64,000 bases of DNA from Lachnospiraceae bacterium (lineage in GTDB: Bacteria; Bacillota; Clostridia; Lachnospirales; Lachnospiraceae): the NCBI GenBank assembly GCA_017618075.1, contig JAFZUY010000023.1, forward strand, positions 124,001-188,000. The letters are read 5' to 3'. Positions within the stretch are counted from its first letter, which is position 1, and every line of letters starts with the position of its first letter. Below are positions 1 to 64,000 of the stretch, piece after piece. The notes under the pieces are model-generated. The model did no database searches. It saw only the letters and a list, made by a program, of their open reading frames with translations, and was not told the origin of the DNA. The translations under genes and the position numbers were made by a program.

Positions 1-57
1 ATCCGGATTGACGGAATCTGTGTGAGCCATAATTTTTTTGCCAATTATTGAATATTT

Positions 58-345
58 TTAAAAAGGCTTGTTATTAAGCCAGTCATTGTAAGCCGCATTG
101 GCTTCTTCGCTGGCTTTTTTGTCTTTCCACGCACTGATATCGCTGCAGATTGCGAGCATTTCATCGACTACCAGCTCTGCAGTTTTGGGTTTTACATAAA
201 TCAGATAGGAAGTCATTCGTCTCATTGCCTTGGGGCTTCCGAGATTTTTGATGATTTCCTCGCCCAGTCTTTCGGGGAATCCGAGAGAGGTCAGGGCTTC
301 CATTAATTCATTTCTGGCATTTATCCAGTCGGTTCTGTCGTTCAT
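58..345 (-). CDS. Small conserved-looking protein of unknown function
   Basis: Encodes 95 residues starting MNDRTDW. No signal peptide, membrane segment or known motif is visible; the protein is mixed helical and fairly charged, and its last residues are a short polar tail. I chose the ATG at 345 because it overlaps the stop of the upstream CapA-family gene as ATGA, a typical sign of translational coupling; a longer reading up to 396 would run inside that gene. The coupling suggests it works with, or is co-made with, the CapA-like protein. Function not recognised. Confidence 0.7.
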   Translation of the reverse strand: MNDRTDWINARNELMEALTSLGFPERLGEEIIKNLGSPKAMRRMTSYLIYVKPKTAELVVDEMLAICSDISAWKDKKASEEANAAYNDWLNNKPF

Positions 346-1502
346 AATTGTTTTAAAATAAAATCCTTCACACCCTCGAGTATGCTTTCTTTCCATGCGC
401 CTTCTTCGGCCTTAAGCGATAAAGGGTAAATAATCTGAAAATCCAGAGTTTCACCCGGAACCCTTCCGCTTCTTAAAGGCTCGTAAAAGTTATTATAGAA
501 ATCTTCTTCGGTTGCACTTTCAAACTGCTCGGGCTTTAGGAATCGAAGCTGTCTCTTGGTATTTTCGATAAACATCTTTGCTGCAAGAGGTGCAAGTTTT
601 TCGTATTCATCTTTTTGGACGTCAGTGAAAATTGCAGGCAATTCGCCTTTTATGATTCGCTCATTTTCGCGGTCAATCATAATTCCGAAGGGCTCAAAAT
701 CAAAGGATTCCTCGGAAAATTTTAGCTTTACGAATAATCCGAACTCGGTATTAAACTGCGATCTCTGATAAGGCGTATCAAAGATAAAATTACCGAGCGA
801 ATAAAAGATTATTTTATCTCCCACGGTCTCGTAGTTCATCGGAACATGAGGATGGTGAGATACCACGATATCCGCACCCATTTCAAGATATTTAAGGTAT
901 CTGTCTCTGGTGTAGTATGTGGGAAGTGCTGTAAATTCTTCGCCCGCGTGGGCAACAACGATGCACCATCTGCATGTCTTTTTTAATTCTTTTATGATCT
1001 TTTCTATTTCTTCAAGGTCGCTCCAGGAAAAACATCCGGGAGTTTCCGGACCTGCTTTTCTGCAGGCTCTCTGATAACCGACGCCTATCATACCGATTCC
1101 GCCGGCTTCTTTTATGATAACGGGTCTTCTTGCCTCTTCTTCGTTCATGCCTGCGCCAAGAGTAAGTGCCCCATGCACTTTTGCATTTTCAAGGGTCGCA
1201 GCAATGCCTTCGGGACCGGCGTCCATAATGTGGTTGTTGCATATATTCCAGATATCAGCATTCATTCCCTTAAGGAAATCTCCGACCTTCGGATCCATGC
1301 TGTGAACTAAGGACAGAGCACCGGTCGTAGCATCAATCTGATTTCTTTCGTATAGCGGACCTTCGACATTTACAATCAAATGGTCGCCCGAAGATAAAAA
1401 TCCCCGCACTTCATCGGAGAGAAGATTTTCATCCTCCCATCTTTTATCCATATATTTATCAAATCCGATATCTCCGGTAAAAATCAAACTGGTTTTGCTC
1501 AT
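342..1502 (-). CDS. CapA-family metallophosphatase-like protein
   Basis: 386 residues of the CapA/PGA_cap family (calcineurin-like fold), known from poly-gamma-glutamate capsule synthesis but often of unknown substrate elsewhere. Visible family motifs are the N-terminal FTGDIGFD, NVEGPL, ICNNHIMDAG, VVAHAGEE and VVSHHPHVP, with SLGNFIFD later; these supply the Asp, Asn and His metal ligands. No signal peptide, so it is probably cytosolic here. Start 1502 is chosen over an upstream ATG at 1541 because GAGG lies 7 bases before it. It begins 17 bases after the higA stop with no terminator between, so it probably shares the higBA transcript. Confidence 0.88.
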   Translation of the reverse strand: MSKTSLIFTGDIGFDKYMDKRWEDENLLSDEVRGFLSSGDHLIVNVEGPLYERNQIDATTGALSLVHSMDPKVGDFLKGMNADIWNICNNHIMDAGPEGIAATLENAKVHGALTLGAGMNEEEARRPVIIKEAGGIGMIGVGYQRACRKAGPETPGCFSWSDLEEIEKIIKELKKTCRWCIVVAHAGEEFTALPTYYTRDRYLKYLEMGADIVVSHHPHVPMNYETVGDKIIFYSLGNFIFDTPYQRSQFNTEFGLFVKLKFSEESFDFEPFGIMIDRENERIIKGELPAIFTDVQKDEYEKLAPLAAKMFIENTKRQLRFLKPEQFESATEEDFYNNFYEPLRSGRVPGETLDFQIIYPLSLKAEEGAWKESILEGVKDFILKQL

Positions 1503-1519
1503 ATAGACCTCATAAAAGA

Positions 1520-1822
1520 TTACATACTGGCTGCACGACAAGGACGAATGGTCTGTATATCAGACTCAAGAGAGATTTTTAATTCTCTTAAATCTATATC
1601 GTTTTGAATATCAAGAAAATATTTGTCGGATACTCCGAAATATTTTGCCAGACGAAGCGAGGTATCAGCTGTGATTTTCCTTCTTCCATGCAAAATGTCT
1701 TGAATCCTTGATACAGGAACATGTATATCCTGAGCCAGTCTGTAAGCAGAGATGCCCATGGGTTCCATGAATTCTTCAACCAATATTTCTCCCACTTGTG
1801 GGGTTTTAATAATCATATCCAT
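1520..1822 (-). CDS. higA: HigA-family antitoxin
   Basis: 100-residue XRE-type helix-turn-helix protein of the HigA/VapI family (opening PQVGEILVEEFMEPMGIS, then AYRLAQDIHVPVSRIQDILHG). It neutralises the HigB toxin encoded just upstream and, by family precedent, represses the operon through the palindrome at 2151-2171. The order toxin then antitoxin is typical for higBA. A GAGG ribosome site lies upstream of the ATG. Together with HigB the identity is secure; partner specificity is inferred from position. Confidence 0.92.
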   Translation of the reverse strand: MDMIIKTPQVGEILVEEFMEPMGISAYRLAQDIHVPVSRIQDILHGRRKITADTSLRLAKYFGVSDKYFLDIQNDIDLRELKISLESDIQTIRPCRAASM

Positions 1823-1860
1823 AATAAAAACCTCTCAATTAAACATATTACTTCAAACTA

Positions 1861-2142
1861 TCAATGATAATCAACTATTTCCACTTCAAAAAAATCACAG
1901 CCTTCATTTCGAAAGCAAATTCGATACTGGTCGTTTATACGAATGCTATGCTGTCCAATTCTGTTTCCAAACAGTGATTCTAAACGGTTTCCCGGCGGAA
2001 CTTTTAAATCATTTAAACATTGAGCATTATCAATCATAATAAGTTTTCTAAGTGCAGTTCGTTGTATTTCACTGGGAAACTTTTTTGAATAAACCTGATT
2101 ATATATTTTTTCGGTTTCTTTATCATTAAAACTTTTTATCAT
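1861..2142 (-). CDS. higB: HigB-family toxin (RelE superfamily)
   Basis: 93 residues, the usual HigB length, opening MIKSFNDKETEKIYN and carrying the family core LKVPPGNRLESL and the C-terminal QYRICFRNEG, DFFEVEIVDYH. HigB toxins are ribosome-dependent mRNA interferases. The start at 2142 matches the family's usual N-terminus; an upstream ATG at 2211 would add 23 unrelated residues and lie before the promoter. The perfect -10 TATAAT ends only 6 bases before this ATG, so the mRNA probably begins at or next to the start codon (leaderless) and no ribosome site exists. Confidence 0.9.
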   Translation of the reverse strand: MIKSFNDKETEKIYNQVYSKKFPSEIQRTALRKLIMIDNAQCLNDLKVPPGNRLESLFGNRIGQHSIRINDQYRICFRNEGCDFFEVEIVDYH

Positions 2143-2148
2143 AAAAGA

Positions 2149-2177
2149 ATTATACACGCACTCCGTGTATATGTCAA
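2149..2177 (-). promoter_or_regulatory. higBA promoter with operator inside the spacer
   Basis: On the minus strand TTGACA (2177-2172), a 17-base spacer and TATAAT (2154-2149) form a consensus promoter. The arms TATACACG (2151-2158) and CGTGTATA (2164-2171) make a perfect 8-bp inverted repeat with a 5-base centre that fills the spacer. This is where HigA would bind to block RNA polymerase. Confidence 0.85.
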
Positions 2178-2192
2178 ACGGGTATATGATAA

Positions 2193-2226
2193 AAAAATAA
2201 AGACCGATCAATAAGACCGGTCTTAA
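2193..2226 (-). terminator. Terminator of the DUF5808/GntR/CPBP operon
   Basis: A stem of AAGACCG with CGGTCTT followed, on the minus strand, by a run of T. It lies just after the stop of the 2231-3631 gene. Confidence 0.75.
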
Positions 2227-2230
2227 AAGC

Positions 2231-3631
2231 TTATTTCAAAGATTCATACAGCGCATCAGTTTCTTCCGACGTGTTTTCGCTGATGTAATATGTTCTGGTT
2301 TTGGTTTCGATTTTAATGTACTTTCCGACCTGAGGGTTTAAATAGAGTCTGCAGCCGGCTTTGCCGTTTACTGTAAAAACTCCGCTTGCGACAGTATCCA
2401 TTCCGGTGCCTGCAGTTCTTGTTGCCTTCAAATCACTTAAGTCACCGTACTCAACCGAGGTGATTTCGTTTTTGGCGATTTTATATTCGTCCCAGAGCTG
2501 ATGGCAAATTACGTAATCGTCGGTTTCGATTATATCAATAGGCGTTACGGACATCATTCCGATCCAGATCAGTGCAAGAATGGAAAATACTATTGTAAGG
2601 ACTCCGAATCCCGTTATGATTTTTCCGACGGGATGAGCCATATTTATGGTCATTCCGACACCCACTCTTTTATCGACGTTGAGCTTTCTGTCGTTGGGGT
2701 TGTAATAAAATATGCCTAAAATCCAGTGGTCATCGTCATCTTCGACAAAGTTTGTTTCTTCTTTATAATATTTTTTATCGATAGCCAGTTTCTTAAATGC
2801 GTAAATAAACGTAACCATAATCATAACCAGTATATATACTCCCAAAAGCAGAACAAGCAAAATCTCCGCATTTAAGAAAAGCGCACAGGCCAGAACTATA
2901 AGTGCAAAAATATTGTTTAACCAGGAAAAGAAAATCATATAATCCGAAAAGATTTTTTTCCTTGAACGGTTGTAGTTTGCATTTATATCGCTGTTTTCGC
3001 TTATTACTTCATTTCTGGAATTATCAATCATAAAAGCAATAGGCAGGATAATAAAGTTTGTGGCAATAATTGATGCTACTAATGCTGTGCAGACGAACGC
3101 CCCCTCAAAAACCTTAAGAGGTAAAAGTAATCCGAGGTCAATGAGTACGGCTAAAACTATAATCAGCAAACCAACAATGTTTGCTCCAAAAAGGAGAGGT
3201 TTGTTCAAAGCGTGAATATTGGAGATGTTTTTAAGATCTGCATAAAGAACGCCTTCGTTTATTATACCCAGGCATTTTTTGTATTTTTTCAGTTCTGAAT
3301 TGCCGAGAGCATAAGGAATACAAATGACAACCAAAGAAATGTAAACAAATACAGTCCAGACAATCATTTTAATTGTCAGGCCCGGCACAAAGAGAAGCAG
3401 CGTTGAAATCACAAGGATTCCGATTAAAATGGCTGTGCCCTGTTTTTTATGAGTGTTTACAATAATATCTATAAATTTTGCGCTTTTATCAATTTTAAAT
3501 TCAGGTCTGTTGTTAACTCCGAAGATTCGCTGCTTTTTCTGCCAGTTCTTCGGATACATCATTACATAAAGCAGAATAACCGAAGGAACAAGGCATATAA
3601 ACATTATTAATCCAAGTAAAAAATCATTCAT
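2231..3631 (-). CDS. Multi-pass membrane protein, DUF1648/DUF5808 type
   Basis: About 466 residues with roughly eight hydrophobic segments. The block WILGIFYYNPNDRKLNVDKR followed by GVGMTINMAHP is the DUF5808 signature, and a C-terminal soluble part follows. Proteins of this kind usually accompany YtrA-type GntR repressors in Firmicutes; their biochemical role is unknown. The start MNDFLLG at 3631 follows the GntR stop by one base, giving tight coupling; an ATG at 3655 would overlap the regulator more deeply. It is the last gene of the operon that starts with the CPBP protease. Confidence 0.85.
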   Translation of the reverse strand: MNDFLLGLIMFICLVPSVILLYVMMYPKNWQKKQRIFGVNNRPEFKIDKSAKFIDIIVNTHKKQGTAILIGILVISTLLLFVPGLTIKMIVWTVFVYISLVVICIPYALGNSELKKYKKCLGIINEGVLYADLKNISNIHALNKPLLFGANIVGLLIIVLAVLIDLGLLLPLKVFEGAFVCTALVASIIATNFIILPIAFMIDNSRNEVISENSDINANYNRSRKKIFSDYMIFFSWLNNIFALIVLACALFLNAEILLVLLLGVYILVMIMVTFIYAFKKLAIDKKYYKEETNFVEDDDDHWILGIFYYNPNDRKLNVDKRVGVGMTINMAHPVGKIITGFGVLTIVFSILALIWIGMMSVTPIDIIETDDYVICHQLWDEYKIAKNEITSVEYGDLSDLKATRTAGTGMDTVASGVFTVNGKAGCRLYLNPQVGKYIKIETKTRTYYISENTSEETDALYESLK

Positions 3632-3632
3632 A

Positions 3633-3998
3633 TCATTTACCCCACATTTCATCAATCAGTTTGTCAAAATCTTCTTTAGCAATACCGGAAATTTTCGCTT
3701 CCGAAATTATTCGCTTTAATTCGTCAGCATTTTCATTGCTTAAGGACTTTGACTGGTTTATCTCCATACGGACTCTGGCGCCGTTTTTTCTGTCAGTCAG
3801 AATATAGCCCTCAGATTTTAAAATCTGATAGGCTTTGCTGACGGTCATCGTGTTGATACCGATTTCCATCGACAGTGCCCTGACCGTAGGCAGCTGTTCC
3901 CCGGCCGAAAGTTCGCCCGAGGAGATACCCATTACTATTTGATTTCTGATTTGCATATATATCGGAATGTCCGAATATTCGTTAATTCTAATAATCAT
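3633..3998 (-). CDS. YtrA-type GntR transcriptional repressor
   Basis: 121 residues: an N-terminal winged helix (IPIYMQIRNQIVMGISSGEL, LPTVRALSMEIGINTMTVSKAYQ) and a short C-terminal helix, without the large effector domain of other GntR subfamilies, as in YtrA. It is expected to bind the TTGTATTA/TAATACAA palindrome at 5005-5027 and repress its own operon (CPBP protease, itself, DUF5808 membrane protein). Confidence 0.93.
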   Translation of the reverse strand: MIIRINEYSDIPIYMQIRNQIVMGISSGELSAGEQLPTVRALSMEIGINTMTVSKAYQILKSEGYILTDRKNGARVRMEINQSKSLSNENADELKRIISEAKISGIAKEDFDKLIDEMWGK

Positions 3999-4032
3999 TT
4001 CGATTTCTCGTTTCTTTTATGATTAATATATT

Positions 4033-4965
4033 TTATGCCTCAGTAACTTCTTCGCTCTTTGTACCTTTTTTCGTAAGAACGATGACAGCGATGATTATGG
4101 AAAGGATAAGTAAAGGTATTCCGCCGATGGCTCCGTTATAGAACGGTCCAAGTATCTGAAGTTTTCCGAAACGCTCAACATTGTTGACATTTGTGAATAA
4201 TACTGCAATTGTTCCGGCGTTTACAGCTCCGTGTAAAAGAGACGGATACCAGATACATTTTGATTTATCATAAACTACTTCTTCAATCAAACCGAGTGCA
4301 ATGGTAAAGACTGAAAATACGATAAGTCCGATATAGGGATGTCCGAAGTATTCGGTACCGTATTCGTAGCCTACAAGGATTATTAAAGGGAAGTGGAAAG
4401 CGCCCCAGATTAATCCGCCGACAATCCATGTCGGAACCTTGCCCATGCTCTTGTTAAGTTCGGGATAAAGGAATCCTCTCCAGCCTACCTCTTCGCCGAG
4501 TGCAAGGAACATATTAATTAAAGGTGCATAAGATATGGCCTGAATTATTTGAATAAATGTTAAAAGATTTAATGATATGCCCACACTCTTAAGCTGCTGT
4601 TCAAGATCCAGTCCCTCGGGAAGTGTACTCGCAATATAGGAGCCTGTCAAATCAAACATATCGGGGAAGATAAGGAAAAAGAGTGCTCCGCCGAGTGCAG
4701 AAATAATTGCGGGTCCGAACCAGCAAAGCGGAATCAGCCATGCAACCTTTTTAAATCTGGGAATGAAATTGATGCCTTTAAAATTTCCTTTTGCAAAAAG
4801 AGCTCCGAAAAACGGCGTAAACATTAATATCATGAGTAATATTGTAAAAAGTATCTGTCCCATACCGCCGGGATTCTTGATTGCCAGGATAGAGGCAGCG
4901 ATTTGAATTGCGTATGCGCTTACAAATACGAATATTAAGAATTTTACAATCTGTTTTTTATTCAT
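4033..4965 (-). CDS. CPBP (Abi/CAAX-type) intramembrane protease
   Basis: 310 residues with about eight membrane segments. The CPBP glutamic protease motifs are present: EEVGWRG (Glu158, Glu159, Arg163), WGAFHFP with His191, and a third motif in LHGAVNAG. The family includes Rce1-like proteases, bacteriocin self-immunity proteins and regulators of membrane signalling; the substrate here cannot be read from sequence. First gene of an operon with a YtrA repressor and a DUF5808 protein. A second CPBP protease with its own YtrA repressor occurs at 10229-11146. Confidence 0.93.
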   Translation of the reverse strand: MNKKQIVKFLIFVFVSAYAIQIAASILAIKNPGGMGQILFTILLMILMFTPFFGALFAKGNFKGINFIPRFKKVAWLIPLCWFGPAIISALGGALFFLIFPDMFDLTGSYIASTLPEGLDLEQQLKSVGISLNLLTFIQIIQAISYAPLINMFLALGEEVGWRGFLYPELNKSMGKVPTWIVGGLIWGAFHFPLIILVGYEYGTEYFGHPYIGLIVFSVFTIALGLIEEVVYDKSKCIWYPSLLHGAVNAGTIAVLFTNVNNVERFGKLQILGPFYNGAIGGIPLLILSIIIAVIVLTKKGTKSEEVTEA

Positions 4966-5004
4966 ACATTTCCTCCTGTGGTGAATAACACCTACCGAAC
5001 GTTT

Positions 5005-5056
5005 TTGTATTAGTTGTTGTAATACAAACTATACAAGCTTTGTTTTTTGCTGTCAA
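5005..5056 (-). promoter_or_regulatory. Promoter and YtrA-type operator of the CPBP operon
   Basis: Minus-strand TTGACA (5056-5051), 17-base spacer, TATAGT (5033-5028). Directly downstream, at the likely start of transcription, TTGTATTA (5005-5012) and TAATACAA (5020-5027) form a perfect 8-bp inverted repeat with a 7-base centre, resembling known YtrA-family operators (TGTATTA-type half-sites). Confidence 0.82.
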
Positions 5057-5149
5057 TATCTTTTTAAAAAAATTTTTTAAATTGCAGGAGCTGTATTATA
5101 ATGGAAAAAGAGCTCATAAAAGAAGCATTTATATAAGAAAGGAAATACC

Positions 5150-6064
5150 ATGTACTATCTCATCAATGAAAAATTAGAAAAATCCACGAAAAGTGAATTC
5201 AGAAAAGGAAAGAGCCAGTTTGTGGCCGTAATGACGCTCGAGGAGTGGAAAAATACAAAGGAAGATTTCGAAATGGGCATCGACCTTGATATCGACCCCA
5301 ATGAAATATATTCCACCAAGGCAATTGTCAACTACGATTCGCTGACAGGTTGTTTCAGCATTCCGGATCGCGACGATTTCGAGAAATATTATGATTTTCT
5401 TTTTGCCCTCGACGAAAAGGGTATTGTTTTCATTGATGATCACGAGTACGTAAACGGTATTATAGAAAGAATACAGAAAACCAAAAAATGGAGATTCCCG
5501 AGCCTCGAGAGATTTATATACGATTTTCTCGAAGAGATAGTAAGACATGACAGAGAGCTTATCGAAAAATACGAAAAAGAACTTACCGAAATGGAAGATC
5601 TTATAGCAAAAGACTGTGGCGAGGAAATGTCCGACAGAGCCAATGACATTCGAAGCGACATAAGAGATTTGAGAGTTCATTATGAGCAGCTCCTCGATTT
5701 TTCGCAGGAACTCGAAGAAAACGAAAACAATTTCTTTACGCACGAAAACTTAAGATATTTTAAACTTTTTACGAGCCGTATTGAAAGAATGCGTGACGAA
5801 ACAATGGCGGTTAGCGACCATGCTCTTCAGATCAGAGATATATACAAGGCTCATCTTGATATAAAGCAGAACCGAATCATGACGCTGCTTACCATCGTTA
5901 CCACAATTTTTACTCCGCTTACGGTTATCGCCGGCTGGTACGGAATGAACTTTAAATATATGCCTGAGTTAAATTCAAAACTCGGTTATCCCATCGTCAT
6001 CATCGTCAGTCTTTTCATTGTTGTCGGAAGCCTGGTTATATTTAAATTAAAAAAATGGCTGTAA
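5150..6064 (+). CDS. corA: CorA-family magnesium/divalent cation channel
   Basis: 304 residues: a long acidic N-terminal cytosolic domain ending in a long helix (residues about 130-245), then two membrane helices with the pore-mouth motif YGMN (Gly265-Met266-Asn267) between them. This is the defining CorA signature. The ribosome site AAGGAAA precedes the ATG. The gene stands alone between two regulated modules, with no terminator visible before the sigma gene that follows 80 bases later. Confidence 0.95.
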   Translation: MYYLINEKLEKSTKSEFRKGKSQFVAVMTLEEWKNTKEDFEMGIDLDIDPNEIYSTKAIVNYDSLTGCFSIPDRDDFEKYYDFLFALDEKGIVFIDDHEYVNGIIERIQKTKKWRFPSLERFIYDFLEEIVRHDRELIEKYEKELTEMEDLIAKDCGEEMSDRANDIRSDIRDLRVHYEQLLDFSQELEENENNFFTHENLRYFKLFTSRIERMRDETMAVSDHALQIRDIYKAHLDIKQNRIMTLLTIVTTIFTPLTVIAGWYGMNFKYMPELNSKLGYPIVIIVSLFIVVGSLVIFKLKKWL

Positions 6065-6075
6065 AAAATATTTTT

Positions 6076-6110
6076 TGTAACCTTTCGTTTCGTTCATTTG
6101 TATTATGTGT
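6076..6110 (+). promoter_or_regulatory. Possible ECF-type promoter
   Basis: A TGTAACC element (6076-6082) after a T run upstream of the sigma gene resembles -35 elements recognised by ECF sigma factors, so the operon may be autoregulated. The matching -10 element is not clear. Confidence 0.35.
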
Positions 6111-6146
6111 GAAAGGCCTTAAAAAATAACTTACACAGGAGAACTC

Positions 6147-6629
6147 ATGAGACCTGCATTAAATGAACTGGTCGAAAAGTACAAGAACAATCTCTACGCC
6201 GTGGCATTCAATGTTTGCAAAAATCCCGATGACGCAGAGGATGCAGTTCAGGACACGTTTGTTTCATACTTTTCGAACCGCAAAGAATTTGAGACGGAAG
6301 AACACGTAAAAGCATGGCTTATACGGGTGGCAATCAATAAAGCAAAAAATATAAACAATTCATTCTGGAGAAAAAACAAAGTCACTCTGGATGAAACAAT
6401 GGAAACACTGGCTTTCGAAACGGAAGAATCAAAGGATCTTTTTGAGACAGTAATGAAACTTCCGGAAAAATATCGCATCGCCATTCACCTATTCTATTTC
6501 GAGGATTACACCGTTAAGGAGATTTCGGAGATTCTAAAAACTTCCGAAAGCAATGTGAAAGTAAGATTATCGCGTGGAAGAAACCTTCTCAAGGAAACAT
6601 TAAAGGAGGGATGGGAAAATGACGAATAA
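6147..6629 (+). CDS. ECF sigma factor (sigma-70 family)
   Basis: 160 residues with region 2 (NPDDAEDAVQDTFVSYF, then HVKAWLIRVAINKAKN) and region 4 (LPEKYRIAIHLFYFEDYTVK, SESNVKVRLSRGRNLLK). It directs RNA polymerase to a small regulon, normally held inactive by the membrane protein encoded next. Its 3' end overlaps the next gene by 11 bases. Start supported by a CAGGAG ribosome site. Confidence 0.94.
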   Translation: MRPALNELVEKYKNNLYAVAFNVCKNPDDAEDAVQDTFVSYFSNRKEFETEEHVKAWLIRVAINKAKNINNSFWRKNKVTLDETMETLAFETEESKDLFETVMKLPEKYRIAIHLFYFEDYTVKEISEILKTSESNVKVRLSRGRNLLKETLKEGWENDE

Positions 6630-7218
6630 AGAAAAATACAAACAGGCTTTTTCGGTACTTCATACCTCCGAAAATTTTTCACCGGAGGTAGAAATAATGG
6701 CAAAAATAAATAAAAAGAATAAAATCAGAGCAATTATAGCAGCATGTATCGGCATATTTACAGTCGGAGGTTTGGGAACCACGGCTTATGCGGCAAACGT
6801 AGGAAACATCCAGAGACAGATTCAGCTCTGGGTACAGGGCGACCAGACAACTGCAACTCTCGATATCGATGAAACACAGGGCGAGTACAAGATTTCTTAT
6901 ACCGGCACCGACGGAGTCCCTGTAGAAATTGGCGGTGGCGGCATCACGATTGATATAAACGGTAATGAAAGACCTGTAAACGAAGAGGAAATCATGGAAC
7001 ACATAATGATGCCCTCGGTTGAGTATCTGGATGACGGTACAATCTGGGTTTATTACAAAAATCAGCAAACCGAAATCACCAACAGTTTCGACAATGAAGG
7101 ATTCTGTTATACCCAGATAGCCGACGGCGGACAGACATATTACATGACTATCAAAAAGAACGGCGGATACGGTATTGATACAATTAAGTATCCTTCCAAG
7201 AAAAACTTTAATAACTAA
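6619..7218 (+). CDS. Probable membrane-bound anti-sigma factor
   Basis: 199 residues: a short N-terminal cytosolic part (about 1-35), one membrane helix (about 37-58, IIAACIGIFTVGGLGTTAYA) and an extracellular C-terminal domain. Overlap with the ECF sigma gene and this topology make an anti-sigma role very likely, but no zinc-finger anti-sigma motif (HxxxCxxC) is visible. The signal it senses is unknown. A terminator at 7279 ends the unit. Confidence 0.75.
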   Translation: MTNKEKYKQAFSVLHTSENFSPEVEIMAKINKKNKIRAIIAACIGIFTVGGLGTTAYAANVGNIQRQIQLWVQGDQTTATLDIDETQGEYKISYTGTDGVPVEIGGGGITIDINGNERPVNEEEIMEHIMMPSVEYLDDGTIWVYYKNQQTEITNSFDNEGFCYTQIADGGQTYYMTIKKNGGYGIDTIKYPSKKNFNN

Positions 7219-7278
7219 AACAACCCTAAACCTGGAACTTACTTAATATATACTGCTCAAAATTCATCAGGTTTTGAA

Positions 7279-7320
7279 AATGCACTCGTAAAAAAATCAA
7301 ACGGGTGCATTTTTATTTTT
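7279..7320 (+). terminator. Terminator after the sigma/anti-sigma operon
   Basis: Stem AATGCACTCG (7279-7288) pairs with CGGGTGCATT (one G-T mismatch position), followed by a T-rich tract. Confidence 0.8.
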
Positions 7321-7324
7321 GGTG

Positions 7325-7364
7325 TTGACATTTAAAATCAAAATGTATATATTGAATATATACA
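7325..7364 (+). promoter_or_regulatory. Promoter and palindromic operator of GntR/ABC operon
   Basis: TTGACA (7325-7330), 17-base spacer, TATATT (7348-7353). TGTATATATT (7344-7353) and AATATATACA (7355-7364) form a perfect 10-bp inverted repeat around one G and cover the -10 element: a likely site for the YtrA-type repressor encoded next. Confidence 0.82.
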
Positions 7365-7427
7365 ATAATTATTGTGAAGAGAAAAGTGCGCATTTTCTCT
7401 TCTTTGCGCAAAAAAAAGGAAAACCAT

Positions 7428-7811
7428 ATGGACATCATTATCAGTAACGCTTCGGGAGTTCCTATTTACGAGCAAATCGAAGAACAAATCAAAGGCCTAA
7501 TTATGACAGGAGACCTGAAGGCGGGGGACGCTCTTCCTTCAATGAGATTTCTGGCAAAAGAATTAAAAATCAGTGTAATTACAACAAAACGTGCTTATGA
7601 AGAGCTCGAACGCGACGGATATATTGAATCCGTTGTCGGAAAGGGCAGCTTCGTAAAAGGTGTAAGCAGCGACCTTATGAAAGAGTCAATGCGCTTTGCC
7701 ATTGAAGAATATATGGAAAAGGCCGTTGATAAGGCACTTCTTGGCAAAGTGTCTCTTGAAGAAATGAAGGAAATGCTTGATATCATTTACGAAGAGAAAC
7801 AGAAAGGATGA
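7428..7811 (+). CDS. YtrA-type GntR transcriptional repressor
   Basis: About 127 residues: winged helix (VPIYEQIEEQIKGLIMTGDL, LPSMRFLAKELKISVITTKR) and a short C-terminal helical tail, the YtrA subfamily layout. Start MDIIISN at 7428 is supported by AGGA 8 bases upstream; the extra 18 residues of the longer reading fall in the leader, which holds a GAGAAAA/TTTTCTC hairpin. It heads an operon with an ABC exporter and CPBP protease and should bind the palindrome at 7344-7364. Confidence 0.93.
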   Translation: MDIIISNASGVPIYEQIEEQIKGLIMTGDLKAGDALPSMRFLAKELKISVITTKRAYEELERDGYIESVVGKGSFVKGVSSDLMKESMRFAIEEYMEKAVDKALLGKVSLEEMKEMLDIIYEEKQKG

Positions 7812-7815
7812 CATT

Positions 7816-8682
7816 ATGGATGAAGTTATAAATGTAATAGAACTAAAAGATGTTGTCAAAGATTACGGTGATTTTAAACTTGATAAGATAAGCTTCGCCG
7901 TACCGGAAGGCTCTGTCTGCGGATTCATCGGTCAGAACGGAGCAGGCAAGACAACAACCATAAATCTGATACTTGATGTAATTAAAAAAGATGCGGGCGA
8001 GGTTCTTTTATTCGGACAGCCGGTCGACGGCAAATCCGCTTCCTTAAGAGAAGATGTAGGTGTTGTATTCGATGAAATGGGCTTTCATGATTTTATGACG
8101 GGCAAAGACATCAACATTATGATGAAGAATATTTACAAGAACTGGGATGAGGAAGTTTTCTTCGATTATCTTAAAAGATTCTCACTTCCTTCAAAGAAGC
8201 CCTGCGGCAAATTTTCAAGAGGTATGAGAATGAAGCTTCAGATTGCCGTGGCTTTGTCCCATCATGCAAAGATGCTTATCATGGATGAACCGACCAGCGG
8301 CCTCGATCCGATTGTAAGAAACGAAATGATTAATATTTTCCGTGAGTTTGTCGTAGAAGAAGACCATACGATTCTTTTATCATCTCACATCACGGGCGAT
8401 CTTGAAAAAATAGCGGATGAAGTCGTATTTATCGACGGCGGACGAATTGTTTTATCGGGCAACAAAGACGAAATACTCGAAAAGCACGGAATACTTAAAT
8501 GTAAAAAAGACGAACTCTCCAAAATCAGTGAGTCTCTTATCGTAAGCTTCGAAGAAAGCAGCTTTGGTGCTGAAGTACTTGTTAACGACAGACATGCCGC
8601 AGCAAAACTTTATCCGGATATGTTAATTGAGCCTGCGCTTTTGGAGCAGATAATGATTTTCTACGTTAACAAGAAGAGGTAG
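7816..8682 (+). CDS. ABC transporter ATP-binding protein (YtrB type)
   Basis: About 288 residues. Walker A is GQNGAGKTT (Gly39 onward), the signature is FSRGMRMKL in place of LSGGQ, and Walker B is MLIMDEPTSGLD, followed by the switch SSHITGDLEKI. Such degenerate signatures are common in YtrB-type ATPases. Start MDEVINV at 7816 lies 4 bases after the GntR stop with AAAGGA upstream. Partner permeases follow immediately. Confidence 0.94.
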   Translation: MDEVINVIELKDVVKDYGDFKLDKISFAVPEGSVCGFIGQNGAGKTTTINLILDVIKKDAGEVLLFGQPVDGKSASLREDVGVVFDEMGFHDFMTGKDINIMMKNIYKNWDEEVFFDYLKRFSLPSKKPCGKFSRGMRMKLQIAVALSHHAKMLIMDEPTSGLDPIVRNEMINIFREFVVEEDHTILLSSHITGDLEKIADEVVFIDGGRIVLSGNKDEILEKHGILKCKKDELSKISESLIVSFEESSFGAEVLVNDRHAAAKLYPDMLIEPALLEQIMIFYVNKKR

Positions 8683-8686
8683 ATCT

Positions 8687-9457
8687 ATGAAGGGTTTGAT
8701 TATAAAAGACATAATGTGTCTAAAAAAACAACTAAGAACCTTCTCTTTCGTCCTGCTTGGCGTATTTGTTCTGGCTTTAATGTATGTTTTAAGCGCACGC
8801 TTCGGTAATATTGCCAAGGCCGGCGCGGATATGCTGTTGGATAATGATTTAACGGCAGTTGATGTGAAAAACATAGGTTCCTTTGTGCTTTTAATTTTTA
8901 TGATTATTCCGCTGTCGGCCGTTTTAGATATGACCGTTATTTTCAATGCGGACGGAGAGGCAGGATTTAACAGGATTTCGAGTTCGATTCCGTTGTCTGT
9001 TCCCAAGAGACTTCTTGCAAGATTCCTGACCATTTATGCGCTTTTTGGTATCGGAATTGTTGTTGATACGGTTTTGGCGATTATGATTTCTTCGCTTACC
9101 GATATGATGACTTTTGGCGAATTAATGGGAACGGTTGTATTCTTTGCATCGTTTCTTAGCATTTACGGAGCACTTGTTGTCTTTTTCAATATACTGTTAG
9201 GATACGGTAAGGATCAGTATTGCCAGGTATTTGCCATACTTGTGACGGTTTTGGCGGTGGTCCTTCTTAATTTAAAGAAACTGATAGTAGTCTGGAAAGT
9301 TGCAGTCCTTGAAAAAGAAATAGAGTTAAACGTTTGGGGATGGCTTGATTATATTAAGACCAAAGCATGGGTTGTTTTGATCGCAGCTGTTCTGGTAAGC
9401 GCAATTTCCTATGGCCTCTCGTTATACATAGCAGAAAGAAAGAGAGGTGTTATCTGA
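8687..9457 (+). CDS. ABC-2 type permease
   Basis: 256 residues with six hydrophobic segments and an opening MKGLIIKDIMCLKKQL typical of YtrC/ABC-2 permeases encoded beside YtrB ATPases. Four bases after the ATPase stop. The exported substrate cannot be inferred. Confidence 0.88.
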   Translation: MKGLIIKDIMCLKKQLRTFSFVLLGVFVLALMYVLSARFGNIAKAGADMLLDNDLTAVDVKNIGSFVLLIFMIIPLSAVLDMTVIFNADGEAGFNRISSSIPLSVPKRLLARFLTIYALFGIGIVVDTVLAIMISSLTDMMTFGELMGTVVFFASFLSIYGALVVFFNILLGYGKDQYCQVFAILVTVLAVVLLNLKKLIVVWKVAVLEKEIELNVWGWLDYIKTKAWVVLIAAVLVSAISYGLSLYIAERKRGVI

Positions 9458-10236
9458 TGGGTGGACTCTTATACAAAGATTTTGTCTCGATCAAGGGCAA
9501 AGCATTATCGATAACGTTTATAGTTCTGGTTATTCTCTTTTTAGTTTTCCGTGTGATCTTTTCGGGGAATTATATTAACGAAAATTTTATGGCGGTCACC
9601 GAGGCAGGAGAAATGGTTAATATGCTGGATGTAATATTTTTAACAATTCTTCCGTCTGTCTTATATGTTTTTATAATGCTGGTCAGTTTTTGTTTTAACA
9701 AAACAGTTGTTTATGATGAGAAGAACAAGGTTCGTTCATATATGCTTGCACTGCCGCTTGATAAGAAAAAATATGTGGCATCAAAGTATATTTTTGTAGG
9801 AATTCTGACATATGTATTCTTATCGCTGTATTACATTCTTTTAGTTATTAACAATGCTTTTATGAGCGATGTGGAAAGGCTGGTTAATTCGGCGAATCTG
9901 TGTATGGCAATCGCAGTTCCGAGTATGTGTCTGGTATTAATAATGCATATGGTGGACATACCGTTTAATCTTCTTTTTGGAAATGTAAAAGCCAGGACTT
10001 TTCAGACAATATTCTGGTTAATGGTAGGATTTGCAGTTGTGGCGTTTTTCCTTTTCGGAGACCTGGAAATACTGGATAAATGGGATTTTTTGAAGCTGAT
10101 TGAATGGGCCGACAAGCATGCGTTTGAATTAACCGTAGTCTCGATTTTATCACCTGTAATATCGCTTTTACTTTTTTATCTTTCATACAGAATCACGGTT
10201 TTCTTTTACGAAAGAAAGGAGGGTATGGATGAATAA
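9457..10236 (+). CDS. ABC-2 type permease
   Basis: About 259 residues, six membrane segments, opening MGGLLYKDFVSIKGKA, a paralogue of the preceding permease. I chose ATG 9457 because it overlaps the previous stop as TGATG; the longer reading from 9367 lies inside the upstream gene. The two permeases probably form a heterodimer with the ATPase. Confidence 0.88.
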   Translation: MGGLLYKDFVSIKGKALSITFIVLVILFLVFRVIFSGNYINENFMAVTEAGEMVNMLDVIFLTILPSVLYVFIMLVSFCFNKTVVYDEKNKVRSYMLALPLDKKKYVASKYIFVGILTYVFLSLYYILLVINNAFMSDVERLVNSANLCMAIAVPSMCLVLIMHMVDIPFNLLFGNVKARTFQTIFWLMVGFAVVAFFLFGDLEILDKWDFLKLIEWADKHAFELTVVSILSPVISLLLFYLSYRITVFFYERKEGMDE

Positions 10237-11146
10237 AAAACTTGAATTAAAAAGACTTCTTATATACCTTGCCTTTTCATTCGGCTTAGCATATGCGTGG
10301 TTTTTTATAACCAATATGAAATTTGAAACCTGGCAGGAAATGTCGAGTGCGAAGGAAAGTTTCATCGCACTTGGAATGCTGGCACCTTTACTAGCGCATA
10401 TTTTAACGAGACTTGTTACCAAAGAAGGTTTTAAATTATACGGAAAAGATTCCATGATGTTTGGGATTTCCCTAAAAGATAAAAAATGGATCTTCTTTGT
10501 ACTGGCAATCATACTTCCCTGGATTTATATAGAACTCGGTAATGTTTTGACGATTCTTTTCTTCAGGGAACTGTATGACCCCGAGTATTATCTGAAACTG
10601 GAAATTGATAAAAGAATTCTCTATATATATCCGCTCGCAGCGATAATCTCCGGAGTGTTTGCTTCTTTCGCGGCATTCGGAGAGGAAGCAGGCTGGAGAG
10701 GCTATATGATGCCAAAGCTTTTAAAACTTTTTGGTGCCGAAGGTGAAGGCAAAGGCGCTTTTCGCGGCAGAATCTTAGCCGTAATAATCGGCGGTATAAT
10801 CTGGGGATTATGGCATGCGCCCTTAACCTGCACAGGTCATAATTTCGGAACGGACTATCCCGGATTTCCTTATGTCGGAATTGCAAGAATGTGTCTCTTC
10901 TGTACTTTGATCGGAATAATGCTGACATTTATTACCGTAAAAAGCGGTTCCGTCTGGCCTGCGGCAATAATGCACGCGGTTTTAAATTCGGGACCAAGCA
11001 TCTTAAACGGATACATCAATACCGATCTGGCAACAACCTGGGTTACGAAATATTACAGCGGTGTCTGGCAATTGCTTGTGTTGATTGTTTTAGCAGCGAT
11101 TTGCCTAAAACTTTTATCCGGTAAAAAAGTCCCCGCGAAGGCTTAA
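10229..11146 (+). CDS. CPBP intramembrane protease
   Basis: 305 residues, about eight membrane helices, with motif EEAGWRGYM (Glu152, Glu153, Arg157), WGLWHAPL and HAVLNSG. It overlaps the previous permease by 8 bases and so belongs to the GntR/ABC operon. It is a distant paralogue of the CPBP protease at 4033-4965. Function by analogy: membrane protein or peptide processing, possibly self-immunity. Confidence 0.92.
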   Translation: MNKKLELKRLLIYLAFSFGLAYAWFFITNMKFETWQEMSSAKESFIALGMLAPLLAHILTRLVTKEGFKLYGKDSMMFGISLKDKKWIFFVLAIILPWIYIELGNVLTILFFRELYDPEYYLKLEIDKRILYIYPLAAIISGVFASFAAFGEEAGWRGYMMPKLLKLFGAEGEGKGAFRGRILAVIIGGIIWGLWHAPLTCTGHNFGTDYPGFPYVGIARMCLFCTLIGIMLTFITVKSGSVWPAAIMHAVLNSGPSILNGYINTDLATTWVTKYYSGVWQLLVLIVLAAICLKLLSGKKVPAKA

Positions 11147-11151
11147 AATAT

Positions 11152-11181
11152 AAGTGCAGTCTGTTATGGCTGCACTTTTTA
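11152..11181 (+). terminator. Terminator after the GntR/ABC/CPBP operon
   Basis: AAGTGCAG (11152-11159) pairs with CTGCACTT (11170-11177), then T run. Confidence 0.8.
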
Positions 11182-11272
11182 ATTTGTTGATTTTCACACT
11201 TTATTAAGGTAAAATATTTATCGGATAGCTGAATATTTTTTGACTTGAATTAAGTAAGAGGGGTTACAAAAA

Positions 11273-12049
11273 ATGAAAAAAATAGTAGAGATGTACAAAT
11301 GTCCAAACTGCCAGGGAAAGCTGGAAAAAACGGACGATGCAAACGTGCTTCGCTGTATGTTCTGCGGTACCGAATTTGAGACCGAGGATTCAGAACCGGA
11401 AGAAGTTGAAGTTAAGGAAGAGGAAGTAAAGGAAGAAGCTCTTCCCAAGCAGAAGATGGAAACCGAAGACGGATTTACCAAATTCGAATGGTTTGACTAC
11501 AGAACCAAATTCAAAAAACTTCTGACCGGACACGATACCAAGGATGCAATGAGAACATTTGCATACTGCACCAACGAACTCGGAAGCAGCGAGGCAATCA
11601 TAAAATTCATCAAGAGAGAACTGATTGACGAATGCGGAATATACTGCAAGGAGCATAAAGAGGAAAAATTAACAGCCTTCTTAAACAGCAAGTCAATTAA
11701 GGGGCAGATTAATCCCGATGACAATGTTATCTTTTATGTCAATAACGGAATTTTCTCATGCGGAAAACACGGATTTGTAGTAACCGACAAAAAGATTGTT
11801 TTCTCGGGCCGAAAGCCCCGTGTGATAGAGTATTCCAATCTTCGCAAACTCGCCTTTGATATGGAGTCCGATTTTGTAGACGTTCGTCTTAACAGTTCTT
11901 ATGATACATCTTTCGGAACAATAGACGGCTCGAAGAAAGCGCATGGCGCACTGGCAGCTTTAATCAGTGCCCTTGCTTTTGAAAACGAACCTGAGAGAGA
12001 TAAAATTATCGTTACCAATTACAATGATGATAACGATGACGATGATTAA
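11273..12049 (+). CDS. Zinc-ribbon protein with PH-like C-terminal domain
   Basis: 258 residues. An N-terminal zinc ribbon (CPNC at about 9-12 and CMFC about 28-31) is followed by a very acidic linker (EEVEVKEEEVKEE), a helical middle part and a C-terminal region (about 155-235: VIFYVNNGIFSCGKHGFVVT, KIVFSGRKPRVIEYSNL) that looks like a bacterial PH-like (YokE-type) domain. No membrane segment. Role unknown; its own terminator follows. Confidence 0.65.
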   Translation: MKKIVEMYKCPNCQGKLEKTDDANVLRCMFCGTEFETEDSEPEEVEVKEEEVKEEALPKQKMETEDGFTKFEWFDYRTKFKKLLTGHDTKDAMRTFAYCTNELGSSEAIIKFIKRELIDECGIYCKEHKEEKLTAFLNSKSIKGQINPDDNVIFYVNNGIFSCGKHGFVVTDKKIVFSGRKPRVIEYSNLRKLAFDMESDFVDVRLNSSYDTSFGTIDGSKKAHGALAALISALAFENEPERDKIIVTNYNDDNDDDD

Positions 12050-12056
12050 ATAATTA

Positions 12057-12085
12057 GCCTCTCCTTAACAGGGAGAGGCATTTTT
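12057..12085 (+). terminator. Terminator after the zinc-ribbon gene
   Basis: GCCTCTCC and GGGAGAGGC arms around TTAACA, then TTTTT. Confidence 0.82.
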
Positions 12086-12090
12086 GTAAT

Positions 12091-12657
12091 ATGGTGATAA
12101 TACAGTTCATAAAGGAAAATATAATATGCGACATTCTGCTCGTATTTGCGCTTCTTTCATGGGGCGTTACAATCGGCGCGATAATTGTCAGTAAAAAATC
12201 CGGTCACTATGTCTCGGGTCTTCCCGCGGTGGGCGGAATTCTTGTAATAATCGGATTTCTGACTTCGTCGGTTAAATGGCTGGCGGTTTTAGGATTACTG
12301 GATCCGTATTTGATTTATTTAATCTTTGTAGTGATTCCGGGATCGATAATAGCCGAAAGCAAAATCAAAAAATGGGAGCCCTCAGAGGAATACGACGGAT
12401 TTCCGGTTGCTGATTTTACGAGATATCATAAAAGTTACGAGGAAATCCATACACCGTTTGAAGATTCTAACGGCTATATGGTGAACTACATTAACCGTTA
12501 TATTATCATTTCAAAAGACGGCAGATACGAACTTTTAAAAGTGCAGTTTACGGACCGCATAATTGAGAGGTATGAATTCGACAGTATCGAAGAATGCCGC
12601 GAAAAAGCATCGCCCAAAGCAAAGTGGCAAAAAATGACAGGAGAAAAAGAGGCTTAA
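12091..12657 (+). CDS. Small membrane protein of unknown function
   Basis: 188 residues with three hydrophobic helices in the first half (about 12-33, 44-66, 70-90) and a soluble C-terminal half. No family recognised. The ATG at 12091 comes only a few bases after the preceding terminator and has no clear ribosome site, so the true start is uncertain and could be internal. The stop touches the start of the next gene (TAAATG), which suggests an operon. Confidence 0.6.
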   Translation: MVIIQFIKENIICDILLVFALLSWGVTIGAIIVSKKSGHYVSGLPAVGGILVIIGFLTSSVKWLAVLGLLDPYLIYLIFVVIPGSIIAESKIKKWEPSEEYDGFPVADFTRYHKSYEEIHTPFEDSNGYMVNYINRYIIISKDGRYELLKVQFTDRIIERYEFDSIEECREKASPKAKWQKMTGEKEA

Positions 12658-13866
12658 ATGAAAAACATTAAAGAGAAAAGACCGCAGGATCCGGTAAGCA
12701 GGATTGAATATATGGAAGAGCTTTATGACAGAGGCTTAAAGCTCATAAAAGAAGCAGATGAAAATCCTCTGGCATTCTTAAATTTCCAGTCCGAGATTGA
12801 AAAACTCGAGCAGTACTACGGCGACGAAAGATGGAAAAACGATTTTGCGCTGGACGAGCAGGGCAAGCTTCCGGCAGATTTAAAGCGTGGAGTTTTATCA
12901 GAGGACGGACTTTACAATCTTTTGGAAGAGAACAAAGAAGTTCTTAAAGAAGTTAAGGAAAAATATAAAGACGATCCCGAGGTTTCGGCGAAAATCAGAT
13001 TTTTAGGATACGAGGATTTTAAGAAGGATATTCTTAAGAATCACTGGAAAGTTTTCGGCGTCGAAATTTATGAGGACGGAGAATTAGCATATTCATTCGG
13101 CGATACAAAGGATAATGTTTATCCGCTATACTCATGCACCAAGAGTATTCTTTCAATCGCGGTCGGTATTGCGCTTGACCAGAACAAAATAGATTTGAGT
13201 AAAGACAGTCTTTATTATATCCCTGAAAAATATAAGGCAAATCTTTCAAAGGAACAAAAGGAAAAATGGGAAAAGCTGTCTTTGCACAGACTGATGACCA
13301 TGTCCGTTCCGGGATTTCCTTTCAGAGCGCCCGACGATAATTATATGGATTTCTCACTCGCAAACGAAGATTTTAATCCCGACGAGGTTTCGTTTAATTA
13401 CAGCAATATCTGTTCATATATTGTCGGAGTGGCATTAACCGAAGCACTCGGAGAAGACGCATGGGAATTTATCCAAAAGAATATTTTAAAACCGCTTGAT
13501 ATTACGGACGCCACTTGCAGCAGATGCTCGAAGGGCTACTTTTATGGTGCCTCGGGTATGGAAATGTCGGTAAACGATTTAAGTAAGGTCGGACTGCTTC
13601 TTTATAACAAAGGCGTCTATAACGGTAAGCGGATTGTTTCCGAAGAATACTTAAATAAAGCAACTTCAATCTTGCAGATGAACTTAGAGGGCGGTTACGG
13701 ATATTATTTCTGGAAATACCGTGAGGGATACAGCATGAACGGCAAATTTAAACAGAAATGTTATATTTTACCTGAGCGAAAGCTCATAATAACATATCTT
13801 GCAGACATTGAGGACGGCTCAAACGTTCTGCGCGACAGCATGGAAAAGCACGTCCTTGGATTATAG
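12658..13866 (+). CDS. Beta-lactamase-family serine hydrolase
   Basis: 402 residues of the class C beta-lactamase/esterase superfamily. The catalytic SxxK motif is SCTK (Ser159, Lys162) within YSCTKSILSIAVGIAL, and the YxN motif is YSN in FNYSNICSYIVG. The first 110 residues form a charged N-terminal extension. No signal peptide, so it acts in the cytosol, which is more like an esterase or peptidase than a secreted beta-lactamase. Confidence 0.88.
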   Translation: MKNIKEKRPQDPVSRIEYMEELYDRGLKLIKEADENPLAFLNFQSEIEKLEQYYGDERWKNDFALDEQGKLPADLKRGVLSEDGLYNLLEENKEVLKEVKEKYKDDPEVSAKIRFLGYEDFKKDILKNHWKVFGVEIYEDGELAYSFGDTKDNVYPLYSCTKSILSIAVGIALDQNKIDLSKDSLYYIPEKYKANLSKEQKEKWEKLSLHRLMTMSVPGFPFRAPDDNYMDFSLANEDFNPDEVSFNYSNICSYIVGVALTEALGEDAWEFIQKNILKPLDITDATCSRCSKGYFYGASGMEMSVNDLSKVGLLLYNKGVYNGKRIVSEEYLNKATSILQMNLEGGYGYYFWKYREGYSMNGKFKQKCYILPERKLIITYLADIEDGSNVLRDSMEKHVLGL

Positions 13867-13878
13867 AAAGAGGAAAAA

Positions 13879-14712
13879 ATGGAATTTAAAATAGCACTTC
13901 TTCAGTTACTTCCTGAAGATACAACAGAAAAGAATTTAATAAAGGGGCTTGAGGCCTGCAGAAAAGCTAAGGAAATGGGCGCGGATGTAGCACTTTTCCC
14001 CGAAATGTGGAGCGACGGATACAAACTTCCGCAAGAGAAAGAAGAACTGGATAAACTCACAATTCCTGCAGACGGCGAATTTGTTTTAGCATTCAAAGAA
14101 CTTGCAGCAGAACTTAAAATGGCTATCGGAATCACTCTTCTTGAAAAGCATGATCCGAAACCTTTAAACTCGGTTATTTTATTTGACCGAAACGGAAACG
14201 AAGTTTATCACTACGCAAAGGTACACACCTGCGCATTTTCGTTCGAAGGAGTTTTATCCGAAGGCGAAGATTTTTACGTGGCAGACCTTGATACCGGTCA
14301 CGGAACCGTAAAAGTCGGCTCGATGATTTGTTTCGACAGAGAATTTCCGGAAAGCGCAAGAATACTGATGCTTAAAGGAGTGGAAGTAATCCTTGCACCC
14401 AATGCATGTCCTATGGAGATTAACCGTCTTTCGGCGCTCAGGACCAGAGCTTATGAAAACATGGTTGCAGTGGCAACATGCAATTACGCTAAAGGTCAGC
14501 CCGACTGTAACGGACACTCTTCCGTTTTTGACGGAGTACCCTGGCTTCGCGAAGAGCCCGGGGTTAGAGACATGTGCGTTTTCGAAGCACCCGGCGACGA
14601 AGGGGTTTATGTGGCAACCATCGATATGGATAAACTCAGAAGACACAGAGAAGTTGATATCATGGGCGGCAAATACCGCCATACGGAAAAATACGAAATT
14701 CTCGTAAAATAG
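13879..14712 (+). CDS. Carbon-nitrogen hydrolase (nitrilase superfamily)
   Basis: 277 residues with the Glu-Lys-Cys triad of the nitrilase superfamily: Glu42 in LFPEMWSDGY, Lys114 in YHYAKVHTC and Cys151 in GSMICFDREFPE. These enzymes hydrolyse amides or related C-N bonds (omega-amidase, N-carbamoyl amidase or similar); substrate not assignable. It follows the serine hydrolase by 12 bases. Confidence 0.92.
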   Translation: MEFKIALLQLLPEDTTEKNLIKGLEACRKAKEMGADVALFPEMWSDGYKLPQEKEELDKLTIPADGEFVLAFKELAAELKMAIGITLLEKHDPKPLNSVILFDRNGNEVYHYAKVHTCAFSFEGVLSEGEDFYVADLDTGHGTVKVGSMICFDREFPESARILMLKGVEVILAPNACPMEINRLSALRTRAYENMVAVATCNYAKGQPDCNGHSSVFDGVPWLREEPGVRDMCVFEAPGDEGVYVATIDMDKLRRHREVDIMGGKYRHTEKYEILVK

Positions 14713-14721
14713 GAGAAAGAT

Positions 14722-15255
14722 ATGCTCAGATTAAGGCCTTATAAAAAATGTGATGCCGCAAAAATCATCACATGGTGCAAGAATGAAAAGACGTTTCTTT
14801 TATGGGGAGGCGAGCATTTCGGTTCGTTTCCCATAACGGAAGAAATAATGAATACAAAATATTTTGATAATAACGGTGACTGCGCAGAGCCCGACAACTT
14901 CTATCCGATGACGGCATTTGACGAAGACGGAGCAGTCGGTCATTTTATCATGAGGTACATAAAAGGAAACAACAAAATCTTAAGATTCGGATGGGTCATC
15001 GTAGATGATGCGAAGCGCGGAAAGGGCTACGGCAAAGAAATGCTCCGTCTGGGTCTTGACTATGCCTTCAATATTTTGGAAGTAGACAAAGTTACAATCG
15101 GAGTTTTCGAAAATAACGCATGCGCATACCACTGTTATCTGTCTGCAGGCTTTCGCCCGTCCACGGAACTTGAGGATTCCTTTGAGGAAATCATGGGCGA
15201 GACACAGCGAATCGTTGAACTTGAACTCACCAAAGAGGAGTTCATAAAAGAATAA
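14722..15255 (+). CDS. GNAT acetyltransferase (RimJ/RimL-like)
   Basis: 177 residues. The acetyl-CoA binding motif A reads RFGWVIVDDAKRGKGYGKEM and the C-terminal part ends in a typical VTIGVFENNACAYHCYLSAG. Nine bases after the nitrilase gene. Substrate unknown. Confidence 0.88.
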   Translation: MLRLRPYKKCDAAKIITWCKNEKTFLLWGGEHFGSFPITEEIMNTKYFDNNGDCAEPDNFYPMTAFDEDGAVGHFIMRYIKGNNKILRFGWVIVDDAKRGKGYGKEMLRLGLDYAFNILEVDKVTIGVFENNACAYHCYLSAGFRPSTELEDSFEEIMGETQRIVELELTKEEFIKE

Positions 15256-15276
15256 AAAGTAAGAGGGGGTAAAAGA

Positions 15277-16356
15277 ATGAGTTACGAAAAAGAAAGAGAC
15301 GAGGTCATTGACTGGTTAAAGCATCCGAACGAGCTCGGAAAAGCACCTTTTAAGATTGAGTTTGCAAAGGAATTTACGGATCCCGAAGGAATCCACTGTC
15401 TGATATTCAAATTTAAGACCGGAGCACTCTCACCCTGGCTTTTGGCCATTCACAGTGATTCGGGAATTTTCAGTGAAGAAGAAAAGTACGATGAAAAGAG
15501 AGACATCGAGCAGGCGCAGGCTTTGATCAATTATCTTAAGCAGTACTGGAAGAATGTTGCACTTAATGCGGAAGAAAGCAAAAAGCGTGCCGAGAATGCA
15601 AAAGCTTTCTGTGGCTTTGTTTTAAAAGCCGAGCAGAAATTCGAGCCGGAGCTTTTCTTAAAAAAATACGAGGAAGACTGGGGCGAGAAATTATTGAACT
15701 GCGATACCAATCCCGAAGACGCAGAGGGCGGAACAGCTGCATGCATTTATTCAAACGAACAGGGGTTAAATCTTGTCTTTGGTTACATGGATTTCAGAGT
15801 TCCCAACGGAGAAGCAGAAGAAAATGCACAGTTTAACTTTTTCTGGAAGGAAGCCGTTGAAACGACCAAGACCCACAAAGCACATGAAGTTGTAACTGTT
15901 ATGGGCATCGGCGAAATCAGAGATAAGGCGATGTTTTTCGCAAAAGCCCTGGTATCACTCTGCAAAATGGATAACAATATCGGAGTATATATGAACGGTG
16001 TTGTTTTCGAACCAAAGATGGTTGTTGCCATGACAGATATCATAAAAGAAAACAAACTTCCTCTGCTTGTTCTGGTATGGTGCGGAATAGGAAGGGAAGA
16101 AAACGGAGTTTCCTGCTGGAGTGACGGAATGAAGTGCTTCGGGTTTGATGAGCTCGAAATGGTAAATGTTCAGGGCAGACAGCCTTCGGAAATTCATTCC
16201 ATGATGCTTTATATCATAGATTACTGCATCAATCAGAACGTATCGTTCCACGATGGCGAAGAGGTCGGACTTTCCGCCGGCTTAAAAGCTAAGATTGTAA
16301 AATCCAAAGGCTTCAATGTGGATATGGACGGAGAAACTTTAAAGATTTCATTTTAA
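15277..16356 (+). CDS. DUF4261-like protein
   Basis: 359 residues, cytosolic. The N-terminal third is unassigned; from about residue 165 on (GLNLVFGYMDFRVPN, HKAHEVVTVMG, FFAKALVSLCKMDNNIGVYM) it resembles DUF4261 proteins, whose function is unknown. A ribosome site (AGAGGGGG) precedes the ATG. Part of the same-strand hydrolase/acetyltransferase row. Confidence 0.6.
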   Translation: MSYEKERDEVIDWLKHPNELGKAPFKIEFAKEFTDPEGIHCLIFKFKTGALSPWLLAIHSDSGIFSEEEKYDEKRDIEQAQALINYLKQYWKNVALNAEESKKRAENAKAFCGFVLKAEQKFEPELFLKKYEEDWGEKLLNCDTNPEDAEGGTAACIYSNEQGLNLVFGYMDFRVPNGEAEENAQFNFFWKEAVETTKTHKAHEVVTVMGIGEIRDKAMFFAKALVSLCKMDNNIGVYMNGVVFEPKMVVAMTDIIKENKLPLLVLVWCGIGREENGVSCWSDGMKCFGFDELEMVNVQGRQPSEIHSMMLYIIDYCINQNVSFHDGEEVGLSAGLKAKIVKSKGFNVDMDGETLKISF

Positions 16357-16380
16357 ATAATGTAACCCGGGGGAGAAAAA

Positions 16381-17565
16381 ATGGATTCAAACGGAATAAT
16401 CATCGTAAAAGGATTTGACTGGGGGCCGGCGGTAACAAAGGTCGTTATTAAGCTCGGCATAGATTTTGACAAAACCCGAAACTTTGATACGAACCTGTTC
16501 TGTGTTAAGGAAAAAAGAACGAACGCCCTTGGCACCACGAATACGGAAAGAAAAATAACCGACGTATACTATTCGGACGAATTCGGAAACCGCATCGAGG
16601 ATAAGGGTGACTATCTTTCTATCGAATTGGCATTCGGACCGGACGAAGGTTCACCGATGTATTATGATTTTCCGACCGGTTTTAACAAATGGTTTGATTA
16701 TGAGATGGTTGTAAGAACCATTTACGGACAGCAGACCAATTTAAATAATGAAAAGTTTGTCTTTCCTGAGATTAAAGACGTTGATTTAACAGGAAAGTTC
16801 ACGGGTTCGGAAGGTCATACCTTAACGTATGCTTCCTACAAACCTGAAAACGCTTCCGAAGAAAACAAGCGCCCGCTTGTAATATGGCTTCACGGTATGG
16901 GCGAAGGCGGAACCGATCCCGTGATTACACTATACGGAAATAAGGTTGTACCGCTTTTTGGAGATGAGTTCCAGAAAATCATGGACGGCGCATACGTGCT
17001 GACGCCTCAGACTCCGACCTTCTGGCTTCAGTGTAAGGAAGACATAGCCTCCTGGCAGAAAAACAAGGGCGACGATTCGATTTATTTAAAAGACTTAAAA
17101 GAGTTAATCGATAAATTTGCGGATGAAAACTATGTCGACAAAAATCGAATCATTGTCGGCGGCTGCTCAAACGGCGGTTTTATGACAATGGACCTTATAT
17201 TAAATTATCCCGATTACTTTGCTGCAGCTTACCCTATCTGCGAAGCTTTTCTTCCGAAGAAATTAAAGAAAGACCGACTTCTTCCCCTAAAAGATATGCC
17301 AATATGGTTTGTTTACGCGAAGAATGATTTTACGGTTATTCCCGCAAAATACGAAAAGCCGCTCTTAAAAATGTTCGACAAAATCGGCGCAGGTAATATT
17401 ATTGTCAGTGAATTTGAGGATGTTCACGATACTTCGGGACAGTTTGAAAAAGACGGAAAACCCTTCCAGTACTTTGGACATTTTTCATGGATTTATTTCT
17501 TCAATAACGAATGTGTTGAAAACGGCGTATCCATCTGGGAATGGATGGCGAAGCAGACGAAGTAA
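16381..17565 (+). CDS. Prolyl-oligopeptidase-type esterase with Ig-like N-domain
   Basis: 394 residues. Residues about 1-125 form a beta-rich domain like the N-terminal Ig-like domain of Est-type carboxylesterases; from about 135 an alpha/beta hydrolase follows, with oxyanion HGMGEGG, nucleophile elbow GGCSNGGFM (Ser263), acid around IWFVYAKND and His near FEDVHDTSG. No signal peptide. It ends the row of genes from 12091; substrate unknown. Confidence 0.86.
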   Translation: MDSNGIIIVKGFDWGPAVTKVVIKLGIDFDKTRNFDTNLFCVKEKRTNALGTTNTERKITDVYYSDEFGNRIEDKGDYLSIELAFGPDEGSPMYYDFPTGFNKWFDYEMVVRTIYGQQTNLNNEKFVFPEIKDVDLTGKFTGSEGHTLTYASYKPENASEENKRPLVIWLHGMGEGGTDPVITLYGNKVVPLFGDEFQKIMDGAYVLTPQTPTFWLQCKEDIASWQKNKGDDSIYLKDLKELIDKFADENYVDKNRIIVGGCSNGGFMTMDLILNYPDYFAAAYPICEAFLPKKLKKDRLLPLKDMPIWFVYAKNDFTVIPAKYEKPLLKMFDKIGAGNIIVSEFEDVHDTSGQFEKDGKPFQYFGHFSWIYFFNNECVENGVSIWEWMAKQTK

Positions 17566-17594
17566 ATCCGATTAACATAATTGTAAAAAAATTC

Positions 17595-17623
17595 TTGACA
17601 TTGCCCGAAAAAATAATTATTAT
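17595..17623 (+). promoter_or_regulatory. Promoter of the T-box leader
   Basis: TTGACA (17595-17600), 17-base spacer, TATTAT (17618-17623). Confidence 0.75.
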
Positions 17624-17629
17624 GATTTC

Positions 17630-17900
17630 ACATACGAAAAAATGCGATGAAGGAATTATGCGTCGTTTGGAAGTTTCAGAGAGCCGGTGGTTGCTGTGAA
17701 TCGGTACGAAAGAACGAAGTGCAGTCTCACTCCCGAGCAGAGCTCTCGAAAGTAACAGTAAAGAGTTCCGGCAAGCACCGTTATCAAAGCTAAAGATATG
17801 ATAGTATCTTACTGAGTGACTTATTTAAGTAAAATGGGTGGTACCGCGGAAGAAATTTCGTCCCTGAGATTAGAAAATTAATCTTAGGGACTTTTTTTGT
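17630..17900 (+). ncRNA. T-box riboswitch, specifier probably leucine (CUC)
   Basis: The leader holds the stem I landmarks (CAGAGAGCCGGTGG and GTGAATCGG), the highly conserved T-box AAATGGGTGGTACCGCG (17832-17848) and a terminator at 17860-17898. In the specifier region, CTC (17726-17728) precedes ACTCCCGAG, matching the usual specifier-A-CUC-GAG pattern, so uncharged leucyl tRNA is the likely signal. The specifier reading is by eye. It would raise expression of the two genes downstream when leucine is short. Confidence 0.9.
17860..17898 (+). terminator. T-box regulated terminator
   Basis: GTCCCTGAGATTA pairs with TAATCTTAGGGAC, followed by seven T. It competes with the antiterminator formed by the T-box sequence. 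Confidence 0.88.
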
Positions 17901-17979
17901 ATGATTACGAAAGCATCGAAGATGCGAAGTAATCCGTATCAGACATATTTATATAGTAAGAAAGAGAAAGGGAAAAGAA

Positions 17980-19404
17980 ATGAACAAGATTTTCATTGCC
18001 GACTCAACAATCGCACAGAGTTGCATAAACAATGCATTTTCCATGAGCTTCAAGGAAAAGATGGAAGTTGCGAAAAGACTCGAAAAAATCAAAGTTAATG
18101 TCATCGAGATGCCCAAGGCTGTCGAAAAGACCGATGCACTGCTTGTTAAGTCATTGGCAACAATGATAAAAGAAAGCACAATTTCGGTGGCAGCAGCACC
18201 CGACAAAGCCGAGATAGATGCCGCAGCTGATGCAATTAAGAATTCAAAGAATGCGAGATTAAGAATTCTTGTTCCCACATCTCCCGTTCAGATGGAATAT
18301 ATTTTAAAAGCAAAACCCAAGGCAGTTCTTGAGAAAGTTCCCGAAATGGTTGCTTACGCAAAAACTCTTGTAAACGAAATCGAAGTATCCTTTATCGATA
18401 CTTCCAGAAGCGAAAAAGAATTTGTCGCAAAGTTATCCCAGGGCGTAGTTGCATCGGGCGCAACCATACTTGATTTCTGTGATACGGCAGGAACCTGGCT
18501 TCCCGAAGAAACTTCCGAATTTATTAAGTACATAAAAGAAAATGTTCGCGGAATCGAAAACGTAACTATTTCCGTTAACTGCTCCGACGAAATCAGACTC
18601 GGAAACGCAAACTCCGTAGCAGCAATCAAGGCAGGCGCAACACAGGTTAAAACGACATTAGTCGGCAAAGCATCTCCCAAGATTGGACATTTCGTAAATC
18701 TTATCTCCGAAAAAGGCGAGGCAATAGAAGTTTCAATCGATATTCCGAGAGCAGAATTTAACAAGACCCTTCGTCAGATGACATGGATTGAAGGTGAGAA
18801 TCAGGGTATCAAGATTACCTTTGAAGAAGAGGAAAAAGAAAAGAGCGAAGAATTAAATCTCGACGAGACTGCAGATATTTCAAAGGTTATCAAAGCAGTC
18901 AAGAAACTCGGTTATGATTTAACCGATGACGACAATGCAAAGGTTTACAAGGAATTCAGAAGAGTTTCCGAGAAAAAGAAAATCGGAACCAAAGAAATGG
19001 AAGCAATTATTGCAACCGCATCACTTCAGGTTCCCGCAACCTATCAGCTTGTAGATTTTGTAATAAATTCCGGAAACATCATTACACCCACCGCCTGCAT
19101 TACTCTTGAAAAAGAAGGCAATGAGCTTAAGGGCTTAAGCTCGGGTGACGGTCCCATCGCTGCTGCATTCCTTGCAGTTGAAATGATAATAGGACATCAC
19201 TACGAACTAGATGATTTCCAGATTCAGTCGGTAACCGAAGGAAGCGAGGCAGTCGGAAACGCACTCGTAAAACTTCGTTCCAACGGAAAGCTTTATTCAG
19301 GCAACGGTATTTCCACAGACATTATCGGAGCCAGCATCAGAGCTTACCTTAATGCAATTAACAAAATAGTATATGAAGAAAAGCAGGAGAGAAAACCTGA
19401 CTAA
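17980..19404 (+). CDS. 2-isopropylmalate synthase-like protein lacking active-site residues
   Basis: 474 residues with the LeuA layout: DRE-TIM barrel (about 1-275), linker and C-terminal LeuA allosteric/dimer domain (about 345-468, with GDGPIAAAF, GNGISTDIIGASIRAYLNAI). The barrel has lost the chemistry: the DTTLRDGEQ signature is DSTIAQSC (catalytic Arg is Ala12, metal Asp is Gln13), HxHND is NCSDE (200-204) and the GERxGN loop is GKASPKIG. The surrounding frame (LGNANSVAAIKAGATQVKTT) is kept, so it is not a decayed gene. It may be a leucine-sensing or structural protein, or carry a different activity. The leucine-type T-box upstream fits the family. The homology is clear; the role is not. 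Confidence 0.8.
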   Translation: MNKIFIADSTIAQSCINNAFSMSFKEKMEVAKRLEKIKVNVIEMPKAVEKTDALLVKSLATMIKESTISVAAAPDKAEIDAAADAIKNSKNARLRILVPTSPVQMEYILKAKPKAVLEKVPEMVAYAKTLVNEIEVSFIDTSRSEKEFVAKLSQGVVASGATILDFCDTAGTWLPEETSEFIKYIKENVRGIENVTISVNCSDEIRLGNANSVAAIKAGATQVKTTLVGKASPKIGHFVNLISEKGEAIEVSIDIPRAEFNKTLRQMTWIEGENQGIKITFEEEEKEKSEELNLDETADISKVIKAVKKLGYDLTDDDNAKVYKEFRRVSEKKKIGTKEMEAIIATASLQVPATYQLVDFVINSGNIITPTACITLEKEGNELKGLSSGDGPIAAAFLAVEMIIGHHYELDDFQIQSVTEGSEAVGNALVKLRSNGKLYSGNGISTDIIGASIRAYLNAINKIVYEEKQERKPD

Positions 19405-19441
19405 TATATTTTAGGATTGATTAACAGAGAGGATTTTACAA

Positions 19442-21973
19442 ATGAGATTAGCGTTTTCTACTAACGGATGGGATGATTTTGACTGGTCGGATTTTTATGT
19501 AACAGCCAAGGATCTCCAGTTCTCGGGTATCGAAATTCACGATATTAAAAGAGAAGTTTTTTCAGGCAAGAACAGACCTTTTAATAATGAGAACATTGTT
19601 GAGACGGCCAGAAAAATAGCTCAGATGGGTCTTGAGATTCCCGTAATCGATGCTGTCTGCAATATAGCAGACCCTGACAAAGTACAGGAAAACATCGAAG
19701 ACATCAGGGAATATATCAGAGTTGCAAAGATTTTAAAATGCCCTGCAATCAGACTTCGCGCAGGAAAGAGCAACGACGATACCAATACATCTGACGATCC
19801 CGTTATCGAATGTATCAAAGCTACCTACAGAGAAGCAGACAATAACGGTGTTTCTCTTTTGATAGAAACCGTAGGACCTTATGCAAATACAGAGAGACTT
19901 CGTAACGTATTAAACGTTTTCGCAAGAGACAATGTTGCTGCAGCATGGGATATTCATCATACCGTAAGATACGGAAACGAAACTGCAGAACAGTCAATTC
20001 AGAATTTGGGTGCATATGTACTTCACGTACATATCAAAGATTCCGAAGTTGTTGACGGAAAAATTGAATACAGACTGATGGGCGAAGGAACACTTCCCAT
20101 TGACGATTTGATGGGAGCTCTTCGTTCAATCAACTATGATAAATACATTTCATTTGAGTGGATTCCCGCGTGGCTTGAAGAATTATCCGACCCCGGAATC
20201 GTATTCCCTCACTTTATCAACTTCATGTCTCAGTATGAGCAGGAAGCAAAAGTGGTTGGTCAGACACTTTATTCCAACAAGGCCGGTACAGGTAAGTTTA
20301 TCTGGAAAAAAGAAGAGATTATCGACAAGACATTCCCTCAGGTACTTGACCGTATGGTAGAAGAATTCCCCGATCAGTACGCTTTCAGATATACTACACT
20401 TGATTACACAAGAACATATTCCGAATTCAGGGATGATGTGGATGAATTCGCCAAGACACTTATCGCACTCGGCGTAAAGCAGGGTTCACATGTTGCAATC
20501 TGGGCAACCAACATTCCCCAGTGGTACTTATCCTTCTGGGCATGCTGCCGTATCGGCGCAGTCTTGGTTACCATGAATACAGCATACAAGATTCATGAGG
20601 CTGAGTATCTTTTACGAAACTCCGATACCCATACCCTTGTTATGATTGACGGTTTCAGAGATTCAAATTATGCAGAGATTATCCAGGAACTTTGTCCCGA
20701 ATTAAAAGACAATGTTCCCGGCAAAGCACTTCACTGCAAACGCCTTCCTTTCCTTCGTCACGTAATCAACGTAACGAGCAGACAGCCCGGCTGTCTTACA
20801 TGGGAAGAAGCATTGGAGCTCGGAAAGAATGTTCCCATCGAGGAAGTTTACAGACGTTCATCTCTGGTTGACAAGCATGATGTCTGCAACATGCAGTATA
20901 CATCAGGTACAACAGGCTTCCCCAAGGGAGTTATGCTTACTCACTACAATGTAGTTAATAACGGTAAATGCATCGGCGACAGAATGGACTTATCCACAGC
21001 CGACAGAATGATGATTCAGGTGCCCATGTTCCATTGCTTTGGTATGGTACTTGCGATGACCGCATCCATGACCCACGGTGTAACATTATCACCTATTCCT
21101 TACTTCTCAACCAAGCCAGCGCTTGCATGTATCAATCAGGAAAAGATTACATGTTTCCACGGCGTACCTACAATGTTTATTGCAATGCTCGAGCATGAAG
21201 ACTTCCCGAAGACCGACTTTTCACATATGAGAACAGGTATCATGGCCGGAAGCCCCTGCCCTATCGCAGTTATGAGAGACGTTGTTGAAAAGATGCATAT
21301 GACGGAAATCACCATCGTTTACGGTCAGACCGAAGCATCACCCGGATGTACGATGTCCACAACCGACGATCCTCTGGAAGTCAGAGTTACCACAGTCGGC
21401 GGACCTTTGCCCGGCGTAGAATGTAAGATCATCGATCCCGAAACAGGTGAAGAATGTCCCGACGGTGTAAACGGCGAGTTCGTTGCACGTGGTTACAACA
21501 TCATGAAGGGTTACTATAAGATGCCTCTTGCAACCGCACAGGCAATCGATGAAGACGGATGGCTTCATACCGGAGACCTTGCATGCAGAACACCCGAAGG
21601 CAACTTTAAGATTACAGGCCGTCTGAAAGATATGATCATCCGTGGCGGTGAAAATATTTATCCTAAGGAAATCGAAGAATTCATCTACACATATGACAAG
21701 GTAAAAGATGTTCAGGTAATCGGTGTTCCTGACGAAGCACTTGGCGAGGAAATCCTTGCAGCAGTTGTTCCGAAGGAAGGCGAGACAATTACCGAAGAAG
21801 AGATTAAGAAGTACGTATTCGACCACATGGCTAAACATAAAGTTCCCAAGTACGTCGATATCGTAGACGGCTTCCCTATGAACGCCGCAGGAAAGATCTT
21901 AAAATACAAGATGAGAGAGGCAGCAGTTGAGAAATACAACTTAAAGAAAGCCGACAGCATCGAAACAGCATAA
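19442..21973 (+). CDS. Fusion: sugar-isomerase-type TIM barrel plus acyl-CoA synthetase
   Basis: 843 residues. Residues 1 to about 275 are an AP-endonuclease-2/xylose-isomerase-type TIM barrel with likely metal ligands in LLIETVG, AAWDIHH, VLHVHIKDSE and FEWIPAW. From about 290 it is an AMP-forming ligase of the fatty-acyl-CoA synthetase group: YTSGTTGFPKGVMLTH (near 486), YGQTEASPG, HTGDL (near 708), GRLKDMIIRGGENIYPKE and the C-terminal catalytic lysine in NAAGKILK (near 817). It begins 37 bases after the LeuA-like gene, so it shares the T-box. Both halves look intact. Substrates of neither half are known. Confidence 0.9.
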   Translation: MRLAFSTNGWDDFDWSDFYVTAKDLQFSGIEIHDIKREVFSGKNRPFNNENIVETARKIAQMGLEIPVIDAVCNIADPDKVQENIEDIREYIRVAKILKCPAIRLRAGKSNDDTNTSDDPVIECIKATYREADNNGVSLLIETVGPYANTERLRNVLNVFARDNVAAAWDIHHTVRYGNETAEQSIQNLGAYVLHVHIKDSEVVDGKIEYRLMGEGTLPIDDLMGALRSINYDKYISFEWIPAWLEELSDPGIVFPHFINFMSQYEQEAKVVGQTLYSNKAGTGKFIWKKEEIIDKTFPQVLDRMVEEFPDQYAFRYTTLDYTRTYSEFRDDVDEFAKTLIALGVKQGSHVAIWATNIPQWYLSFWACCRIGAVLVTMNTAYKIHEAEYLLRNSDTHTLVMIDGFRDSNYAEIIQELCPELKDNVPGKALHCKRLPFLRHVINVTSRQPGCLTWEEALELGKNVPIEEVYRRSSLVDKHDVCNMQYTSGTTGFPKGVMLTHYNVVNNGKCIGDRMDLSTADRMMIQVPMFHCFGMVLAMTASMTHGVTLSPIPYFSTKPALACINQEKITCFHGVPTMFIAMLEHEDFPKTDFSHMRTGIMAGSPCPIAVMRDVVEKMHMTEITIVYGQTEASPGCTMSTTDDPLEVRVTTVGGPLPGVECKIIDPETGEECPDGVNGEFVARGYNIMKGYYKMPLATAQAIDEDGWLHTGDLACRTPEGNFKITGRLKDMIIRGGENIYPKEIEEFIYTYDKVKDVQVIGVPDEALGEEILAAVVPKEGETITEEEIKKYVFDHMAKHKVPKYVDIVDGFPMNAAGKILKYKMREAAVEKYNLKKADSIETA

Positions 21974-21985
21974 TAATGAAACAGT

Positions 21986-22023
21986 AAAAAACTCCCGGTT
22001 TCAGTCCAGACTGGGAGTTTTTT
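21986..22023 (+). terminator. Terminator after the T-box operon (likely bidirectional)
   Basis: AAAACTCCC and GGGAGTTTT arms with T run; the A run on the other side would serve the minus-strand antitoxin gene. Confidence 0.8.
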
Positions 22024-22049
22024 AAGTATGTTATTTAGAATTTGGAAAA

Positions 22050-22367
22050 CTAATTTTGCATAATCTTTATAAAAGACAATTCTTTTTCTTTTCCTTCGTC
22101 CACAATGTTTATCAGTCTGAAAGCCGGACCTGTTGGATGAGTTCTGCCAAGTTCCCAGGCTTCCACGGTTTTTTGTGAAACACCCAGATAAGAAGCAAAT
22201 GCCGCCTGTGTCATTCCGGCTTTGTTTCGTATTGCTTTAATTTCGGTGTTAGTATATTTTTTTACGGGTTCAAAAATAAAAGTGGTTCTTTTACCGGTTT
22301 TTTTACCCTTTTCTATCTCAATAGCTTCTTCCAAGCCGGTTTTTAAATCGTCAAATAATATACTCAC
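22050..22367 (-). CDS. XRE-family antitoxin of a RelE/HigB-type pair
   Basis: About 105 residues with a C-terminal helix-turn-helix (IRNKAGMTQAAFASYLGVSQ, TVEAWELGRTHPTGPA), as in HigA2/MqsA-like antitoxins. I chose the GTG at 22367 rather than the one at 22376: the GGAGGTGAT ribosome site overlaps the toxin's stop codon and is correctly spaced only for the former. Encoded after its toxin; expected to bind the palindrome at 22745-22761. Confidence 0.86.
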   Translation of the reverse strand: MSILFDDLKTGLEEAIEIEKGKKTGKRTTFIFEPVKKYTNTEIKAIRNKAGMTQAAFASYLGVSQKTVEAWELGRTHPTGPAFRLINIVDEGKEKELSFIKIMQN

Positions 22368-22372
22368 AGAAA

Positions 22373-22720
22373 TCACCTCCGATTACGTTGTGCTTCCTCT
22401 TTAAGAGATTTAACCAATTTTTTCAAAACTCTTTTTTCTTCGGAAGAAAGATTGCTTTGCTCATCTTTGGTAAAAGCGGTTATCAGATAAGTGACCTCGT
22501 ATTCGGCAAAATCTGTATAACAGACTCTTACACTTCCACTTTTACCTCTGTGCTCCAAAGGGAATCGTACTTTCCTTATTCCTCCTGTTCCTGACATTAC
22601 CGGTCCGGACTCAGGATCTTTTAAAAGAATTATTTGTAATGCTAAAAGGTCATCGTCATTCAAGCCTATTTCTTTCCAGCGTTTTGAAAATAAAGGTACT
22701 TCGATAAAAGTTCTTATCAT
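22373..22720 (-). CDS. RelE/HigB-type toxin
   Basis: 115 residues with the RelE-superfamily core GTGGIRKVRFPLEHRGKSGS, VRVCYTDF and LITAFTKDEQSNLS, and a basic C-terminal tail. Known relatives cleave mRNA on the ribosome. A ribosome site AAAGGA precedes the ATG. Order toxin-antitoxin. Confidence 0.86.
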   Translation of the reverse strand: MIRTFIEVPLFSKRWKEIGLNDDDLLALQIILLKDPESGPVMSGTGGIRKVRFPLEHRGKSGSVRVCYTDFAEYEVTYLITAFTKDEQSNLSSEEKRVLKKLVKSLKEEAQRNRR

Positions 22721-22737
22721 ATTTATTCCTTTCTAAT

Positions 22738-22766
22738 AATATATACCCTACAATGTAGGGTGTCAA
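22738..22766 (-). promoter_or_regulatory. TA promoter with operator inside the spacer
   Basis: Minus-strand TTGACA (22766-22761), 17-base spacer, TATATT (22743-22738). ACCCTACA (22745-22752) and TGTAGGGT (22754-22761) form a perfect 8-bp inverted repeat around one A, filling the spacer, as in the higBA promoter. Confidence 0.82.
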
Positions 22767-22998
22767 TAAGTTGCAAAAATACAAATAATCATGTTTTCAA
22801 AAACAAGTTTCAAAAACAATTAAAAAAGGATATAAAAACTCAGATATGTATTAAATAACTGAAATGTACGCAGAAAAAGCGCATAGAGATGATTTTCAGG
22901 ACGGAGAATCAAATAATTTAGATGTCTTCATTAAATCCCCAATCCTTCCATAGAAGGATTGTATAGATATTATCATTAAAGAAACAATAAAACAATAC

Positions 22999-23217
22999 CT
23001 ATTTATTTAAGCCCAGCAGATAATCGGCGGAAACATTATAGAGTTCACACAATTTGATAATATGCCTGACAGGGATTTCGTTTGCACCGCGTTCATAGCG
23101 TGCATACATAGTTTGGGAAGTTCCAAGATAATTGGCAACGAACTCTTGCGTGAGATCGGAATCCTCACGAAGATCGCGCATTATTTTAATGTATTTGAAA
23201 GAGTCTTTGGAATCCAT
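22999..23217 (-). CDS. XRE-family repressor
   Basis: 72 residues, almost entirely a helix-turn-helix domain (MRDLREDSDLTQEFVANYLG, TSQTMYARYERGANEIPV, LCELYNVSADYLLGLNK). Divergent from the AT-rich lipoprotein gene at 23336, with two operator-like palindromes between. A TATACT -10 candidate (23229-23224) ends 6 bases before the ATG, so the message may be leaderless. Confidence 0.85.
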   Translation of the reverse strand: MDSKDSFKYIKIMRDLREDSDLTQEFVANYLGTSQTMYARYERGANEIPVRHIIKLCELYNVSADYLLGLNK

Positions 23218-23229
23218 AACTCAAGTATA

Positions 23230-23251
23230 AATAGTAAAAATATTTACTATT
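23230..23251. promoter_or_regulatory. Operator-like palindrome 1
   Basis: AATAGTAAA (23230-23238) and TTTACTATT (23243-23251), a perfect 9-bp inverted repeat with a 4-base centre, next to the repressor gene. Confidence 0.8.
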
Positions 23252-23278
23252 GAATTTAGTAAACATCTTTACTAAAAT
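23250..23278 (+). promoter_or_regulatory. Lipoprotein promoter with operator palindrome 2 in spacer
   Basis: TTGAAT (23250-23255), 17-base spacer, TAAAAT (23273-23278). TTTAGTAAA (23255-23263) and TTTACTAAA (23268-23276) form a perfect 9-bp inverted repeat with a 4-base centre. Centre-to-centre distance to palindrome 1 is 25 bp. Confidence 0.8.
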
Positions 23279-23335
23279 TTAATTAAGAGAGGTTTTTTTA
23301 GAAAGAAAAACTAAAATAAGAAGAGGGATTACAGA

Positions 23336-24910
23336 ATGAAAAGAAAACAAAAGATTTATCGTATTATGCTTGTTTTGGCAACAAGTGTTTTCATCGTCGG
23401 ATGTGGTGGAAGTGAAAGTAAAATTGCCAAATTGGAAAACGAGGCAGAGATTCAATATAATGCAGGAAATCTGGATGAGGCATTAAATAATATCAATCAG
23501 GCGGAAGAATTGGGGCAATTATCAGAAAAAGGAACAGAAATAAAAGGTTCCATATTCGTTGAAAAAGCAAAGAAAAATCTTAATTCCGGTGATTATGAGG
23601 GAGTAATTGTAAATATAGAAAACGCTGAAAATATTTTAGGAGAAACTACGGAGGAAGAACAAGAATTAATTTATCAGGCTTATGGCGGTTTAATAGAAGA
23701 CATCTATTCAAAAAACAAAGATTCTTCAGATATAGATCCGGAAGAGATAAAGAAGGGTGTGGAGTATTTAAGAAATCAAATTAAAATCCATCCTGAAAAT
23801 ATAGACCGTACAAAATATGTGTTTTTTAAAAAGAATTATGGATTATATTTGGAAGATAATAATTTATATGCAGAATTGGTTGATTCGTTAAAAGAGGATG
23901 TACAGAATATATGGGACTTAGATTTAAGTGAAATAGATCTTCCAGATTATACAAAATATGATTCTATTGAAAAATATGAGGAAGCCTTTTCGGAATTTGA
24001 AGCAAAAAGAAATAATGGCAAAACGGATAGCATTAAAGGCATAATAAAAAATATAATATGGAGATATGAGGCTATTCAGTATGCATTTGAATCATCAAAA
24101 TATGGAATTAAGAATGCTTCTGTTGGTGATCATGTTCGGTTTTCAGAAGAAGACATAATCAATTTAAATAATAACCCATACATCGATGAGGAATTGTCTT
24201 TTATTGATTATTATATGAAAAACAACTTTTGGGTTCCCTCAACGTATGAAACAAATTTATATGATTTCTCTTATTTAGAACGGTTTTACGATCTTATTAT
24301 CTTAAATCCAAATGCAAAAAAAGATAATTCAGAATATATAAATTGCTGGGACACGTGGACAGTTCTTGAGAAAGATGATGAAAAAGCACTTTTATTATAT
24401 GATATACCTGTTGATGAAGAATGGTTTTATGGGTTTGATGTATATACAGAGTTTGAGAAAGGGAATAAAAAAGATTGGGAGGGTCTTTCTAATGGAGGGT
24501 TCATGAATTATCCTAATATTCCGGTAAGGGTTTTAACTTATGAGGAGTACGAAAAATACTCTGATATATTAGATTATTCTGTTTTTGAATATAATAATTA
24601 TCGTAAATCTTGGTTTTTGCCGGAAAATACTTCGTATGAATCAGATATATTTGAATATGATGGAGAAGTGGCAATAACTCACCCCGACAATCCTAAAGTA
24701 ATTATTGGATATAAAAATGCTAAATTTCAAAGAGAAATATTAAAAGCAAAAATTCTTGATGTTAAAACAGGATTGGTTCAAGATTTTGACTCGGAAAATC
24801 TTGTAAAGAAAACAGATGACCTGGGATTTTCAAATAGTTGGCAGGCTTATGTTGGAAATAATATTAGTGTAAATTATTGTTACAGAGTAGTAGCATGGTT
24901 TTATTATTAA
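23336..24910 (+). CDS. AT-rich secreted lipoprotein with TPR-like N-terminus
   Basis: 524 residues. Signal peptide with lipobox FIVGC (Cys23). Residues about 28-120 form TPR-like helices (AEIQYNAGNLDEALNNINQA, EKAKKNLNSGDYEGVIVNIE). The rest is acidic, rich in Asn, Tyr and Glu, with no recognised domain. Codon use is visibly more AT-rich than the neighbouring genes (TTA, AAT, ATA frequent), as is its flanking DNA, which suggests acquisition. Controlled by the divergent XRE repressor. Function unknown. Confidence 0.75.
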   Translation: MKRKQKIYRIMLVLATSVFIVGCGGSESKIAKLENEAEIQYNAGNLDEALNNINQAEELGQLSEKGTEIKGSIFVEKAKKNLNSGDYEGVIVNIENAENILGETTEEEQELIYQAYGGLIEDIYSKNKDSSDIDPEEIKKGVEYLRNQIKIHPENIDRTKYVFFKKNYGLYLEDNNLYAELVDSLKEDVQNIWDLDLSEIDLPDYTKYDSIEKYEEAFSEFEAKRNNGKTDSIKGIIKNIIWRYEAIQYAFESSKYGIKNASVGDHVRFSEEDIINLNNNPYIDEELSFIDYYMKNNFWVPSTYETNLYDFSYLERFYDLIILNPNAKKDNSEYINCWDTWTVLEKDDEKALLLYDIPVDEEWFYGFDVYTEFEKGNKKDWEGLSNGGFMNYPNIPVRVLTYEEYEKYSDILDYSVFEYNNYRKSWFLPENTSYESDIFEYDGEVAITHPDNPKVIIGYKNAKFQREILKAKILDVKTGLVQDFDSENLVKKTDDLGFSNSWQAYVGNNISVNYCYRVVAWFYY

Positions 24911-24918
24911 ACAATTTT

Positions 24919-24952
24919 TGCCGGGTGCGATTAAGCACCCGGTATTTTTTCA
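24919..24952 (+). terminator. Terminator after the lipoprotein gene
   Basis: CCGGGTGC (24921-24928) and GCACCCGG (24935-24942), then a T-rich tract. Confidence 0.85.
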
Positions 24953-24995
24953 CCCTTGTCGTCGTATCGTTATAGAGGCATAGAAAAAAGAGAAA

Positions 24996-25028
24996 AAAAC
25001 AGACGTAGGATTATCCTACGTCTGTTTT
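24996..25028 (-). terminator. Terminator of the alanine dehydrogenase gene
   Basis: A 15-bp perfect stem, AAAACAGACGTAGGA with TCCTACGTCTGTTTT, and A/T runs on both sides; acts after ald on the minus strand and could also stop plus-strand transcription. Confidence 0.85.
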
Positions 25029-25044
25029 AGAATCTATATAGTAA

Positions 25045-26157
25045 TTAAATCAGAGAATTTAATTCTGTATATTCATATCCTAAAGCTTTAGCCACATTGG
25101 CATTGGTAACCTTTCCTGCATAGCAGTTAACGCCGGATTCGATTACTGCGCTCTTCTTGCAAGCTTCTTCAAGACCTGCGGCTGCAATCTGAAGGCCGTA
25201 GCGAAGAGTTGCGTTGGTGAGTGCGATGGTACTTGTTCTGGGAACTGCGCCCGGCATATTTCCTACACAGTAGTGAACTACACCTTCTTCGATGTATACG
25301 GGATTGTCATGTGTGGTAACATGTGAGGATTCACCGCATCCGCCCTGGTCGATGGCAACGTCTACGAATACCGCACCGTCTTTCATCTCGGGAAGATATT
25401 TCTTCTTGAAGAGTTTGGGTGTTGAACCGCCGGGAATAAGAACGGATCCGATAACAAGGTCTGCATCTTTTACGACGCGTTCAACATTAGAATCGTTGGA
25501 AACGAGTGTCTGGATATGTGCTCCAAACATGTTGTCGAGCTCTTCGAGTCTTTTAAGATTTACATCAAGGATTGTTACATTAGCGCCCATACCTACGGCG
25601 ATTTTGCATGCGTTCATACCAACGGTACCGCCGCCGAGGATAACTACGTTAGCCTTGGGAGTTCCGGGAACACCTGCAAGGAGAATTCCTTCTCCGCCGA
25701 ATCTCTTCTCAAGATACTTGGCACCTTCCTGAATTGACAGACGTCCTGCAATCTGTGACATGGGAGCAAGGCAGGGAAGTGATCTGTCGGTTTCCTGAAT
25801 GGTTTCGTATGCAACGGCTTTAACTTTGCCGGTAAGAAGCGCATCAGCCTGTTCCTTGTCTGCTGCCAGGTGGAGATAAGTGTAAAGGATAAGGCCTTCG
25901 CGGAATAAAGGATATTCTTCGGGAAGAGGCTCTTTTACCTTTATCATCATGTCTACGAGGTTCCATACGTCAGCGGCATTGTCGATTAAAGAAGCGCCTG
26001 CATCAACATACTCGTTGTCTGAAAAGCCCGAACCGATTCCGGCTCCCTTTTCCATGTAAACATGATGTCCGGCAGCAATGTATGCTTTAACATTGTCCGG
26101 CGTTAATCCCACTCTGAACTCATTGTTTTTGATTTCTTTCACGCAACCAATTTTCAT
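25045..26157 (-). CDS. ald: Alanine dehydrogenase
   Basis: 370 residues, the usual length. Converts L-alanine, NAD+ and water to pyruvate, ammonium and NADH. Visible features: MKIGCVKEIKNNEFRVGLTP N-terminus, YTYLHLA with the catalytic His, AYETIQ, the Rossmann motif ILGGGTVGMNACKIAVGMGA and the MPGAVPRTSTIALTNATL block. AGGAAG lies upstream of the ATG. Single gene with its own terminator. Confidence 0.97.
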   Translation of the reverse strand: MKIGCVKEIKNNEFRVGLTPDNVKAYIAAGHHVYMEKGAGIGSGFSDNEYVDAGASLIDNAADVWNLVDMMIKVKEPLPEEYPLFREGLILYTYLHLAADKEQADALLTGKVKAVAYETIQETDRSLPCLAPMSQIAGRLSIQEGAKYLEKRFGGEGILLAGVPGTPKANVVILGGGTVGMNACKIAVGMGANVTILDVNLKRLEELDNMFGAHIQTLVSNDSNVERVVKDADLVIGSVLIPGGSTPKLFKKKYLPEMKDGAVFVDVAIDQGGCGESSHVTTHDNPVYIEEGVVHYCVGNMPGAVPRTSTIALTNATLRYGLQIAAAGLEEACKKSAVIESGVNCYAGKVTNANVAKALGYEYTELNSLI

Positions 26158-26178
26158 ATAAAATCTTCCTTTCTAAAA

Positions 26179-27468
26179 TTATTTATTTTTAAAATATTTT
26201 AGTCTCACGTTGGTTCTGTAAAAATCCTTGGCCGTACATCCTGCTCTTCCGCCACCGGCACAGGCACAGGCGCACGCACAGGCGCAGGCACATGCACACG
26301 AGGAAGAATGACTGTGATTTCGTCCGCCGCCTCTGGAGCCTGAATTGGACATATAATATGACGAGAACGATGTACGGTGCGGTACGGTTTCGCTTGTTAC
26401 ATATATATAGGTGTTGGGCGAAGAAGAAAGAGGATATGCTCCCGCTCTTTTTCGTTTTATAATCTCGTCTTTATAATCTTTATATTTTTTCGGAATACGC
26501 GTTTCTACTATTTTGGTTTTCTTTTTAATTAAATTAGTAGAGCAGTACTGACAGGTTTTCTTGCCTTCAGCGCATAAAGCACCACAGTTTGGACATTTTT
26601 CAAAGTATTCGATGATGGTGCGGGTGATTTTCTTTCTGGTTCCGCTAAAGCCCGAACTTTTTCTCCAGCCGATATAGTTTTTAAGATAATCGATACCTAT
26701 CAGGATTATGAAGACAGAGGCTATAGCACCAAAAACAAATAAGGGACCTATCCATTCGCGATATTTACTCTGCTTAATCTCTTTGCTTGTATCAAATCCG
26801 AAAGCATCATTGGGATAGACGACATCGATAGTGACCTTATCTTTCTTTTTAAGAGGAGCTCTCCAGATAAAGTAACCTAAATATGTATCGTTATCATATC
26901 CCGAAGTGGCACGCAAAACTTTTTTACTGTTCCAGTAAATACTCAGCATGTCGACATCGATTTCATCAAACCAGCCCGGAGTAAAGCGGTATACCGTTTC
27001 CCCTTCGGTCTCCATGTTCATCTGATACATATAATCCTGGGTAAAAGAAAAACTTATATCGACAGTTTCCCCGGCCTTGTATTCTCTGTCCAGATCGATA
27101 CGTATATAGGAACCGCCGACACCTGAGTATGCTATTTTTTTAATGCATTTGGATTCGGCTTTAATATTACTGCAGTGAGAGTTGGGAATTCCGATCTTTA
27201 CCCATGTAAGAGGCCCGTCGGTTGTGGAATCAAGCACCTTCCATACGATATGATAATGCATATTCAGAGTGGCATCATCGTTGACATTCACCCAGATGGT
27301 ATAAGAAAGAATTTCGTCTAAGTCTTTGGCATGAATATGCATCGGCAAAAAAAACGCTATTGCCAGCATTAAGATGAGTGAAAGAACCGTTTTTGAAATA
27401 AAAGATGTGATAGTAAAGTGTTTTTCAGTCATTTGCCATTCCCAAAATATTGTCCCCATGATTTTCAT
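26179..27468 (-). CDS. Secreted membrane protein with zinc ribbon and (Cys-Ala)7 tail
   Basis: 429 residues: signal peptide (about 25-47), extracellular beta-rich domain (48-235) resembling DUF2207-type proteins, one membrane helix (about 243-265), zinc ribbon (CPNCGA and CQYC, about 292-309), then at the C-terminus seven Cys-Ala repeats (391-404), GGGRAGCTAKDFY and a basic end. The repeat uses mixed Cys (TGT/TGC) and Ala codons, so it is held by protein-level selection. ATG 27468 has an AGAGGTGAT ribosome site; ATG 27432 (MTEKHF) aligns better with the paralogue. Divergent from a radical SAM gene; probably its substrate (inference). Confidence 0.82.
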   Translation of the reverse strand: MKIMGTIFWEWQMTEKHFTITSFISKTVLSLILMLAIAFFLPMHIHAKDLDEILSYTIWVNVNDDATLNMHYHIVWKVLDSTTDGPLTWVKIGIPNSHCSNIKAESKCIKKIAYSGVGGSYIRIDLDREYKAGETVDISFSFTQDYMYQMNMETEGETVYRFTPGWFDEIDVDMLSIYWNSKKVLRATSGYDNDTYLGYFIWRAPLKKKDKVTIDVVYPNDAFGFDTSKEIKQSKYREWIGPLFVFGAIASVFIILIGIDYLKNYIGWRKSSGFSGTRKKITRTIIEYFEKCPNCGALCAEGKKTCQYCSTNLIKKKTKIVETRIPKKYKDYKDEIIKRKRAGAYPLSSSPNTYIYVTSETVPHRTSFSSYYMSNSGSRGGGRNHSHSSSCACACACACACACAGGGRAGCTAKDFYRTNVRLKYFKNK

Positions 27469-27585
27469 AAAAAAATCACCTCTTCAATATTATCATAAAA
27501 ATCACAAATAGGGTGCTTTTTGATATTAAAATATGGTAAAATCATTTTGTTTGGAACTGTTAATAAAGTATTTTAAGGGGACAGC

Positions 27586-29010
27586 ATGAAAAGTAAAATA
27601 AGAGAACTTGAATATGCGCGCAATCATTTTAATGAAGTACATCATACAACGCTAAATCCCGAAGGACCGGGCGTTGTTCGTATTCACTTGATTCCGCCGG
27701 CAATAGAGGATGATTATATCGGCCCGAGTATTGCCATTATAAACGGACAGGACATCATTCCCGTTAACACAGCATGGAGCATTCTTTTAACAGAGTTTAT
27801 CGAAGAAACCAATCAGTATGACGGCCGTGAAATAAACGAGGAAGATTTCAAAACAATCATTGAGAATACCTGCAAGAAAACAGGCAAAGTATATCCGATG
27901 ATTCCGAAGTCCGTATTCAAAAAAGACCTTTACAGAATGATGAATACCTTCAAGCAGGTGGCTTACCGCGAACCTGTTGATGAAGAAATCGGATATATGA
28001 GCATAGGCGATTACGCTCCTTTTATGAAGGCTCCTCACCGTATGGATCTTATGGTTTCCGCCATGGAAAAAGACGGTAAATGGAACTGCAATCAGCGCTG
28101 CATTCACTGCTATGCGGCAGGCCAGAAAAATGCGAACGAAAAAGAACTTTCTACAGATGACTGGAAAAAGATAATCAATAAATGTCGTGAAATCGGTATT
28201 CCCCAGCTGACCTTCACGGGTGGCGAACCTACCATGAGAGACGATCTTTTAGAACTCATTGACAGTGCAAGATGGTTTGTTACAAGACTTAATACCAACG
28301 GAGTTCTTTTAACCGAGGAATACTGCAACAAACTAAAAGAAGTATCTCTCGACAGCATGCAGATAACCTTTTATTCGTCCGACGAAAAGATTCACAACGA
28401 ACTCGTCGGTGCAGAAAACTATGAAAAAACCGTTGCGGGAATTAAGAATGCCCTTAAAGCAGGCATCAGTGTAAGCATCAATACTCCGCTTTGCACCACA
28501 AACCGCAATTACAAAAAGACTCTTGAATTCTTACATGGTCTCGGAGTTTTGTATGTAACATGTTCGGGTCTTATAACGACCGGAAATGCCGAAAAAGAAC
28601 GATCAGAAAAGCTTCAGCTAGAAACAGACGAGATAAAAGACATATTAAAGCAGGCAGTTGAATACTGTGCAGAAAACGGAATGGAAATAAGCTTCACATC
28701 ACCCGGCTGGGTTGAAAATTCCTTCTGCGACGAGATTGGTATCAATCCTCCCACCTGTGGCGCATGCCTTTCAAATATGGCAGTCACACCTTCCGGAAAA
28801 GCAGTTCCGTGTCAGAGCTGGCTCTCCGATGATGCTCTGGGCGATTTCTTAAAAGATGAGTGGGAGCGAATCTGGGAAAGTGAAAAGTGCACGGAAAGAA
28901 GAGATTACAGCGCATTAATGGAAGGAAAATGTCCTCTTAGAAAGGGCTGCGGTAACTGTTCGGAAAAAGGCAGTATAGATAAGGATAAGGAGGAGAGTGC
29001 AAATGAATAA
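27586..29010 (+). CDS. Radical SAM/SPASM peptide-modifying enzyme
   Basis: 474 residues. The N-terminal 120 residues include a PqqD-like recognition region (VNTAWSILLTEFIEE, EEDFKTIIENTCKK). The radical SAM core starts with CNQRCIHC (Cys168, 172, 175 bind the 4Fe-4S cluster), then TFTGGEPTMRD. The C-terminal SPASM domain has PTCGAC (Cys391, 394), VPCQSW and CPLRKGCGNC for auxiliary clusters. This layout is that of RiPP maturases that form thioether or other cross-links. It lies between two proteins with Cys-Ala tails and overlaps the second by 8 bases, so these tails are the obvious substrates. AAGGGGA ribosome site. Confidence 0.93.
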   Translation: MKSKIRELEYARNHFNEVHHTTLNPEGPGVVRIHLIPPAIEDDYIGPSIAIINGQDIIPVNTAWSILLTEFIEETNQYDGREINEEDFKTIIENTCKKTGKVYPMIPKSVFKKDLYRMMNTFKQVAYREPVDEEIGYMSIGDYAPFMKAPHRMDLMVSAMEKDGKWNCNQRCIHCYAAGQKNANEKELSTDDWKKIINKCREIGIPQLTFTGGEPTMRDDLLELIDSARWFVTRLNTNGVLLTEEYCNKLKEVSLDSMQITFYSSDEKIHNELVGAENYEKTVAGIKNALKAGISVSINTPLCTTNRNYKKTLEFLHGLGVLYVTCSGLITTGNAEKERSEKLQLETDEIKDILKQAVEYCAENGMEISFTSPGWVENSFCDEIGINPPTCGACLSNMAVTPSGKAVPCQSWLSDDALGDFLKDEWERIWESEKCTERRDYSALMEGKCPLRKGCGNCSEKGSIDKDKEESANE

Positions 29011-30265
29011 GAAAAAATCTCTCTTATCCTCAGTATTTACAAAAATTGTTTTTGCGCTTCTTTTAGTTCTGACGATAGGTTTGTTTTTGCCCATCCACTC
29101 TGAAGCTAAGGATCTGGATGAAATCGTAAACTACCGGATCGTAGTTGATGTCAACGAAGATGCCACCCTTCACATGATTTATCATATTGACTGGAAGGTA
29201 CTTGATTCCACAAGTGAAGGACCTCTTTCCTGGGTGCTTATCGGAATTCCGAATAACAAATACAAGAGCTACAAGGCTCTTTCGAAATGCATTAAAACCA
29301 TGTCCTATTCGAGCAATGACGGAGCACTAAAGATTACTCTTGACAGAAATTATAAAGCCGGCGAAATAGTTCCCATTGAATTCGAACTCGTTCAGGACTA
29401 TATGTATCAGATGGATATGCTGACCGAGGGTGAAACGGTTTATGAATTTACGCCCGGCTGGTTTGATGATATCAAAGTCGACAACCTTGAGATTTTCTGG
29501 AACTCGGACAAAGCAATATCACATTCTCCCGCAAGCGACAATTATAACAATTATTTTGTGTGGAAAACCTCATTGGGAAAAGGGCAGAAATACAAAGTAA
29601 GCGTAACTTACCCAAATGATGCCTTTAAATTCGACACTTCCAAAAAGATAAAGAAGAACAATGCAAAATTTCAGAAATTTCTTTCGAACCTGTGTCCGAT
29701 ATGTATTGTAGTATTGTTTTTCCTTGGAACATTTGCACTGTATTATTTCTTCAGTTTCTTAGGATGGGTTACAAGCTCCGGCTTTAAAGGAACTTCTACC
29801 AAAGTCGTTCGTACCGTCGTCGAGTACATGACCAACTGTCCAAACTGCGGGGCTCCCCGTCAGGAAGGCAAAGAAGTCTGCTCATATTGCGGCACCAATA
29901 TGATCAAGTCAAAGACCAAGGTTGAAGAAGAAAAAGTACCTGAAAAGTTATCCAAATTCAAGGATGAAATCCTGGGTAACAAAGAAAACGGTACATATAA
30001 ACTTAAATCTTCGCCCAATACATACGTTCATGTATCGACCATCGTGGTTCCTCACAGAACTTCATTCTCTTCTTATATGAAGAGCCAGTCCTCGTCACGT
30101 GGAGGTGGAAGAAGCGGTGGCGGATGCGCACATTCTTCATGTGCCTGCGCCTGTGCGTGTGCATGTGCCTGCGCCGGCGGCGGAAGAGCCGGTTGTACGG
30201 CAAAGGATTTCTACAAAACGAACCTTAAGCTTAAATACTTTAAGAAGAATAAAAAAGAAAAATAA
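29003..30265 (+). CDS. Secreted membrane protein with zinc ribbon and (Cys-Ala)6 tail
   Basis: 420 residues, a paralogue of the protein at 26179-27468: signal peptide (IVFALLLVLTIGLFLPIHSE), extracellular domain (shared VNEDATLHM, WKVLDSTSEGPLSWV, DYMYQM, FTPGWFDDI), membrane helix (about 227-252), zinc ribbon (CPNCGAPRQEGKEVCSYC) and a tail with SRGGGRSGGGCAHSS, six Cys-Ala repeats (380-391), GGGRAGCTAKDFYKT and a Lys-rich end. ATG 29003 is chosen over a GTG at 28997 because AGGAGG is 9 bases upstream. Translationally coupled to the radical SAM gene. Confidence 0.85.
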   Translation: MNKKKSLLSSVFTKIVFALLLVLTIGLFLPIHSEAKDLDEIVNYRIVVDVNEDATLHMIYHIDWKVLDSTSEGPLSWVLIGIPNNKYKSYKALSKCIKTMSYSSNDGALKITLDRNYKAGEIVPIEFELVQDYMYQMDMLTEGETVYEFTPGWFDDIKVDNLEIFWNSDKAISHSPASDNYNNYFVWKTSLGKGQKYKVSVTYPNDAFKFDTSKKIKKNNAKFQKFLSNLCPICIVVLFFLGTFALYYFFSFLGWVTSSGFKGTSTKVVRTVVEYMTNCPNCGAPRQEGKEVCSYCGTNMIKSKTKVEEEKVPEKLSKFKDEILGNKENGTYKLKSSPNTYVHVSTIVVPHRTSFSSYMKSQSSSRGGGRSGGGCAHSSCACACACACACAGGGRAGCTAKDFYKTNLKLKYFKKNKKEK

Positions 30266-30269
30266 AACT

Positions 30270-30308
30270 AATCCTCACGAAACAAAAAGTTTTGTGAGGA
30301 TTTTTTAT
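30270..30308 (+). terminator. Terminator after the radical SAM operon
   Basis: AATCCTCAC and GTGAGGATT arms, then six T. Confidence 0.85.
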
Positions 30309-30313
30309 ATCAC

Positions 30314-30342
30314 TTGACAATATGGGATATATCCCCTAAAAT
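30314..30342 (+). promoter_or_regulatory. Promoter with palindrome in the spacer
   Basis: TTGACA (30314-30319), 17-base spacer, TAAAAT (30337-30342). GGGATATATCCC (30324-30335) is a perfect palindrome lying in the spacer, probably bound by the XRE protein encoded downstream. Confidence 0.8.
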
Positions 30343-30363
30343 CAAAATAAGAAGGAGATATTT

Positions 30364-30378
30364 ATGCCGATAGAATAG
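30364..30378 (+). other. Possible 4-codon upstream ORF
   Basis: ATG CCG ATA GAA TAG with a strong AAGGAGAT ribosome site upstream; its TAG stop merges with the GGAG ribosome site of the gene at 30388. May tune translation of that gene. Confidence 0.35.
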
Positions 30379-30387
30379 GAGTCAGAT

Positions 30388-30855
30388 ATGTTTCATAAAG
30401 CCGTAGATTGTAGATTCAAAGAAAACTGTATAGTGGAAGTTACGTTCCAGGATGGAAAAGTAAAAGAATATTGCCTGAAAGATATGTTTGATCAGTATCC
30501 TATCATGAAAGCATTGCAGAACAGAGAATTGTTCAATTCCGGAAAACTGGTTGGAAATTATGGAATTATTTGGAATGATGATATTGATCTTGAAGTTGAA
30601 ACCATATATGAATGCGGAGTTACTGTCAGAACGGAAAAGGTTTCGTATCATATAGATCTTGGCAATTCATTAAAAAAAGCAAGAGCTGAATTAGGAATAT
30701 CTCAAAAAGAACTTTCAAATAAAACCGGAATTGACCAGTCGGATATATCCAAAATAGAATGCGGAGCCGGAAATCCCTCCCTGGACACGTTGGTCTGTTT
30801 GGCGGAAGCTCTGAATACAGACATTAAGATTACATTAGAAAAAAAATCCTCATAA
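30388..30855 (+). CDS. DUF2442 plus XRE helix-turn-helix protein
   Basis: 155 residues. Residues about 1-75 match DUF2442-type sequences (VEVTFQDGKVKEYCLKDMF, GNYGIIWNDDIDLEVETIYE); residues 90-152 are an XRE domain (LKKARAELGISQKELSNKTG, QSDISKIECGAGNPSLDTL). DUF2442/HTH proteins often behave as antitoxin-like regulators; no toxin (DUF4160-type) gene is next to it here. Probably represses its own promoter. Confidence 0.82.
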   Translation: MFHKAVDCRFKENCIVEVTFQDGKVKEYCLKDMFDQYPIMKALQNRELFNSGKLVGNYGIIWNDDIDLEVETIYECGVTVRTEKVSYHIDLGNSLKKARAELGISQKELSNKTGIDQSDISKIECGAGNPSLDTLVCLAEALNTDIKITLEKKSS

Positions 30856-30878
30856 AAGATTTATTATAATCAAAACCT

Positions 30879-30917
30879 ACACCTTCAAATGTAAAAAAGC
30901 ATTTGGAGGTGTTTTTA
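30879..30917 (+). terminator. Terminator after the DUF2442-XRE gene
   Basis: ACACCTTCAAATG pairs with CATTTGGAGGTGT, followed by T run. Confidence 0.82.
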
Positions 30918-30995
30918 TGATGAAGGCAAAAGGAATAAATAATTTAAAGATGAAAGGGTAAAAATAGCAACTTTTCACAAACTTCAAAGTTAGAG

Positions 30996-31052
30996 TTGAC
31001 AAACCAGATTTGCAGGATTATTATAATAAACAATTAAGCAATCGTTTAATTG
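30996..31052 (+). promoter_or_regulatory. ABC operon promoter and operator 1
   Basis: TTGACA (30996-31001), 17 bases, TATTAT (31019-31024). At the expected start site CAATTAA (31031-31037) and TTAATTG (31046-31052) form a perfect 7-bp inverted repeat with centre GCAATCGT, resembling a TetR-type operator. Confidence 0.75.
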
Positions 31053-31204
31053 TTTATCGACGCCGAATCGTATCGACTGAGAGAAAACATTTTCTCCTCA
31101 AGAAGAATAACGCATTTTAATTTGCTATTTTAGCAAAATAAAAACCTTTAACCTACGACATTTTGAATTGAGAGCATCGCTCGGGACGGCTTATGATTAA
31201 AACA
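31053..31204 (+). promoter_or_regulatory. Long structured leader of the ABC operon
   Basis: About 150 non-coding bases between two operator copies. Contains GAGAAAA/TTTTCTC (31081-31096) and a 13-bp stem with one mismatch (31115-31127 with 31131-31143). No open reading frame with a ribosome site was seen. The purpose is unknown; attenuation or spacing for operator looping are possible. Confidence 0.4.
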
Positions 31205-31226
31205 CAATTAAGCGATCGATTAATGA
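31205..31226 (+). promoter_or_regulatory. Operator copy 2 of the ABC operon
   Basis: CAATTAAGCGATCGATTAAT, a near copy of operator 1 (centre GCGATCGA), 174 bp downstream and 28 bases before the ATPase start. Confidence 0.7.
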
Positions 31227-31253
31227 AACAAAGAATCTTTTAAGGAGGACGAT

Positions 31254-31970
31254 ATGTCTGAACAGGAAAGAAAATTTTTGGAAATAGTTGATTTAAAGAA
31301 AGGCTTCGGAAGCGGAGATACAAGGCAGGAAGTACTAAAAGGCATGAACTTTACGGTATCAAAAGGCGAGTTCTGTGTACTTCTTGGACCGTCGGGCAGC
31401 GGAAAGTCCACACTGCTTAACATCATCGGCGGAATCGACAATCCGGACTCGGGCTACATCTCGATAAACGGAGACAAGCTTCGCGATATGGGCGAAAAAG
31501 GTCTTACAAAATACAGAAGAAAACATCTCGGATATGTATTCCAGATGTACAACCTCATTCCCAATCTTAACGTCAAAGAAAACATTGAAGTCGGTGCTTA
31601 TCTTTCCGACAACCCCCTCGAAATAGACGATTTACTTAATACCCTCGGTCTTTACGATCACAGATACAAACTTCCGAACCAGCTCTCCGGCGGACAGCAG
31701 CAGAGAGTTTCAATCGGACGCGCGATTGTAAAGAACCCTGACATTTTACTCTGCGACGAGCCCACAGGTGCGCTTGATTACAACACATCTAAAGAAATCT
31801 TAAAACTCATCGAAGACGTAAACAAAAAATACGGCAACACAGTCATCATGGTTACGCATAACGAGGAAATCAGAAAGATGGCCGATCACGTTATCAAGTT
31901 AAGAGACGGACAGGTCCGCCACAACGACATGAACGAAAACAAGATCTCCGCAACGGAGCTTGACTGGTAA
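31254..31970 (+). CDS. ABC transporter ATP-binding protein (LolD/MacB type)
   Basis: 238 residues. Walker [10 protein letters not shown] (Gly45-Thr53), Q-loop in [12 protein letters not shown], signature [13 protein letters not shown], Walker [13 protein letters not shown]. This class energises FtsX-type permeases that work on periplasmic or extracellular substrates rather than moving them through a channel. AGGAGG ribosome site. The permease follows 12 bases later. Confidence 0.95.
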
Positions 31971-31982
31971 AAGGAAAGAGTT

Positions 31983-34760
31983 ATGAAAGAAAAGAAAAAG
32001 AGAAAAATCATAAATCCCCTCATAAAAAGAGTTCCCAAGGAACTGCTCGGGGAATGGAGAAAATACCTCGTAATATTCTTACTTCTCTCCCTGACCATCG
32101 GATTTGTTTCGGGAATGTATGTGGCCAACCACAGTATGCTGATTTCAATAGCAAACGCAAACCGCGACAACAAACTTGAAGACGGCCACTTTGAACTTGA
32201 AGAAAAGGCAAGTGACGAATTCATAAAAGCCATCGAGTCCGGTGAGAAGATAGATTTACGGGCATACTTCATCGATGAGGCACATAAGGAAATCGATGAA
32301 AAGATTGAGGAGGAAGCTCCCAAGACCTTAAAAGAAGAAGTAGAAAAAGAAGTTAGAAAAACCGTAAAAGAAGAAATAACCAAGAACGTTACGGATGCGG
32401 TAAATGAAGCACTTGAGCCTTATGCTGATTTTATGAGCGAGGAAGAAAAACAGGCAAAGATAGACGAGGCTGTTACGCAGGCGCTTGAAGAAAATTACGA
32501 AAAAACCGTAGAAGAAGTTCTTCCCGACGCAATCGACGAAGCTTTGAAGTCTAAAGAATACTTAGACGAAAAAGAAAAGGCCAGAACGGAAGCGTACGAA
32601 GAAGCCGAGGACGAAATCAACGAGGAGTTTGACAAGCAGGACGCGAAAAAGTCCAAAGCAACACTTGAAGCCGAGAAGAATTTCAAGGCAACACCGGTAG
32701 TCTTATATGAAAACTTTTATAAGGACGTTACCGAAGACAATGACCTTGACGGCAACTCGGACGGAAAGGTCAGAATCTACGCATATGAAGACTACATCAA
32801 TATGGCGAGCTTTAATGAGGGCAGGAAACCTGAGACAGAAGACGAAATCGCCATCGACAGAATGCATGCGGACAATAACGACCTTAAAGTCGGTGACAAA
32901 ATAAACGTCGGCGGAAGAGAATACACCATCACCGGACTGCTTTCGTATGTAAACTATGCAACTCTTCATGAAAAGAACACGGACTTTATGTTTGATGCAA
33001 TAAGTTTTGACGTTGCAATGGTAACGCCCGAAGCATGGGAAAACACCAAAGGCAACATCCATTACACATATGCGTTCAAGTACGTTGATTCTTTTGAAAA
33101 CGAAAGCGAACAGAAAAAAATGTCAGACGATTTTTTGTCCGCACTCATCACTCAGAGTATAAAAGAAGAAAACGATTTGACGGATTATGTTCCCGAATAT
33201 GCCAACCAGGCGGTTCATTTCGCACCCGACGATATGGGTTCAGATAAGGAGATAGGCGGCGTGCTTCTCTACATTCTGGTTTTCGTTCTTAGTTTTGTAT
33301 TTGCACTGACCATCATGTCAACGATTACCAAAGAATCGACGGTTATCGGAACGCTCAGAGCCTCGGGCTATACGAAAGGCGAACTCATTGCCCACTATAT
33401 GGCAACACCCGTAACAGTAACGCTGTTTTCGGCTCTTATAGGAAACGTTCTCGGATACACGGTTTTAAAAAGCACCGTAGTCAGCATGTATTTTAACAGC
33501 TACAGCCTTCCCGCATACAAGACCTACTGGTATTACGAGGCGTTCGTAAAAACAACGGTCATTCCGGTAATCCTTATGATCCTTATAAACTTCGTGACGG
33601 TTGCGTATATGTTAAGACTCTCGCCCCTTAGGTTTATTAGAAAAGATTTAAAAACCACCAGGAGGAAAAAAGCCATCCGACTTCCGAGATTTAAGTTTTT
33701 AAGAAGATTCAGATTAAGAATTCTTTTACAGAACATTCCAAATTATATGGTCCTTTTCGTTGGCATTTACTTCGTTGTATTCTTAATGACCTTTGCGTTC
33801 GGCCTTCCGACCACACTTGATAATTACCAGAAGCATGCGACCGACGATATGTTTGCGAAGTATCAGTATGTTTTAAAAACAAACGAAGACGATGACGGAA
33901 ACAAAATTACAACATCAGTCATCGATGCGGAAAAGTTCAGTATGGCAACCTTATACACGACTGACGGAATACGCGTAAACGAACCCATCGGTATTTACGG
34001 TCTTGAGGCCGACAATGAATACATTCCGCTTAACAACAGAGTTTCGGGAAACGATGTATTGATTTCAAGTTCCTACGCAGATAAGTTTGGGTTAAAAGAA
34101 GGAGATGCAGTTACCCTAAAAGAAAGATACAATGACAACGAGTATACTTTTAAGATTGTCGGAATATATGATTATATCAGCGGACTCGGAATCTTTATGT
34201 CGCTTGACGGCTTTAACGAAACATTCGGAAACCCCGAAGGTTCGTTTAACGGATTTTTGTCAAACGAAGAAATAAAAGATATCGATCCGGATTATATCGC
34301 AATGACAATCACCGAAGACGATATCATGAAAGTATCAAATCAGCTCAACCACTCTATGGGCAACTATATGAATTATTTCAAAGTCATCTGCCTTGTGTTT
34401 GCATTTATCCTGATTTACCTTTTAACCAAGGTTATAATCGAGAAAAACGAAAATGCCATTTCGATGGTAAAAATCCTCGGATATTACAACGGTGAAATCG
34501 CAGGGCTGTATCTTTTAACCACGACATGGGTTGTGATTTTATCGAGCATAGCATCAGCATTTTTAGCAGCCAAGTCGCTTGTGCTTGTATGGAATATTAT
34601 CCTTTACAGAATGGACGGCTGGCTTCCCGCATACGTTCCTCTTTCAAGCTACGTAATGATAGTTTTGATGGTTATCGCCGCATACTTACTCGTAATGATT
34701 ATCGATTACAGACGAATCAAGAGAGTTCCGATGGATCAGGCGCTTAAAAATGCGGAATAG
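31983..34760 (+). CDS. FtsX/MacB-type ABC permease with large acidic outer domain
   Basis: 925 residues. One N-terminal membrane helix (about 28-48), then a large extracytoplasmic domain; three helices around 425-535, a second outer domain (about 600-800) and three C-terminal helices. Residues about 90-235 of the first outer domain form a long Glu/Lys-rich coiled-coil stretch (IEEEAPKTLKEEVEKEVRK and further heptad-like repeats), unusual for the family. The pair with the upstream ATPase resembles exporters of lipids or antimicrobial peptides; the substrate is unknown. Confidence 0.92.
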   Translation: MKEKKKRKIINPLIKRVPKELLGEWRKYLVIFLLLSLTIGFVSGMYVANHSMLISIANANRDNKLEDGHFELEEKASDEFIKAIESGEKIDLRAYFIDEAHKEIDEKIEEEAPKTLKEEVEKEVRKTVKEEITKNVTDAVNEALEPYADFMSEEEKQAKIDEAVTQALEENYEKTVEEVLPDAIDEALKSKEYLDEKEKARTEAYEEAEDEINEEFDKQDAKKSKATLEAEKNFKATPVVLYENFYKDVTEDNDLDGNSDGKVRIYAYEDYINMASFNEGRKPETEDEIAIDRMHADNNDLKVGDKINVGGREYTITGLLSYVNYATLHEKNTDFMFDAISFDVAMVTPEAWENTKGNIHYTYAFKYVDSFENESEQKKMSDDFLSALITQSIKEENDLTDYVPEYANQAVHFAPDDMGSDKEIGGVLLYILVFVLSFVFALTIMSTITKESTVIGTLRASGYTKGELIAHYMATPVTVTLFSALIGNVLGYTVLKSTVVSMYFNSYSLPAYKTYWYYEAFVKTTVIPVILMILINFVTVAYMLRLSPLRFIRKDLKTTRRKKAIRLPRFKFLRRFRLRILLQNIPNYMVLFVGIYFVVFLMTFAFGLPTTLDNYQKHATDDMFAKYQYVLKTNEDDDGNKITTSVIDAEKFSMATLYTTDGIRVNEPIGIYGLEADNEYIPLNNRVSGNDVLISSSYADKFGLKEGDAVTLKERYNDNEYTFKIVGIYDYISGLGIFMSLDGFNETFGNPEGSFNGFLSNEEIKDIDPDYIAMTITEDDIMKVSNQLNHSMGNYMNYFKVICLVFAFILIYLLTKVIIEKNENAISMVKILGYYNGEIAGLYLLTTTWVVILSSIASAFLAAKSLVLVWNIILYRMDGWLPAYVPLSSYVMIVLMVIAAYLLVMIIDYRRIKRVPMDQALKNAE

Positions 34761-34845
34761 CTCATAAAAGAAAAAACAGGCTTTATTTTGTCGATAGTTT
34801 AAATGCAGTTAATCTGTATTTTTACAAAATAATATATGGTAAATT

Positions 34846-34883
34846 ATAAGCATAGTTACGAAAGCGGCTATGCTTATTTTTTA
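34846..34883 (+). terminator. Terminator-like hairpin before the GH43 gene
   Basis: ATAAGCATAG (34846-34855) pairs perfectly with CTATGCTTAT (34868-34877), then TTTTTTAT. It sits only 21 bases before the GH43 start, so it could end the ABC operon or attenuate the GH43 gene. Confidence 0.65.
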
Positions 34884-34903
34884 TGCTCAATACGGAGGTT
34901 TAC

Positions 34904-36478
34904 ATGGTTACAGCTCAAAACCCGATTATGCCGGGATTTTATCCGGACCCTTCCATCTGCGCGGTGGGAGAAGATTACTATCTTTGCAATTCGACATTTT
35001 CATATGTTCCGGGACTTTCCCTGATGCACAGCAAAGACCTGGCACACTGGGAGCAGATAGGAAATGTACTTACAAGACATTCACAGATTCCTTTGGAAGG
35101 CGCTGACCATTCACAGGGTCTCTTCGCACCGACCATCAGATACAACAACGGAATCTTTTATGTTATATGCACCAATGTTACGCATGGCGGAAACTTCATT
35201 GTGACTGCGGAAAATCCCGAAGGTCCGTGGTCAGAGCCTCATTATCTCGAGGATGCTGACGGAATCGATCCTTCACTCTTCTTCGACGAGAATGGAAAGT
35301 GCTACTACATCGGCACACATCCCAATCCCGACGGAGGTGCCAAGTACAACGGAGACTGGTACATTTACATCGCGGAAGTTGATCTTGAAAACTGGAAGAT
35401 CGGCGAGAAGAAGGACGTCTGGAACGGCGCACTCAAAGGCTGTATCTGGCCCGAAGGTCCGCATATCTATAAAGAAAACGGTTATTACTACATCATGCAC
35501 GCAGAAGGTGGCACAGGTCCCGAGCATTCGGTAATGATTTGTCGAAGCAAGGATATCTGGGGTCCCTACGTGGGCAATCCCAAGAACCCTATTCTTACAC
35601 ACAGACATCTCGGCAAAGACTATCCGATTAAATACGTCGGACACGGAGATATCATAAAAACACCTAACGACGAGTGGTTTATGACAGTGCTTGCGGTAAG
35701 ACCTCTCGAGCGATTTACCACAATGGGCAGAGAAACCTTCCTTTGCAAATTTATCTGGGAAGACGACTGGCCCGTAGTAAATCCCGGCGTAGGAATGCTT
35801 ACGGACACGGTTGATATCGACCTTCCCGAGTGGATTCCCGAAAAAGACGCAGCTTCCTACACATGCAGAACAAACGGCAAGACTACTCTTCCCGGAACAG
35901 ACAAGGATTATGTATTTGCAAACATGAAGGAACTCGGAGACGAATTCTTATTCCTTCGCAATTACCCTGCGGATATGTATAAACTCGACGGCGAAGGCCT
36001 TAAAATAAAAGCACAGAAAGAAGATATCAAAGCAGTTGCTTCACCTTCTTTCGTTTCCATCAGACAGCAGCATCATTACTTCACATCGACGGCGATACTT
36101 GATGCAGGAACCATAAAAGAAAATGAAAGCGCAGGTCTGATTCTTTTACAGAACAACCTTTATAACCTTCAGGCTGTAATTTCAGACGGTAAGGTAAACA
36201 TGATTCTCTGCCAGGACGGCAAAGATGAAATCATCGGTAGCGCAGACATAAACGAAGTTGCTGACGGCAGCATAGTAAAGATTACCATCAAAGTCGAAGG
36301 CCTTAACACCAAAGCATTCGCAGGAGACAAGCTTCTTGGCGAAGCAGGCGTATCAAACCTTTCCACAGAAGTGGCAGGCGGATTCGTAGGCTGCTGTATC
36401 GGGCTTTACGCTTCGGGCAACGGAAACGACGGCGGATATGTATGCTTTAAGGAATTTACATACAATAAAAATAATTAA
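34904..36478 (+). CDS. GH43 beta-xylosidase/arabinofuranosidase-type glycosidase
   Basis: About 524 residues: a five-bladed beta-propeller GH43 domain (1 to about 310) with catalytic base Asp15 (GFYPDPSI), pKa-modulating Asp in DGIDPSLF and acid Glu in WPEGPHIYK, plus a C-terminal beta-sandwich (about 330-524). No signal peptide, so it would cleave imported xylo- or arabino-oligosaccharides in the cytosol. Start 34904 follows GGAGG by 7 bases; the ATG at 34883 lies within the hairpin's T-run region. Confidence 0.93.
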   Translation: MVTAQNPIMPGFYPDPSICAVGEDYYLCNSTFSYVPGLSLMHSKDLAHWEQIGNVLTRHSQIPLEGADHSQGLFAPTIRYNNGIFYVICTNVTHGGNFIVTAENPEGPWSEPHYLEDADGIDPSLFFDENGKCYYIGTHPNPDGGAKYNGDWYIYIAEVDLENWKIGEKKDVWNGALKGCIWPEGPHIYKENGYYYIMHAEGGTGPEHSVMICRSKDIWGPYVGNPKNPILTHRHLGKDYPIKYVGHGDIIKTPNDEWFMTVLAVRPLERFTTMGRETFLCKFIWEDDWPVVNPGVGMLTDTVDIDLPEWIPEKDAASYTCRTNGKTTLPGTDKDYVFANMKELGDEFLFLRNYPADMYKLDGEGLKIKAQKEDIKAVASPSFVSIRQQHHYFTSTAILDAGTIKENESAGLILLQNNLYNLQAVISDGKVNMILCQDGKDEIIGSADINEVADGSIVKITIKVEGLNTKAFAGDKLLGEAGVSNLSTEVAGGFVGCCIGLYASGNGNDGGYVCFKEFTYNKNN

Positions 36479-36510
36479 TCGTAAAGTTTATAAAACTTTA
36501 GTCCGATAAT

Positions 36511-36545
36511 TAAAAGGGATAAAGCAATTTCTTTATCCCTTTTTA
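36511..36545 (+). terminator. Terminator after the GH43 gene
   Basis: AAAAGGGATAAAG and CTTTATCCCTTTT arms around CAATTT. Confidence 0.85.
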
Positions 36546-36597
36546 AACTAAAGGAGCAATGAACAGGTGATTTTATAAAATATGTGGGGTATAAAAC

Positions 36598-37989
36598 ATG
36601 GATTATAAAAAACTCCTTGAAGAATATGATTGCAATGCCTGCGTGATGTCCATTGATATTAATCCGGACGGAACATACGGCAACATTCTCGTGGTGGACG
36701 GCAACAAACTTTACAAAGATGATATTGCTGCATTCACCGGGCATCCTTTTGTGGAAAATTCACCGTACTATGCAAGTTTTCCGAAGGATCTTAATTTTGA
36801 GGATTTTATTTACAGGTCGGCAATTCTTCATCAGAATCTTCATACATACGTAAGTCTCTACCAGATCGGACTCTGGGTAGAGATGTATCTTTTGCCGCTA
36901 AAATCCGACAAAGAAAATACAGGTTACTGTCTTTACTCATACATCGTTTCCCCGAATGCCAACGCAGGCAGCATGTCCGATATTTCTCCCGAGACTTCAT
37001 CGGCGGTTCTTTCAACCTGCGTAAAATTAAGAGGAACCGATGATTTTATGAAGACAATTCAGGAGGTAACGGAAGACATTCAAACAATTTGCAATGCACG
37101 CCGCTGCTGCATCCTGACACTCGACGAAGAAAACAATACCTGTGTTCCGCTCGGTGTTTCGAGCAAGACGGACAGCGATAATTTCCTTGAGCATGAAGAG
37201 GCGAGAAGACACTTTTACAATCTGATGCTTACCTGGGAAGAAACAATCGCGGGAAGCACCTGTCTGATAGTTAAAAACGAACAGGATATGCAGATCATAA
37301 AAGAAAGAAATCCCGAGTGGTACGAGTCATTGATGATGTTCCACGTGGACAGCATGGTAATATTCCCCTTAAAGCATCACGGACAGCTTCTGGGATATAT
37401 CTGGGCAACCAATTTTGATATAGCACATACCGTAAAAATCAAAGAAACTCTCGAACTGGCCACATTCTTTATCGGTTCCGAAATTGCAAATTATCAGATG
37501 TTAAGACGTCTGGAGATTTTAGGAACGATTGATGTAATGACCGGTACTCTTAACAGAAACGCAATGAACAACCGCGTTTCGCAGTTCGATCCCACCAAGG
37601 ATGATTCGATAAAATCCATAGGAGTTGTATTTACGGATCTTAACGGACTTAAGATGATAAACGACAACAGCGGACATCTTGAAGGAGACAGATTTCTAAA
37701 GACCGTTGCCGCGGTACTTAGACAGGTATTTATCGATGACGAGATTTACCGTGCGGGCGGCGACGAATTTATGATTCTTACCATCAATGATACGAGGGAA
37801 GAATTTGACAACAAACTTCGTGAAATCCGTGAATTATCCAAGTCCCAGAGCAAAGCCAATATGGCAATCGGAAGTTTTTACGATGACTCGGAATTAAACA
37901 TAAGAAAAGCGCTTCACAAAGCGGATGAAGATATGTATCAGGATAAGCAGGAGTATTACGCGAGACATCCTGAGTTCAGATACAGATAA
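36598..37989 (+). CDS. Diguanylate cyclase with GAF-like sensor
   Basis: 463 residues, cytosolic. An unassigned N-terminal domain (about 1-130), a GAF-like domain (about 145-300) and a GGDEF domain (about 300-460) with VMTGTLNRNAMNNR, FTDLNGLKMIND and an intact AGGDEF active site (near 386-391). It makes cyclic di-GMP from two GTP. No RxxD inhibitory site is evident just before the motif. Single gene with a terminator at 37998. Confidence 0.92.
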   Translation: MDYKKLLEEYDCNACVMSIDINPDGTYGNILVVDGNKLYKDDIAAFTGHPFVENSPYYASFPKDLNFEDFIYRSAILHQNLHTYVSLYQIGLWVEMYLLPLKSDKENTGYCLYSYIVSPNANAGSMSDISPETSSAVLSTCVKLRGTDDFMKTIQEVTEDIQTICNARRCCILTLDEENNTCVPLGVSSKTDSDNFLEHEEARRHFYNLMLTWEETIAGSTCLIVKNEQDMQIIKERNPEWYESLMMFHVDSMVIFPLKHHGQLLGYIWATNFDIAHTVKIKETLELATFFIGSEIANYQMLRRLEILGTIDVMTGTLNRNAMNNRVSQFDPTKDDSIKSIGVVFTDLNGLKMINDNSGHLEGDRFLKTVAAVLRQVFIDDEIYRAGGDEFMILTINDTREEFDNKLREIRELSKSQSKANMAIGSFYDDSELNIRKALHKADEDMYQDKQEYYARHPEFRYR

Positions 37990-37997
37990 AAGATAAG

Positions 37998-38027
37998 AGC
38001 CGACTCCTTAAGGAGCCGGCTTTTTTA
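37998..38027. terminator. Bidirectional terminator
   Basis: AGCCGACTCC and GGAGCCGGCT around TTAA, then T run; lies between the convergent cyclase and patatin genes. Confidence 0.85.
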
Positions 38028-38028
38028 A

Positions 38029-38877
38029 TTATTCTCCGAGATATTCTTTTAAGGCAGCGAGTCTTTTATGAGCTTCGCTTCTGCCCATCTGATAAACTCT
38101 CTCGAGTTCGTCGGGATTGTTTTCAGTTCTGCTTATACCGAGCGATTCGGGAGGCCTGATGACGAAGAGCTTTCCTTCTTTTTCTCTTTCTTTTATGGCA
38201 GCAGTCATATCGTTGTAAAGATTGTGACGATTGTCCATTATCTTTGCAATATTTGGATATTCTTTAAGGGCATGTCTGTAAATAATCATGCCTTTTGTTT
38301 TTTTCTTTACGTAATCTGCGGGCTGGGTAAGTACAGCTACATTCTTATCATAACCTAAGCTTTCGACAAATTCGTAAGGGATGGGGCAGACGATACCGCC
38401 ATCCAAAAGTGTGTAGCCGTCCACATGTACAAAATTTGATACGCCGGGCATTGAGGCCGAAGCCTGCATCCAGGTAACATCGTTTTCGCCGCCGTCAGTG
38501 CATTTATGAAAGATTACCTCACCGTTTTCGAGATTGGTTGCTCCTACATAAAACTCGAAAGGATCTTTTGCAAAAGTCTCGCGGTCGAAAGGATCGAGAA
38601 CATCGGGAATTTCATGATAACAGAAATCCACGCCGTATAAATCACCCGTTTTTCGTAAGGATTTGAAACTGCAGAATCTCCAGTCCTTGCAGTATTTTTT
38701 GGTATATCTTATCCCTCGCCCAATCTGTTTTGATTTGTAATTAATTCCGAATAAAGCGCCTGCAGAAATTCCCGCACCGCCGTCAAAACGAATGTTTTCT
38801 TCCATAAAAACATCGATTACGCCGCAGGTAAACATTCCGCGCATTGCTCCGCCTTCAAGTATCAGTCCTCTGGTCAT
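38029..38877 (-). CDS. Patatin-like phospholipase
   Basis: 282 residues of the bacterial RssA/YjjU-type patatin group. Oxyanion motif EGGAMRGMF (9-16), nucleophile GISAGA (Ser38) and the catalytic Asp in LLDGGIVCP (near 157). Probably a cytosolic lipid acyl hydrolase. Stop and start positions show it is followed upstream by the AraC gene on the same strand, 15 bases apart. Confidence 0.93.
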   Translation of the reverse strand: MTRGLILEGGAMRGMFTCGVIDVFMEENIRFDGGAGISAGALFGINYKSKQIGRGIRYTKKYCKDWRFCSFKSLRKTGDLYGVDFCYHEIPDVLDPFDRETFAKDPFEFYVGATNLENGEVIFHKCTDGGENDVTWMQASASMPGVSNFVHVDGYTLLDGGIVCPIPYEFVESLGYDKNVAVLTQPADYVKKKTKGMIIYRHALKEYPNIAKIMDNRHNLYNDMTAAIKEREKEGKLFVIRPPESLGISRTENNPDELERVYQMGRSEAHKRLAALKEYLGE

Positions 38878-38892
38878 AATTTTCTCCGTAAT

Positions 38893-39804
38893 TTATCTGT
38901 TAAAATATTCAGTCGGTGTTGTGTGAACGCTGTTTGATTTAAAACTTCGCGGCGATTCGCCGTAGTATTTTTTAAACGCCTCGCCCATATAGCTTGCGCT
39001 CGAAAAGCCCGTGATGTATGCAATCTCCGACATCGAAAGGTTTGTAGTGTTTAAAAGCTCAGCCACTTTGCTGACTCTGAAACGTGTCAGGTTTTCGATG
39101 GGCGTCTGATCCGTATATTTATGGAAAAGATTGTTGCAGAAAGTCCTGCTGACCGAACCCGCCTGCGCGATATCGTCGAGGCTTATGTTCGAATCGTAGT
39201 TTTCCTGGATAAAGGTAAGCATGGCTTTAAGCGAATCCACCTGCGAGTCGGAATATTTGTTTTGATGCTCGAGGTCTCCACAGGCTTTTAAGATCTGTTC
39301 CCAGATATCATAAAAGGTCTTTGTGAGCAAAAATGCGTTTCCGAGATACTCGGGCGCCTTCGTCATGGCCTTAAACATTTTCTTACCTGTTTCTTCGCTC
39401 TTTTTAAACCTGATAAAAGGAATATTCGGATTGTCCGTAACGGCTTTTATGTAGTTATTTTCAACCACGTTCGATGCGCAGAGAATCCTCGGGTGGAAAA
39501 TGACGATAACGTAATCCGTCCGCTCAGGTCTTTTTGGAGCGTTAAAATGAATCTGACGGGAATTGACGAATATCGTATCGCCCTCGTCGAGACGGATTTC
39601 TTTGCCGTTTATGCTGTAATTAAGCCATCCGTTCGTGACGGTTAAAAGCTCCACGTCATCGTGAAAATGCGCATCGTAGGTCCAGGTCGACGAAGGAAAC
39701 GCATAACCTCTGTAAACATATGAAGGGAAATTGGGATCGTCGTAATTGACCATCTCCGAGCCGTTGGTTCTTTTCTGAATAAAGCCTCTCCATTCCTGAA
39801 TCAT
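38893..39804 (-). CDS. AraC-family transcriptional regulator
   Basis: 303 residues: cupin-like N-terminal sensor (AHFHDDVELLTVTNGWLNYS, EGDTIFVNSRQIHFNA) and C-terminal double helix-turn-helix (ISLDDIAQAGSVSRTFCNNL, MSEIAYITGFSSASYMGEAF, YYGESPRSFK). Start 39804 is preceded by GAGGTG; a longer reading to 39888 lacks a ribosome site. It may control the patatin gene or the divergent ABC exporter. Confidence 0.93.
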   Translation of the reverse strand: MIQEWRGFIQKRTNGSEMVNYDDPNFPSYVYRGYAFPSSTWTYDAHFHDDVELLTVTNGWLNYSINGKEIRLDEGDTIFVNSRQIHFNAPKRPERTDYVIVIFHPRILCASNVVENNYIKAVTDNPNIPFIRFKKSEETGKKMFKAMTKAPEYLGNAFLLTKTFYDIWEQILKACGDLEHQNKYSDSQVDSLKAMLTFIQENYDSNISLDDIAQAGSVSRTFCNNLFHKYTDQTPIENLTRFRVSKVAELLNTTNLSMSEIAYITGFSSASYMGEAFKKYYGESPRSFKSNSVHTTPTEYFNR

Positions 39805-40011
39805 AGGCACCTCATAAAACACAAACAAATTTTCACAAATCAACAAAAAAGAATTCGCAAATCCTTTATTTTTGTAAATATTAACCACAATTTTACCACA
39901 AAATTACAGTTGTGTAAAATTGTTATAAATTCATGAAATATTTAGGGTGTTAATAAGGACAGCAGTGTAATATACTTTCAAACCATAAAGAACACGAAAA
40001 GGAGGAAAGAT

Positions 40012-41742
40012 ATGAAAAAGAATTTAGCTAAAATGGCAAGCTACTATAAGCCTTATCTCGGAACATTTCTGCTTGATCTGTTCTTTGCATTTCTTGCCTC
40101 CGCTATAACTTTGATTATTCCTTTGGTAGTAAGATATATAACTTCCAATCTGGAAGAGATAAAGGCCAACGGTGATGTCAGACGTATCCTTATTTTAGGC
40201 GGCGTTCTTATTGTTTTGGTTGCAATTTACTTTGTATCCAAGTACTACATCTCCTACGTCGGCCACGTAATGGGTGCGAAAATCGAATACAACATGCGAT
40301 CGGAAATATTTGCGCATTACCAAAAACTGTCGTTCTCGTTTTACGATGAGCAAAAAGTAGGGTCGCTTATGAGTAGAGTCACAAGCGACCTTTTTGATAT
40401 CACGGAACTTTTGCACCACGGACCTGAAAACCTGACAATATCGATCATAAAAATCACTGGCGCGTTCATTATATTATCAAGCATCAGCTGGCATTTAACG
40501 ATTGCGGCATTTGCTTTAGTTCCGCTTATGCTCTTTTATGCGATCTTCATGAACAGAAGAATGAGAAGAGCCTTCAGGGAAAACAGAGTAAAGATTGCAG
40601 ACATCAACTCGCAGATTGAAGACAACTTATCCGGCATCAGAGTGGTTAAGTCATTTGCCAACGAAGATATAGAGAACAGAAAATTCAAGCAGGGAAACGA
40701 CGCATTCCTTAAGGCGAAGAGAAACAGCTATCTTTACATGGGCTTTTTCCATTCGGGAATGACTTCTTTTACGATCTTAATAAACGTAATCGTCATTATG
40801 GCGGGTGGAGTTCTGCTCGTAAAAGACATAGTAAACGTTCCGGATTTTGTGGCATTCCTTTTATACATTAATGTATTTACCGAGCCGATTCAGACACTGG
40901 TCGAGTTCACAGAGCAGTTCCAGAACGGTTACACGGGCTTTGAAAGATTTGCAGAGATTATGGCGATTGAGCCCGATATCGAGGATAAGCCGGGTGCAGT
41001 TGAGCTTAAGGATGTTAAGGGCGACATCAGATTTGATGATGTTTCCTTCAGATATAAAGACAGCGCGCACAGAGTTTTAAGACACATTAATTTAGATGTT
41101 AAAGCTGGCTCGTATGTGGCTTTAGTCGGATCTTCGGGCGGCGGAAAAACGACTCTCTGCAGTCTGATTCCAAGATTTTATGAGGTATCAAACGGAAGCA
41201 TTTCCATCGACGGCAAGGACATCCGCGATGTGACGCTTAAGAGCCTTAGAGACAATATCGGTATCGTGCAGCAGGATGTATATCTTTTTGCAGGCAACGT
41301 TTATGACAATATTTTATACGGCAGGCCCGATGCGACGAGAGAAGAAGTCATTGCGGCGGCCAAGCTTGCAAACGCGCACGAATTCATCGAAGAACTGCCA
41401 AACGGTTATGAAACCGACATAGGCCAGAGAGGCGTGAAGCTTTCGGGAGGACAGAAACAGAGACTGTCCATCGCGAGAGTATTCTTAAAGAATCCGCCTA
41501 TTCTTATCTTTGATGAGGCGACAAGTGCTCTTGATAACGAGAGCGAAAATATCGTAAAAGAATCGCTTGAAAAGCTTGCAGCCAACAGAACCACGTTCGT
41601 TATCGCACACAGATTATCGACGATAAAGAATGCCGAGAGAATCTTGGTTCTCACGGAAAAAGGTATCGAAGAGACAGGTACGCATGATGAGCTGATGGCA
41701 ATGAACGGAATTTACGCACAGCTTTACAAGTGGACGAGATAA
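40012..41742 (+). CDS. ABC exporter, fused membrane and ATPase domains
   Basis: 576 residues: six membrane helices (about 15-310), then the ATPase with Walker A GSSGGGKTT (near 373), signature LSGGQKQRLSIAR and Walker B ILIFDEATSALD, and the switch IAHRLSTIKNAERI. A homodimeric MsbA/YheI-type exporter by layout. AGGAGG ribosome site. Divergent from the AraC regulator. Confidence 0.95.
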   Translation: MKKNLAKMASYYKPYLGTFLLDLFFAFLASAITLIIPLVVRYITSNLEEIKANGDVRRILILGGVLIVLVAIYFVSKYYISYVGHVMGAKIEYNMRSEIFAHYQKLSFSFYDEQKVGSLMSRVTSDLFDITELLHHGPENLTISIIKITGAFIILSSISWHLTIAAFALVPLMLFYAIFMNRRMRRAFRENRVKIADINSQIEDNLSGIRVVKSFANEDIENRKFKQGNDAFLKAKRNSYLYMGFFHSGMTSFTILINVIVIMAGGVLLVKDIVNVPDFVAFLLYINVFTEPIQTLVEFTEQFQNGYTGFERFAEIMAIEPDIEDKPGAVELKDVKGDIRFDDVSFRYKDSAHRVLRHINLDVKAGSYVALVGSSGGGKTTLCSLIPRFYEVSNGSISIDGKDIRDVTLKSLRDNIGIVQQDVYLFAGNVYDNILYGRPDATREEVIAAAKLANAHEFIEELPNGYETDIGQRGVKLSGGQKQRLSIARVFLKNPPILIFDEATSALDNESENIVKESLEKLAANRTTFVIAHRLSTIKNAERILVLTEKGIEETGTHDELMAMNGIYAQLYKWTR

Positions 41743-41805
41743 AAGCTTTCCCGCTTAAGAGAACGGTTAGGCGGGAAGCATATTTAGGAAAGATAAGGTG
41801 AAAAC

Positions 41806-42588
41806 ATGAAGATAGATGAAATAAGGACTTTGGAAAAGAAAGCCGCGAACGGATGGGTGGCTTTTGAAACACAAGAATATGACGGCTGGGAGATGCGTTT
41901 CGGTAACGGCTATACAGGACGTGCCAACTCGATCAGTGTATATGAAGATTCGACCAAGCGACTGGAAGATAAGGTTGTTTATTGTGAAAATCTTTACAAA
42001 GCGCAGGGTCTGCCATGCAATTTTAAGGTTACAGATGCTGACAAGGAATTATCCGAATACCTTTTACACAGAGGATACAAGGTGGTAACACCGTCCGATG
42101 TTATGATCCTTGATACCGACAGCGAAGAGTTTGCAAAAGTTTTATCCGACGAGGGAATTGAAGAAAACTCAGAAGCCTTCAAGGATGTAATCTTTAGCGA
42201 CGAGCCGGCAGAATGGTTTGATCCGTACTTCGAATTCGAAGGCTTTACGGATGAAAAAAAGATAGAAACCTACAAGCAGTTTCATGCGAATACAAAGGTT
42301 GAAAAACTATATGTCACGGTTCTTAAGGACGGTAAGCCCGTAGCGGTTGCATCATGTGCTATCGAAGGAGAGTACAGTCTTTTGCATAACGTAATTGTTA
42401 ATCCCGCATACCGCGGTTTAGGCCTTGGAAAAAAGCTCTGCCTTGCAGCTATCTTTAAGTCCAAGGAATTGGGAGCGAAGTATTCATACCTTCAGGTAAT
42501 TAAGGATAATAACGTGGCAATAAACCTTTACAATAAGCTCGGATACAAGAAGATTTACGAATACTGTTATCTGAAGCAGAACAAATAA
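41806..42588 (+). CDS. GNAT acetyltransferase
   Basis: 260 residues; the acetyl-CoA binding part is in the C-terminal half (LHNVIVNPAYRGLGLGKKLC, then YLQVIKDNNVAINLYNKLGY). The N-terminal half resembles a degenerate second GNAT domain. Substrate unknown. It stands between two ABC transporter units. Confidence 0.88.
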   Translation: MKIDEIRTLEKKAANGWVAFETQEYDGWEMRFGNGYTGRANSISVYEDSTKRLEDKVVYCENLYKAQGLPCNFKVTDADKELSEYLLHRGYKVVTPSDVMILDTDSEEFAKVLSDEGIEENSEAFKDVIFSDEPAEWFDPYFEFEGFTDEKKIETYKQFHANTKVEKLYVTVLKDGKPVAVASCAIEGEYSLLHNVIVNPAYRGLGLGKKLCLAAIFKSKELGAKYSYLQVIKDNNVAINLYNKLGYKKIYEYCYLKQNK

Positions 42589-42615
42589 ACGAAATTTTTC
42601 GTGAAAGGAAAAGAA

Positions 42616-43677
42616 ATGGAATACGTAATTGAACTTAAAAATGTAGATAAAGAATTTAAAGTTTTAAACAGACATGAAGGCTTGAAAGGAAGTTTTCAGG
42701 ATCTTTTCTCAAGAGATTACAAGATCATAAAAGCCGTAAACAACGTGTCTATGAATATCAAACCCGGCGAAATCGTAGGGTACTTAGGACCCAACGGCGC
42801 CGGCAAATCAACCACCATCAAAATGATGACAGGCGTTTTGCAGCCCTCAGGCGGTGAAATCTTTGTAAACGGAAGAATTCCTTACAAGAACAGAACAGCC
42901 AATGCGCAGAATATCGGCGTAGTTTTCGGACAGCGTTCACAGCTCTGGTGGTCACTTCCTTTAATTGAGTCTTTTAAGCTCTTAAAGGATATTTACAAGA
43001 TTTCAGACAAGGATTACAAGGACATGCTCGCTTTGTACGAATCGCTTGTAGACATCAAGGAGCTTTATTCAAAGCCCGTTCGTCAGATGTCTTTAGGACA
43101 GAGAACCTTAAGCGATATCCTGGCGGCATTCTTACACAATCCGCCCATCGTTTTCCTCGATGAGCCGACCATCGGTCTCGACGTTTCGATGAAGGCGAAG
43201 ATCCGAAACCTCATAAAAGCGCTCAACAAAGAAAAGAATACAACAGTTATTCTTACAACCCACGACATGGGCGACGTTGATGCTCTGTGCGAGAGAATCG
43301 TCATAATCGATAAGGGTACCATGCTCTACGACAATGACATCGAGCACTTAAGAAGCTTCTTCGGAGCATACAGAACCCTGCTTTTAAAGACAAAGAAACA
43401 TCCCGAGGAACTTTCCGACGAGGAAAGAAATGCAGAACTTGCGAATGTCGAAACAATCGTAAAAGAAGATTTCGCTGATAAGGATTTCACTTTCTCGTTA
43501 TCAGACGAAGGCTGGTGCAGCATTCTTATCGACGAAAATCAGGTAAGACTTATGAAGGTTTTAAACCACATCCAGGAAAAGATGAAGGTTTATGATGTTC
43601 GTCTTGAGGAAATCTCCACAGAGAGCGTTATCCGTAAGATATACGAGGACGCTGAGAATATGAAAAAAGCAAACTAG
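42616..43677 (+). CDS. ABC transporter ATP-binding protein (ABC-2 type)
   Basis: About 353 residues. Walker A GPNGAGKST, signature-like MSLGQRTLSDIL, Walker B IVFLDEPTIGLDVS, followed by a C-terminal domain. It matches the COG4586 ATPases paired with two ABC-2 permeases. ATG 42616 is preferred to a GTG at 42601 because AAAGGA lies between them. Confidence 0.93.
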   Translation: MEYVIELKNVDKEFKVLNRHEGLKGSFQDLFSRDYKIIKAVNNVSMNIKPGEIVGYLGPNGAGKSTTIKMMTGVLQPSGGEIFVNGRIPYKNRTANAQNIGVVFGQRSQLWWSLPLIESFKLLKDIYKISDKDYKDMLALYESLVDIKELYSKPVRQMSLGQRTLSDILAAFLHNPPIVFLDEPTIGLDVSMKAKIRNLIKALNKEKNTTVILTTHDMGDVDALCERIVIIDKGTMLYDNDIEHLRSFFGAYRTLLLKTKKHPEELSDEERNAELANVETIVKEDFADKDFTFSLSDEGWCSILIDENQVRLMKVLNHIQEKMKVYDVRLEEISTESVIRKIYEDAENMKKAN

Positions 43678-43686
43678 GAGAATACA

Positions 43687-44493
43687 ATGAGAGTTAAAGC
43701 TTGCGTTGCCCTTACAAAGGCTTCAATCATGGACTTTTTACAGTTCAGACTAAGTGCCTTTGTAATGCTTCTTGGCAACATTATATATTTAATAGTTATT
43801 TACAATTTATGGCGTGCAATTTACGCATCCGTGGATAACGCAACCATCAACGGTATGAGTTTCAACGATACCATGATTTATCTGGTACTCGCATCCGCTC
43901 AGTTTACTTTTATGGAAGCTTATCTTGTATGGATGATGGGAAGAGCCATTCAGAGCGGTAAGATAGTGCTTGATCTGTTAAAGCCCGTACCGTACGCCCA
44001 GTATCTTTTATTCGGGCTTGAAGGCGGAAACCTTTGCGCGTTTGTCGTGACATTTATTCCGACATTTATCATTGTTCAGATTATCACTAAAGGCGCCATC
44101 CACATGGGCATTAACATTCTTTTTTACCTTGCGGCGGCTCTTTTAGGAATGATTATCAACTTTGCAATCGACTTTTTTGTCGGAACAATATGTCTTTACA
44201 CACAGTCTACCTGGGGTATCAATATCATGAAGGAAGTTGTTGTGCTCTTCTTATCGGGCGCTACCGTTCCTCTGGCATTTTTCCCGGAGACTCTTAAAAG
44301 AATTGCATATTTTTTACCGTTCCATGCGATTTACAATACTCCGCTCACTTTCCTTACAAAGGGTCAGGAGCTTGGAATCGGCGAATCGTTTCTGATGCTC
44401 GGCGAACAGCTTATCTGGGCAGTGGTTTTACTGCTTATCGGTAAGATTTTCTGGAAGCTCTCCGAGAGAATAATCACGGTGAACGGAGGCTAA
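43687..44493 (+). CDS. ABC-2 type permease (COG4587-like)
   Basis: 268 residues, six hydrophobic helices, with the family-like WRAIYASVDNATINGMSFND loop and LSGATVPLAFFPETLKRI near the C-terminus. Nine bases after the ATPase. Forms an exporter with the next permease. Confidence 0.9.
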   Translation: MRVKACVALTKASIMDFLQFRLSAFVMLLGNIIYLIVIYNLWRAIYASVDNATINGMSFNDTMIYLVLASAQFTFMEAYLVWMMGRAIQSGKIVLDLLKPVPYAQYLLFGLEGGNLCAFVVTFIPTFIIVQIITKGAIHMGINILFYLAAALLGMIINFAIDFFVGTICLYTQSTWGINIMKEVVVLFLSGATVPLAFFPETLKRIAYFLPFHAIYNTPLTFLTKGQELGIGESFLMLGEQLIWAVVLLLIGKIFWKLSERIITVNGG

Positions 44494-44494
44494 A

Positions 44495-45292
44495 ATGAAA
44501 AGATTAGGATTTTACATATCAATTTACAGAAAAATAATTATCCAGGACATAAAAAGTAAAATGAGCTATCGTTCGGACTTTATCATTTCCATGATCGGAA
44601 TGATTTTAACAGATATATCCGAACTTTTGGCATTTTACATTATGTTCCTAAACTTCCCCAGTGTCTGCGGATGGTCATACCACGAGATGCTTTTCTTATA
44701 CGGTTTCTCACTGGTTGCACTGACACCGCTTCAGTGTCTCTTTGACAACAACTGGAATTTAAGACATTACGTTTATGAAGGCGATTTTATCAAATACTGC
44801 TTCCGCCCCATCAATATCTTCTTTTACTTTATTTCGGAAGACTTTGATACCAAGGGCTTGGGACAGTTTTTCGTAGGAATGGGAACCATCATTTACGCAT
44901 GGTACAAGCTTAAGCTGCCGGTAACATTTTTTAATATCGCAGCATTAATCGTGGCAATCATCGCGGCTTCGCTTTTCATGGTTTCAATCATGAACATAGC
45001 TGCGGCAAGCTGCTTTTTCCTTCAAAACTCGGGATATATTATGGTTACAATGAACAAGTTCAGGGATTACGCAAAGTATCCCGTAACCATATTCCCGCTG
45101 TTTTTCAGAATTATATTTACCTTTATAATTCCGATAGCTTTTATAGCGTACTTCCCGAGTCTCGTAATTTTACGTCCTCAGGAAATACCTTTCCTTACCT
45201 GGTTTTCACCCGTGTACGGCTTGATTTTCTTTTACATCTCATACAGAATATGGATGTGGGGAGCAGGCAAATATTCGGGTACCGGTTCGTGA
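44495..45292 (+). CDS. ABC-2 type permease (COG3694-like)
   Basis: 265 residues, six membrane helices; family-type segments MSYRSDFIISMIGMILTDIS, GDFIKYCFRPINIFF and YPVTIFPLFFRIIFTF. One base after the previous stop. Substrate unknown. Confidence 0.9.
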   Translation: MKRLGFYISIYRKIIIQDIKSKMSYRSDFIISMIGMILTDISELLAFYIMFLNFPSVCGWSYHEMLFLYGFSLVALTPLQCLFDNNWNLRHYVYEGDFIKYCFRPINIFFYFISEDFDTKGLGQFFVGMGTIIYAWYKLKLPVTFFNIAALIVAIIAASLFMVSIMNIAAASCFFLQNSGYIMVTMNKFRDYAKYPVTIFPLFFRIIFTFIIPIAFIAYFPSLVILRPQEIPFLTWFSPVYGLIFFYISYRIWMWGAGKYSGTGS

Positions 45293-45294
45293 TT

Positions 45295-45322
45295 AAAAAG
45301 CCGTCTGAAAAGGCGGCTTTAG
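45295..45322 (+). terminator. Weak terminator-like hairpin
   Basis: AAAGCCGTCT and AGGCGGCTTT arms around GAAA, without a strong T run. Confidence 0.45.
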
Positions 45323-45371
45323 TATTACAAAAAATAATTGAAAATTTAGCCGGAAGCTGAGAAAGGGCATT

Positions 45372-46490
45372 ATGATACTTCTTGTAATAGATACACAAAA
45401 AGGGATAACAAACGAAAACTTATATGAGTTTGACATATTTAAAACCAATGTTTCGACTCTTATTGCGGAAGCCAGAAAAAACGGAACGGAAGTTGTCTTT
45501 GTAAGACATGATGACGGTCCGGGCAGCGGCTTTTCTGTTGGAGACGAGGCGTTTGAAATATATGAAGGGTTTGCACCCAACGTGGGAGAAAAAATCTTTG
45601 ACAAGAGCGTAAACAGTGCATTTTATGCATCATCAGGTCTTTTAAAATATTTAAAAGACAAGGATGAAAAGACTGTTATCGCAGTCGGTCTTATGACAGA
45701 TTTCTGCATGGACGCCACAATAAAGAGCGGATTTGAAAACGGTTTTGAAATGATTGTTCCGGCGCTTTGCAATTCCACAATGAAAACAAATGATTTTATG
45801 AGTGCCGAGAATGCTTATCGTTATTACAATGACTTCATGTGGCCTGAAAGATATGCAAGATGTGTGAGTTTCGAAGAAGCCCTGTCCATGATTAAAGAAA
45901 ATAAGAAGCCTGAAAAGCCGGCAGATAAATCAGGCCTTAATCCATGTGGAACGCTTGAAATCGAAACAGACAGACTTTTGATAAGACGGTTTACTTATGA
46001 AGATACCGAATCAATGATGAGAAACTGGGTTTCGGACGATAATGTTCAGGACATGTACGGAGAGCCTTCGTACAAAACACCCGAAGCCGTCAAAGGACTT
46101 TTGGATAAGTATATCGGCGGATATAAAAGCGACAATTATTACCGCTGGGCAGTGATTGAAAAAGCGTCCGGCGAGTGCATCGGTCAAATTGCATACTTTT
46201 TAGTCGATACAAACAATCATTTCGGAGAAATCGAGTACTGTATCGGAACTGCGTTTCAGGGCAAAGGTTATGCAACCGAAGCAACAAAAGCGGTTATAGC
46301 TTACGGATTTGAAAAGATTAATTTTCATAAGGTTCAAATCTGTGTCAGACCCTCAAACCTTCCTTCAAAACGCGTAATCGAAAAATGCGGCTTTACCTAT
46401 GAAGGTACGCTTCGCGATTATTTTTACAGACACGGTGAATATGAAGGCAGAATGTTTTACTCGATTTTAGGAAACGAGTATAATGGGTAA
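45372..46490 (+). CDS. Fusion: isochorismatase-type cysteine hydrolase plus GNAT
   Basis: 372 residues. Residues 1 to about 175 are a cysteine hydrolase (isochorismatase/nicotinamidase fold) with Asp in VIDTQKGI, Lys in DKSVNSAF and nucleophile Cys in MTDFCMDAT. Residues about 195-372 are a RimJ/RimL GNAT (ETDRLLIRRF, EYCIGTAFQGKGYATEATKA, RPSNLPSKRVIEKCGF). Both active sites look complete; the coding frame is continuous through the linker (NKKPEKPADKSGLNP). The two activities may act in sequence on one amide substrate (inference). Confidence 0.9.
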   Translation: MILLVIDTQKGITNENLYEFDIFKTNVSTLIAEARKNGTEVVFVRHDDGPGSGFSVGDEAFEIYEGFAPNVGEKIFDKSVNSAFYASSGLLKYLKDKDEKTVIAVGLMTDFCMDATIKSGFENGFEMIVPALCNSTMKTNDFMSAENAYRYYNDFMWPERYARCVSFEEALSMIKENKKPEKPADKSGLNPCGTLEIETDRLLIRRFTYEDTESMMRNWVSDDNVQDMYGEPSYKTPEAVKGLLDKYIGGYKSDNYYRWAVIEKASGECIGQIAYFLVDTNNHFGEIEYCIGTAFQGKGYATEATKAVIAYGFEKINFHKVQICVRPSNLPSKRVIEKCGFTYEGTLRDYFYRHGEYEGRMFYSILGNEYNG

Positions 46491-46505
46491 AAAGGAGATA
46501 GGATT

Positions 46506-47051
46506 ATGATTTTAGAAGAAGAAAGACATATATTAAACGGCAGAGAAGTAGTATTCAGGAGCCCAAAAATTGAAGAAGCCGATATGCTGATTAAATATCT
46601 TAAAACAGTTACCGGCGAGACAAGATTTTTAATGTGCGAATCGGACGAAGTCCAGTTTACTACTGAGAGTGAAATTGAATTCTTAAAAGAACATAACGAT
46701 TCGCCTAAAGGTCTTCTGATGCTTGCGTTTGTAGACGGAGAACATGCGGGCAACTGCTCGTTCTTACAGGTTGGCGGCACCAGAAGAAGCGCCCACCGCG
46801 CATCGCTCGGAATCGCGCTTTACCAGAAATACACAGGCTTCGGTCTTGGCAGAATGATGATGGAACGTATGATTGAGATCGTAAAAGAATTAGGCTTCGA
46901 GCAGGCCGAACTCATTGTAATCGGCGGAAATGACAGAGCATATCATCTCTACGAAAGTCTCGGTTTTAAAGAAACCGGTCGAGTTCCCAACGCCAACAAA
47001 TACGACGACGGAACATATGCGGATGATATCCACATGGTAAAAATTCTATAA
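46506..47051 (+). CDS. GNAT acetyltransferase
   Basis: 181 residues; LGIALYQKYTGFGLGRMMME forms the acetyl-CoA site and AELIVIGGNDRAYHLYESLG follows. AAGGAG ribosome site; 15 bases after the fusion gene, so co-transcribed. Substrate unknown. Confidence 0.9.
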   Translation: MILEEERHILNGREVVFRSPKIEEADMLIKYLKTVTGETRFLMCESDEVQFTTESEIEFLKEHNDSPKGLLMLAFVDGEHAGNCSFLQVGGTRRSAHRASLGIALYQKYTGFGLGRMMMERMIEIVKELGFEQAELIVIGGNDRAYHLYESLGFKETGRVPNANKYDDGTYADDIHMVKIL

Positions 47052-47072
47052 TCTGGTTAACTTTAGACTATC

Positions 47073-47110
47073 CGGCAGCGTTTATTAGAAACTGTTGCCG
47101 GTTTTTTATT
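47073..47110 (+). terminator. Terminator after the GNAT pair
   Basis: CCGGCA...TTGCCGG imperfect stem with GTTT/AAAC continuation, followed by six T. Confidence 0.75.
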
Positions 47111-47119
47111 TTTTTATAT

Positions 47120-47170
47120 ACGCATTGCGTGGCAGAGAAAAGAGTGATATAATATAAACACGCAATGCGA
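47120..47170 (+). promoter_or_regulatory. Promoter with paired palindromes for the XRE gene
   Basis: ACGCATTGCGT (47120-47130) overlaps a TTGCGT -35; TATAAT (47148-47153) follows at 17 bases; a second copy ACGCAATGCGA (47160-47170) lies at the likely start of transcription. Two operators 40 bp apart bracketing the promoter. Confidence 0.75.
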
Positions 47171-47233
47171 GGCTTGCTGGATTTATAGAAATCACAAAAA
47201 AGTAAGAAAACTGATAATGAAAGGATTAAGTAT

Positions 47234-47524
47234 ATGAAATCAACATTTGATGAGTTTATTACTGATGATTCAGAACAAAAGAAATTGTTTGATCAGGAAT
47301 ATGATATTTTTTTACTATCAGAACAAAAAGCGGAAAAAGAATTGAGTATTGCTATGAAAATTAAAGGACTAAGAGAAAGGGTAAAAATGTCCAGAAAAGA
47401 ATTTTCTGAACATACAGGGATACCAGTCAGAACATTGGAAGATTGGGAGGCAGGCAGGAGAACTCCTCCGGAATATATTCCCAGACTGATAGAGTATCAA
47501 CTAAAATACGAAAAGTTGATTTAA
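47234..47524 (+). CDS. XRE-family helix-turn-helix protein (orphan antitoxin-like)
   Basis: 96 residues; the helix-turn-helix is RERVKMSRKEFSEHTGIPVR, TLEDWEAGRRTPPEYIPRLI at the C-terminal half, the layout of HTH antitoxins. No adjacent toxin in this operon: the upstream gene is a GNAT behind a terminator and the downstream genes are VapBC with their own promoter. Confidence 0.75.
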   Translation: MKSTFDEFITDDSEQKKLFDQEYDIFLLSEQKAEKELSIAMKIKGLRERVKMSRKEFSEHTGIPVRTLEDWEAGRRTPPEYIPRLIEYQLKYEKLI

Positions 47525-47563
47525 GAAAATAATTGAAAGAAATCCACCGAAACAGAAAACATA

Positions 47564-47592
47564 TTGACTTGGTATATATCATGGTATATACT
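47564..47592 (+). promoter_or_regulatory. vapBC promoter with inverted repeat
   Basis: TTGACT (47564-47569), 17 bases, TATACT (47587-47592). GTATATA (47572-47578) and TATATAC (47585-47591) form a perfect 7-bp inverted repeat that covers the spacer and -10. Confidence 0.78.
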
Positions 47593-47618
47593 ATAAATGA
47601 GAAAGGTGGGTGATAGTT

Positions 47619-47849
47619 ATGATGACGGCTAAAGTATTTGAGAATGGAAGAAGTCAGGCAGTCAGATTGCCAAAAGAATGTCGTTTTTCCTCCGATGAAG
47701 TTTTGGTTAAGCGAATAGGAGATATTGTGATTTTATTGCCCAAAACAGGAAAGTGGGATGAGTTTATGAAGGCAATAGATATGTTTTCTCCCGATTTTAT
47801 GGAAGACGGCCGTGCTGAGCAGACACTTCAGGAGCGAGAAGATTTATGA
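47619..47849 (+). CDS. vapB: VapB-type antitoxin (AbrB/SpoVT fold)
   Basis: About 76 residues: the swapped-hairpin DNA-binding domain TAKVFENGRSQAVRLPKECR, then EVLVKRIGDIVILLP and a C-terminal toxin-binding tail. Start near 47619 follows AAAGGTGG; a GTG at 47610 overlaps that ribosome site. Overlaps vapC by ATGA. Confidence 0.93.
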   Translation: MMTAKVFENGRSQAVRLPKECRFSSDEVLVKRIGDIVILLPKTGKWDEFMKAIDMFSPDFMEDGRAEQTLQEREDL

Positions 47850-48247
47850 AATATATGCTGGATACCAATATTTGCATATACGCAATTAAACATAAACCGC
47901 AAAAGGTATTTGAACAACTTCTGAAAACAGAACCGGAAGAAGTTTGTATATCGTCTGTTACATACGCAGAATTAATGCATGGAGTTGAAAAGAGTAAAGA
48001 GGTAGAAAAAAACCGTGTTGTATTATCTATGCTGCTTTCCAGAATAGAAATAATGAGTTTTGATGTTAACGCAGCAAATGAGTATGGAAAAATTCGGGCT
48101 GATTTGGAACGAAAAGGAACTCCGATTGGTCCGTTGGACATTATGATTGCAGGTCATGCAAAATCCTTAGGGTGTACTGTAGTGACTAACAATGTAAAAG
48201 AGTTTTGCAGAGTAGAAAATTTGAAAATAGTTAACTGGGCAGAATAA
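47846..48247 (+). CDS. vapC: VapC toxin (PIN-domain ribonuclease)
   Basis: 133 residues, normal VapC length. PIN acidic residues Asp6 (MLDTNI), Glu42 (YAELMHG) and Asp98 (GPLDIMIAGHA), and the usual VTNNVKEFCRV. VapC toxins cleave tRNA or rRNA; VapB blocks the active site and represses the operon. Confidence 0.95.
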   Translation: MKYMLDTNICIYAIKHKPQKVFEQLLKTEPEEVCISSVTYAELMHGVEKSKEVEKNRVVLSMLLSRIEIMSFDVNAANEYGKIRADLERKGTPIGPLDIMIAGHAKSLGCTVVTNNVKEFCRVENLKIVNWAE

Positions 48248-48262
48248 ACGAATATAATATAG

Positions 48263-48301
48263 AAGGTCTCTCTCGTCAATCGACGAGAGAGACCTTTTTG
48301 T
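48263..48301 (+). terminator. Terminator after vapBC
   Basis: A perfect 15-bp stem, AAGGTCTCTCTCGTC with GACGAGAGAGACCTT, loop AATC, then T run. Confidence 0.9.
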
Positions 48302-48475
48302 ATAAACATATACATTTGCACCTTTTTCGTTTTTTATAAGCACTTATATTAATAAAACAATTATAGTTTACAATCTATCCTTGAAATAATAAAAAATCTT
48401 ACGAAATGTTAAGAAAAACATGGTGTGTTACATGTTATAATATTTTAGGTATAGTTTTTTTAAATGGGGAATGGT

Positions 48476-49168
48476 ATGAAAATACTGCTTATAGAAGATG
48501 ATTACAATTTGGCTTTGGGATTAAAATACTCTTTGAAAGATGAAGGGTTTGAAGTTGTGCATGCGGATACCGTTGCGTCCGGAAAAGAAAACTATCTAAA
48601 CGAAAATCCCGATCTGATTCTGCTTGATATCACGCTTCCCGACGGAAACGGATATGAGTTCTGCGAATTCGTCCGCGAAAAGGATAAGAATATCCCAGTC
48701 ATTTTTTTAACCGCAATGGATCAGGAAGAAAGCGTGGTAAAAGGCTTCGGTTTAGGTGCTGACGATTATGTTACAAAACCGTTCAGAGTATCCGAGCTTA
48801 CTGCCAGAATCAGAGCGCATTATAAAAGATATGAAAGCTTAAAAAAAAGTAATCCGGATTTGTCGCAGATTGATGCAAATGCGGATTTTAAGATTGATCA
48901 GACCAGACTCTGCATATGGAAAAAGGGCGAGAAAATTGATTTAACCCCGACAGAGTATAAAATTATCAGGAAACTCACGGAAAATCCCGGCGAAACAGTT
49001 TCAAGAGAAGATATACTTGAGAGCTGTTTTGATACACCGGGAGAATATCTGGACGTAAACACTTTGTCAGTTCATATAAAAAGAATCAGGGAAAAACTCG
49101 GCGAGAACGATAAAGAGGGGCATATAAAGACCGTTCGAGGAGAAGGATATTGTTTCAGCATTAAGTAA
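48476..49168 (+). CDS. OmpR-family response regulator
   Basis: 230 residues: receiver domain with acidic pocket Glu7-Asp8-Asp9, phosphoacceptor Asp51 (LLDITLPDG) and Lys101 (DYVTKPF), and a winged-helix DNA-binding domain (LTPTEYKIIRKL, LSVHIKRIREKLG, VRGEGYCF). ATG 48476 follows GGGGA by 7 bases. It should control the ABC pair at 50296-53627 on signal from the adjacent kinase. TATAAT occurs at 48436. Confidence 0.95.
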   Translation: MKILLIEDDYNLALGLKYSLKDEGFEVVHADTVASGKENYLNENPDLILLDITLPDGNGYEFCEFVREKDKNIPVIFLTAMDQEESVVKGFGLGADDYVTKPFRVSELTARIRAHYKRYESLKKSNPDLSQIDANADFKIDQTRLCIWKKGEKIDLTPTEYKIIRKLTENPGETVSREDILESCFDTPGEYLDVNTLSVHIKRIREKLGENDKEGHIKTVRGEGYCFSIK

Positions 49169-49186
49169 TAAAGTATTGGAGGCAGC

Positions 49187-50218
49187 ATGATTTACCTGGA
49201 AGAAAAGAAGTATTTTTCGGTGGTTTTGATCATTGTCGCAGGACTTTTTCTTGCGACGTTTTTTCTTATAAGCAAGCCGCAGATTTTACTGCCGGTTTTT
49301 GCGTTAGGATTCATAATCCTGGCATTTTTCGGAGCGTTTTTTATAAGAAAAGTCTATAAAAAAGCGATAAAAGCAGAGCAGTATTTAGATCAGGTAATTT
49401 CAAACGAAGGAAATTTAAGCATTACTTCAAATGCCGAAAAAGACAGTATTTTCGCAAACATCATCGAGGAATTAAAAGAACTCGAAAAAATCAGGCAGAG
49501 CCAGGAGAGCGAAAAAAACAAAGAGCTTTTATGGCAGAAAAATCTGATGAGCGACATTTCCCATCAGATAAAAACACCGCTTGCAACACTTGAAATATAT
49601 ACTGATATTTTCAACAAAGAATTCGGCGAAAACGAAGAAAAGAAGGAACTGTCCGAGCATGCAAAAGAAGCGATTGAAAGAATCCGCTGGCTTGTAACAG
49701 GCATGCTTCAGATTGCAAAACTCGAATCAGGAACCTACAAAATGGAGAAAAAAGAATCGCCTGTCAGAGAAACAATCGACCGAGCACTCTATTCTTTAAA
49801 CTCCTTAATCTCAGAGAAAAAAATCAATGTTCGTATCGAGGAAAGAAAAGAGGAAAACCGCGAAATAATAATTCCTCAGGACAGCAAATGGCTTGAGGAA
49901 GCTTTTATAAATATCATTAAAAACGCCTTAGAATACTCACCCGATGAAGGAAATATCGACATTTTTATCACCGATACTCCGATGGCGGTAAGCGTTGAAG
50001 TAAAGGATTACGGCGAGGGAATCTCCGAAGAGGAAATTCCGAAGATTTTCAACCGTTTTTACAAGGCGGGCGGACAGAGAGAAAAACGCAAGGACAGTGT
50101 TGGCATCGGACTTAATCTCTCGAAAGAAATTGTTAAGGCGCATAACGGAATTATTACCGCGGAAAGCAGGAGAGGAAACGATTCTTTTACGAGTATTTAT
50201 ACAACCTTTTTAAGGTAA
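49187..50218 (+). CDS. Sensor histidine kinase (intramembrane-sensing type)
   Basis: 343 residues: two membrane helices (about 10-28 and 34-53) with almost no outer loop, then dimerisation domain with His126 (SDISHQIKTPLATL) and ATPase domain (NIIKNALEYSPDEG, DYGEGI, GIGLNLSKEIV). This BceS-like topology senses through its ABC transporter rather than a ligand domain. Follows the regulator by 18 bases with a GGAGG ribosome site. Confidence 0.94.
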   Translation: MIYLEEKKYFSVVLIIVAGLFLATFFLISKPQILLPVFALGFIILAFFGAFFIRKVYKKAIKAEQYLDQVISNEGNLSITSNAEKDSIFANIIEELKELEKIRQSQESEKNKELLWQKNLMSDISHQIKTPLATLEIYTDIFNKEFGENEEKKELSEHAKEAIERIRWLVTGMLQIAKLESGTYKMEKKESPVRETIDRALYSLNSLISEKKINVRIEERKEENREIIIPQDSKWLEEAFINIIKNALEYSPDEGNIDIFITDTPMAVSVEVKDYGEGISEEEIPKIFNRFYKAGGQREKRKDSVGIGLNLSKEIVKAHNGIITAESRRGNDSFTSIYTTFLR

Positions 50219-50295
50219 TCTTACAGTATCTTAAGATGACTTTCTCGAAACCTTTATGTATGATGAAATCATAAAAGATATCGGGAGGAAATCGT

Positions 50296-51000
50296 ATGAG
50301 TTTCATCGAAGTCAAAGGTCTTAAGAAAATATACGGAAACGGTGAAAGCAGTGTGACTGCCCTGAAAGATATTACATTATCTTTTGAAAAGGGCGAATTT
50401 GTTGCTGTCGTTGGCAGCAGCGGTTCGGGAAAGTCGACACTGCTTTCTTTGCTTGGCGGAATAGATTCTCCGACCGAGGGAGAAGTAATAATCGACGGTG
50501 AAAACGTTCATAAAATGAAAGCCGGGGAAAAGGCCGAATTCAGAAGAAGAAAAATCGGTTTTGTTTTCCAGGAATACAATCTCATACCGGTTCTTTCGGT
50601 GGAGGAAAACATCGAAATGCCTCTTCGCCTCGACGGCATCCGCATGAAGGATAAAAAAATGGACGAACTTCTTGATATGCTGGGTCTTAAGGAAAGAAGA
50701 GACCATCTTCCCGAACAGCTTTCAGGCGGTCAGAAGCAGAGAGTTGCCATCGGCCGCGCTTATGCGCATCATCCTGCGTTAATCCTTGCGGACGAACCCA
50801 CAGGAAATCTGGATAAGGCAACAGGTCTTGAAATCATGGCACTTTTGCAGAATTCCGCAAGGAAGTTTTCGCAGACCATGATTCTTGTGACCCATGACGA
50901 AAAAATAGCAGCAATGGCAGACAGAATCATCACGCTTTCCGACGGATGCGTGATTGGAGACGCAGTGGTAAGAAACGCCGTTTCGGAGGATGAAGTATGA
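50296..51000 (+). CDS. ABC transporter ATP-binding protein (BceA type)
   Basis: 234 residues. Walker A GSSGSGKST (Gly40-Thr48), Q-loop FVFQEYNLIP, signature LSGGQKQRVAIGR, Walker B LILADEPTGNLD. GGGAGG ribosome site; its stop overlaps the permease start by 4 bases (ATGA). With the adjacent kinase/regulator it looks like a peptide-antibiotic detoxification or sensing module. Confidence 0.95.
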   Translation: MSFIEVKGLKKIYGNGESSVTALKDITLSFEKGEFVAVVGSSGSGKSTLLSLLGGIDSPTEGEVIIDGENVHKMKAGEKAEFRRRKIGFVFQEYNLIPVLSVEENIEMPLRLDGIRMKDKKMDELLDMLGLKERRDHLPEQLSGGQKQRVAIGRAYAHHPALILADEPTGNLDKATGLEIMALLQNSARKFSQTMILVTHDEKIAAMADRIITLSDGCVIGDAVVRNAVSEDEV

Positions 51001-53627
51001 GTTATTTTTTCTCGCTTTCGCTTAAGTATATGAAGAGGAATAAAACCCGAACCCTTTATTCGATATTCGGCATTATTCTGGTATTTATTCTTTGCTATGT
51101 GACAATGAGTATCGGATATGCTGCGTGGGATTATTCCTTTTATGAGGAATACCTTTCGGATCCCTACGAACTTTACACTATGCCAGAGTATTGCGAAGAA
51201 AAACCCCAGGAGTATTCTTCCAACATATTATGTGTATTCCCGGATTTGAAGGATACCCTCATAAAACTTCAAAATGATTCAAGAGTAGATGAACTGAATT
51301 TAACAAAAGTAAATGTGGAGCATAAAGAAATTGAAGTTTCAGATTTTCAGAAAACGGACGTTGTAAGACTTCGTATAAGACTAAAAAACACCAAAGCTCT
51401 TGAAAAAACGGCTGAAGAATTAAGCAAGGAATATGGTCTGGATATAACAGTGTTTCCGTATGTTTTAATGTATTTTGGTCAGGGCGAGTCCGAATCAATA
51501 CTCTTCTTAAACTGTGTTCTGATTTTAATAGCCTCAATATTCGGAATGCTTTCGGCGTTTATTTTACGAAACACCATGACGATTGCGGTTACGGAAAGAG
51601 TCCGGGATTACGGAGTATTCAGGTGCGTCGGAATGTCGGAGTGGCAGCTAAGACTTCTTTTGTTTGCGGAAGGAATTACCATGTCGATAATAGCGTCCGT
51701 CTTCGGAGTGCTGTTAGGATTTGGCGGATTAAAGCTGCTTGAGCCCTGGATCAGGGATACTTTAAGTTTAAGCAGCAACTTCGGTTTCCGCCTGTATCCG
51801 ATGGCAGCAGTATACACAGCGCTTCTTTGTATAGCGGTTACTCTGTTTTCGCTGATTGAGCCTTCAAGACTGGCAGGAAAAGTGGCTCCGGTTGAAGCTC
51901 TGAAGGGTATTTACACGGCGTTTGAAAAGAAGAGAGCAATTAAAAAACTCGATAAAAAAGGCGGAATTCCGGGAAGACTTTTTAAAACCGCAGGGCTTTA
52001 TGCACACAGAAACATACACAGAAAAAAGGGCGGCACTGCATCCGTTTTTTCGATAATGTTCTTTTGCATAGTATTTATTCTGACGGTATTCAGTTTTACG
52101 AAAACCTTCACAAATACCATGAACAGATTCATTAAAATCTGGGATATTGAATATTCCGAAGCCGTTACAAGAGTTGATTTTCTTGACTACGAATTCAATT
52201 TCTATGATTCAAAAGAAGATGAAAAAATTATAAAAGATTTAAAAGAACTGGATAATGTGGAGGATGTGCTTCCTTTTATGGTTTCCGAGCAGGGATTTGC
52301 ATATACGCAGTATTCGTTTGATGAAAAGATTCAAAAAACCGGAAATTTGAAAGCTTTGCTGATAGAGGTGGGACTGACAAAGGAAGGATTGGAAAAGGAA
52401 AGGAAATACCTTGAAAGCGGAGAAATCGACTATGAAAAGATGGTTGCTCAAAATGGTATTTTAGTCTGCAACACATATAAAGAAACCAAGCAAAAGAATG
52501 CCGGATTTGCCAAAACATACAAAACGGAAACATATGAAATGACCGATTATAAGGTTGGGGATACACTAACCGCTTTGAGTGTTGAAGGCAGTGCAAGAGT
52601 GAGGAAGGCATTTTATGATTCACTCATTGAGGTGGCAGAGAAATATCAGATAAATGCGTACACCGATTCATATGGGAACGGTATTCCTTTCGGAGATTCA
52701 GCCGATAAGTATCGCACAATCATTCTGCTTGCACAAAATGACGAAGAATATGATGTAATTCGACAGGACCTTTTGCAGGCAATAAAGGAAAGAGGATACG
52801 ATTTGACGGGATATGTTAATGAGGATACGCCCGGGATTAATCTGTATCAGGCAATGAAGCAGATAGAGTTTGAGAGAGGATCTGTCGAAACATTTATCGT
52901 AATGGGTATTCTTTCCGACGAAGTCGCTACAGGAGACCGTTTTGTGGATATGGTTGCATATACCCGTTTTGTTTATCCGATGGATACGCTGGTTAACAGG
53001 GCAAAGAAAATTACATCATACGAACAGGAAAACGGCGGATTTTTGTCCGAAGAAGGAAGACCGCTTACCGATTTTTTGTTTTCAACTGCGTACGGCTCTT
53101 CGTATGATATCGAAATCGGAGTTAAAAGAACTCATCCCGAAAAATCTGATACAATCATAAAAGATTACGCAGAGAAAAAAGGGTTAATCTATTACAACAA
53201 TTATGCCACATGGAGGGGAATAGAAGACTATTCGGAAGACTTGCAGTATATTAAAATGGCCAAAGTGGCGGCAGCTTTGTTCGGAGGTTTTGTAATGCTC
53301 ATTTGTATGGTGCAGATTATCAATTCACTCCAGGCAAACATGAGAGTCAGAAACAAAGAAATGTGGCTTTATGATGTAGTCGGTATGGACTATTCGACCA
53401 AATTCAAAATGGTATTTATCGAATATGGTTTATCTGCAGTTCTTGCATTTGTTTTGGGATGTATTGCTTCTTTGATAATAAGTTTCTTATCCGTCAAGAA
53501 ACTGCTGGATATTACAGACAGTTTTTCTTATGCCTGGCCGATTGAAATAGCATTCATCATCGGAATAGCAATATTCGCCGCATTATTTGGTGTAATCGGA
53601 ATAGAACTTAAGAAAAAACCGGTTTAA
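50997..53627 (+). CDS. FtsX-type ABC permease (BceB-like module)
   Basis: 876 residues: N-terminal helix (about 20-40), outer domain, helices around 165-290, a large outer domain (about 365-760) and three C-terminal helices (about 770-870). Two FtsX repeats are visible (ITVAVTERVRDYGVFRCVGM and ANMRVRNKEMWLYDVVGM). By family, such permeases remove peptide antibiotics from lipid II targets and signal to the kinase. Confidence 0.92.
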   Translation: MSYFFSLSLKYMKRNKTRTLYSIFGIILVFILCYVTMSIGYAAWDYSFYEEYLSDPYELYTMPEYCEEKPQEYSSNILCVFPDLKDTLIKLQNDSRVDELNLTKVNVEHKEIEVSDFQKTDVVRLRIRLKNTKALEKTAEELSKEYGLDITVFPYVLMYFGQGESESILFLNCVLILIASIFGMLSAFILRNTMTIAVTERVRDYGVFRCVGMSEWQLRLLLFAEGITMSIIASVFGVLLGFGGLKLLEPWIRDTLSLSSNFGFRLYPMAAVYTALLCIAVTLFSLIEPSRLAGKVAPVEALKGIYTAFEKKRAIKKLDKKGGIPGRLFKTAGLYAHRNIHRKKGGTASVFSIMFFCIVFILTVFSFTKTFTNTMNRFIKIWDIEYSEAVTRVDFLDYEFNFYDSKEDEKIIKDLKELDNVEDVLPFMVSEQGFAYTQYSFDEKIQKTGNLKALLIEVGLTKEGLEKERKYLESGEIDYEKMVAQNGILVCNTYKETKQKNAGFAKTYKTETYEMTDYKVGDTLTALSVEGSARVRKAFYDSLIEVAEKYQINAYTDSYGNGIPFGDSADKYRTIILLAQNDEEYDVIRQDLLQAIKERGYDLTGYVNEDTPGINLYQAMKQIEFERGSVETFIVMGILSDEVATGDRFVDMVAYTRFVYPMDTLVNRAKKITSYEQENGGFLSEEGRPLTDFLFSTAYGSSYDIEIGVKRTHPEKSDTIIKDYAEKKGLIYYNNYATWRGIEDYSEDLQYIKMAKVAAALFGGFVMLICMVQIINSLQANMRVRNKEMWLYDVVGMDYSTKFKMVFIEYGLSAVLAFVLGCIASLIISFLSVKKLLDITDSFSYAWPIEIAFIIGIAIFAALFGVIGIELKKKPV

Positions 53628-53661
53628 TTTTCCGAAAAAGTTAAGATACATTGCTTAACAG

Positions 53662-53694
53662 GACCCAAAGAATATATTTCTTTGGGTCTTTTCA
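53662..53694 (+). terminator. Terminator after the Bce-type operon
   Basis: GACCCAAAGAA and TTCTTTGGGTC arms, then TTTT. Confidence 0.85.
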
Positions 53695-53744
53695 TGTTAG
53701 AATAATAATGGTTTAAAAGTGTTTTTGAATTGGCAGGTTTTCAT

Positions 53745-54248
53745 ATGAATAAAAACCATAAAAGAATAAATCATCCTATTCCGCCTGTATTTGACGAAAA
53801 TTCCGAGATACTCATTCTCGGCAGTTTTCCGTCGGTTAAATCGAGGGAGCAGGGTTTCTTTTACGGTCATCCGCAAAACAGATTCTGGAAAGTTACGGCA
53901 GCAGTTTTTAATGAAGATGTGCCGACAAACAACGAAGAGAAAAGAGAGTTTCTTTTACGAAATCATATTGCCCTCTGGGATGTGATCGAGTCCTGCGAGA
54001 TAACGGGCTCGGCGGATTCGAGCATAAAAAACGTAAAAGCAAATAATATAGGAAAAGTATTGAAAAACACCCGTATTTCTCTAATATTTGTAAATGGAAA
54101 AACGGCGGAAAAACTGTATAATAAATATGTGTTTCCGGTTTTAGGAAAAGAGTGCGTCTGTCTTCCTTCCACGAGTCCCGCGAATGCGGCGTGGAGTTTG
54201 GAAAAACTTATCGGTGCGTGGAAGATAATCAGATCGGAAAATAAATGA
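53745..54248 (+). CDS. DNA-deoxyinosine glycosylase (UDG superfamily)
   Basis: 167 residues of the uracil-DNA-glycosylase superfamily, hypoxanthine-DNA glycosylase group: ILGSFPSVKSREQGFFYGHP with NRFWK, ALWDVIESC and the C-terminal LPSTSPANAAWSLEKL. It removes deaminated adenine from DNA. ATG 53745 is preferred; a TTG at 53730 would add five residues. Confidence 0.92.
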   Translation: MNKNHKRINHPIPPVFDENSEILILGSFPSVKSREQGFFYGHPQNRFWKVTAAVFNEDVPTNNEEKREFLLRNHIALWDVIESCEITGSADSSIKNVKANNIGKVLKNTRISLIFVNGKTAEKLYNKYVFPVLGKECVCLPSTSPANAAWSLEKLIGAWKIIRSENK

Positions 54249-54264
54249 TAAAAAAGGCATAAAA

Positions 54265-54861
54265 ATGGGTGCAGACAAAGAGAAAGATCCCCTTGCGTGG
54301 GAAGAAATAAAAACAGAGCATATCGTAAAAGACGAGTGGATTGATTTCAGAAAAACCACATACCGTTTCCCGGACGGAAGAGTATTCGAGCCGTATTACA
54401 GCTACTCAAGAAGAGATTATGTTGTCGTAGTGGCTACGGACGAAGACGGCAATTACATATGTGTGCGCCAGTTCAGACAGGGGATAAGGAAAGTTACCAC
54501 AGAGTTTGTTGCGGGCGGAATCGAGCGAGAAGGCGGCAGAGAATATATAAGCGATGATACAACGCGCGCCGAGGATGAACTTGAAGCAGCTAAAAGAGAA
54601 CTGAAAGAAGAGACCGGTCATGAATCCGATGACTGGAAGTTCCTTTTCAAAGTGCCTTCCAACGCAACAATGGCAGACAATTACGCATATATTTTCGAAG
54701 CCAAGAATTGCCGCAAGGTATCGGGTCAGTCTCTCGATGAAACCGAATATCTCAATGTGGTTAAACACACGGCAAGCGAAATCGAGGAAATGATTGAAAG
54801 CGGCGAGTTCGCGCAGGCAGTCCATGTACTTGCATGGCTTTTATCAAAAAAGGAAAAATGA
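54265..54861 (+). CDS. NUDIX hydrolase
   Basis: 198 residues, ADP-ribose pyrophosphatase-like. The Nudix box ends AAKRELKEETGHESDDW, after a short insertion (GREYISDDTTRAEDE) between its Gly and Glu parts, longer than usual. Residues FVAGGIEREGG precede it. Sixteen bases after the glycosylase, so co-transcribed; a housecleaning role fits the neighbour. Confidence 0.9.
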   Translation: MGADKEKDPLAWEEIKTEHIVKDEWIDFRKTTYRFPDGRVFEPYYSYSRRDYVVVVATDEDGNYICVRQFRQGIRKVTTEFVAGGIEREGGREYISDDTTRAEDELEAAKRELKEETGHESDDWKFLFKVPSNATMADNYAYIFEAKNCRKVSGQSLDETEYLNVVKHTASEIEEMIESGEFAQAVHVLAWLLSKKEK

Positions 54862-54886
54862 TAAATATTGACAGGAGAAACGAGGC

Positions 54887-56149
54887 ATGAAAATGAAGAC
54901 GGGAAAGAAAAGAAGTGTATGCAGGATTATATCTTTTATGATGATTTTTTCCTTACTTTCAGTATACGGATGTAAGGAGAAAAAGATTGAAGTGGTAGAT
55001 TATCCCGAGCCGACGGTAACCGAGGTAACAGATAATACTCAGGACGCTGCAACTCAGGACGAGGATACGAATTCTGCAATGCCTTCGGCACTGGATTTGG
55101 AGGCCTTAAAACCCGAGGTAAATACTTTAAAGGAAGAAGGCACATTCGTTTATAATGCTGCGGTTATTCCCGACTGGATTCTAAAAGAATTTGAAAACAA
55201 TCCTAAAATAGTAAGAATAGCCAAGGAAATCCTTGTTGCGATAGACCACGCAGAGGAAGAATATGAGTTTTCTTCGGATTTGAATTTAACAGAGGATGAA
55301 CTGATACAAATCACCTTGATTATTTCTTATTCATGCCCGTTTTACAGCCAGATTATATATGAAAAGGCTGAAAACGAAAATGTTTACACGCTTAAGTATT
55401 TCCCCAATATGGAAGCAAGCGACGCTGAAGTAAGCGATGCTGACATAATTGATACAAGTGCATACGGCAATAAAGGCTACAATATGTCAGACTTCGCAAG
55501 CCAAGAGGAAGCCATCGAAATAATGGATTCTTATAAGGACTATGTGACAGCGCTTATAAATGACAATTTAAACAGTGAAATGAGCGAAAGAGAAATGGCT
55601 GCGGTAATCTACTCGGAACTTGTAAGGGGTGCAAGTTTCTCTCCAGAAAATCCGGATTATTATCTGGGTCAGGGCGAAGAAAGTATTGACCCTGAGAGCT
55701 ATTTTGGCAGAAAAGCAGTAGATAATATAATTGATCAGAAATATACCCGCGGAATAGAACTCTTAAGAACATATCAGTATATTATGAACCAGCTTCATAT
55801 CGAAAGCAGACTGGTTGTAGGAAACGGAATTTTCCAGGATGAGGTAAAAGAACAGTTTGGCGAAAAATATCCCACAACTCCTTACTGGTCGTGGCTTTCA
55901 ATGCAACTGGACGGCGAATATTTCAATTGCGATATTATTCTCGAAAAGTTAATACATGATTTTAAATTTGGTGACGATACCGATGTCTATCCTGAGATGA
56001 CATATTTCGGAATGAGCGATGATAAAAGAAAAGAATCCTACAAGTTTATGGATACATCCATTTACCTCATGGATATAACGGATATAAATTCGGAACCTCC
56101 CCGTCCGCCCAAATGTCCGAATAATTACGAATATCACTATTCTAATTAA
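54887..56149 (+). CDS. Lipoprotein 1 of a tandem pair, transglutaminase-like fold
   Basis: 420 residues. Signal peptide with lipobox SVYGC (Cys29), a Thr/Glu/Asp-rich linker, then a domain whose C-terminal half resembles the transglutaminase core: LLRTYQYIMNQLHIESRLVV aligns to the active-site helix and WLSMQLDGEYFNCDI to the His-Asp part, but the nucleophile Cys and the His appear replaced. Probably a non-catalytic surface protein. Paralogous to the next gene. The fold call is by eye. Confidence 0.7.
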   Translation: MKMKTGKKRSVCRIISFMMIFSLLSVYGCKEKKIEVVDYPEPTVTEVTDNTQDAATQDEDTNSAMPSALDLEALKPEVNTLKEEGTFVYNAAVIPDWILKEFENNPKIVRIAKEILVAIDHAEEEYEFSSDLNLTEDELIQITLIISYSCPFYSQIIYEKAENENVYTLKYFPNMEASDAEVSDADIIDTSAYGNKGYNMSDFASQEEAIEIMDSYKDYVTALINDNLNSEMSEREMAAVIYSELVRGASFSPENPDYYLGQGEESIDPESYFGRKAVDNIIDQKYTRGIELLRTYQYIMNQLHIESRLVVGNGIFQDEVKEQFGEKYPTTPYWSWLSMQLDGEYFNCDIILEKLIHDFKFGDDTDVYPEMTYFGMSDDKRKESYKFMDTSIYLMDITDINSEPPRPPKCPNNYEYHYSN

Positions 56150-56170
56150 AAATACAGGAGAAAATGAGAC

Positions 56171-57382
56171 ATGAAAAAGGGAATGAAAAGAAATATAAGC
56201 AGGATAATATCTTTTATGATGGTCTTTACCCTGCTTTCGGCATACGGCTGCAATAAGGGAAAGACGATTGATCCTGACTTTTATCCCACGCAGAATGTAA
56301 GTGAAGAAGAGACCATAAAAGAAGAAAAAACCGTTGAAAATATAACAAAAATTGCGCCTGACCAGGTGTCTGATGAGGATATTTTAAAACCCGAAAAGAA
56401 TACTTTCAGGGAAACCGGCAAATATGAATATAATCCCGTGGTTATTCCCGACTGGATTTTAAAAATGTTTGAAAACGATCCTAAAATAATCAGAGTTGCA
56501 AAGCAGGCGTTAATTGCAATCAATAATTGCGAGACCGAATTTGTGCTCGATGAAGATATAAAGTTAACCCAGGAAGAAATGGATTATGTTTTTGGCGTGA
56601 TTTATTATTCAACTCCGCTTTATGCTGTGGCAGGCGTATATGAGACCGACAAACCAAACGTATATAACATTTCATATTTCCAGGAGTTTGTACTTGGAGA
56701 AGAGGATGAAAACGGCGTAGCACAGGATGTTCAGTTAGTCGGAGAGGCATCTCCCGAAGAAGCCAAAGAGATAGTCGAAGCTTTTCAGGAATATGTAACG
56801 GAGACGATAAACAATAATCTTACGTCCGATATGACTGAGAGAGAAATGGCATCAATTTTATATAAAAAGATAGTTACGGATATAGCTCTTGAAGTCGAGA
56901 ATACGGAAAATTATCAGGGACTCAGTCAGGAGAGCTTTATATCGGGTGGAATGATAAAAGGAATTTTTGATAAAAAATACACCTCGGGCGGAGAATTTGT
57001 TCGTCTTTACTCTTTCTTTTTGACACAGCTTCATATTGAATCCAGGGAAGTACTCGGCACCAGCGGATTTTTCACTGAGGAATTAAAATCCGAATTAAGA
57101 GACGCGGTTCCTATTTCATATTACTGGGGCTGGCAGGTATTGCAGCTTGACGGTGAATATTTTAACTGTGATATTACACTTGAAGCGATAGCATTTAAGG
57201 AGAGATACCAGGGTGCGGAAGGTGCAGAACCGGATATGATTTATTTCGGAATGAGTGATAAGAAAAGAAGTGAATCGTATAAAGTCGGAAAATCTTCCGT
57301 ATATTACAATGATGTAATCCTTTATAACACGGGTTCAATAGGAACTGTTCCGAATTGCCCGAATGATTTGGATTTTCACTAA
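56171..57382 (+). CDS. Lipoprotein 2 of a tandem pair, transglutaminase-like fold
   Basis: 403 residues, clearly a paralogue of the preceding protein: lipobox SAYGC (Cys27), shared VIPDWILKMFENDPKI, MTEREMASILYKKIV, FFLTQLHIESREV, LDGEYFNCDITLE and YFGMSDKKRSESYK. It also lacks the Cys and His expected of an active transglutaminase. Co-transcribed, 21 bases downstream. Function unknown. Confidence 0.72.
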   Translation: MKKGMKRNISRIISFMMVFTLLSAYGCNKGKTIDPDFYPTQNVSEEETIKEEKTVENITKIAPDQVSDEDILKPEKNTFRETGKYEYNPVVIPDWILKMFENDPKIIRVAKQALIAINNCETEFVLDEDIKLTQEEMDYVFGVIYYSTPLYAVAGVYETDKPNVYNISYFQEFVLGEEDENGVAQDVQLVGEASPEEAKEIVEAFQEYVTETINNNLTSDMTEREMASILYKKIVTDIALEVENTENYQGLSQESFISGGMIKGIFDKKYTSGGEFVRLYSFFLTQLHIESREVLGTSGFFTEELKSELRDAVPISYYWGWQVLQLDGEYFNCDITLEAIAFKERYQGAEGAEPDMIYFGMSDKKRSESYKVGKSSVYYNDVILYNTGSIGTVPNCPNDLDFH

Positions 57383-57468
57383 TAGTTAAAAAAAAGTTAA
57401 TATTAATGATATAAAATGTTAAAGGTTTGAGTTTATTGTTAATTCGAACCTTGGAAACGGAGGAATGA

Positions 57469-58320
57469 ATGCAGTTAGTAAATCTTAAATGCCCGAATTG
57501 CGGCGGAGATATCGAAAAAGACGGTGACAGCCTTTATTGTAAAGCCTGTGGAGCAGCATTTGCAGTCAATTATGATGAAGCGGATGTAGAGCATGAAAAA
57601 CTGCAAAACTACGACCAGATTTCAAAAATCGAGCACGAGCATGAAAAGGAAATGGAAGAAATCCGTTTCAAGCAGAACGAAAAGTCTAAAAGAGCAGCCG
57701 AAAGACGTGAGAACAGACGTAAGGCAGGCCGTGAATTCAGAGGCAGAATCTTTTCACTGATTTTTATACTCGGATTCTTCAGCATCGGACCTCTTACCTG
57801 GTGGTTTATGGCAAAGCAGGGATTGATGCCTTCGTTTAAAGAAATGATTGAAGAGGAGATGAAGCAGTCCACAAGGGATGTGTATGATATCTCCATCGAC
57901 AACTTTACGGATGATGTTATTGACAACATGATAGCAGCCGCAAAGGAAAAGAAGCAAAAGTCCCGAAACGATAATCCTGTCAAAGATTATATTAATGATG
58001 AGTGGGTTGAATATAATTTAAGCGAAGTTGAGTACGACAGCGCATACTTAATAACCGGGGCCAGCGAAGGAAAAAACAGAGTAGTAGTAATTTTAAAACT
58101 TGAATATACATCCGATGCGGAAGATAAAACCACTTACGATGCTTTGTACTTTGATAATCTCAAACTCTCGGATAATGATACCATTGTGTCAGATTATGCT
58201 CCCAAGAGTATTCACAGAAGCGATCTGGCATGGAAAAGCGATTCATATGAGAATAGAGATCAGTGCTACAGAGAAAATGTTCTTGCATTCGGAGGTACGG
58301 TTACAGAAATTAAAAAATAA
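57469..58320 (+). CDS. Zinc-ribbon membrane protein
   Basis: 283 residues: N-terminal zinc ribbon (CPNCGG, CKACGA, about 8-29), a charged coiled-coil (about 45-90, HEHEKEMEEIRFKQNEKSKR), one membrane helix (about 95-117) and an outer domain. Topology is cytosolic ribbon, single helix, outside C-terminus. Role unknown. GGAGG ribosome site. Confidence 0.75.
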   Translation: MQLVNLKCPNCGGDIEKDGDSLYCKACGAAFAVNYDEADVEHEKLQNYDQISKIEHEHEKEMEEIRFKQNEKSKRAAERRENRRKAGREFRGRIFSLIFILGFFSIGPLTWWFMAKQGLMPSFKEMIEEEMKQSTRDVYDISIDNFTDDVIDNMIAAAKEKKQKSRNDNPVKDYINDEWVEYNLSEVEYDSAYLITGASEGKNRVVVILKLEYTSDAEDKTTYDALYFDNLKLSDNDTIVSDYAPKSIHRSDLAWKSDSYENRDQCYRENVLAFGGTVTEIKK

Positions 58321-58360
58321 ACGGGGAAAAATGAATTAGTCTTATTATGGGAGGTTTGGC

Positions 58361-59020
58361 ATGAAAATAGCATTGTTGGCCGCAATCTGTTATCTGATAG
58401 GTTGTATCAACCCTGCTTATTTAATCGGAAAAGCCAAGGGATTTGACATCCGGCAAAAAGGCTCATTAAATGCGGGAGCATCCAACGTCGTCATTAATGT
58501 CGGAAAAAGAGCAGGGGTTTTTACAGCATTGTTTGACATTTTAAAAGCATTCTTCTGCGTTAAGATGTCAGGAATTTTACTGGGAGATATGCCGACGGCG
58601 GTTGCTTTTTGTTCCGTCTGCTGCGTACTTGGCCATATTTTCCCGTTTTATCTTAAGTTTAAGGGCGGAAAAGGATTTGCGAGTCTCGGCGGACTGGTGC
58701 TCGGATTTAACTTTAAGGTTTTCCTTATAATGCTCGCCTGTGCGATTCTTTTAGTACTTGCAATTGATTATCTCTGCATCATTACCACGCTTACATGCTT
58801 AAGCTTTCCTGTTATTTACGGTACAATGACCGGAGATTATATCGGAGCGGTACTGATCCTGGGGCTGGGATTTATAATAATATCCAAGCACTTCCCCAAT
58901 TTTAAAAGAATAAAACTGGGCACGGAAGCGCGGTTCTCCGCAATGTGGCACAGGGACGAGGAAGAAGAAAGAATCCGTCAGAACCTTGCCAAGATGGATA
59001 AAACCGACAAAGAATCATAA
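58361..59020 (+). CDS. plsY: Glycerol-3-phosphate acyltransferase PlsY family
   Basis: 219 residues, five membrane helices. The three PlsY motifs are present: KGSLNAGASN (motif 1), FKGGKGFAS (motif 2) and KHFPNFKRIKLGTEAR (motif 3). It moves an acyl group from acyl-phosphate to glycerol-3-phosphate in the membrane. Asn33-type substitutions in motif 1 (SLNAGASN for SGNxGATN) are mild; it may be a second, specialised copy. Confidence 0.9.
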   Translation: MKIALLAAICYLIGCINPAYLIGKAKGFDIRQKGSLNAGASNVVINVGKRAGVFTALFDILKAFFCVKMSGILLGDMPTAVAFCSVCCVLGHIFPFYLKFKGGKGFASLGGLVLGFNFKVFLIMLACAILLVLAIDYLCIITTLTCLSFPVIYGTMTGDYIGAVLILGLGFIIISKHFPNFKRIKLGTEARFSAMWHRDEEEERIRQNLAKMDKTDKES

Positions 59021-59036
59021 AAGAATAAATATGTAT

Positions 59037-59070
59037 AACGAGAGGTAATTTTGCCTCTCGTTATTTTTTT
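59037..59070 (+). terminator. Terminator after plsY
   Basis: AACGAGAGG (59037-59045) and CCTCTCGTT (59054-59062), then seven T. Confidence 0.88.
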
Positions 59071-59122
59071 GCCCTCGTTTTTGTGCAAAACATAGAAAAA
59101 ATATAAAATACTCAAAAATGTT

Positions 59123-59151
59123 TTGACATTTCCTACAAAACGAACTAATAT
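59123..59151 (+). promoter_or_regulatory. Promoter of the adhesin gene
   Basis: TTGACA (59123-59128), 17 bases, TAATAT (59146-59151), 45 bases before the start codon. Confidence 0.75.
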
Positions 59152-59196
59152 TTTAATCACTTCACAAAAAATTATAATATGAAAGGAGAATGATTC

Positions 59197-62100
59197 TTGA
59201 AAAACAATTTAATACTGCTTAAACGATTTTTTTCGTTTATTTTATCAATGCTGATTTTTATGTCGGCATTTTTAGGCACAGGCATTCCTGTTAAGGCTGA
59301 GACGGTAACGAGGGTAGAGGCGATAGATTATTCTTTGTATATCCCGGGCGGCTCATGGCAGACGCACAAATACTATATTGACGGAAATCTGGCCTACTGT
59401 GTTCAGTCAGAGCTTGCGCAGGTAAACAACGGAGACTACCAAACAATCGTTGAAAGCTTTGACACATACCCTCTTTTATGCAAGGTTTTGTTTTACGGGT
59501 ACGGCGGACCGGCCTATAAAATGGGCGAGTTTTTCTCAGGATACGGCATTACGCTGACCGACGAGCAGGCGTATCTTTACACTCACATAGCTGCGAATTA
59601 TGCATACGGCGGAAACGTCTGGTACGGGCTCGACGAGCCGACGGCAGAGGCCCTGCATTTAACCGACTGGATAAAATACTGCAGCAACAATGTCTGTATG
59701 CCGGAGAATAAGCATTTAACGGGAGGCAAAGTAAAAATTGCCGTCCCGGATGGCGCACAAAGGATTGCATATCTGGATTCGTATACATTCGAACCCATAA
59801 ATGTAAGCGTTGAAGTTAAGATAAATTTTGAAAAAACCAAAAACACTTACGGAGATGCAACCACAAACAATGCAGTCTACGGACTCTTCGATTCCTCCGA
59901 CACTGAACTTCAAAGAATTACTCTATTAATCCCCGCCGGATCTACAACGGCAAGCGGCAATTTCACATACACCTTCGATAACGACGGTACCTATTATGTA
60001 AAAGAAATTACCTCTCCCACGGGATATATCCTTGATACAACCAAATATTATTTTAAGGTAGACACTTCGGGACAGAGTGCATCCTCTACAGATACTCATT
60101 TTGTTTCTGTCAACAGCAGGGAAATTACCTTTACCAAGAAAGATGAAATACCTGTTAAAGGACGTGTATCGTTTAACAAAATCGACTCATCAGGCAATTC
60201 GCTTTCGGGTGCGGGTTTTGACGTTTATTTAAAATCAAATCTCACCGTAAAAGACGGCAAATACGATTTTTCTTCCGCCACTCCCGTCTGTACAAGAATT
60301 TCCTCAGATGCCTCGGGAGCGGTAACTTCGCAGGAACTTGATTACGGAACTTATGTGGTTCATGAGGCCGTGGTTCCGAAGGGGAAACTTGCTGTGGATG
60401 ATTTTGAAGTATCCATAGTTAACAACGGTGAAACGGTTAAGGTAAAAGATAAAACAGACAAGACGATCCAGGGTAAGTTTTCACTGGTAAAAACAGGAGA
60501 TGACGGACTTCCTGTAAAGGGTGCGGGCTTCAGTGCTTATGAGAAATCAAAGCTTAAACTTAACTCTGACGGAACATATGACTTTACATCTGCAACGCCG
60601 GTGACAATTACCTCTTCGGGAGATACGGTGCTTAAAACAGATGAAAAAGGCAAAGCGGAAAGCGGCCTTTTGGACTATGGCACATATGTTATCTGCGAGA
60701 GTGTGGTGCCAAATGGTTACAAAGCATGCGACCCCTTTGAAGTCAAAATCGAAAAACAAAATGTAACCGTAGATGTCGGAAACATAAAAGATATTGTGAT
60801 TCCGGCGAAAATAAGGATCATCAAAAAAGACTTTGAATCCAAAGAGATCATCTTTAAAGGGGGCGCGCAGTTTAAAATCTACGATGTAAAAAATGATGTT
60901 TATGTATCCCTCGGAGGTACGGATACTTTTACAACCGATGATACAGGTACGGTTACTACAGCAGATCCACTCCCGTTGGGAACTTACAGAATCGAAGAGG
61001 TGGAAGCACCCGAAGGATATCTTTTAGATTCGACACCGGTTGAAATTGTATTTAACAGCACATGGCCGTATACGATGGAGGGGACGGATAAAATAATTAC
61101 CGCAGAATTTGAAAATACCCCTAAAAAAGGCAGAGTGGAAATCACCAAAACGGGCAAGGGCTTAACGGGTTTTGCAAATAATAAATTTGTCTGGACGGAT
61201 GTAAATTTATCCGATGCGGTGTATGAAATCCGGGCGGATGAAGACATTTATTCACCCGATAACAGAGGAAATCTTATACATGCGAAGGACGATCTGATAG
61301 GTACTTTAACCACCGATTCGTCAGGCCACGCGGCGATGGATAATATGTACCTCGGAAAATACTACTTTACGGAGGTTACAGCTCCCACAGGATACGTAAC
61401 AGATAACACTCATAAAACATTTGAACTTTCTTACAACAATTCTTCAACTGCTCCGATTATTTCCCTGAATTTCTTTTATGATGAAAAACAAAATATAGTC
61501 TTAAATCTTACTAAGAGTGATGCCGAGACTAAAAAACCGCTTTCGGGCGCAGAGTTTGGCATATACGCGGATGAGGATATTTATTCATTTGACGGAACAC
61601 TCCTTGTATCTTCGGGCGAACTAATTACGACGGCCATATCCGATTCTGACGGATACATTGATTTCGGCCTTGATCTTCCATACGCAAAATACATGGTAAA
61701 AGAAACAGAAGCCCCGGTTAATTATGTGTTAAATCAGGCGGAATATTCTTTTATGGCAGTCTACCCTGCGAGTGATGTGAAAGAAGTTTTTTATACGAAT
61801 TCATGGGATAATACGCCTGTCCGCGGGTGTCTTGAAATCACAAAGGAGGGTGAATCTCTGACGCATTTTAAGGACGGAGAATTTATTTTTGAAAACAAAC
61901 CTTTAAAGGGAGCGGTATTTAATGTATTTGCAAAAGAGGATATTTATACTTTTGATAATTCAAAGGATGCGGAAGGAAACAGAACGCTTTATTACAGCAA
62001 GGATCAGCTGATTGAGACAATCACAACAGGGGAAGACGGAAAGGCAAAAACATCAAATCTACCTGTCGGACACTATTATCTGGTTGAGACGAAAGCACCG

Positions 62101-62796
62101 TACGGAATGATTATCGACGCTGCACCGATTGATTTTTCAATTGAATATAAGGATCAAAATACTGCGCTTGTTTTAACAACTAAAAGCATTTCTAACGCGC
62201 GACAGAAAATAAATCTTAAGGTAACAAAAACCGAAACGGGCAGCAGTAAAAATCTCTCGGGTGGAAAGTTTAATCTTTATGCGGATGAGGATATTAAAAA
62301 CTTTAAAGGCGAAGTGATAGTGCCAAAAGGAACGCTGATTTCTCAAACCGAGGCAGTGGACGGTGCGGTTAATTTCGGTCTTGATCTGCCTCATGCCGTT
62401 TATAAAATAACCGAAGAAAAAGCGCCCGCGGATTATTATGAAAATGACGAAGAGTATGCGGTTGATTTAAGTTACTCTGATTCGACGATTAAAAATCTTA
62501 ATGCGGAATTAAATATTTTCGACAAGAGGCTTCCGCATTTTGCGAAAGTGATGATGAGGGTAAAACCTGCTTTCAAATCAAAGAGTAAGAGCAACTACAT
62601 TACCGAAGACAACGGCGAGGGCGGGTATTCGATTCTTTTAATATCGGAGGAACCTACACTTCCCGTCAGCTCAACTTCAAATATGTGGTTTTGCCTTTTT
62701 GCATCATCAATACTGCTTTTGGCAGGCAGTTTCATAACAATGATTATCTTAATAAAAAGGCGAAAGGCCGTAAAAGAAAGGAAAAAATATGAATAA
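59197..62796 (+). CDS. Surface adhesin: thioester domain plus Cna-B/SpaA repeats
   Basis: 1199 residues. UUG start with AAAGGAG 9 bases upstream. Signal peptide cleaved near Ala34. Residues about 40-190 look like a thioester domain: Cys68 (LAYCVQS) and Gln124 (LTDEQAYLYTH) could form the reactive bond. About eight Cna-B/SpaA beta-sandwich repeats follow, each with a GxxFxxY start and a YxxxExxAPxGY end (for example YRIEEVEAPEGY, YLVETKAPYGM). The C-terminus has LPVSSTSN, a membrane helix and RRKAVKERKK, but no LPXTG. Surface attachment to host or fibre is the likely role. Confidence 0.9.
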   Translation: MKNNLILLKRFFSFILSMLIFMSAFLGTGIPVKAETVTRVEAIDYSLYIPGGSWQTHKYYIDGNLAYCVQSELAQVNNGDYQTIVESFDTYPLLCKVLFYGYGGPAYKMGEFFSGYGITLTDEQAYLYTHIAANYAYGGNVWYGLDEPTAEALHLTDWIKYCSNNVCMPENKHLTGGKVKIAVPDGAQRIAYLDSYTFEPINVSVEVKINFEKTKNTYGDATTNNAVYGLFDSSDTELQRITLLIPAGSTTASGNFTYTFDNDGTYYVKEITSPTGYILDTTKYYFKVDTSGQSASSTDTHFVSVNSREITFTKKDEIPVKGRVSFNKIDSSGNSLSGAGFDVYLKSNLTVKDGKYDFSSATPVCTRISSDASGAVTSQELDYGTYVVHEAVVPKGKLAVDDFEVSIVNNGETVKVKDKTDKTIQGKFSLVKTGDDGLPVKGAGFSAYEKSKLKLNSDGTYDFTSATPVTITSSGDTVLKTDEKGKAESGLLDYGTYVICESVVPNGYKACDPFEVKIEKQNVTVDVGNIKDIVIPAKIRIIKKDFESKEIIFKGGAQFKIYDVKNDVYVSLGGTDTFTTDDTGTVTTADPLPLGTYRIEEVEAPEGYLLDSTPVEIVFNSTWPYTMEGTDKIITAEFENTPKKGRVEITKTGKGLTGFANNKFVWTDVNLSDAVYEIRADEDIYSPDNRGNLIHAKDDLIGTLTTDSSGHAAMDNMYLGKYYFTEVTAPTGYVTDNTHKTFELSYNNSSTAPIISLNFFYDEKQNIVLNLTKSDAETKKPLSGAEFGIYADEDIYSFDGTLLVSSGELITTAISDSDGYIDFGLDLPYAKYMVKETEAPVNYVLNQAEYSFMAVYPASDVKEVFYTNSWDNTPVRGCLEITKEGESLTHFKDGEFIFENKPLKGAVFNVFAKEDIYTFDNSKDAEGNRTLYYSKDQLIETITTGEDGKAKTSNLPVGHYYLVETKAPYGMIIDAAPIDFSIEYKDQNTALVLTTKSISNARQKINLKVTKTETGSSKNLSGGKFNLYADEDIKNFKGEVIVPKGTLISQTEAVDGAVNFGLDLPHAVYKITEEKAPADYYENDEEYAVDLSYSDSTIKNLNAELNIFDKRLPHFAKVMMRVKPAFKSKSKSNYITEDNGEGGYSILLISEEPTLPVSSTSNMWFCLFASSILLLAGSFITMIILIKRRKAVKERKKYE

Positions 62797-64000
62797 GAAA
62801 ATATTAATCAGAATCATTTGCATAGTGGTATCTTTCTTCGTTGTTATTCCTCTCAGTGCGTACTTTTTGTTAAAAGATGAAGATATTCCCGAGGTTTCAG
62901 CCCCCGCTGAAACCTCTAAAGAGGAATCGGCAGAGCCGCTTCAGATTGCTTTAACAAATAATGATGAACAAAAGGAAGAAAAGAGCGAAGATAAATATAT
63001 AACGGTTGATTATTTCTTTTATACGGAAAATCCCGATGAGAAAAATTATAATGTTCCCCAAACAACTAAAAGAGACGGCAAAACCTATGAGTATACGGGG
63101 AATTCAAAATACAGCATTTCGGAAACAATCGAAAGCATTGCAATCAGTATTGAGCTTGAGGTCGAAGATAAAAATGACGCCGAAGAAACGATAGTTTATG
63201 TTTCGCCCGAGACAGGTGTTCAGTATGTTTTATCTGCTGATTCTTTTAACTGGGGAGACCTTACCGAAATCAAAAAAAGAGTGACGGAAAAAGTGGAGTA
63301 TTCCGCGTGTATTGGTGAACCTGAAATTCCTGAAATCAAGGCCATCGCCTACATTAACAAGGACACTGCCAAAGAAGAAAAGACCGACGGAAAGCTGGTA
63401 AAGAAAAGCTACTCAGAGGAATACTGGGCAAAAGCGGTAGAGCCAATCCTCGGAACTTTTGAAAGAGATGCTTCAGACTATACATATTATAAAACCGGTA
63501 TCATGAACGGTGATGAAGAATGGTCCGTGAAGGTTGATATTGACAATGCTTATCCTTCATGGGAAGGCTACGAAAAAGATGTATTAAAAATCGCCGGCAT
63601 TCCGGATGAAGAAATCAATGATTATCGTGTAATCGGAGCCGACTGGGTGGGAGAAAAATATTATGATGTGACCGAATTTAACGGAAAAGAAACCGTGGTT
63701 GAAAAAAGAGACGCGGCCTATGCTTACGAGGCAAAGTGCAGGGATTATTATGCAGAGTACGAAGGGTATGGTGCTTCGCTTGGATATAAAACTACTGCTA
63801 CATATTTTACGGACATCGACGAAGCCCTCGAGGCTTTGCGAAAGAAGGATAGTTCTGCAACAAAAGACCTCATAAAAGATGACATCAAAACCGTCTATAA
63901 GATGAAGGTTACAGCGACTTTCAAAGAAGTTTCTGCTCACAAAGATACGGTAAAAAGAAATCTTGGGAATGACAGAAGTCGCGCAAAAGCCGAAAAGGCA
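62789..64000 (+). CDS. Membrane-anchored surface protein, truncated by window end
   Basis: At least 404 codons, open to the last base. Starts MNKKILIRIICIVVSFFVV: one N-terminal membrane helix or uncleaved signal (about 5-28), a Glu/Ser-rich linker and an acidic outer region with Tyr-rich segments. No family recognised. The ATG overlaps the adhesin stop by 8 bases, with AAAGGAAA upstream, so the two are co-translated and may share a surface structure. No sortase motif seen in the part present. Confidence 0.75.
   Translation, partial: MNKKILIRIICIVVSFFVVIPLSAYFLLKDEDIPEVSAPAETSKEESAEPLQIALTNNDEQKEEKSEDKYITVDYFFYTENPDEKNYNVPQTTKRDGKTYEYTGNSKYSISETIESIAISIELEVEDKNDAEETIVYVSPETGVQYVLSADSFNWGDLTEIKKRVTEKVEYSACIGEPEIPEIKAIAYINKDTAKEEKTDGKLVKKSYSEEYWAKAVEPILGTFERDASDYTYYKTGIMNGDEEWSVKVDIDNAYPSWEGYEKDVLKIAGIPDEEINDYRVIGADWVGEKYYDVTEFNGKETVVEKRDAAYAYEAKCRDYYAEYEGYGASLGYKTTATYFTDIDEALEALRKKDSSATKDLIKDDIKTVYKMKVTATFKEVSAHKDTVKRNLGNDRSRAKAEKA

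Follow-up and report, generated by a model that had tools for sequence, protein, structure and literature searches.

Results

A radical SAM/SPASM enzyme between two tailed membrane proteins

The window (the whole stretch of 64,000 nucleotides that we analyzed) carries on its + strand a gene for a radical SAM/SPASM enzyme of 474 amino acids (27586..29010), recognized by its Pfam matches and cluster motif, with a gene for a tailed membrane protein on either side. Copy 1 (26179..27468, - strand) is divergent from the enzyme gene and has a likely start codon at 27430-27432. Copy 2 (about 29003..30265, + strand) encodes about 420 amino acids from an ATG at 29003-29005 that is preceded by AAGGAGG, and the enzyme gene, with its stop codon at 29008-29010, overlaps this likely start.

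Copies 1 and 2 are paralogues (55% identity). Each has an N-terminal hydrophobic segment, a predicted outer DUF2207-like domain (26809..27330, - strand, and 29105..29617, + strand, respectively), and a single membrane span identified by hydrophobicity (26695..26751, - strand; 29699..29755, + strand). Each then ends in consecutive Cys-Ala units, seven in copy 1 (26257..26298, - strand) and six in the predicted cytosolic tail of copy 2 (30140..30175, + strand), followed in both by an identical motif, GGGRAGCTAKDFY (26218..26256, - strand; 30176..30214, + strand). The initial annotation had seen two such paralogous partners flanking the enzyme, and this description holds. It had also called them zinc-ribbon proteins: CxxC...CxxC is indeed present in both, but the zinc-ribbon-like segment of copy 2 (29828..29902, + strand) falls just below the Zn_ribbon_3 cut-off (25.6 versus 27) and copy 1 has no Pfam match.

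The enzyme matches Radical_SAM (PF04055, E of 9e-24) and scores 25.6 bits with SPASM (PF13186), above the cut-off of 21.5. Both domains were found in all 24 orthologues from a set of 299 genomes of the family (PF13186 at E<=1), as were the three cysteines of the CxxxCxxC cluster motif that mark radical SAM/SPASM membership (C168, C172, and C175; CNQRCIHCY in the window). The SPASM domain is a reduced one: the main clade has CX12GX4C plus a last Cys (C391 x12 G404 x4 C409 ... C449 in the window). In an alignment, CX12GX4C was kept throughout, and CX2CX5CX3C was present in the eight distant members aligned and absent from the four main-clade ones.

By profile, SkfB (6efn, E of 1.3e-16) is the closest relative with a solved structure. 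No NCBIfam radical SAM equivalog reached its curated cut-off with the window enzyme (best, 114.7 versus 500), and three distant enzymes were also below cut-off among the 25 best models listed for each; with the window enzyme, the NirJ2, MoaA, AhbD, and PqqE models outscored those of sactisynthases.

The PqqD-like N terminus of the initial annotation fared less well. PF05402 (PqqD-like RRE) had no Pfam match in the window enzyme or in the three distant enzymes, and it was absent for the 24 family-set enzymes among the 25 of 41 Pfam families listed. A PqqD profile gave no significant match to single sequences (best E of 0.053). With hhalign, the N terminus of the wider enzyme family gave 61.7% against PqqD, compared with 0.1-2.8% for other segments, but for the main clade alone the value was 2.4%, lower than for its control segments (4.6-7.6%). 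Only across the wider family is there a suggestive sign that the N-terminal domain, which in the window enzyme lies around IINGQDIIPVN, is RRE-like.

Enzyme and tail occur together, and the tail is the most conserved part

A tailed protein adjoins the enzyme in all 24 of the 299 family genomes that have an orthologue, and the remaining 275 yielded no real tail. A search pattern for four Cys-Ala codons matched 28 of the 299 genomes and its reversed control matched none, so that the pattern exceeds chance in this set; the four matches outside the 24 (G278, G048, G252, and G200) proved on reading not to be tails. In a more diverse phylum set, the same pattern matched 17 of 398 genomes and the reversed control 5 of 398, showing that chance matches do occur there. 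Reading one place in each of G423, G441, G465, and G522 revealed no tail; of the further places in G441, G497, and G700, only some were read.

Among 31 genomes of the genus, the enzyme was found in 20 and the tail and the partner domain in 19 each, all three being jointly present or absent in 30 of the 31. The exception is G728, in which the sequence stops ~400 bases after the enzyme. Enzyme and tail occur together in every readable case, a co-occurrence that the initial annotation had proposed to check. Proteins with (Cys-Ala)4 tails also adjoin distant enzymes (28-35% identical) from other parts of the phylum, the flanking end motif differing in some. One tail-less homologue was found in the family set, in G082, a genome without an orthologous enzyme, and the neighbors of the next-best radical SAM protein of that set (G069) show no Cys-Ala tail.

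The 24 bases of the tail core have a different spelling in each of 25 partners; all four third bases are used for Ala, and the residues are invariant, in line with the earlier suggestion that the Cys-Ala alternation is selected at the protein level. All 25 retain the four core cysteines as well as the Cys of the GC after them. Mean pairwise identity is 88% for the tail core, 59% for the enzyme, and 44% for the partner domain.

The tail is predicted to face the cytosol

The partners, of about 300-500 amino acids, were predicted from hydrophobic segments and charges to consist of a signal segment, an outer domain, one membrane span, and then the tail, in most cases with a Gly/Ser-rich stretch ahead of the repeat. 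Because of what precedes it, the tail is predicted to face the cytosol, within reach of the enzyme. At the second span, the + strand copy in the window (+3/+1) and L060 do not follow the charge rule. The tail itself is hydrophobic, reaching peak values of 1.5-1.7 in 6 of the 25 partners from the main clade and of about 2.0-2.1 in 8 of the 12 distant partners, so that it might lie in the membrane.

In layout, the partners appear to be DUF2207-like. PMC10457818 describes DUF2207 proteins such as SMU.243 as having a large outer N-terminal domain, a C-terminal part with a Gly/Ser-rich stretch, and an inner C terminus, and the predicted architecture of the partners is the same. However, PF09972 (DUF2207) matches neither window copy, and at E<=1 it picks up just 6 of the 25 partners, with 1.7e-4 as the best value. 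Our literature search found no paper joining DUF2207 and radical SAM, and nothing on the enzyme-tail pair.

The main clade shows no recurring third gene at the locus

In 104 neighborhoods, no third gene recurred beside the enzyme-tail pair in the main clade, and no protease-like or exporter-like gene recurred in the flanks read. The commonest other clusters, labeled by eye with antisense open reading frames set aside, were a mixed LacI-like cluster (32), an ABC-like cluster (14), and a MATE-like cluster (8), none of them consistently adjacent. The LacI-like cluster was rejected as a third gene, since it mixes open reading frames of very different lengths.

Discussion

The radical SAM enzyme probably modifies the inward-facing Cys-Ala tail of the neighboring membrane protein, as it adjoins proteins ending in a conserved Cys-Ala repeat. 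We also counted for this relationship the conservation of the tail core above that of the enzyme and of the partner domain, the tail-less homologue of G082, and the predicted placement of the tail in the compartment where the enzyme resides. The size of the partner and the lack of a recurrent third gene fit modification on an uncleaved protein, as the initial annotation had proposed, although it envisaged the product as a cross-linked surface cap. Such a cap would suit proteins with signal-type segments and an outer domain, but the signal segment and single span predict an inner C terminus, as does the orientation described for DUF2207 proteins in PMC10457818, making a surface location very improbable.

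We give about an even chance to a locus made up of a dedicated modifying enzyme and an uncleaved tail substrate, with Cys-to-Ala thioethers as the most likely product. The substrate would be the DUF2207-like membrane protein, with a cytosolic tail of (Cys-Ala)4 or more followed by Gly/Ser and GC. The enzyme, made from the overlapping gene, would perhaps hold it through its N-terminal RRE-like domain and abstract hydrogen atoms from the tail alanines. The neighboring Cys sulfurs would most likely be joined to these as S-Calpha or, less likely, S-Cbeta thioethers, giving a ladder of small rings retained on the membrane protein, which could act as a rigid, oxidation-proof, or metal- or redox-active element at the inner face.

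For thioethers, we counted the fact that SkfB, a Cys-to-Calpha thioether synthase and the best solved match, accepts Ala as the acceptor, as stated in PMC8326336. The same paper describes most sactipeptides as having a hairpin layout; Ala alternating with every Cys is unlike this, which we counted against thioethers. Nor does SkfB as the nearest structure fix the chemistry, given the NCBIfam models that outscore the sactisynthases; among the models listed, the SkfB, AlbA, and StsB cut-offs were far from reached. SkfB has a twitch-type C terminus (PMC8326336), and the reduced SPASM of the main clade may be of the same type, but the known substrates of SkfB and the other sactipeptide synthases, SkfA among them, are short peptides. 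The ACGX family (TIGR04340), compared by name and score alone, is likewise a SPASM enzyme family whose name suggests an Ala-Cys-Gly-x repeat, but the match is weak (best, 64.6 bits for L244 against a cut-off of 400).

A different reaction on the tail, such as Ala or Cys epimerization, oxidation of Cys to formylglycine or a thioaldehyde, or formation of a carbon-carbon bond, is less probable but carries real weight, as the best NCBIfam matches of the enzyme are not thioether synthases. Formylglycine formation is among the reactions of radical SAM peptide-modifying enzymes. Epimerization and carbon-carbon bonds are also known from such enzymes (PMC8326336). The strict alternation, however, most simply means a reaction that needs both residues, and the four core cysteines and the GC cysteine do not vary. 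Because SPASM enzymes with a Cys-rich segment as neighbor are typical of RiPP loci, the tail could instead be a precursor that, once modified, is cleaved to release a small peptide, and its place near the C terminus would suit this (in family f26, it ends one residue past the last Cys). We consider this unlikely, because no protease-like or exporter-like neighbor recurs in the flanks read and because in L233, L236, and L239 the open frame runs on for 260-298 residues beyond the tail.

Less probable again is a tail that serves as a metal- or cluster-binding, membrane-embedded, or docking element, bound by an enzyme that modifies another site or another protein. Densely spaced thiols bind metals, conservation would be expected of a docking tag too, and the hydrophobicity of several tails would fit. 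Against this, the zinc ribbon is missing from the short partners L055-L060, in which hardly anything other than the tail follows the span, and the main clade offers no recurrent third gene as an alternative substrate.

Modification of the retained tail would have a precedent for thioethers on a protein subunit in QhpD, an operon-linked radical SAM enzyme that modifies Cys of the functional subunit QhpC (quinohemoprotein amine dehydrogenase gamma subunit) in the cytoplasm (PMC7876137); the candidate pair here resembles it in joining a radical SAM enzyme to a protein substrate. According to the same paper, QhpC has Asp/Glu acceptors, its leader is cut by QhpE, and it is exported via an ABC transporter, whereas the substrate here would be a membrane protein with a Cys-Ala repeat, with no protease or transporter gene recurring in the flanks read. 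More speculatively, a permanent, membrane-anchored poly-thioether ladder on the inner (Cys-Ala)n tail might form a new redox, metal, or mechanical center coupled to the extracytoplasmic domain, with TPM and LemA proteins taking part in some lineages, a possibility that we hold only tentatively. If true, radical SAM chemistry would here yield a durable component of a membrane machine, in contrast to peptides that are released and enzyme subunits that are exported. A DUF2207-like membrane group without known function would be tied to a dedicated radical enzyme, with a concrete candidate site named, and a substrate as simple as alternating Cys-Ala could expose a chemistry that is regular and repeatable, which would interest enzymologists and peptide engineers.

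Some orthologue matches contain internal stops (TGA/TAA), and selenocysteine was considered at these positions and dropped: open frames cover the matches, which appear to overrun the stop (coordinates checked for G285). Records of rumen and gut Lachnospiraceae often contain relatives, which also turn up under Eggerthellaceae and Coriobacteriaceae titles.

Pairing of the enzyme with Cys-Ala-tailed proteins

In the window, the radical SAM/SPASM enzyme gene (27586-29010, + strand; Radical_SAM and SPASM matches above Pfam cut-offs) lies between two genes read as encoding tailed membrane proteins, one (26179-27468, - strand) with seven Cys-Ala units and then GGGRAGCTAKDFY, the other (about 29003-30265, + strand) with six units before the same GGGRAGCTAKDFY. 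The likely start of the latter is preceded by AAGGAGG and overlaps the final codons of the enzyme gene. The 55% identity of the two tailed proteins and the Pfam matches bore out the initial annotation, which had placed the enzyme between two paralogous proteins with seven and six Cys-Ala units.

When the family set (299 genomes) was queried with the window enzyme, 125 genomes gave some match at E<=1e-10 and 24 encoded an orthologue (428-1108 bits; next-best match, 93.6). We read all 24 orthologue neighbourhoods, and in every one a partner gene comes immediately after the enzyme gene in the same orientation; with the window's divergent copy included, all 25 partners share the exact core CACACACA-xx-GRAGC-xx-K-x-F. 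A search pattern of 24 bases, encoding four Cys-Ala units, matched 28/299 genomes (reversed control, 0/299), these being the 24 enzyme genomes and four others, in which the matches, when read, were not tails. The partner outer domain was found in 25/299 genomes, the 24 enzyme genomes plus G082, where the domain-bearing protein is tail-less at its end and just a weak radical SAM match (8e-11) was found. Among the 31 genus genomes, 20 had the enzyme, and the pattern and the partner domain were found in the same 19, with two domain matches in 10 of the 31; pattern and domain were both absent, at the thresholds used, from all 11 genomes without the enzyme. Thus, the co-occurrence that the initial annotation had wanted checked, having proposed that the enzyme modifies the tails, held in 24/24 family and 19/20 genus genomes, the exception (G728, with the enzyme and no other parts) having available sequence that stops about 400 bases past the enzyme.

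A GTDB scan found a relative encoded in at least 508 of 586 matched stretches, and we kept the best 80 of these for reading. A complete partner with the core was present at 72 of the 80; one (L174) has the core in a split frame, five have a partner that runs off the contig (at L137, past the repeat), and at another two, L127 and L183, the contig stops before any recognisable partner. Some of these loci overlap the family genomes (L187/G229 and L203/G023), so the sets are not independent. Most of the titles name Lachnospiraceae MAGs of rumen or gut origin; other Clostridia and one Spirochaetes (L151) also appear. All six records titled Eggerthellaceae or Coriobacteriaceae (L174, L177, L182, L184, L194 and L201) share the variant tail CACACGCACACACA, a hint of either a separate lineage or an old transfer, with the proviso that MAG titles may mislead through misbinning.

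Features of the enzyme and its partner

By profile, the closest solved relative of the enzyme is SkfB, and no NCBIfam model reached its cut-off among the matches listed for it and three distant enzymes. Cysteines 168, 172, 175, 247, 303, 391, 409 and 449 are conserved in 24/24 enzymes. The SPASM cysteines of the initial annotation stood in part: SPASM matched above the Pfam cut-off, but the full-SPASM part CX2CX5CX3C, kept in the eight distant members aligned, is lost in the main clade (the window enzyme and its orthologues) except for its last Cys. A PqqD-like N-terminus, also named in that annotation, is suggested at most. By eye, the domain looks like an RRE, and profile comparison with the wider family gave 61.7%, versus 0.1 to 2.8% for other segments; however, the main clade alone scored no better than controls, Pfam gave no match for this domain of the window enzyme, and PF05402 was not among the 25 of 41 Pfam families listed for the 24 enzymes. 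In the G062 enzyme (L060:7518-9323), near-identical VSGGRKEAREG-type repeats are inserted in the N-terminal domain.

We call the partners DUF2207-like because PF09972 matched only 6/25 (best E, 1.7e-4). All 25 main-clade partners have an N-terminal hydrophobic segment, with greater positive charge before than after it, and one later span (within residues 210-306), whose C-side is more positive than its N-side in 23/25 (exceptions, the window's + copy and L060). Two such segments predict a C-terminus in the cytosol; the orientation wording for DUF2207 in PMC10457818 is taken here as intracellular. The two segments also occur in 12 distant partners. The tail might be embedded in the membrane, as it bears a third, weak hydrophobic peak (1.5-1.7) in 6/25 main-clade partners and reaches about 2.0-2.1 in 8/12 distant ones; among these 12, three long frames have an extra segment past the tail and two f26 partners another weak peak.

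The 24-base tail core is written differently in 25/25 partners, with all four third bases used for Ala and both for Cys, and its residues are invariant, as expected from the earlier observation that synonymous codons vary while the alternation is kept at the protein level. Across the 24 loci, the 21-residue tail core averages 88% pairwise identity, the enzyme 59% and the outer domain 44%. Identity in the enzyme tracks identity in the partner domain (r=0.82, 276 pairs), a correlation that is descriptive only because the sequences are related.

Distant relatives

At E<=1e-60, 14/398 phylum genomes, the window's included, encode the enzyme, and in the other 13 neighbourhoods a candidate partner always adjoins it. 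The main-clade domain profile matched 12 of the 13 partners (10 with 72-97 bits and two with weak scores of 20.1 and 12.6), leaving that of L242 unmatched; profile comparison of the f26 outer part with this domain gave 76% (control segment, 0.9%). A (CA)4 tail is legible at 11/13 loci; that of L241 is visible up to the contig end and that of L238 is masked. The Cys-Ala pattern matched 17/398 genomes (reversed control, 5/398): 12 enzyme genomes, G330, whose adjoining enzyme, found via the tail, scores 199 bits, and four others, in each of which the single place read is not a tail. Eight enzymes of this combined set are 28-35% identical to the window's.

Because the distant tails come in two other forms, GCxCVSCACACVSCACACACAGG-GAGC (families f67/f129) and, as the extreme C-terminus of the protein, ...SCACACACACA-SS/GG-GGCT (f26/f31), the KDFY part is specific to the main clade. 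As far as these sequences go, the core common to all tails is (CA)4, a few Gly/Ser and then GC.

In f67/f129 (L232:7166-8469, L234:9068-10365 and L235:9165-10619), genes for a TPM-domain protein and a LemA protein come after the tailed gene, assigned with Pfam at L232 and by likeness at L234 and L235; this arrangement suggests one membrane system. In f26 (L242:5194-6961, L243:7335-9123 and L244:4413-6126), the enzyme gene is followed by two genes that resemble each other and whose products look secreted; the L244 pair had no Pfam match.

The tail as the probable substrate

We surveyed 104 neighbourhoods, many on short contigs; the script filter recovered an enzyme ORF at 97 of them and a partner at 89. 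Antisense ORFs aside, the commonest other clusters occur at 32, 14 and 8 loci (LacI-, ABC- and MATE-like by eye), and none of the commonest is a consistent third neighbour.

The Cys-Ala tail is very probably the substrate, because the enzyme is cytosolic, the tail is predicted to be cytosolic and is the most conserved part, the genes overlap and no third gene recurs. So regular an alternation of Cys and Ala points to participation of both residues, and we favour a chemistry in which the enzyme would join Cys to Ala by thioether bonds. SkfB is reported to abstract a Calpha hydrogen and to accept Ala (PMC8326336), and QhpD to introduce three thioethers into QhpC while still in the cytoplasm, with loss of about 6 Da (PMC7876137). 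Epimerisation, Cys oxidation or carbon-carbon bonds are rivals to thioethers, and their odds are not mutually exclusive. We favour a tail that would remain, uncleaved, on the membrane protein, because protease-like genes do not recur in the neighbourhoods read and because three single frames in distant loci (L233:4364-6439, L236:4443-6284 and L239:873-2687) run from outer domain through an internal Cys-Ala tail into a TPM-like segment (likeness to the L232 TPM protein judged by eye).

In open-licence PMC papers, a scope from which absence from print does not follow, we found no publication on radical SAM together with DUF2207 and nothing on the enzyme/tail pair in the radical SAM/RiPP literature; Cys-Ala repeat phrases returned only papers unrelated by title, and the string GGGRAGC matched one listed paper, where we infer that it is probably a DNA primer.

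Elsewhere in the window, a 524-aa ORF with a lipoprotein-like start (23336-24910) has no Pfam match at E<=0.001, and a RelE-like and HTH gene pair (22050-22720, - strand) is a probable toxin-antitoxin module. Just downstream of the + tailed gene lies a gene for a DUF2442 plus HTH_3 protein (30388-30855), and a similar gene (155 aa) occupies the same place in L124 and L128.
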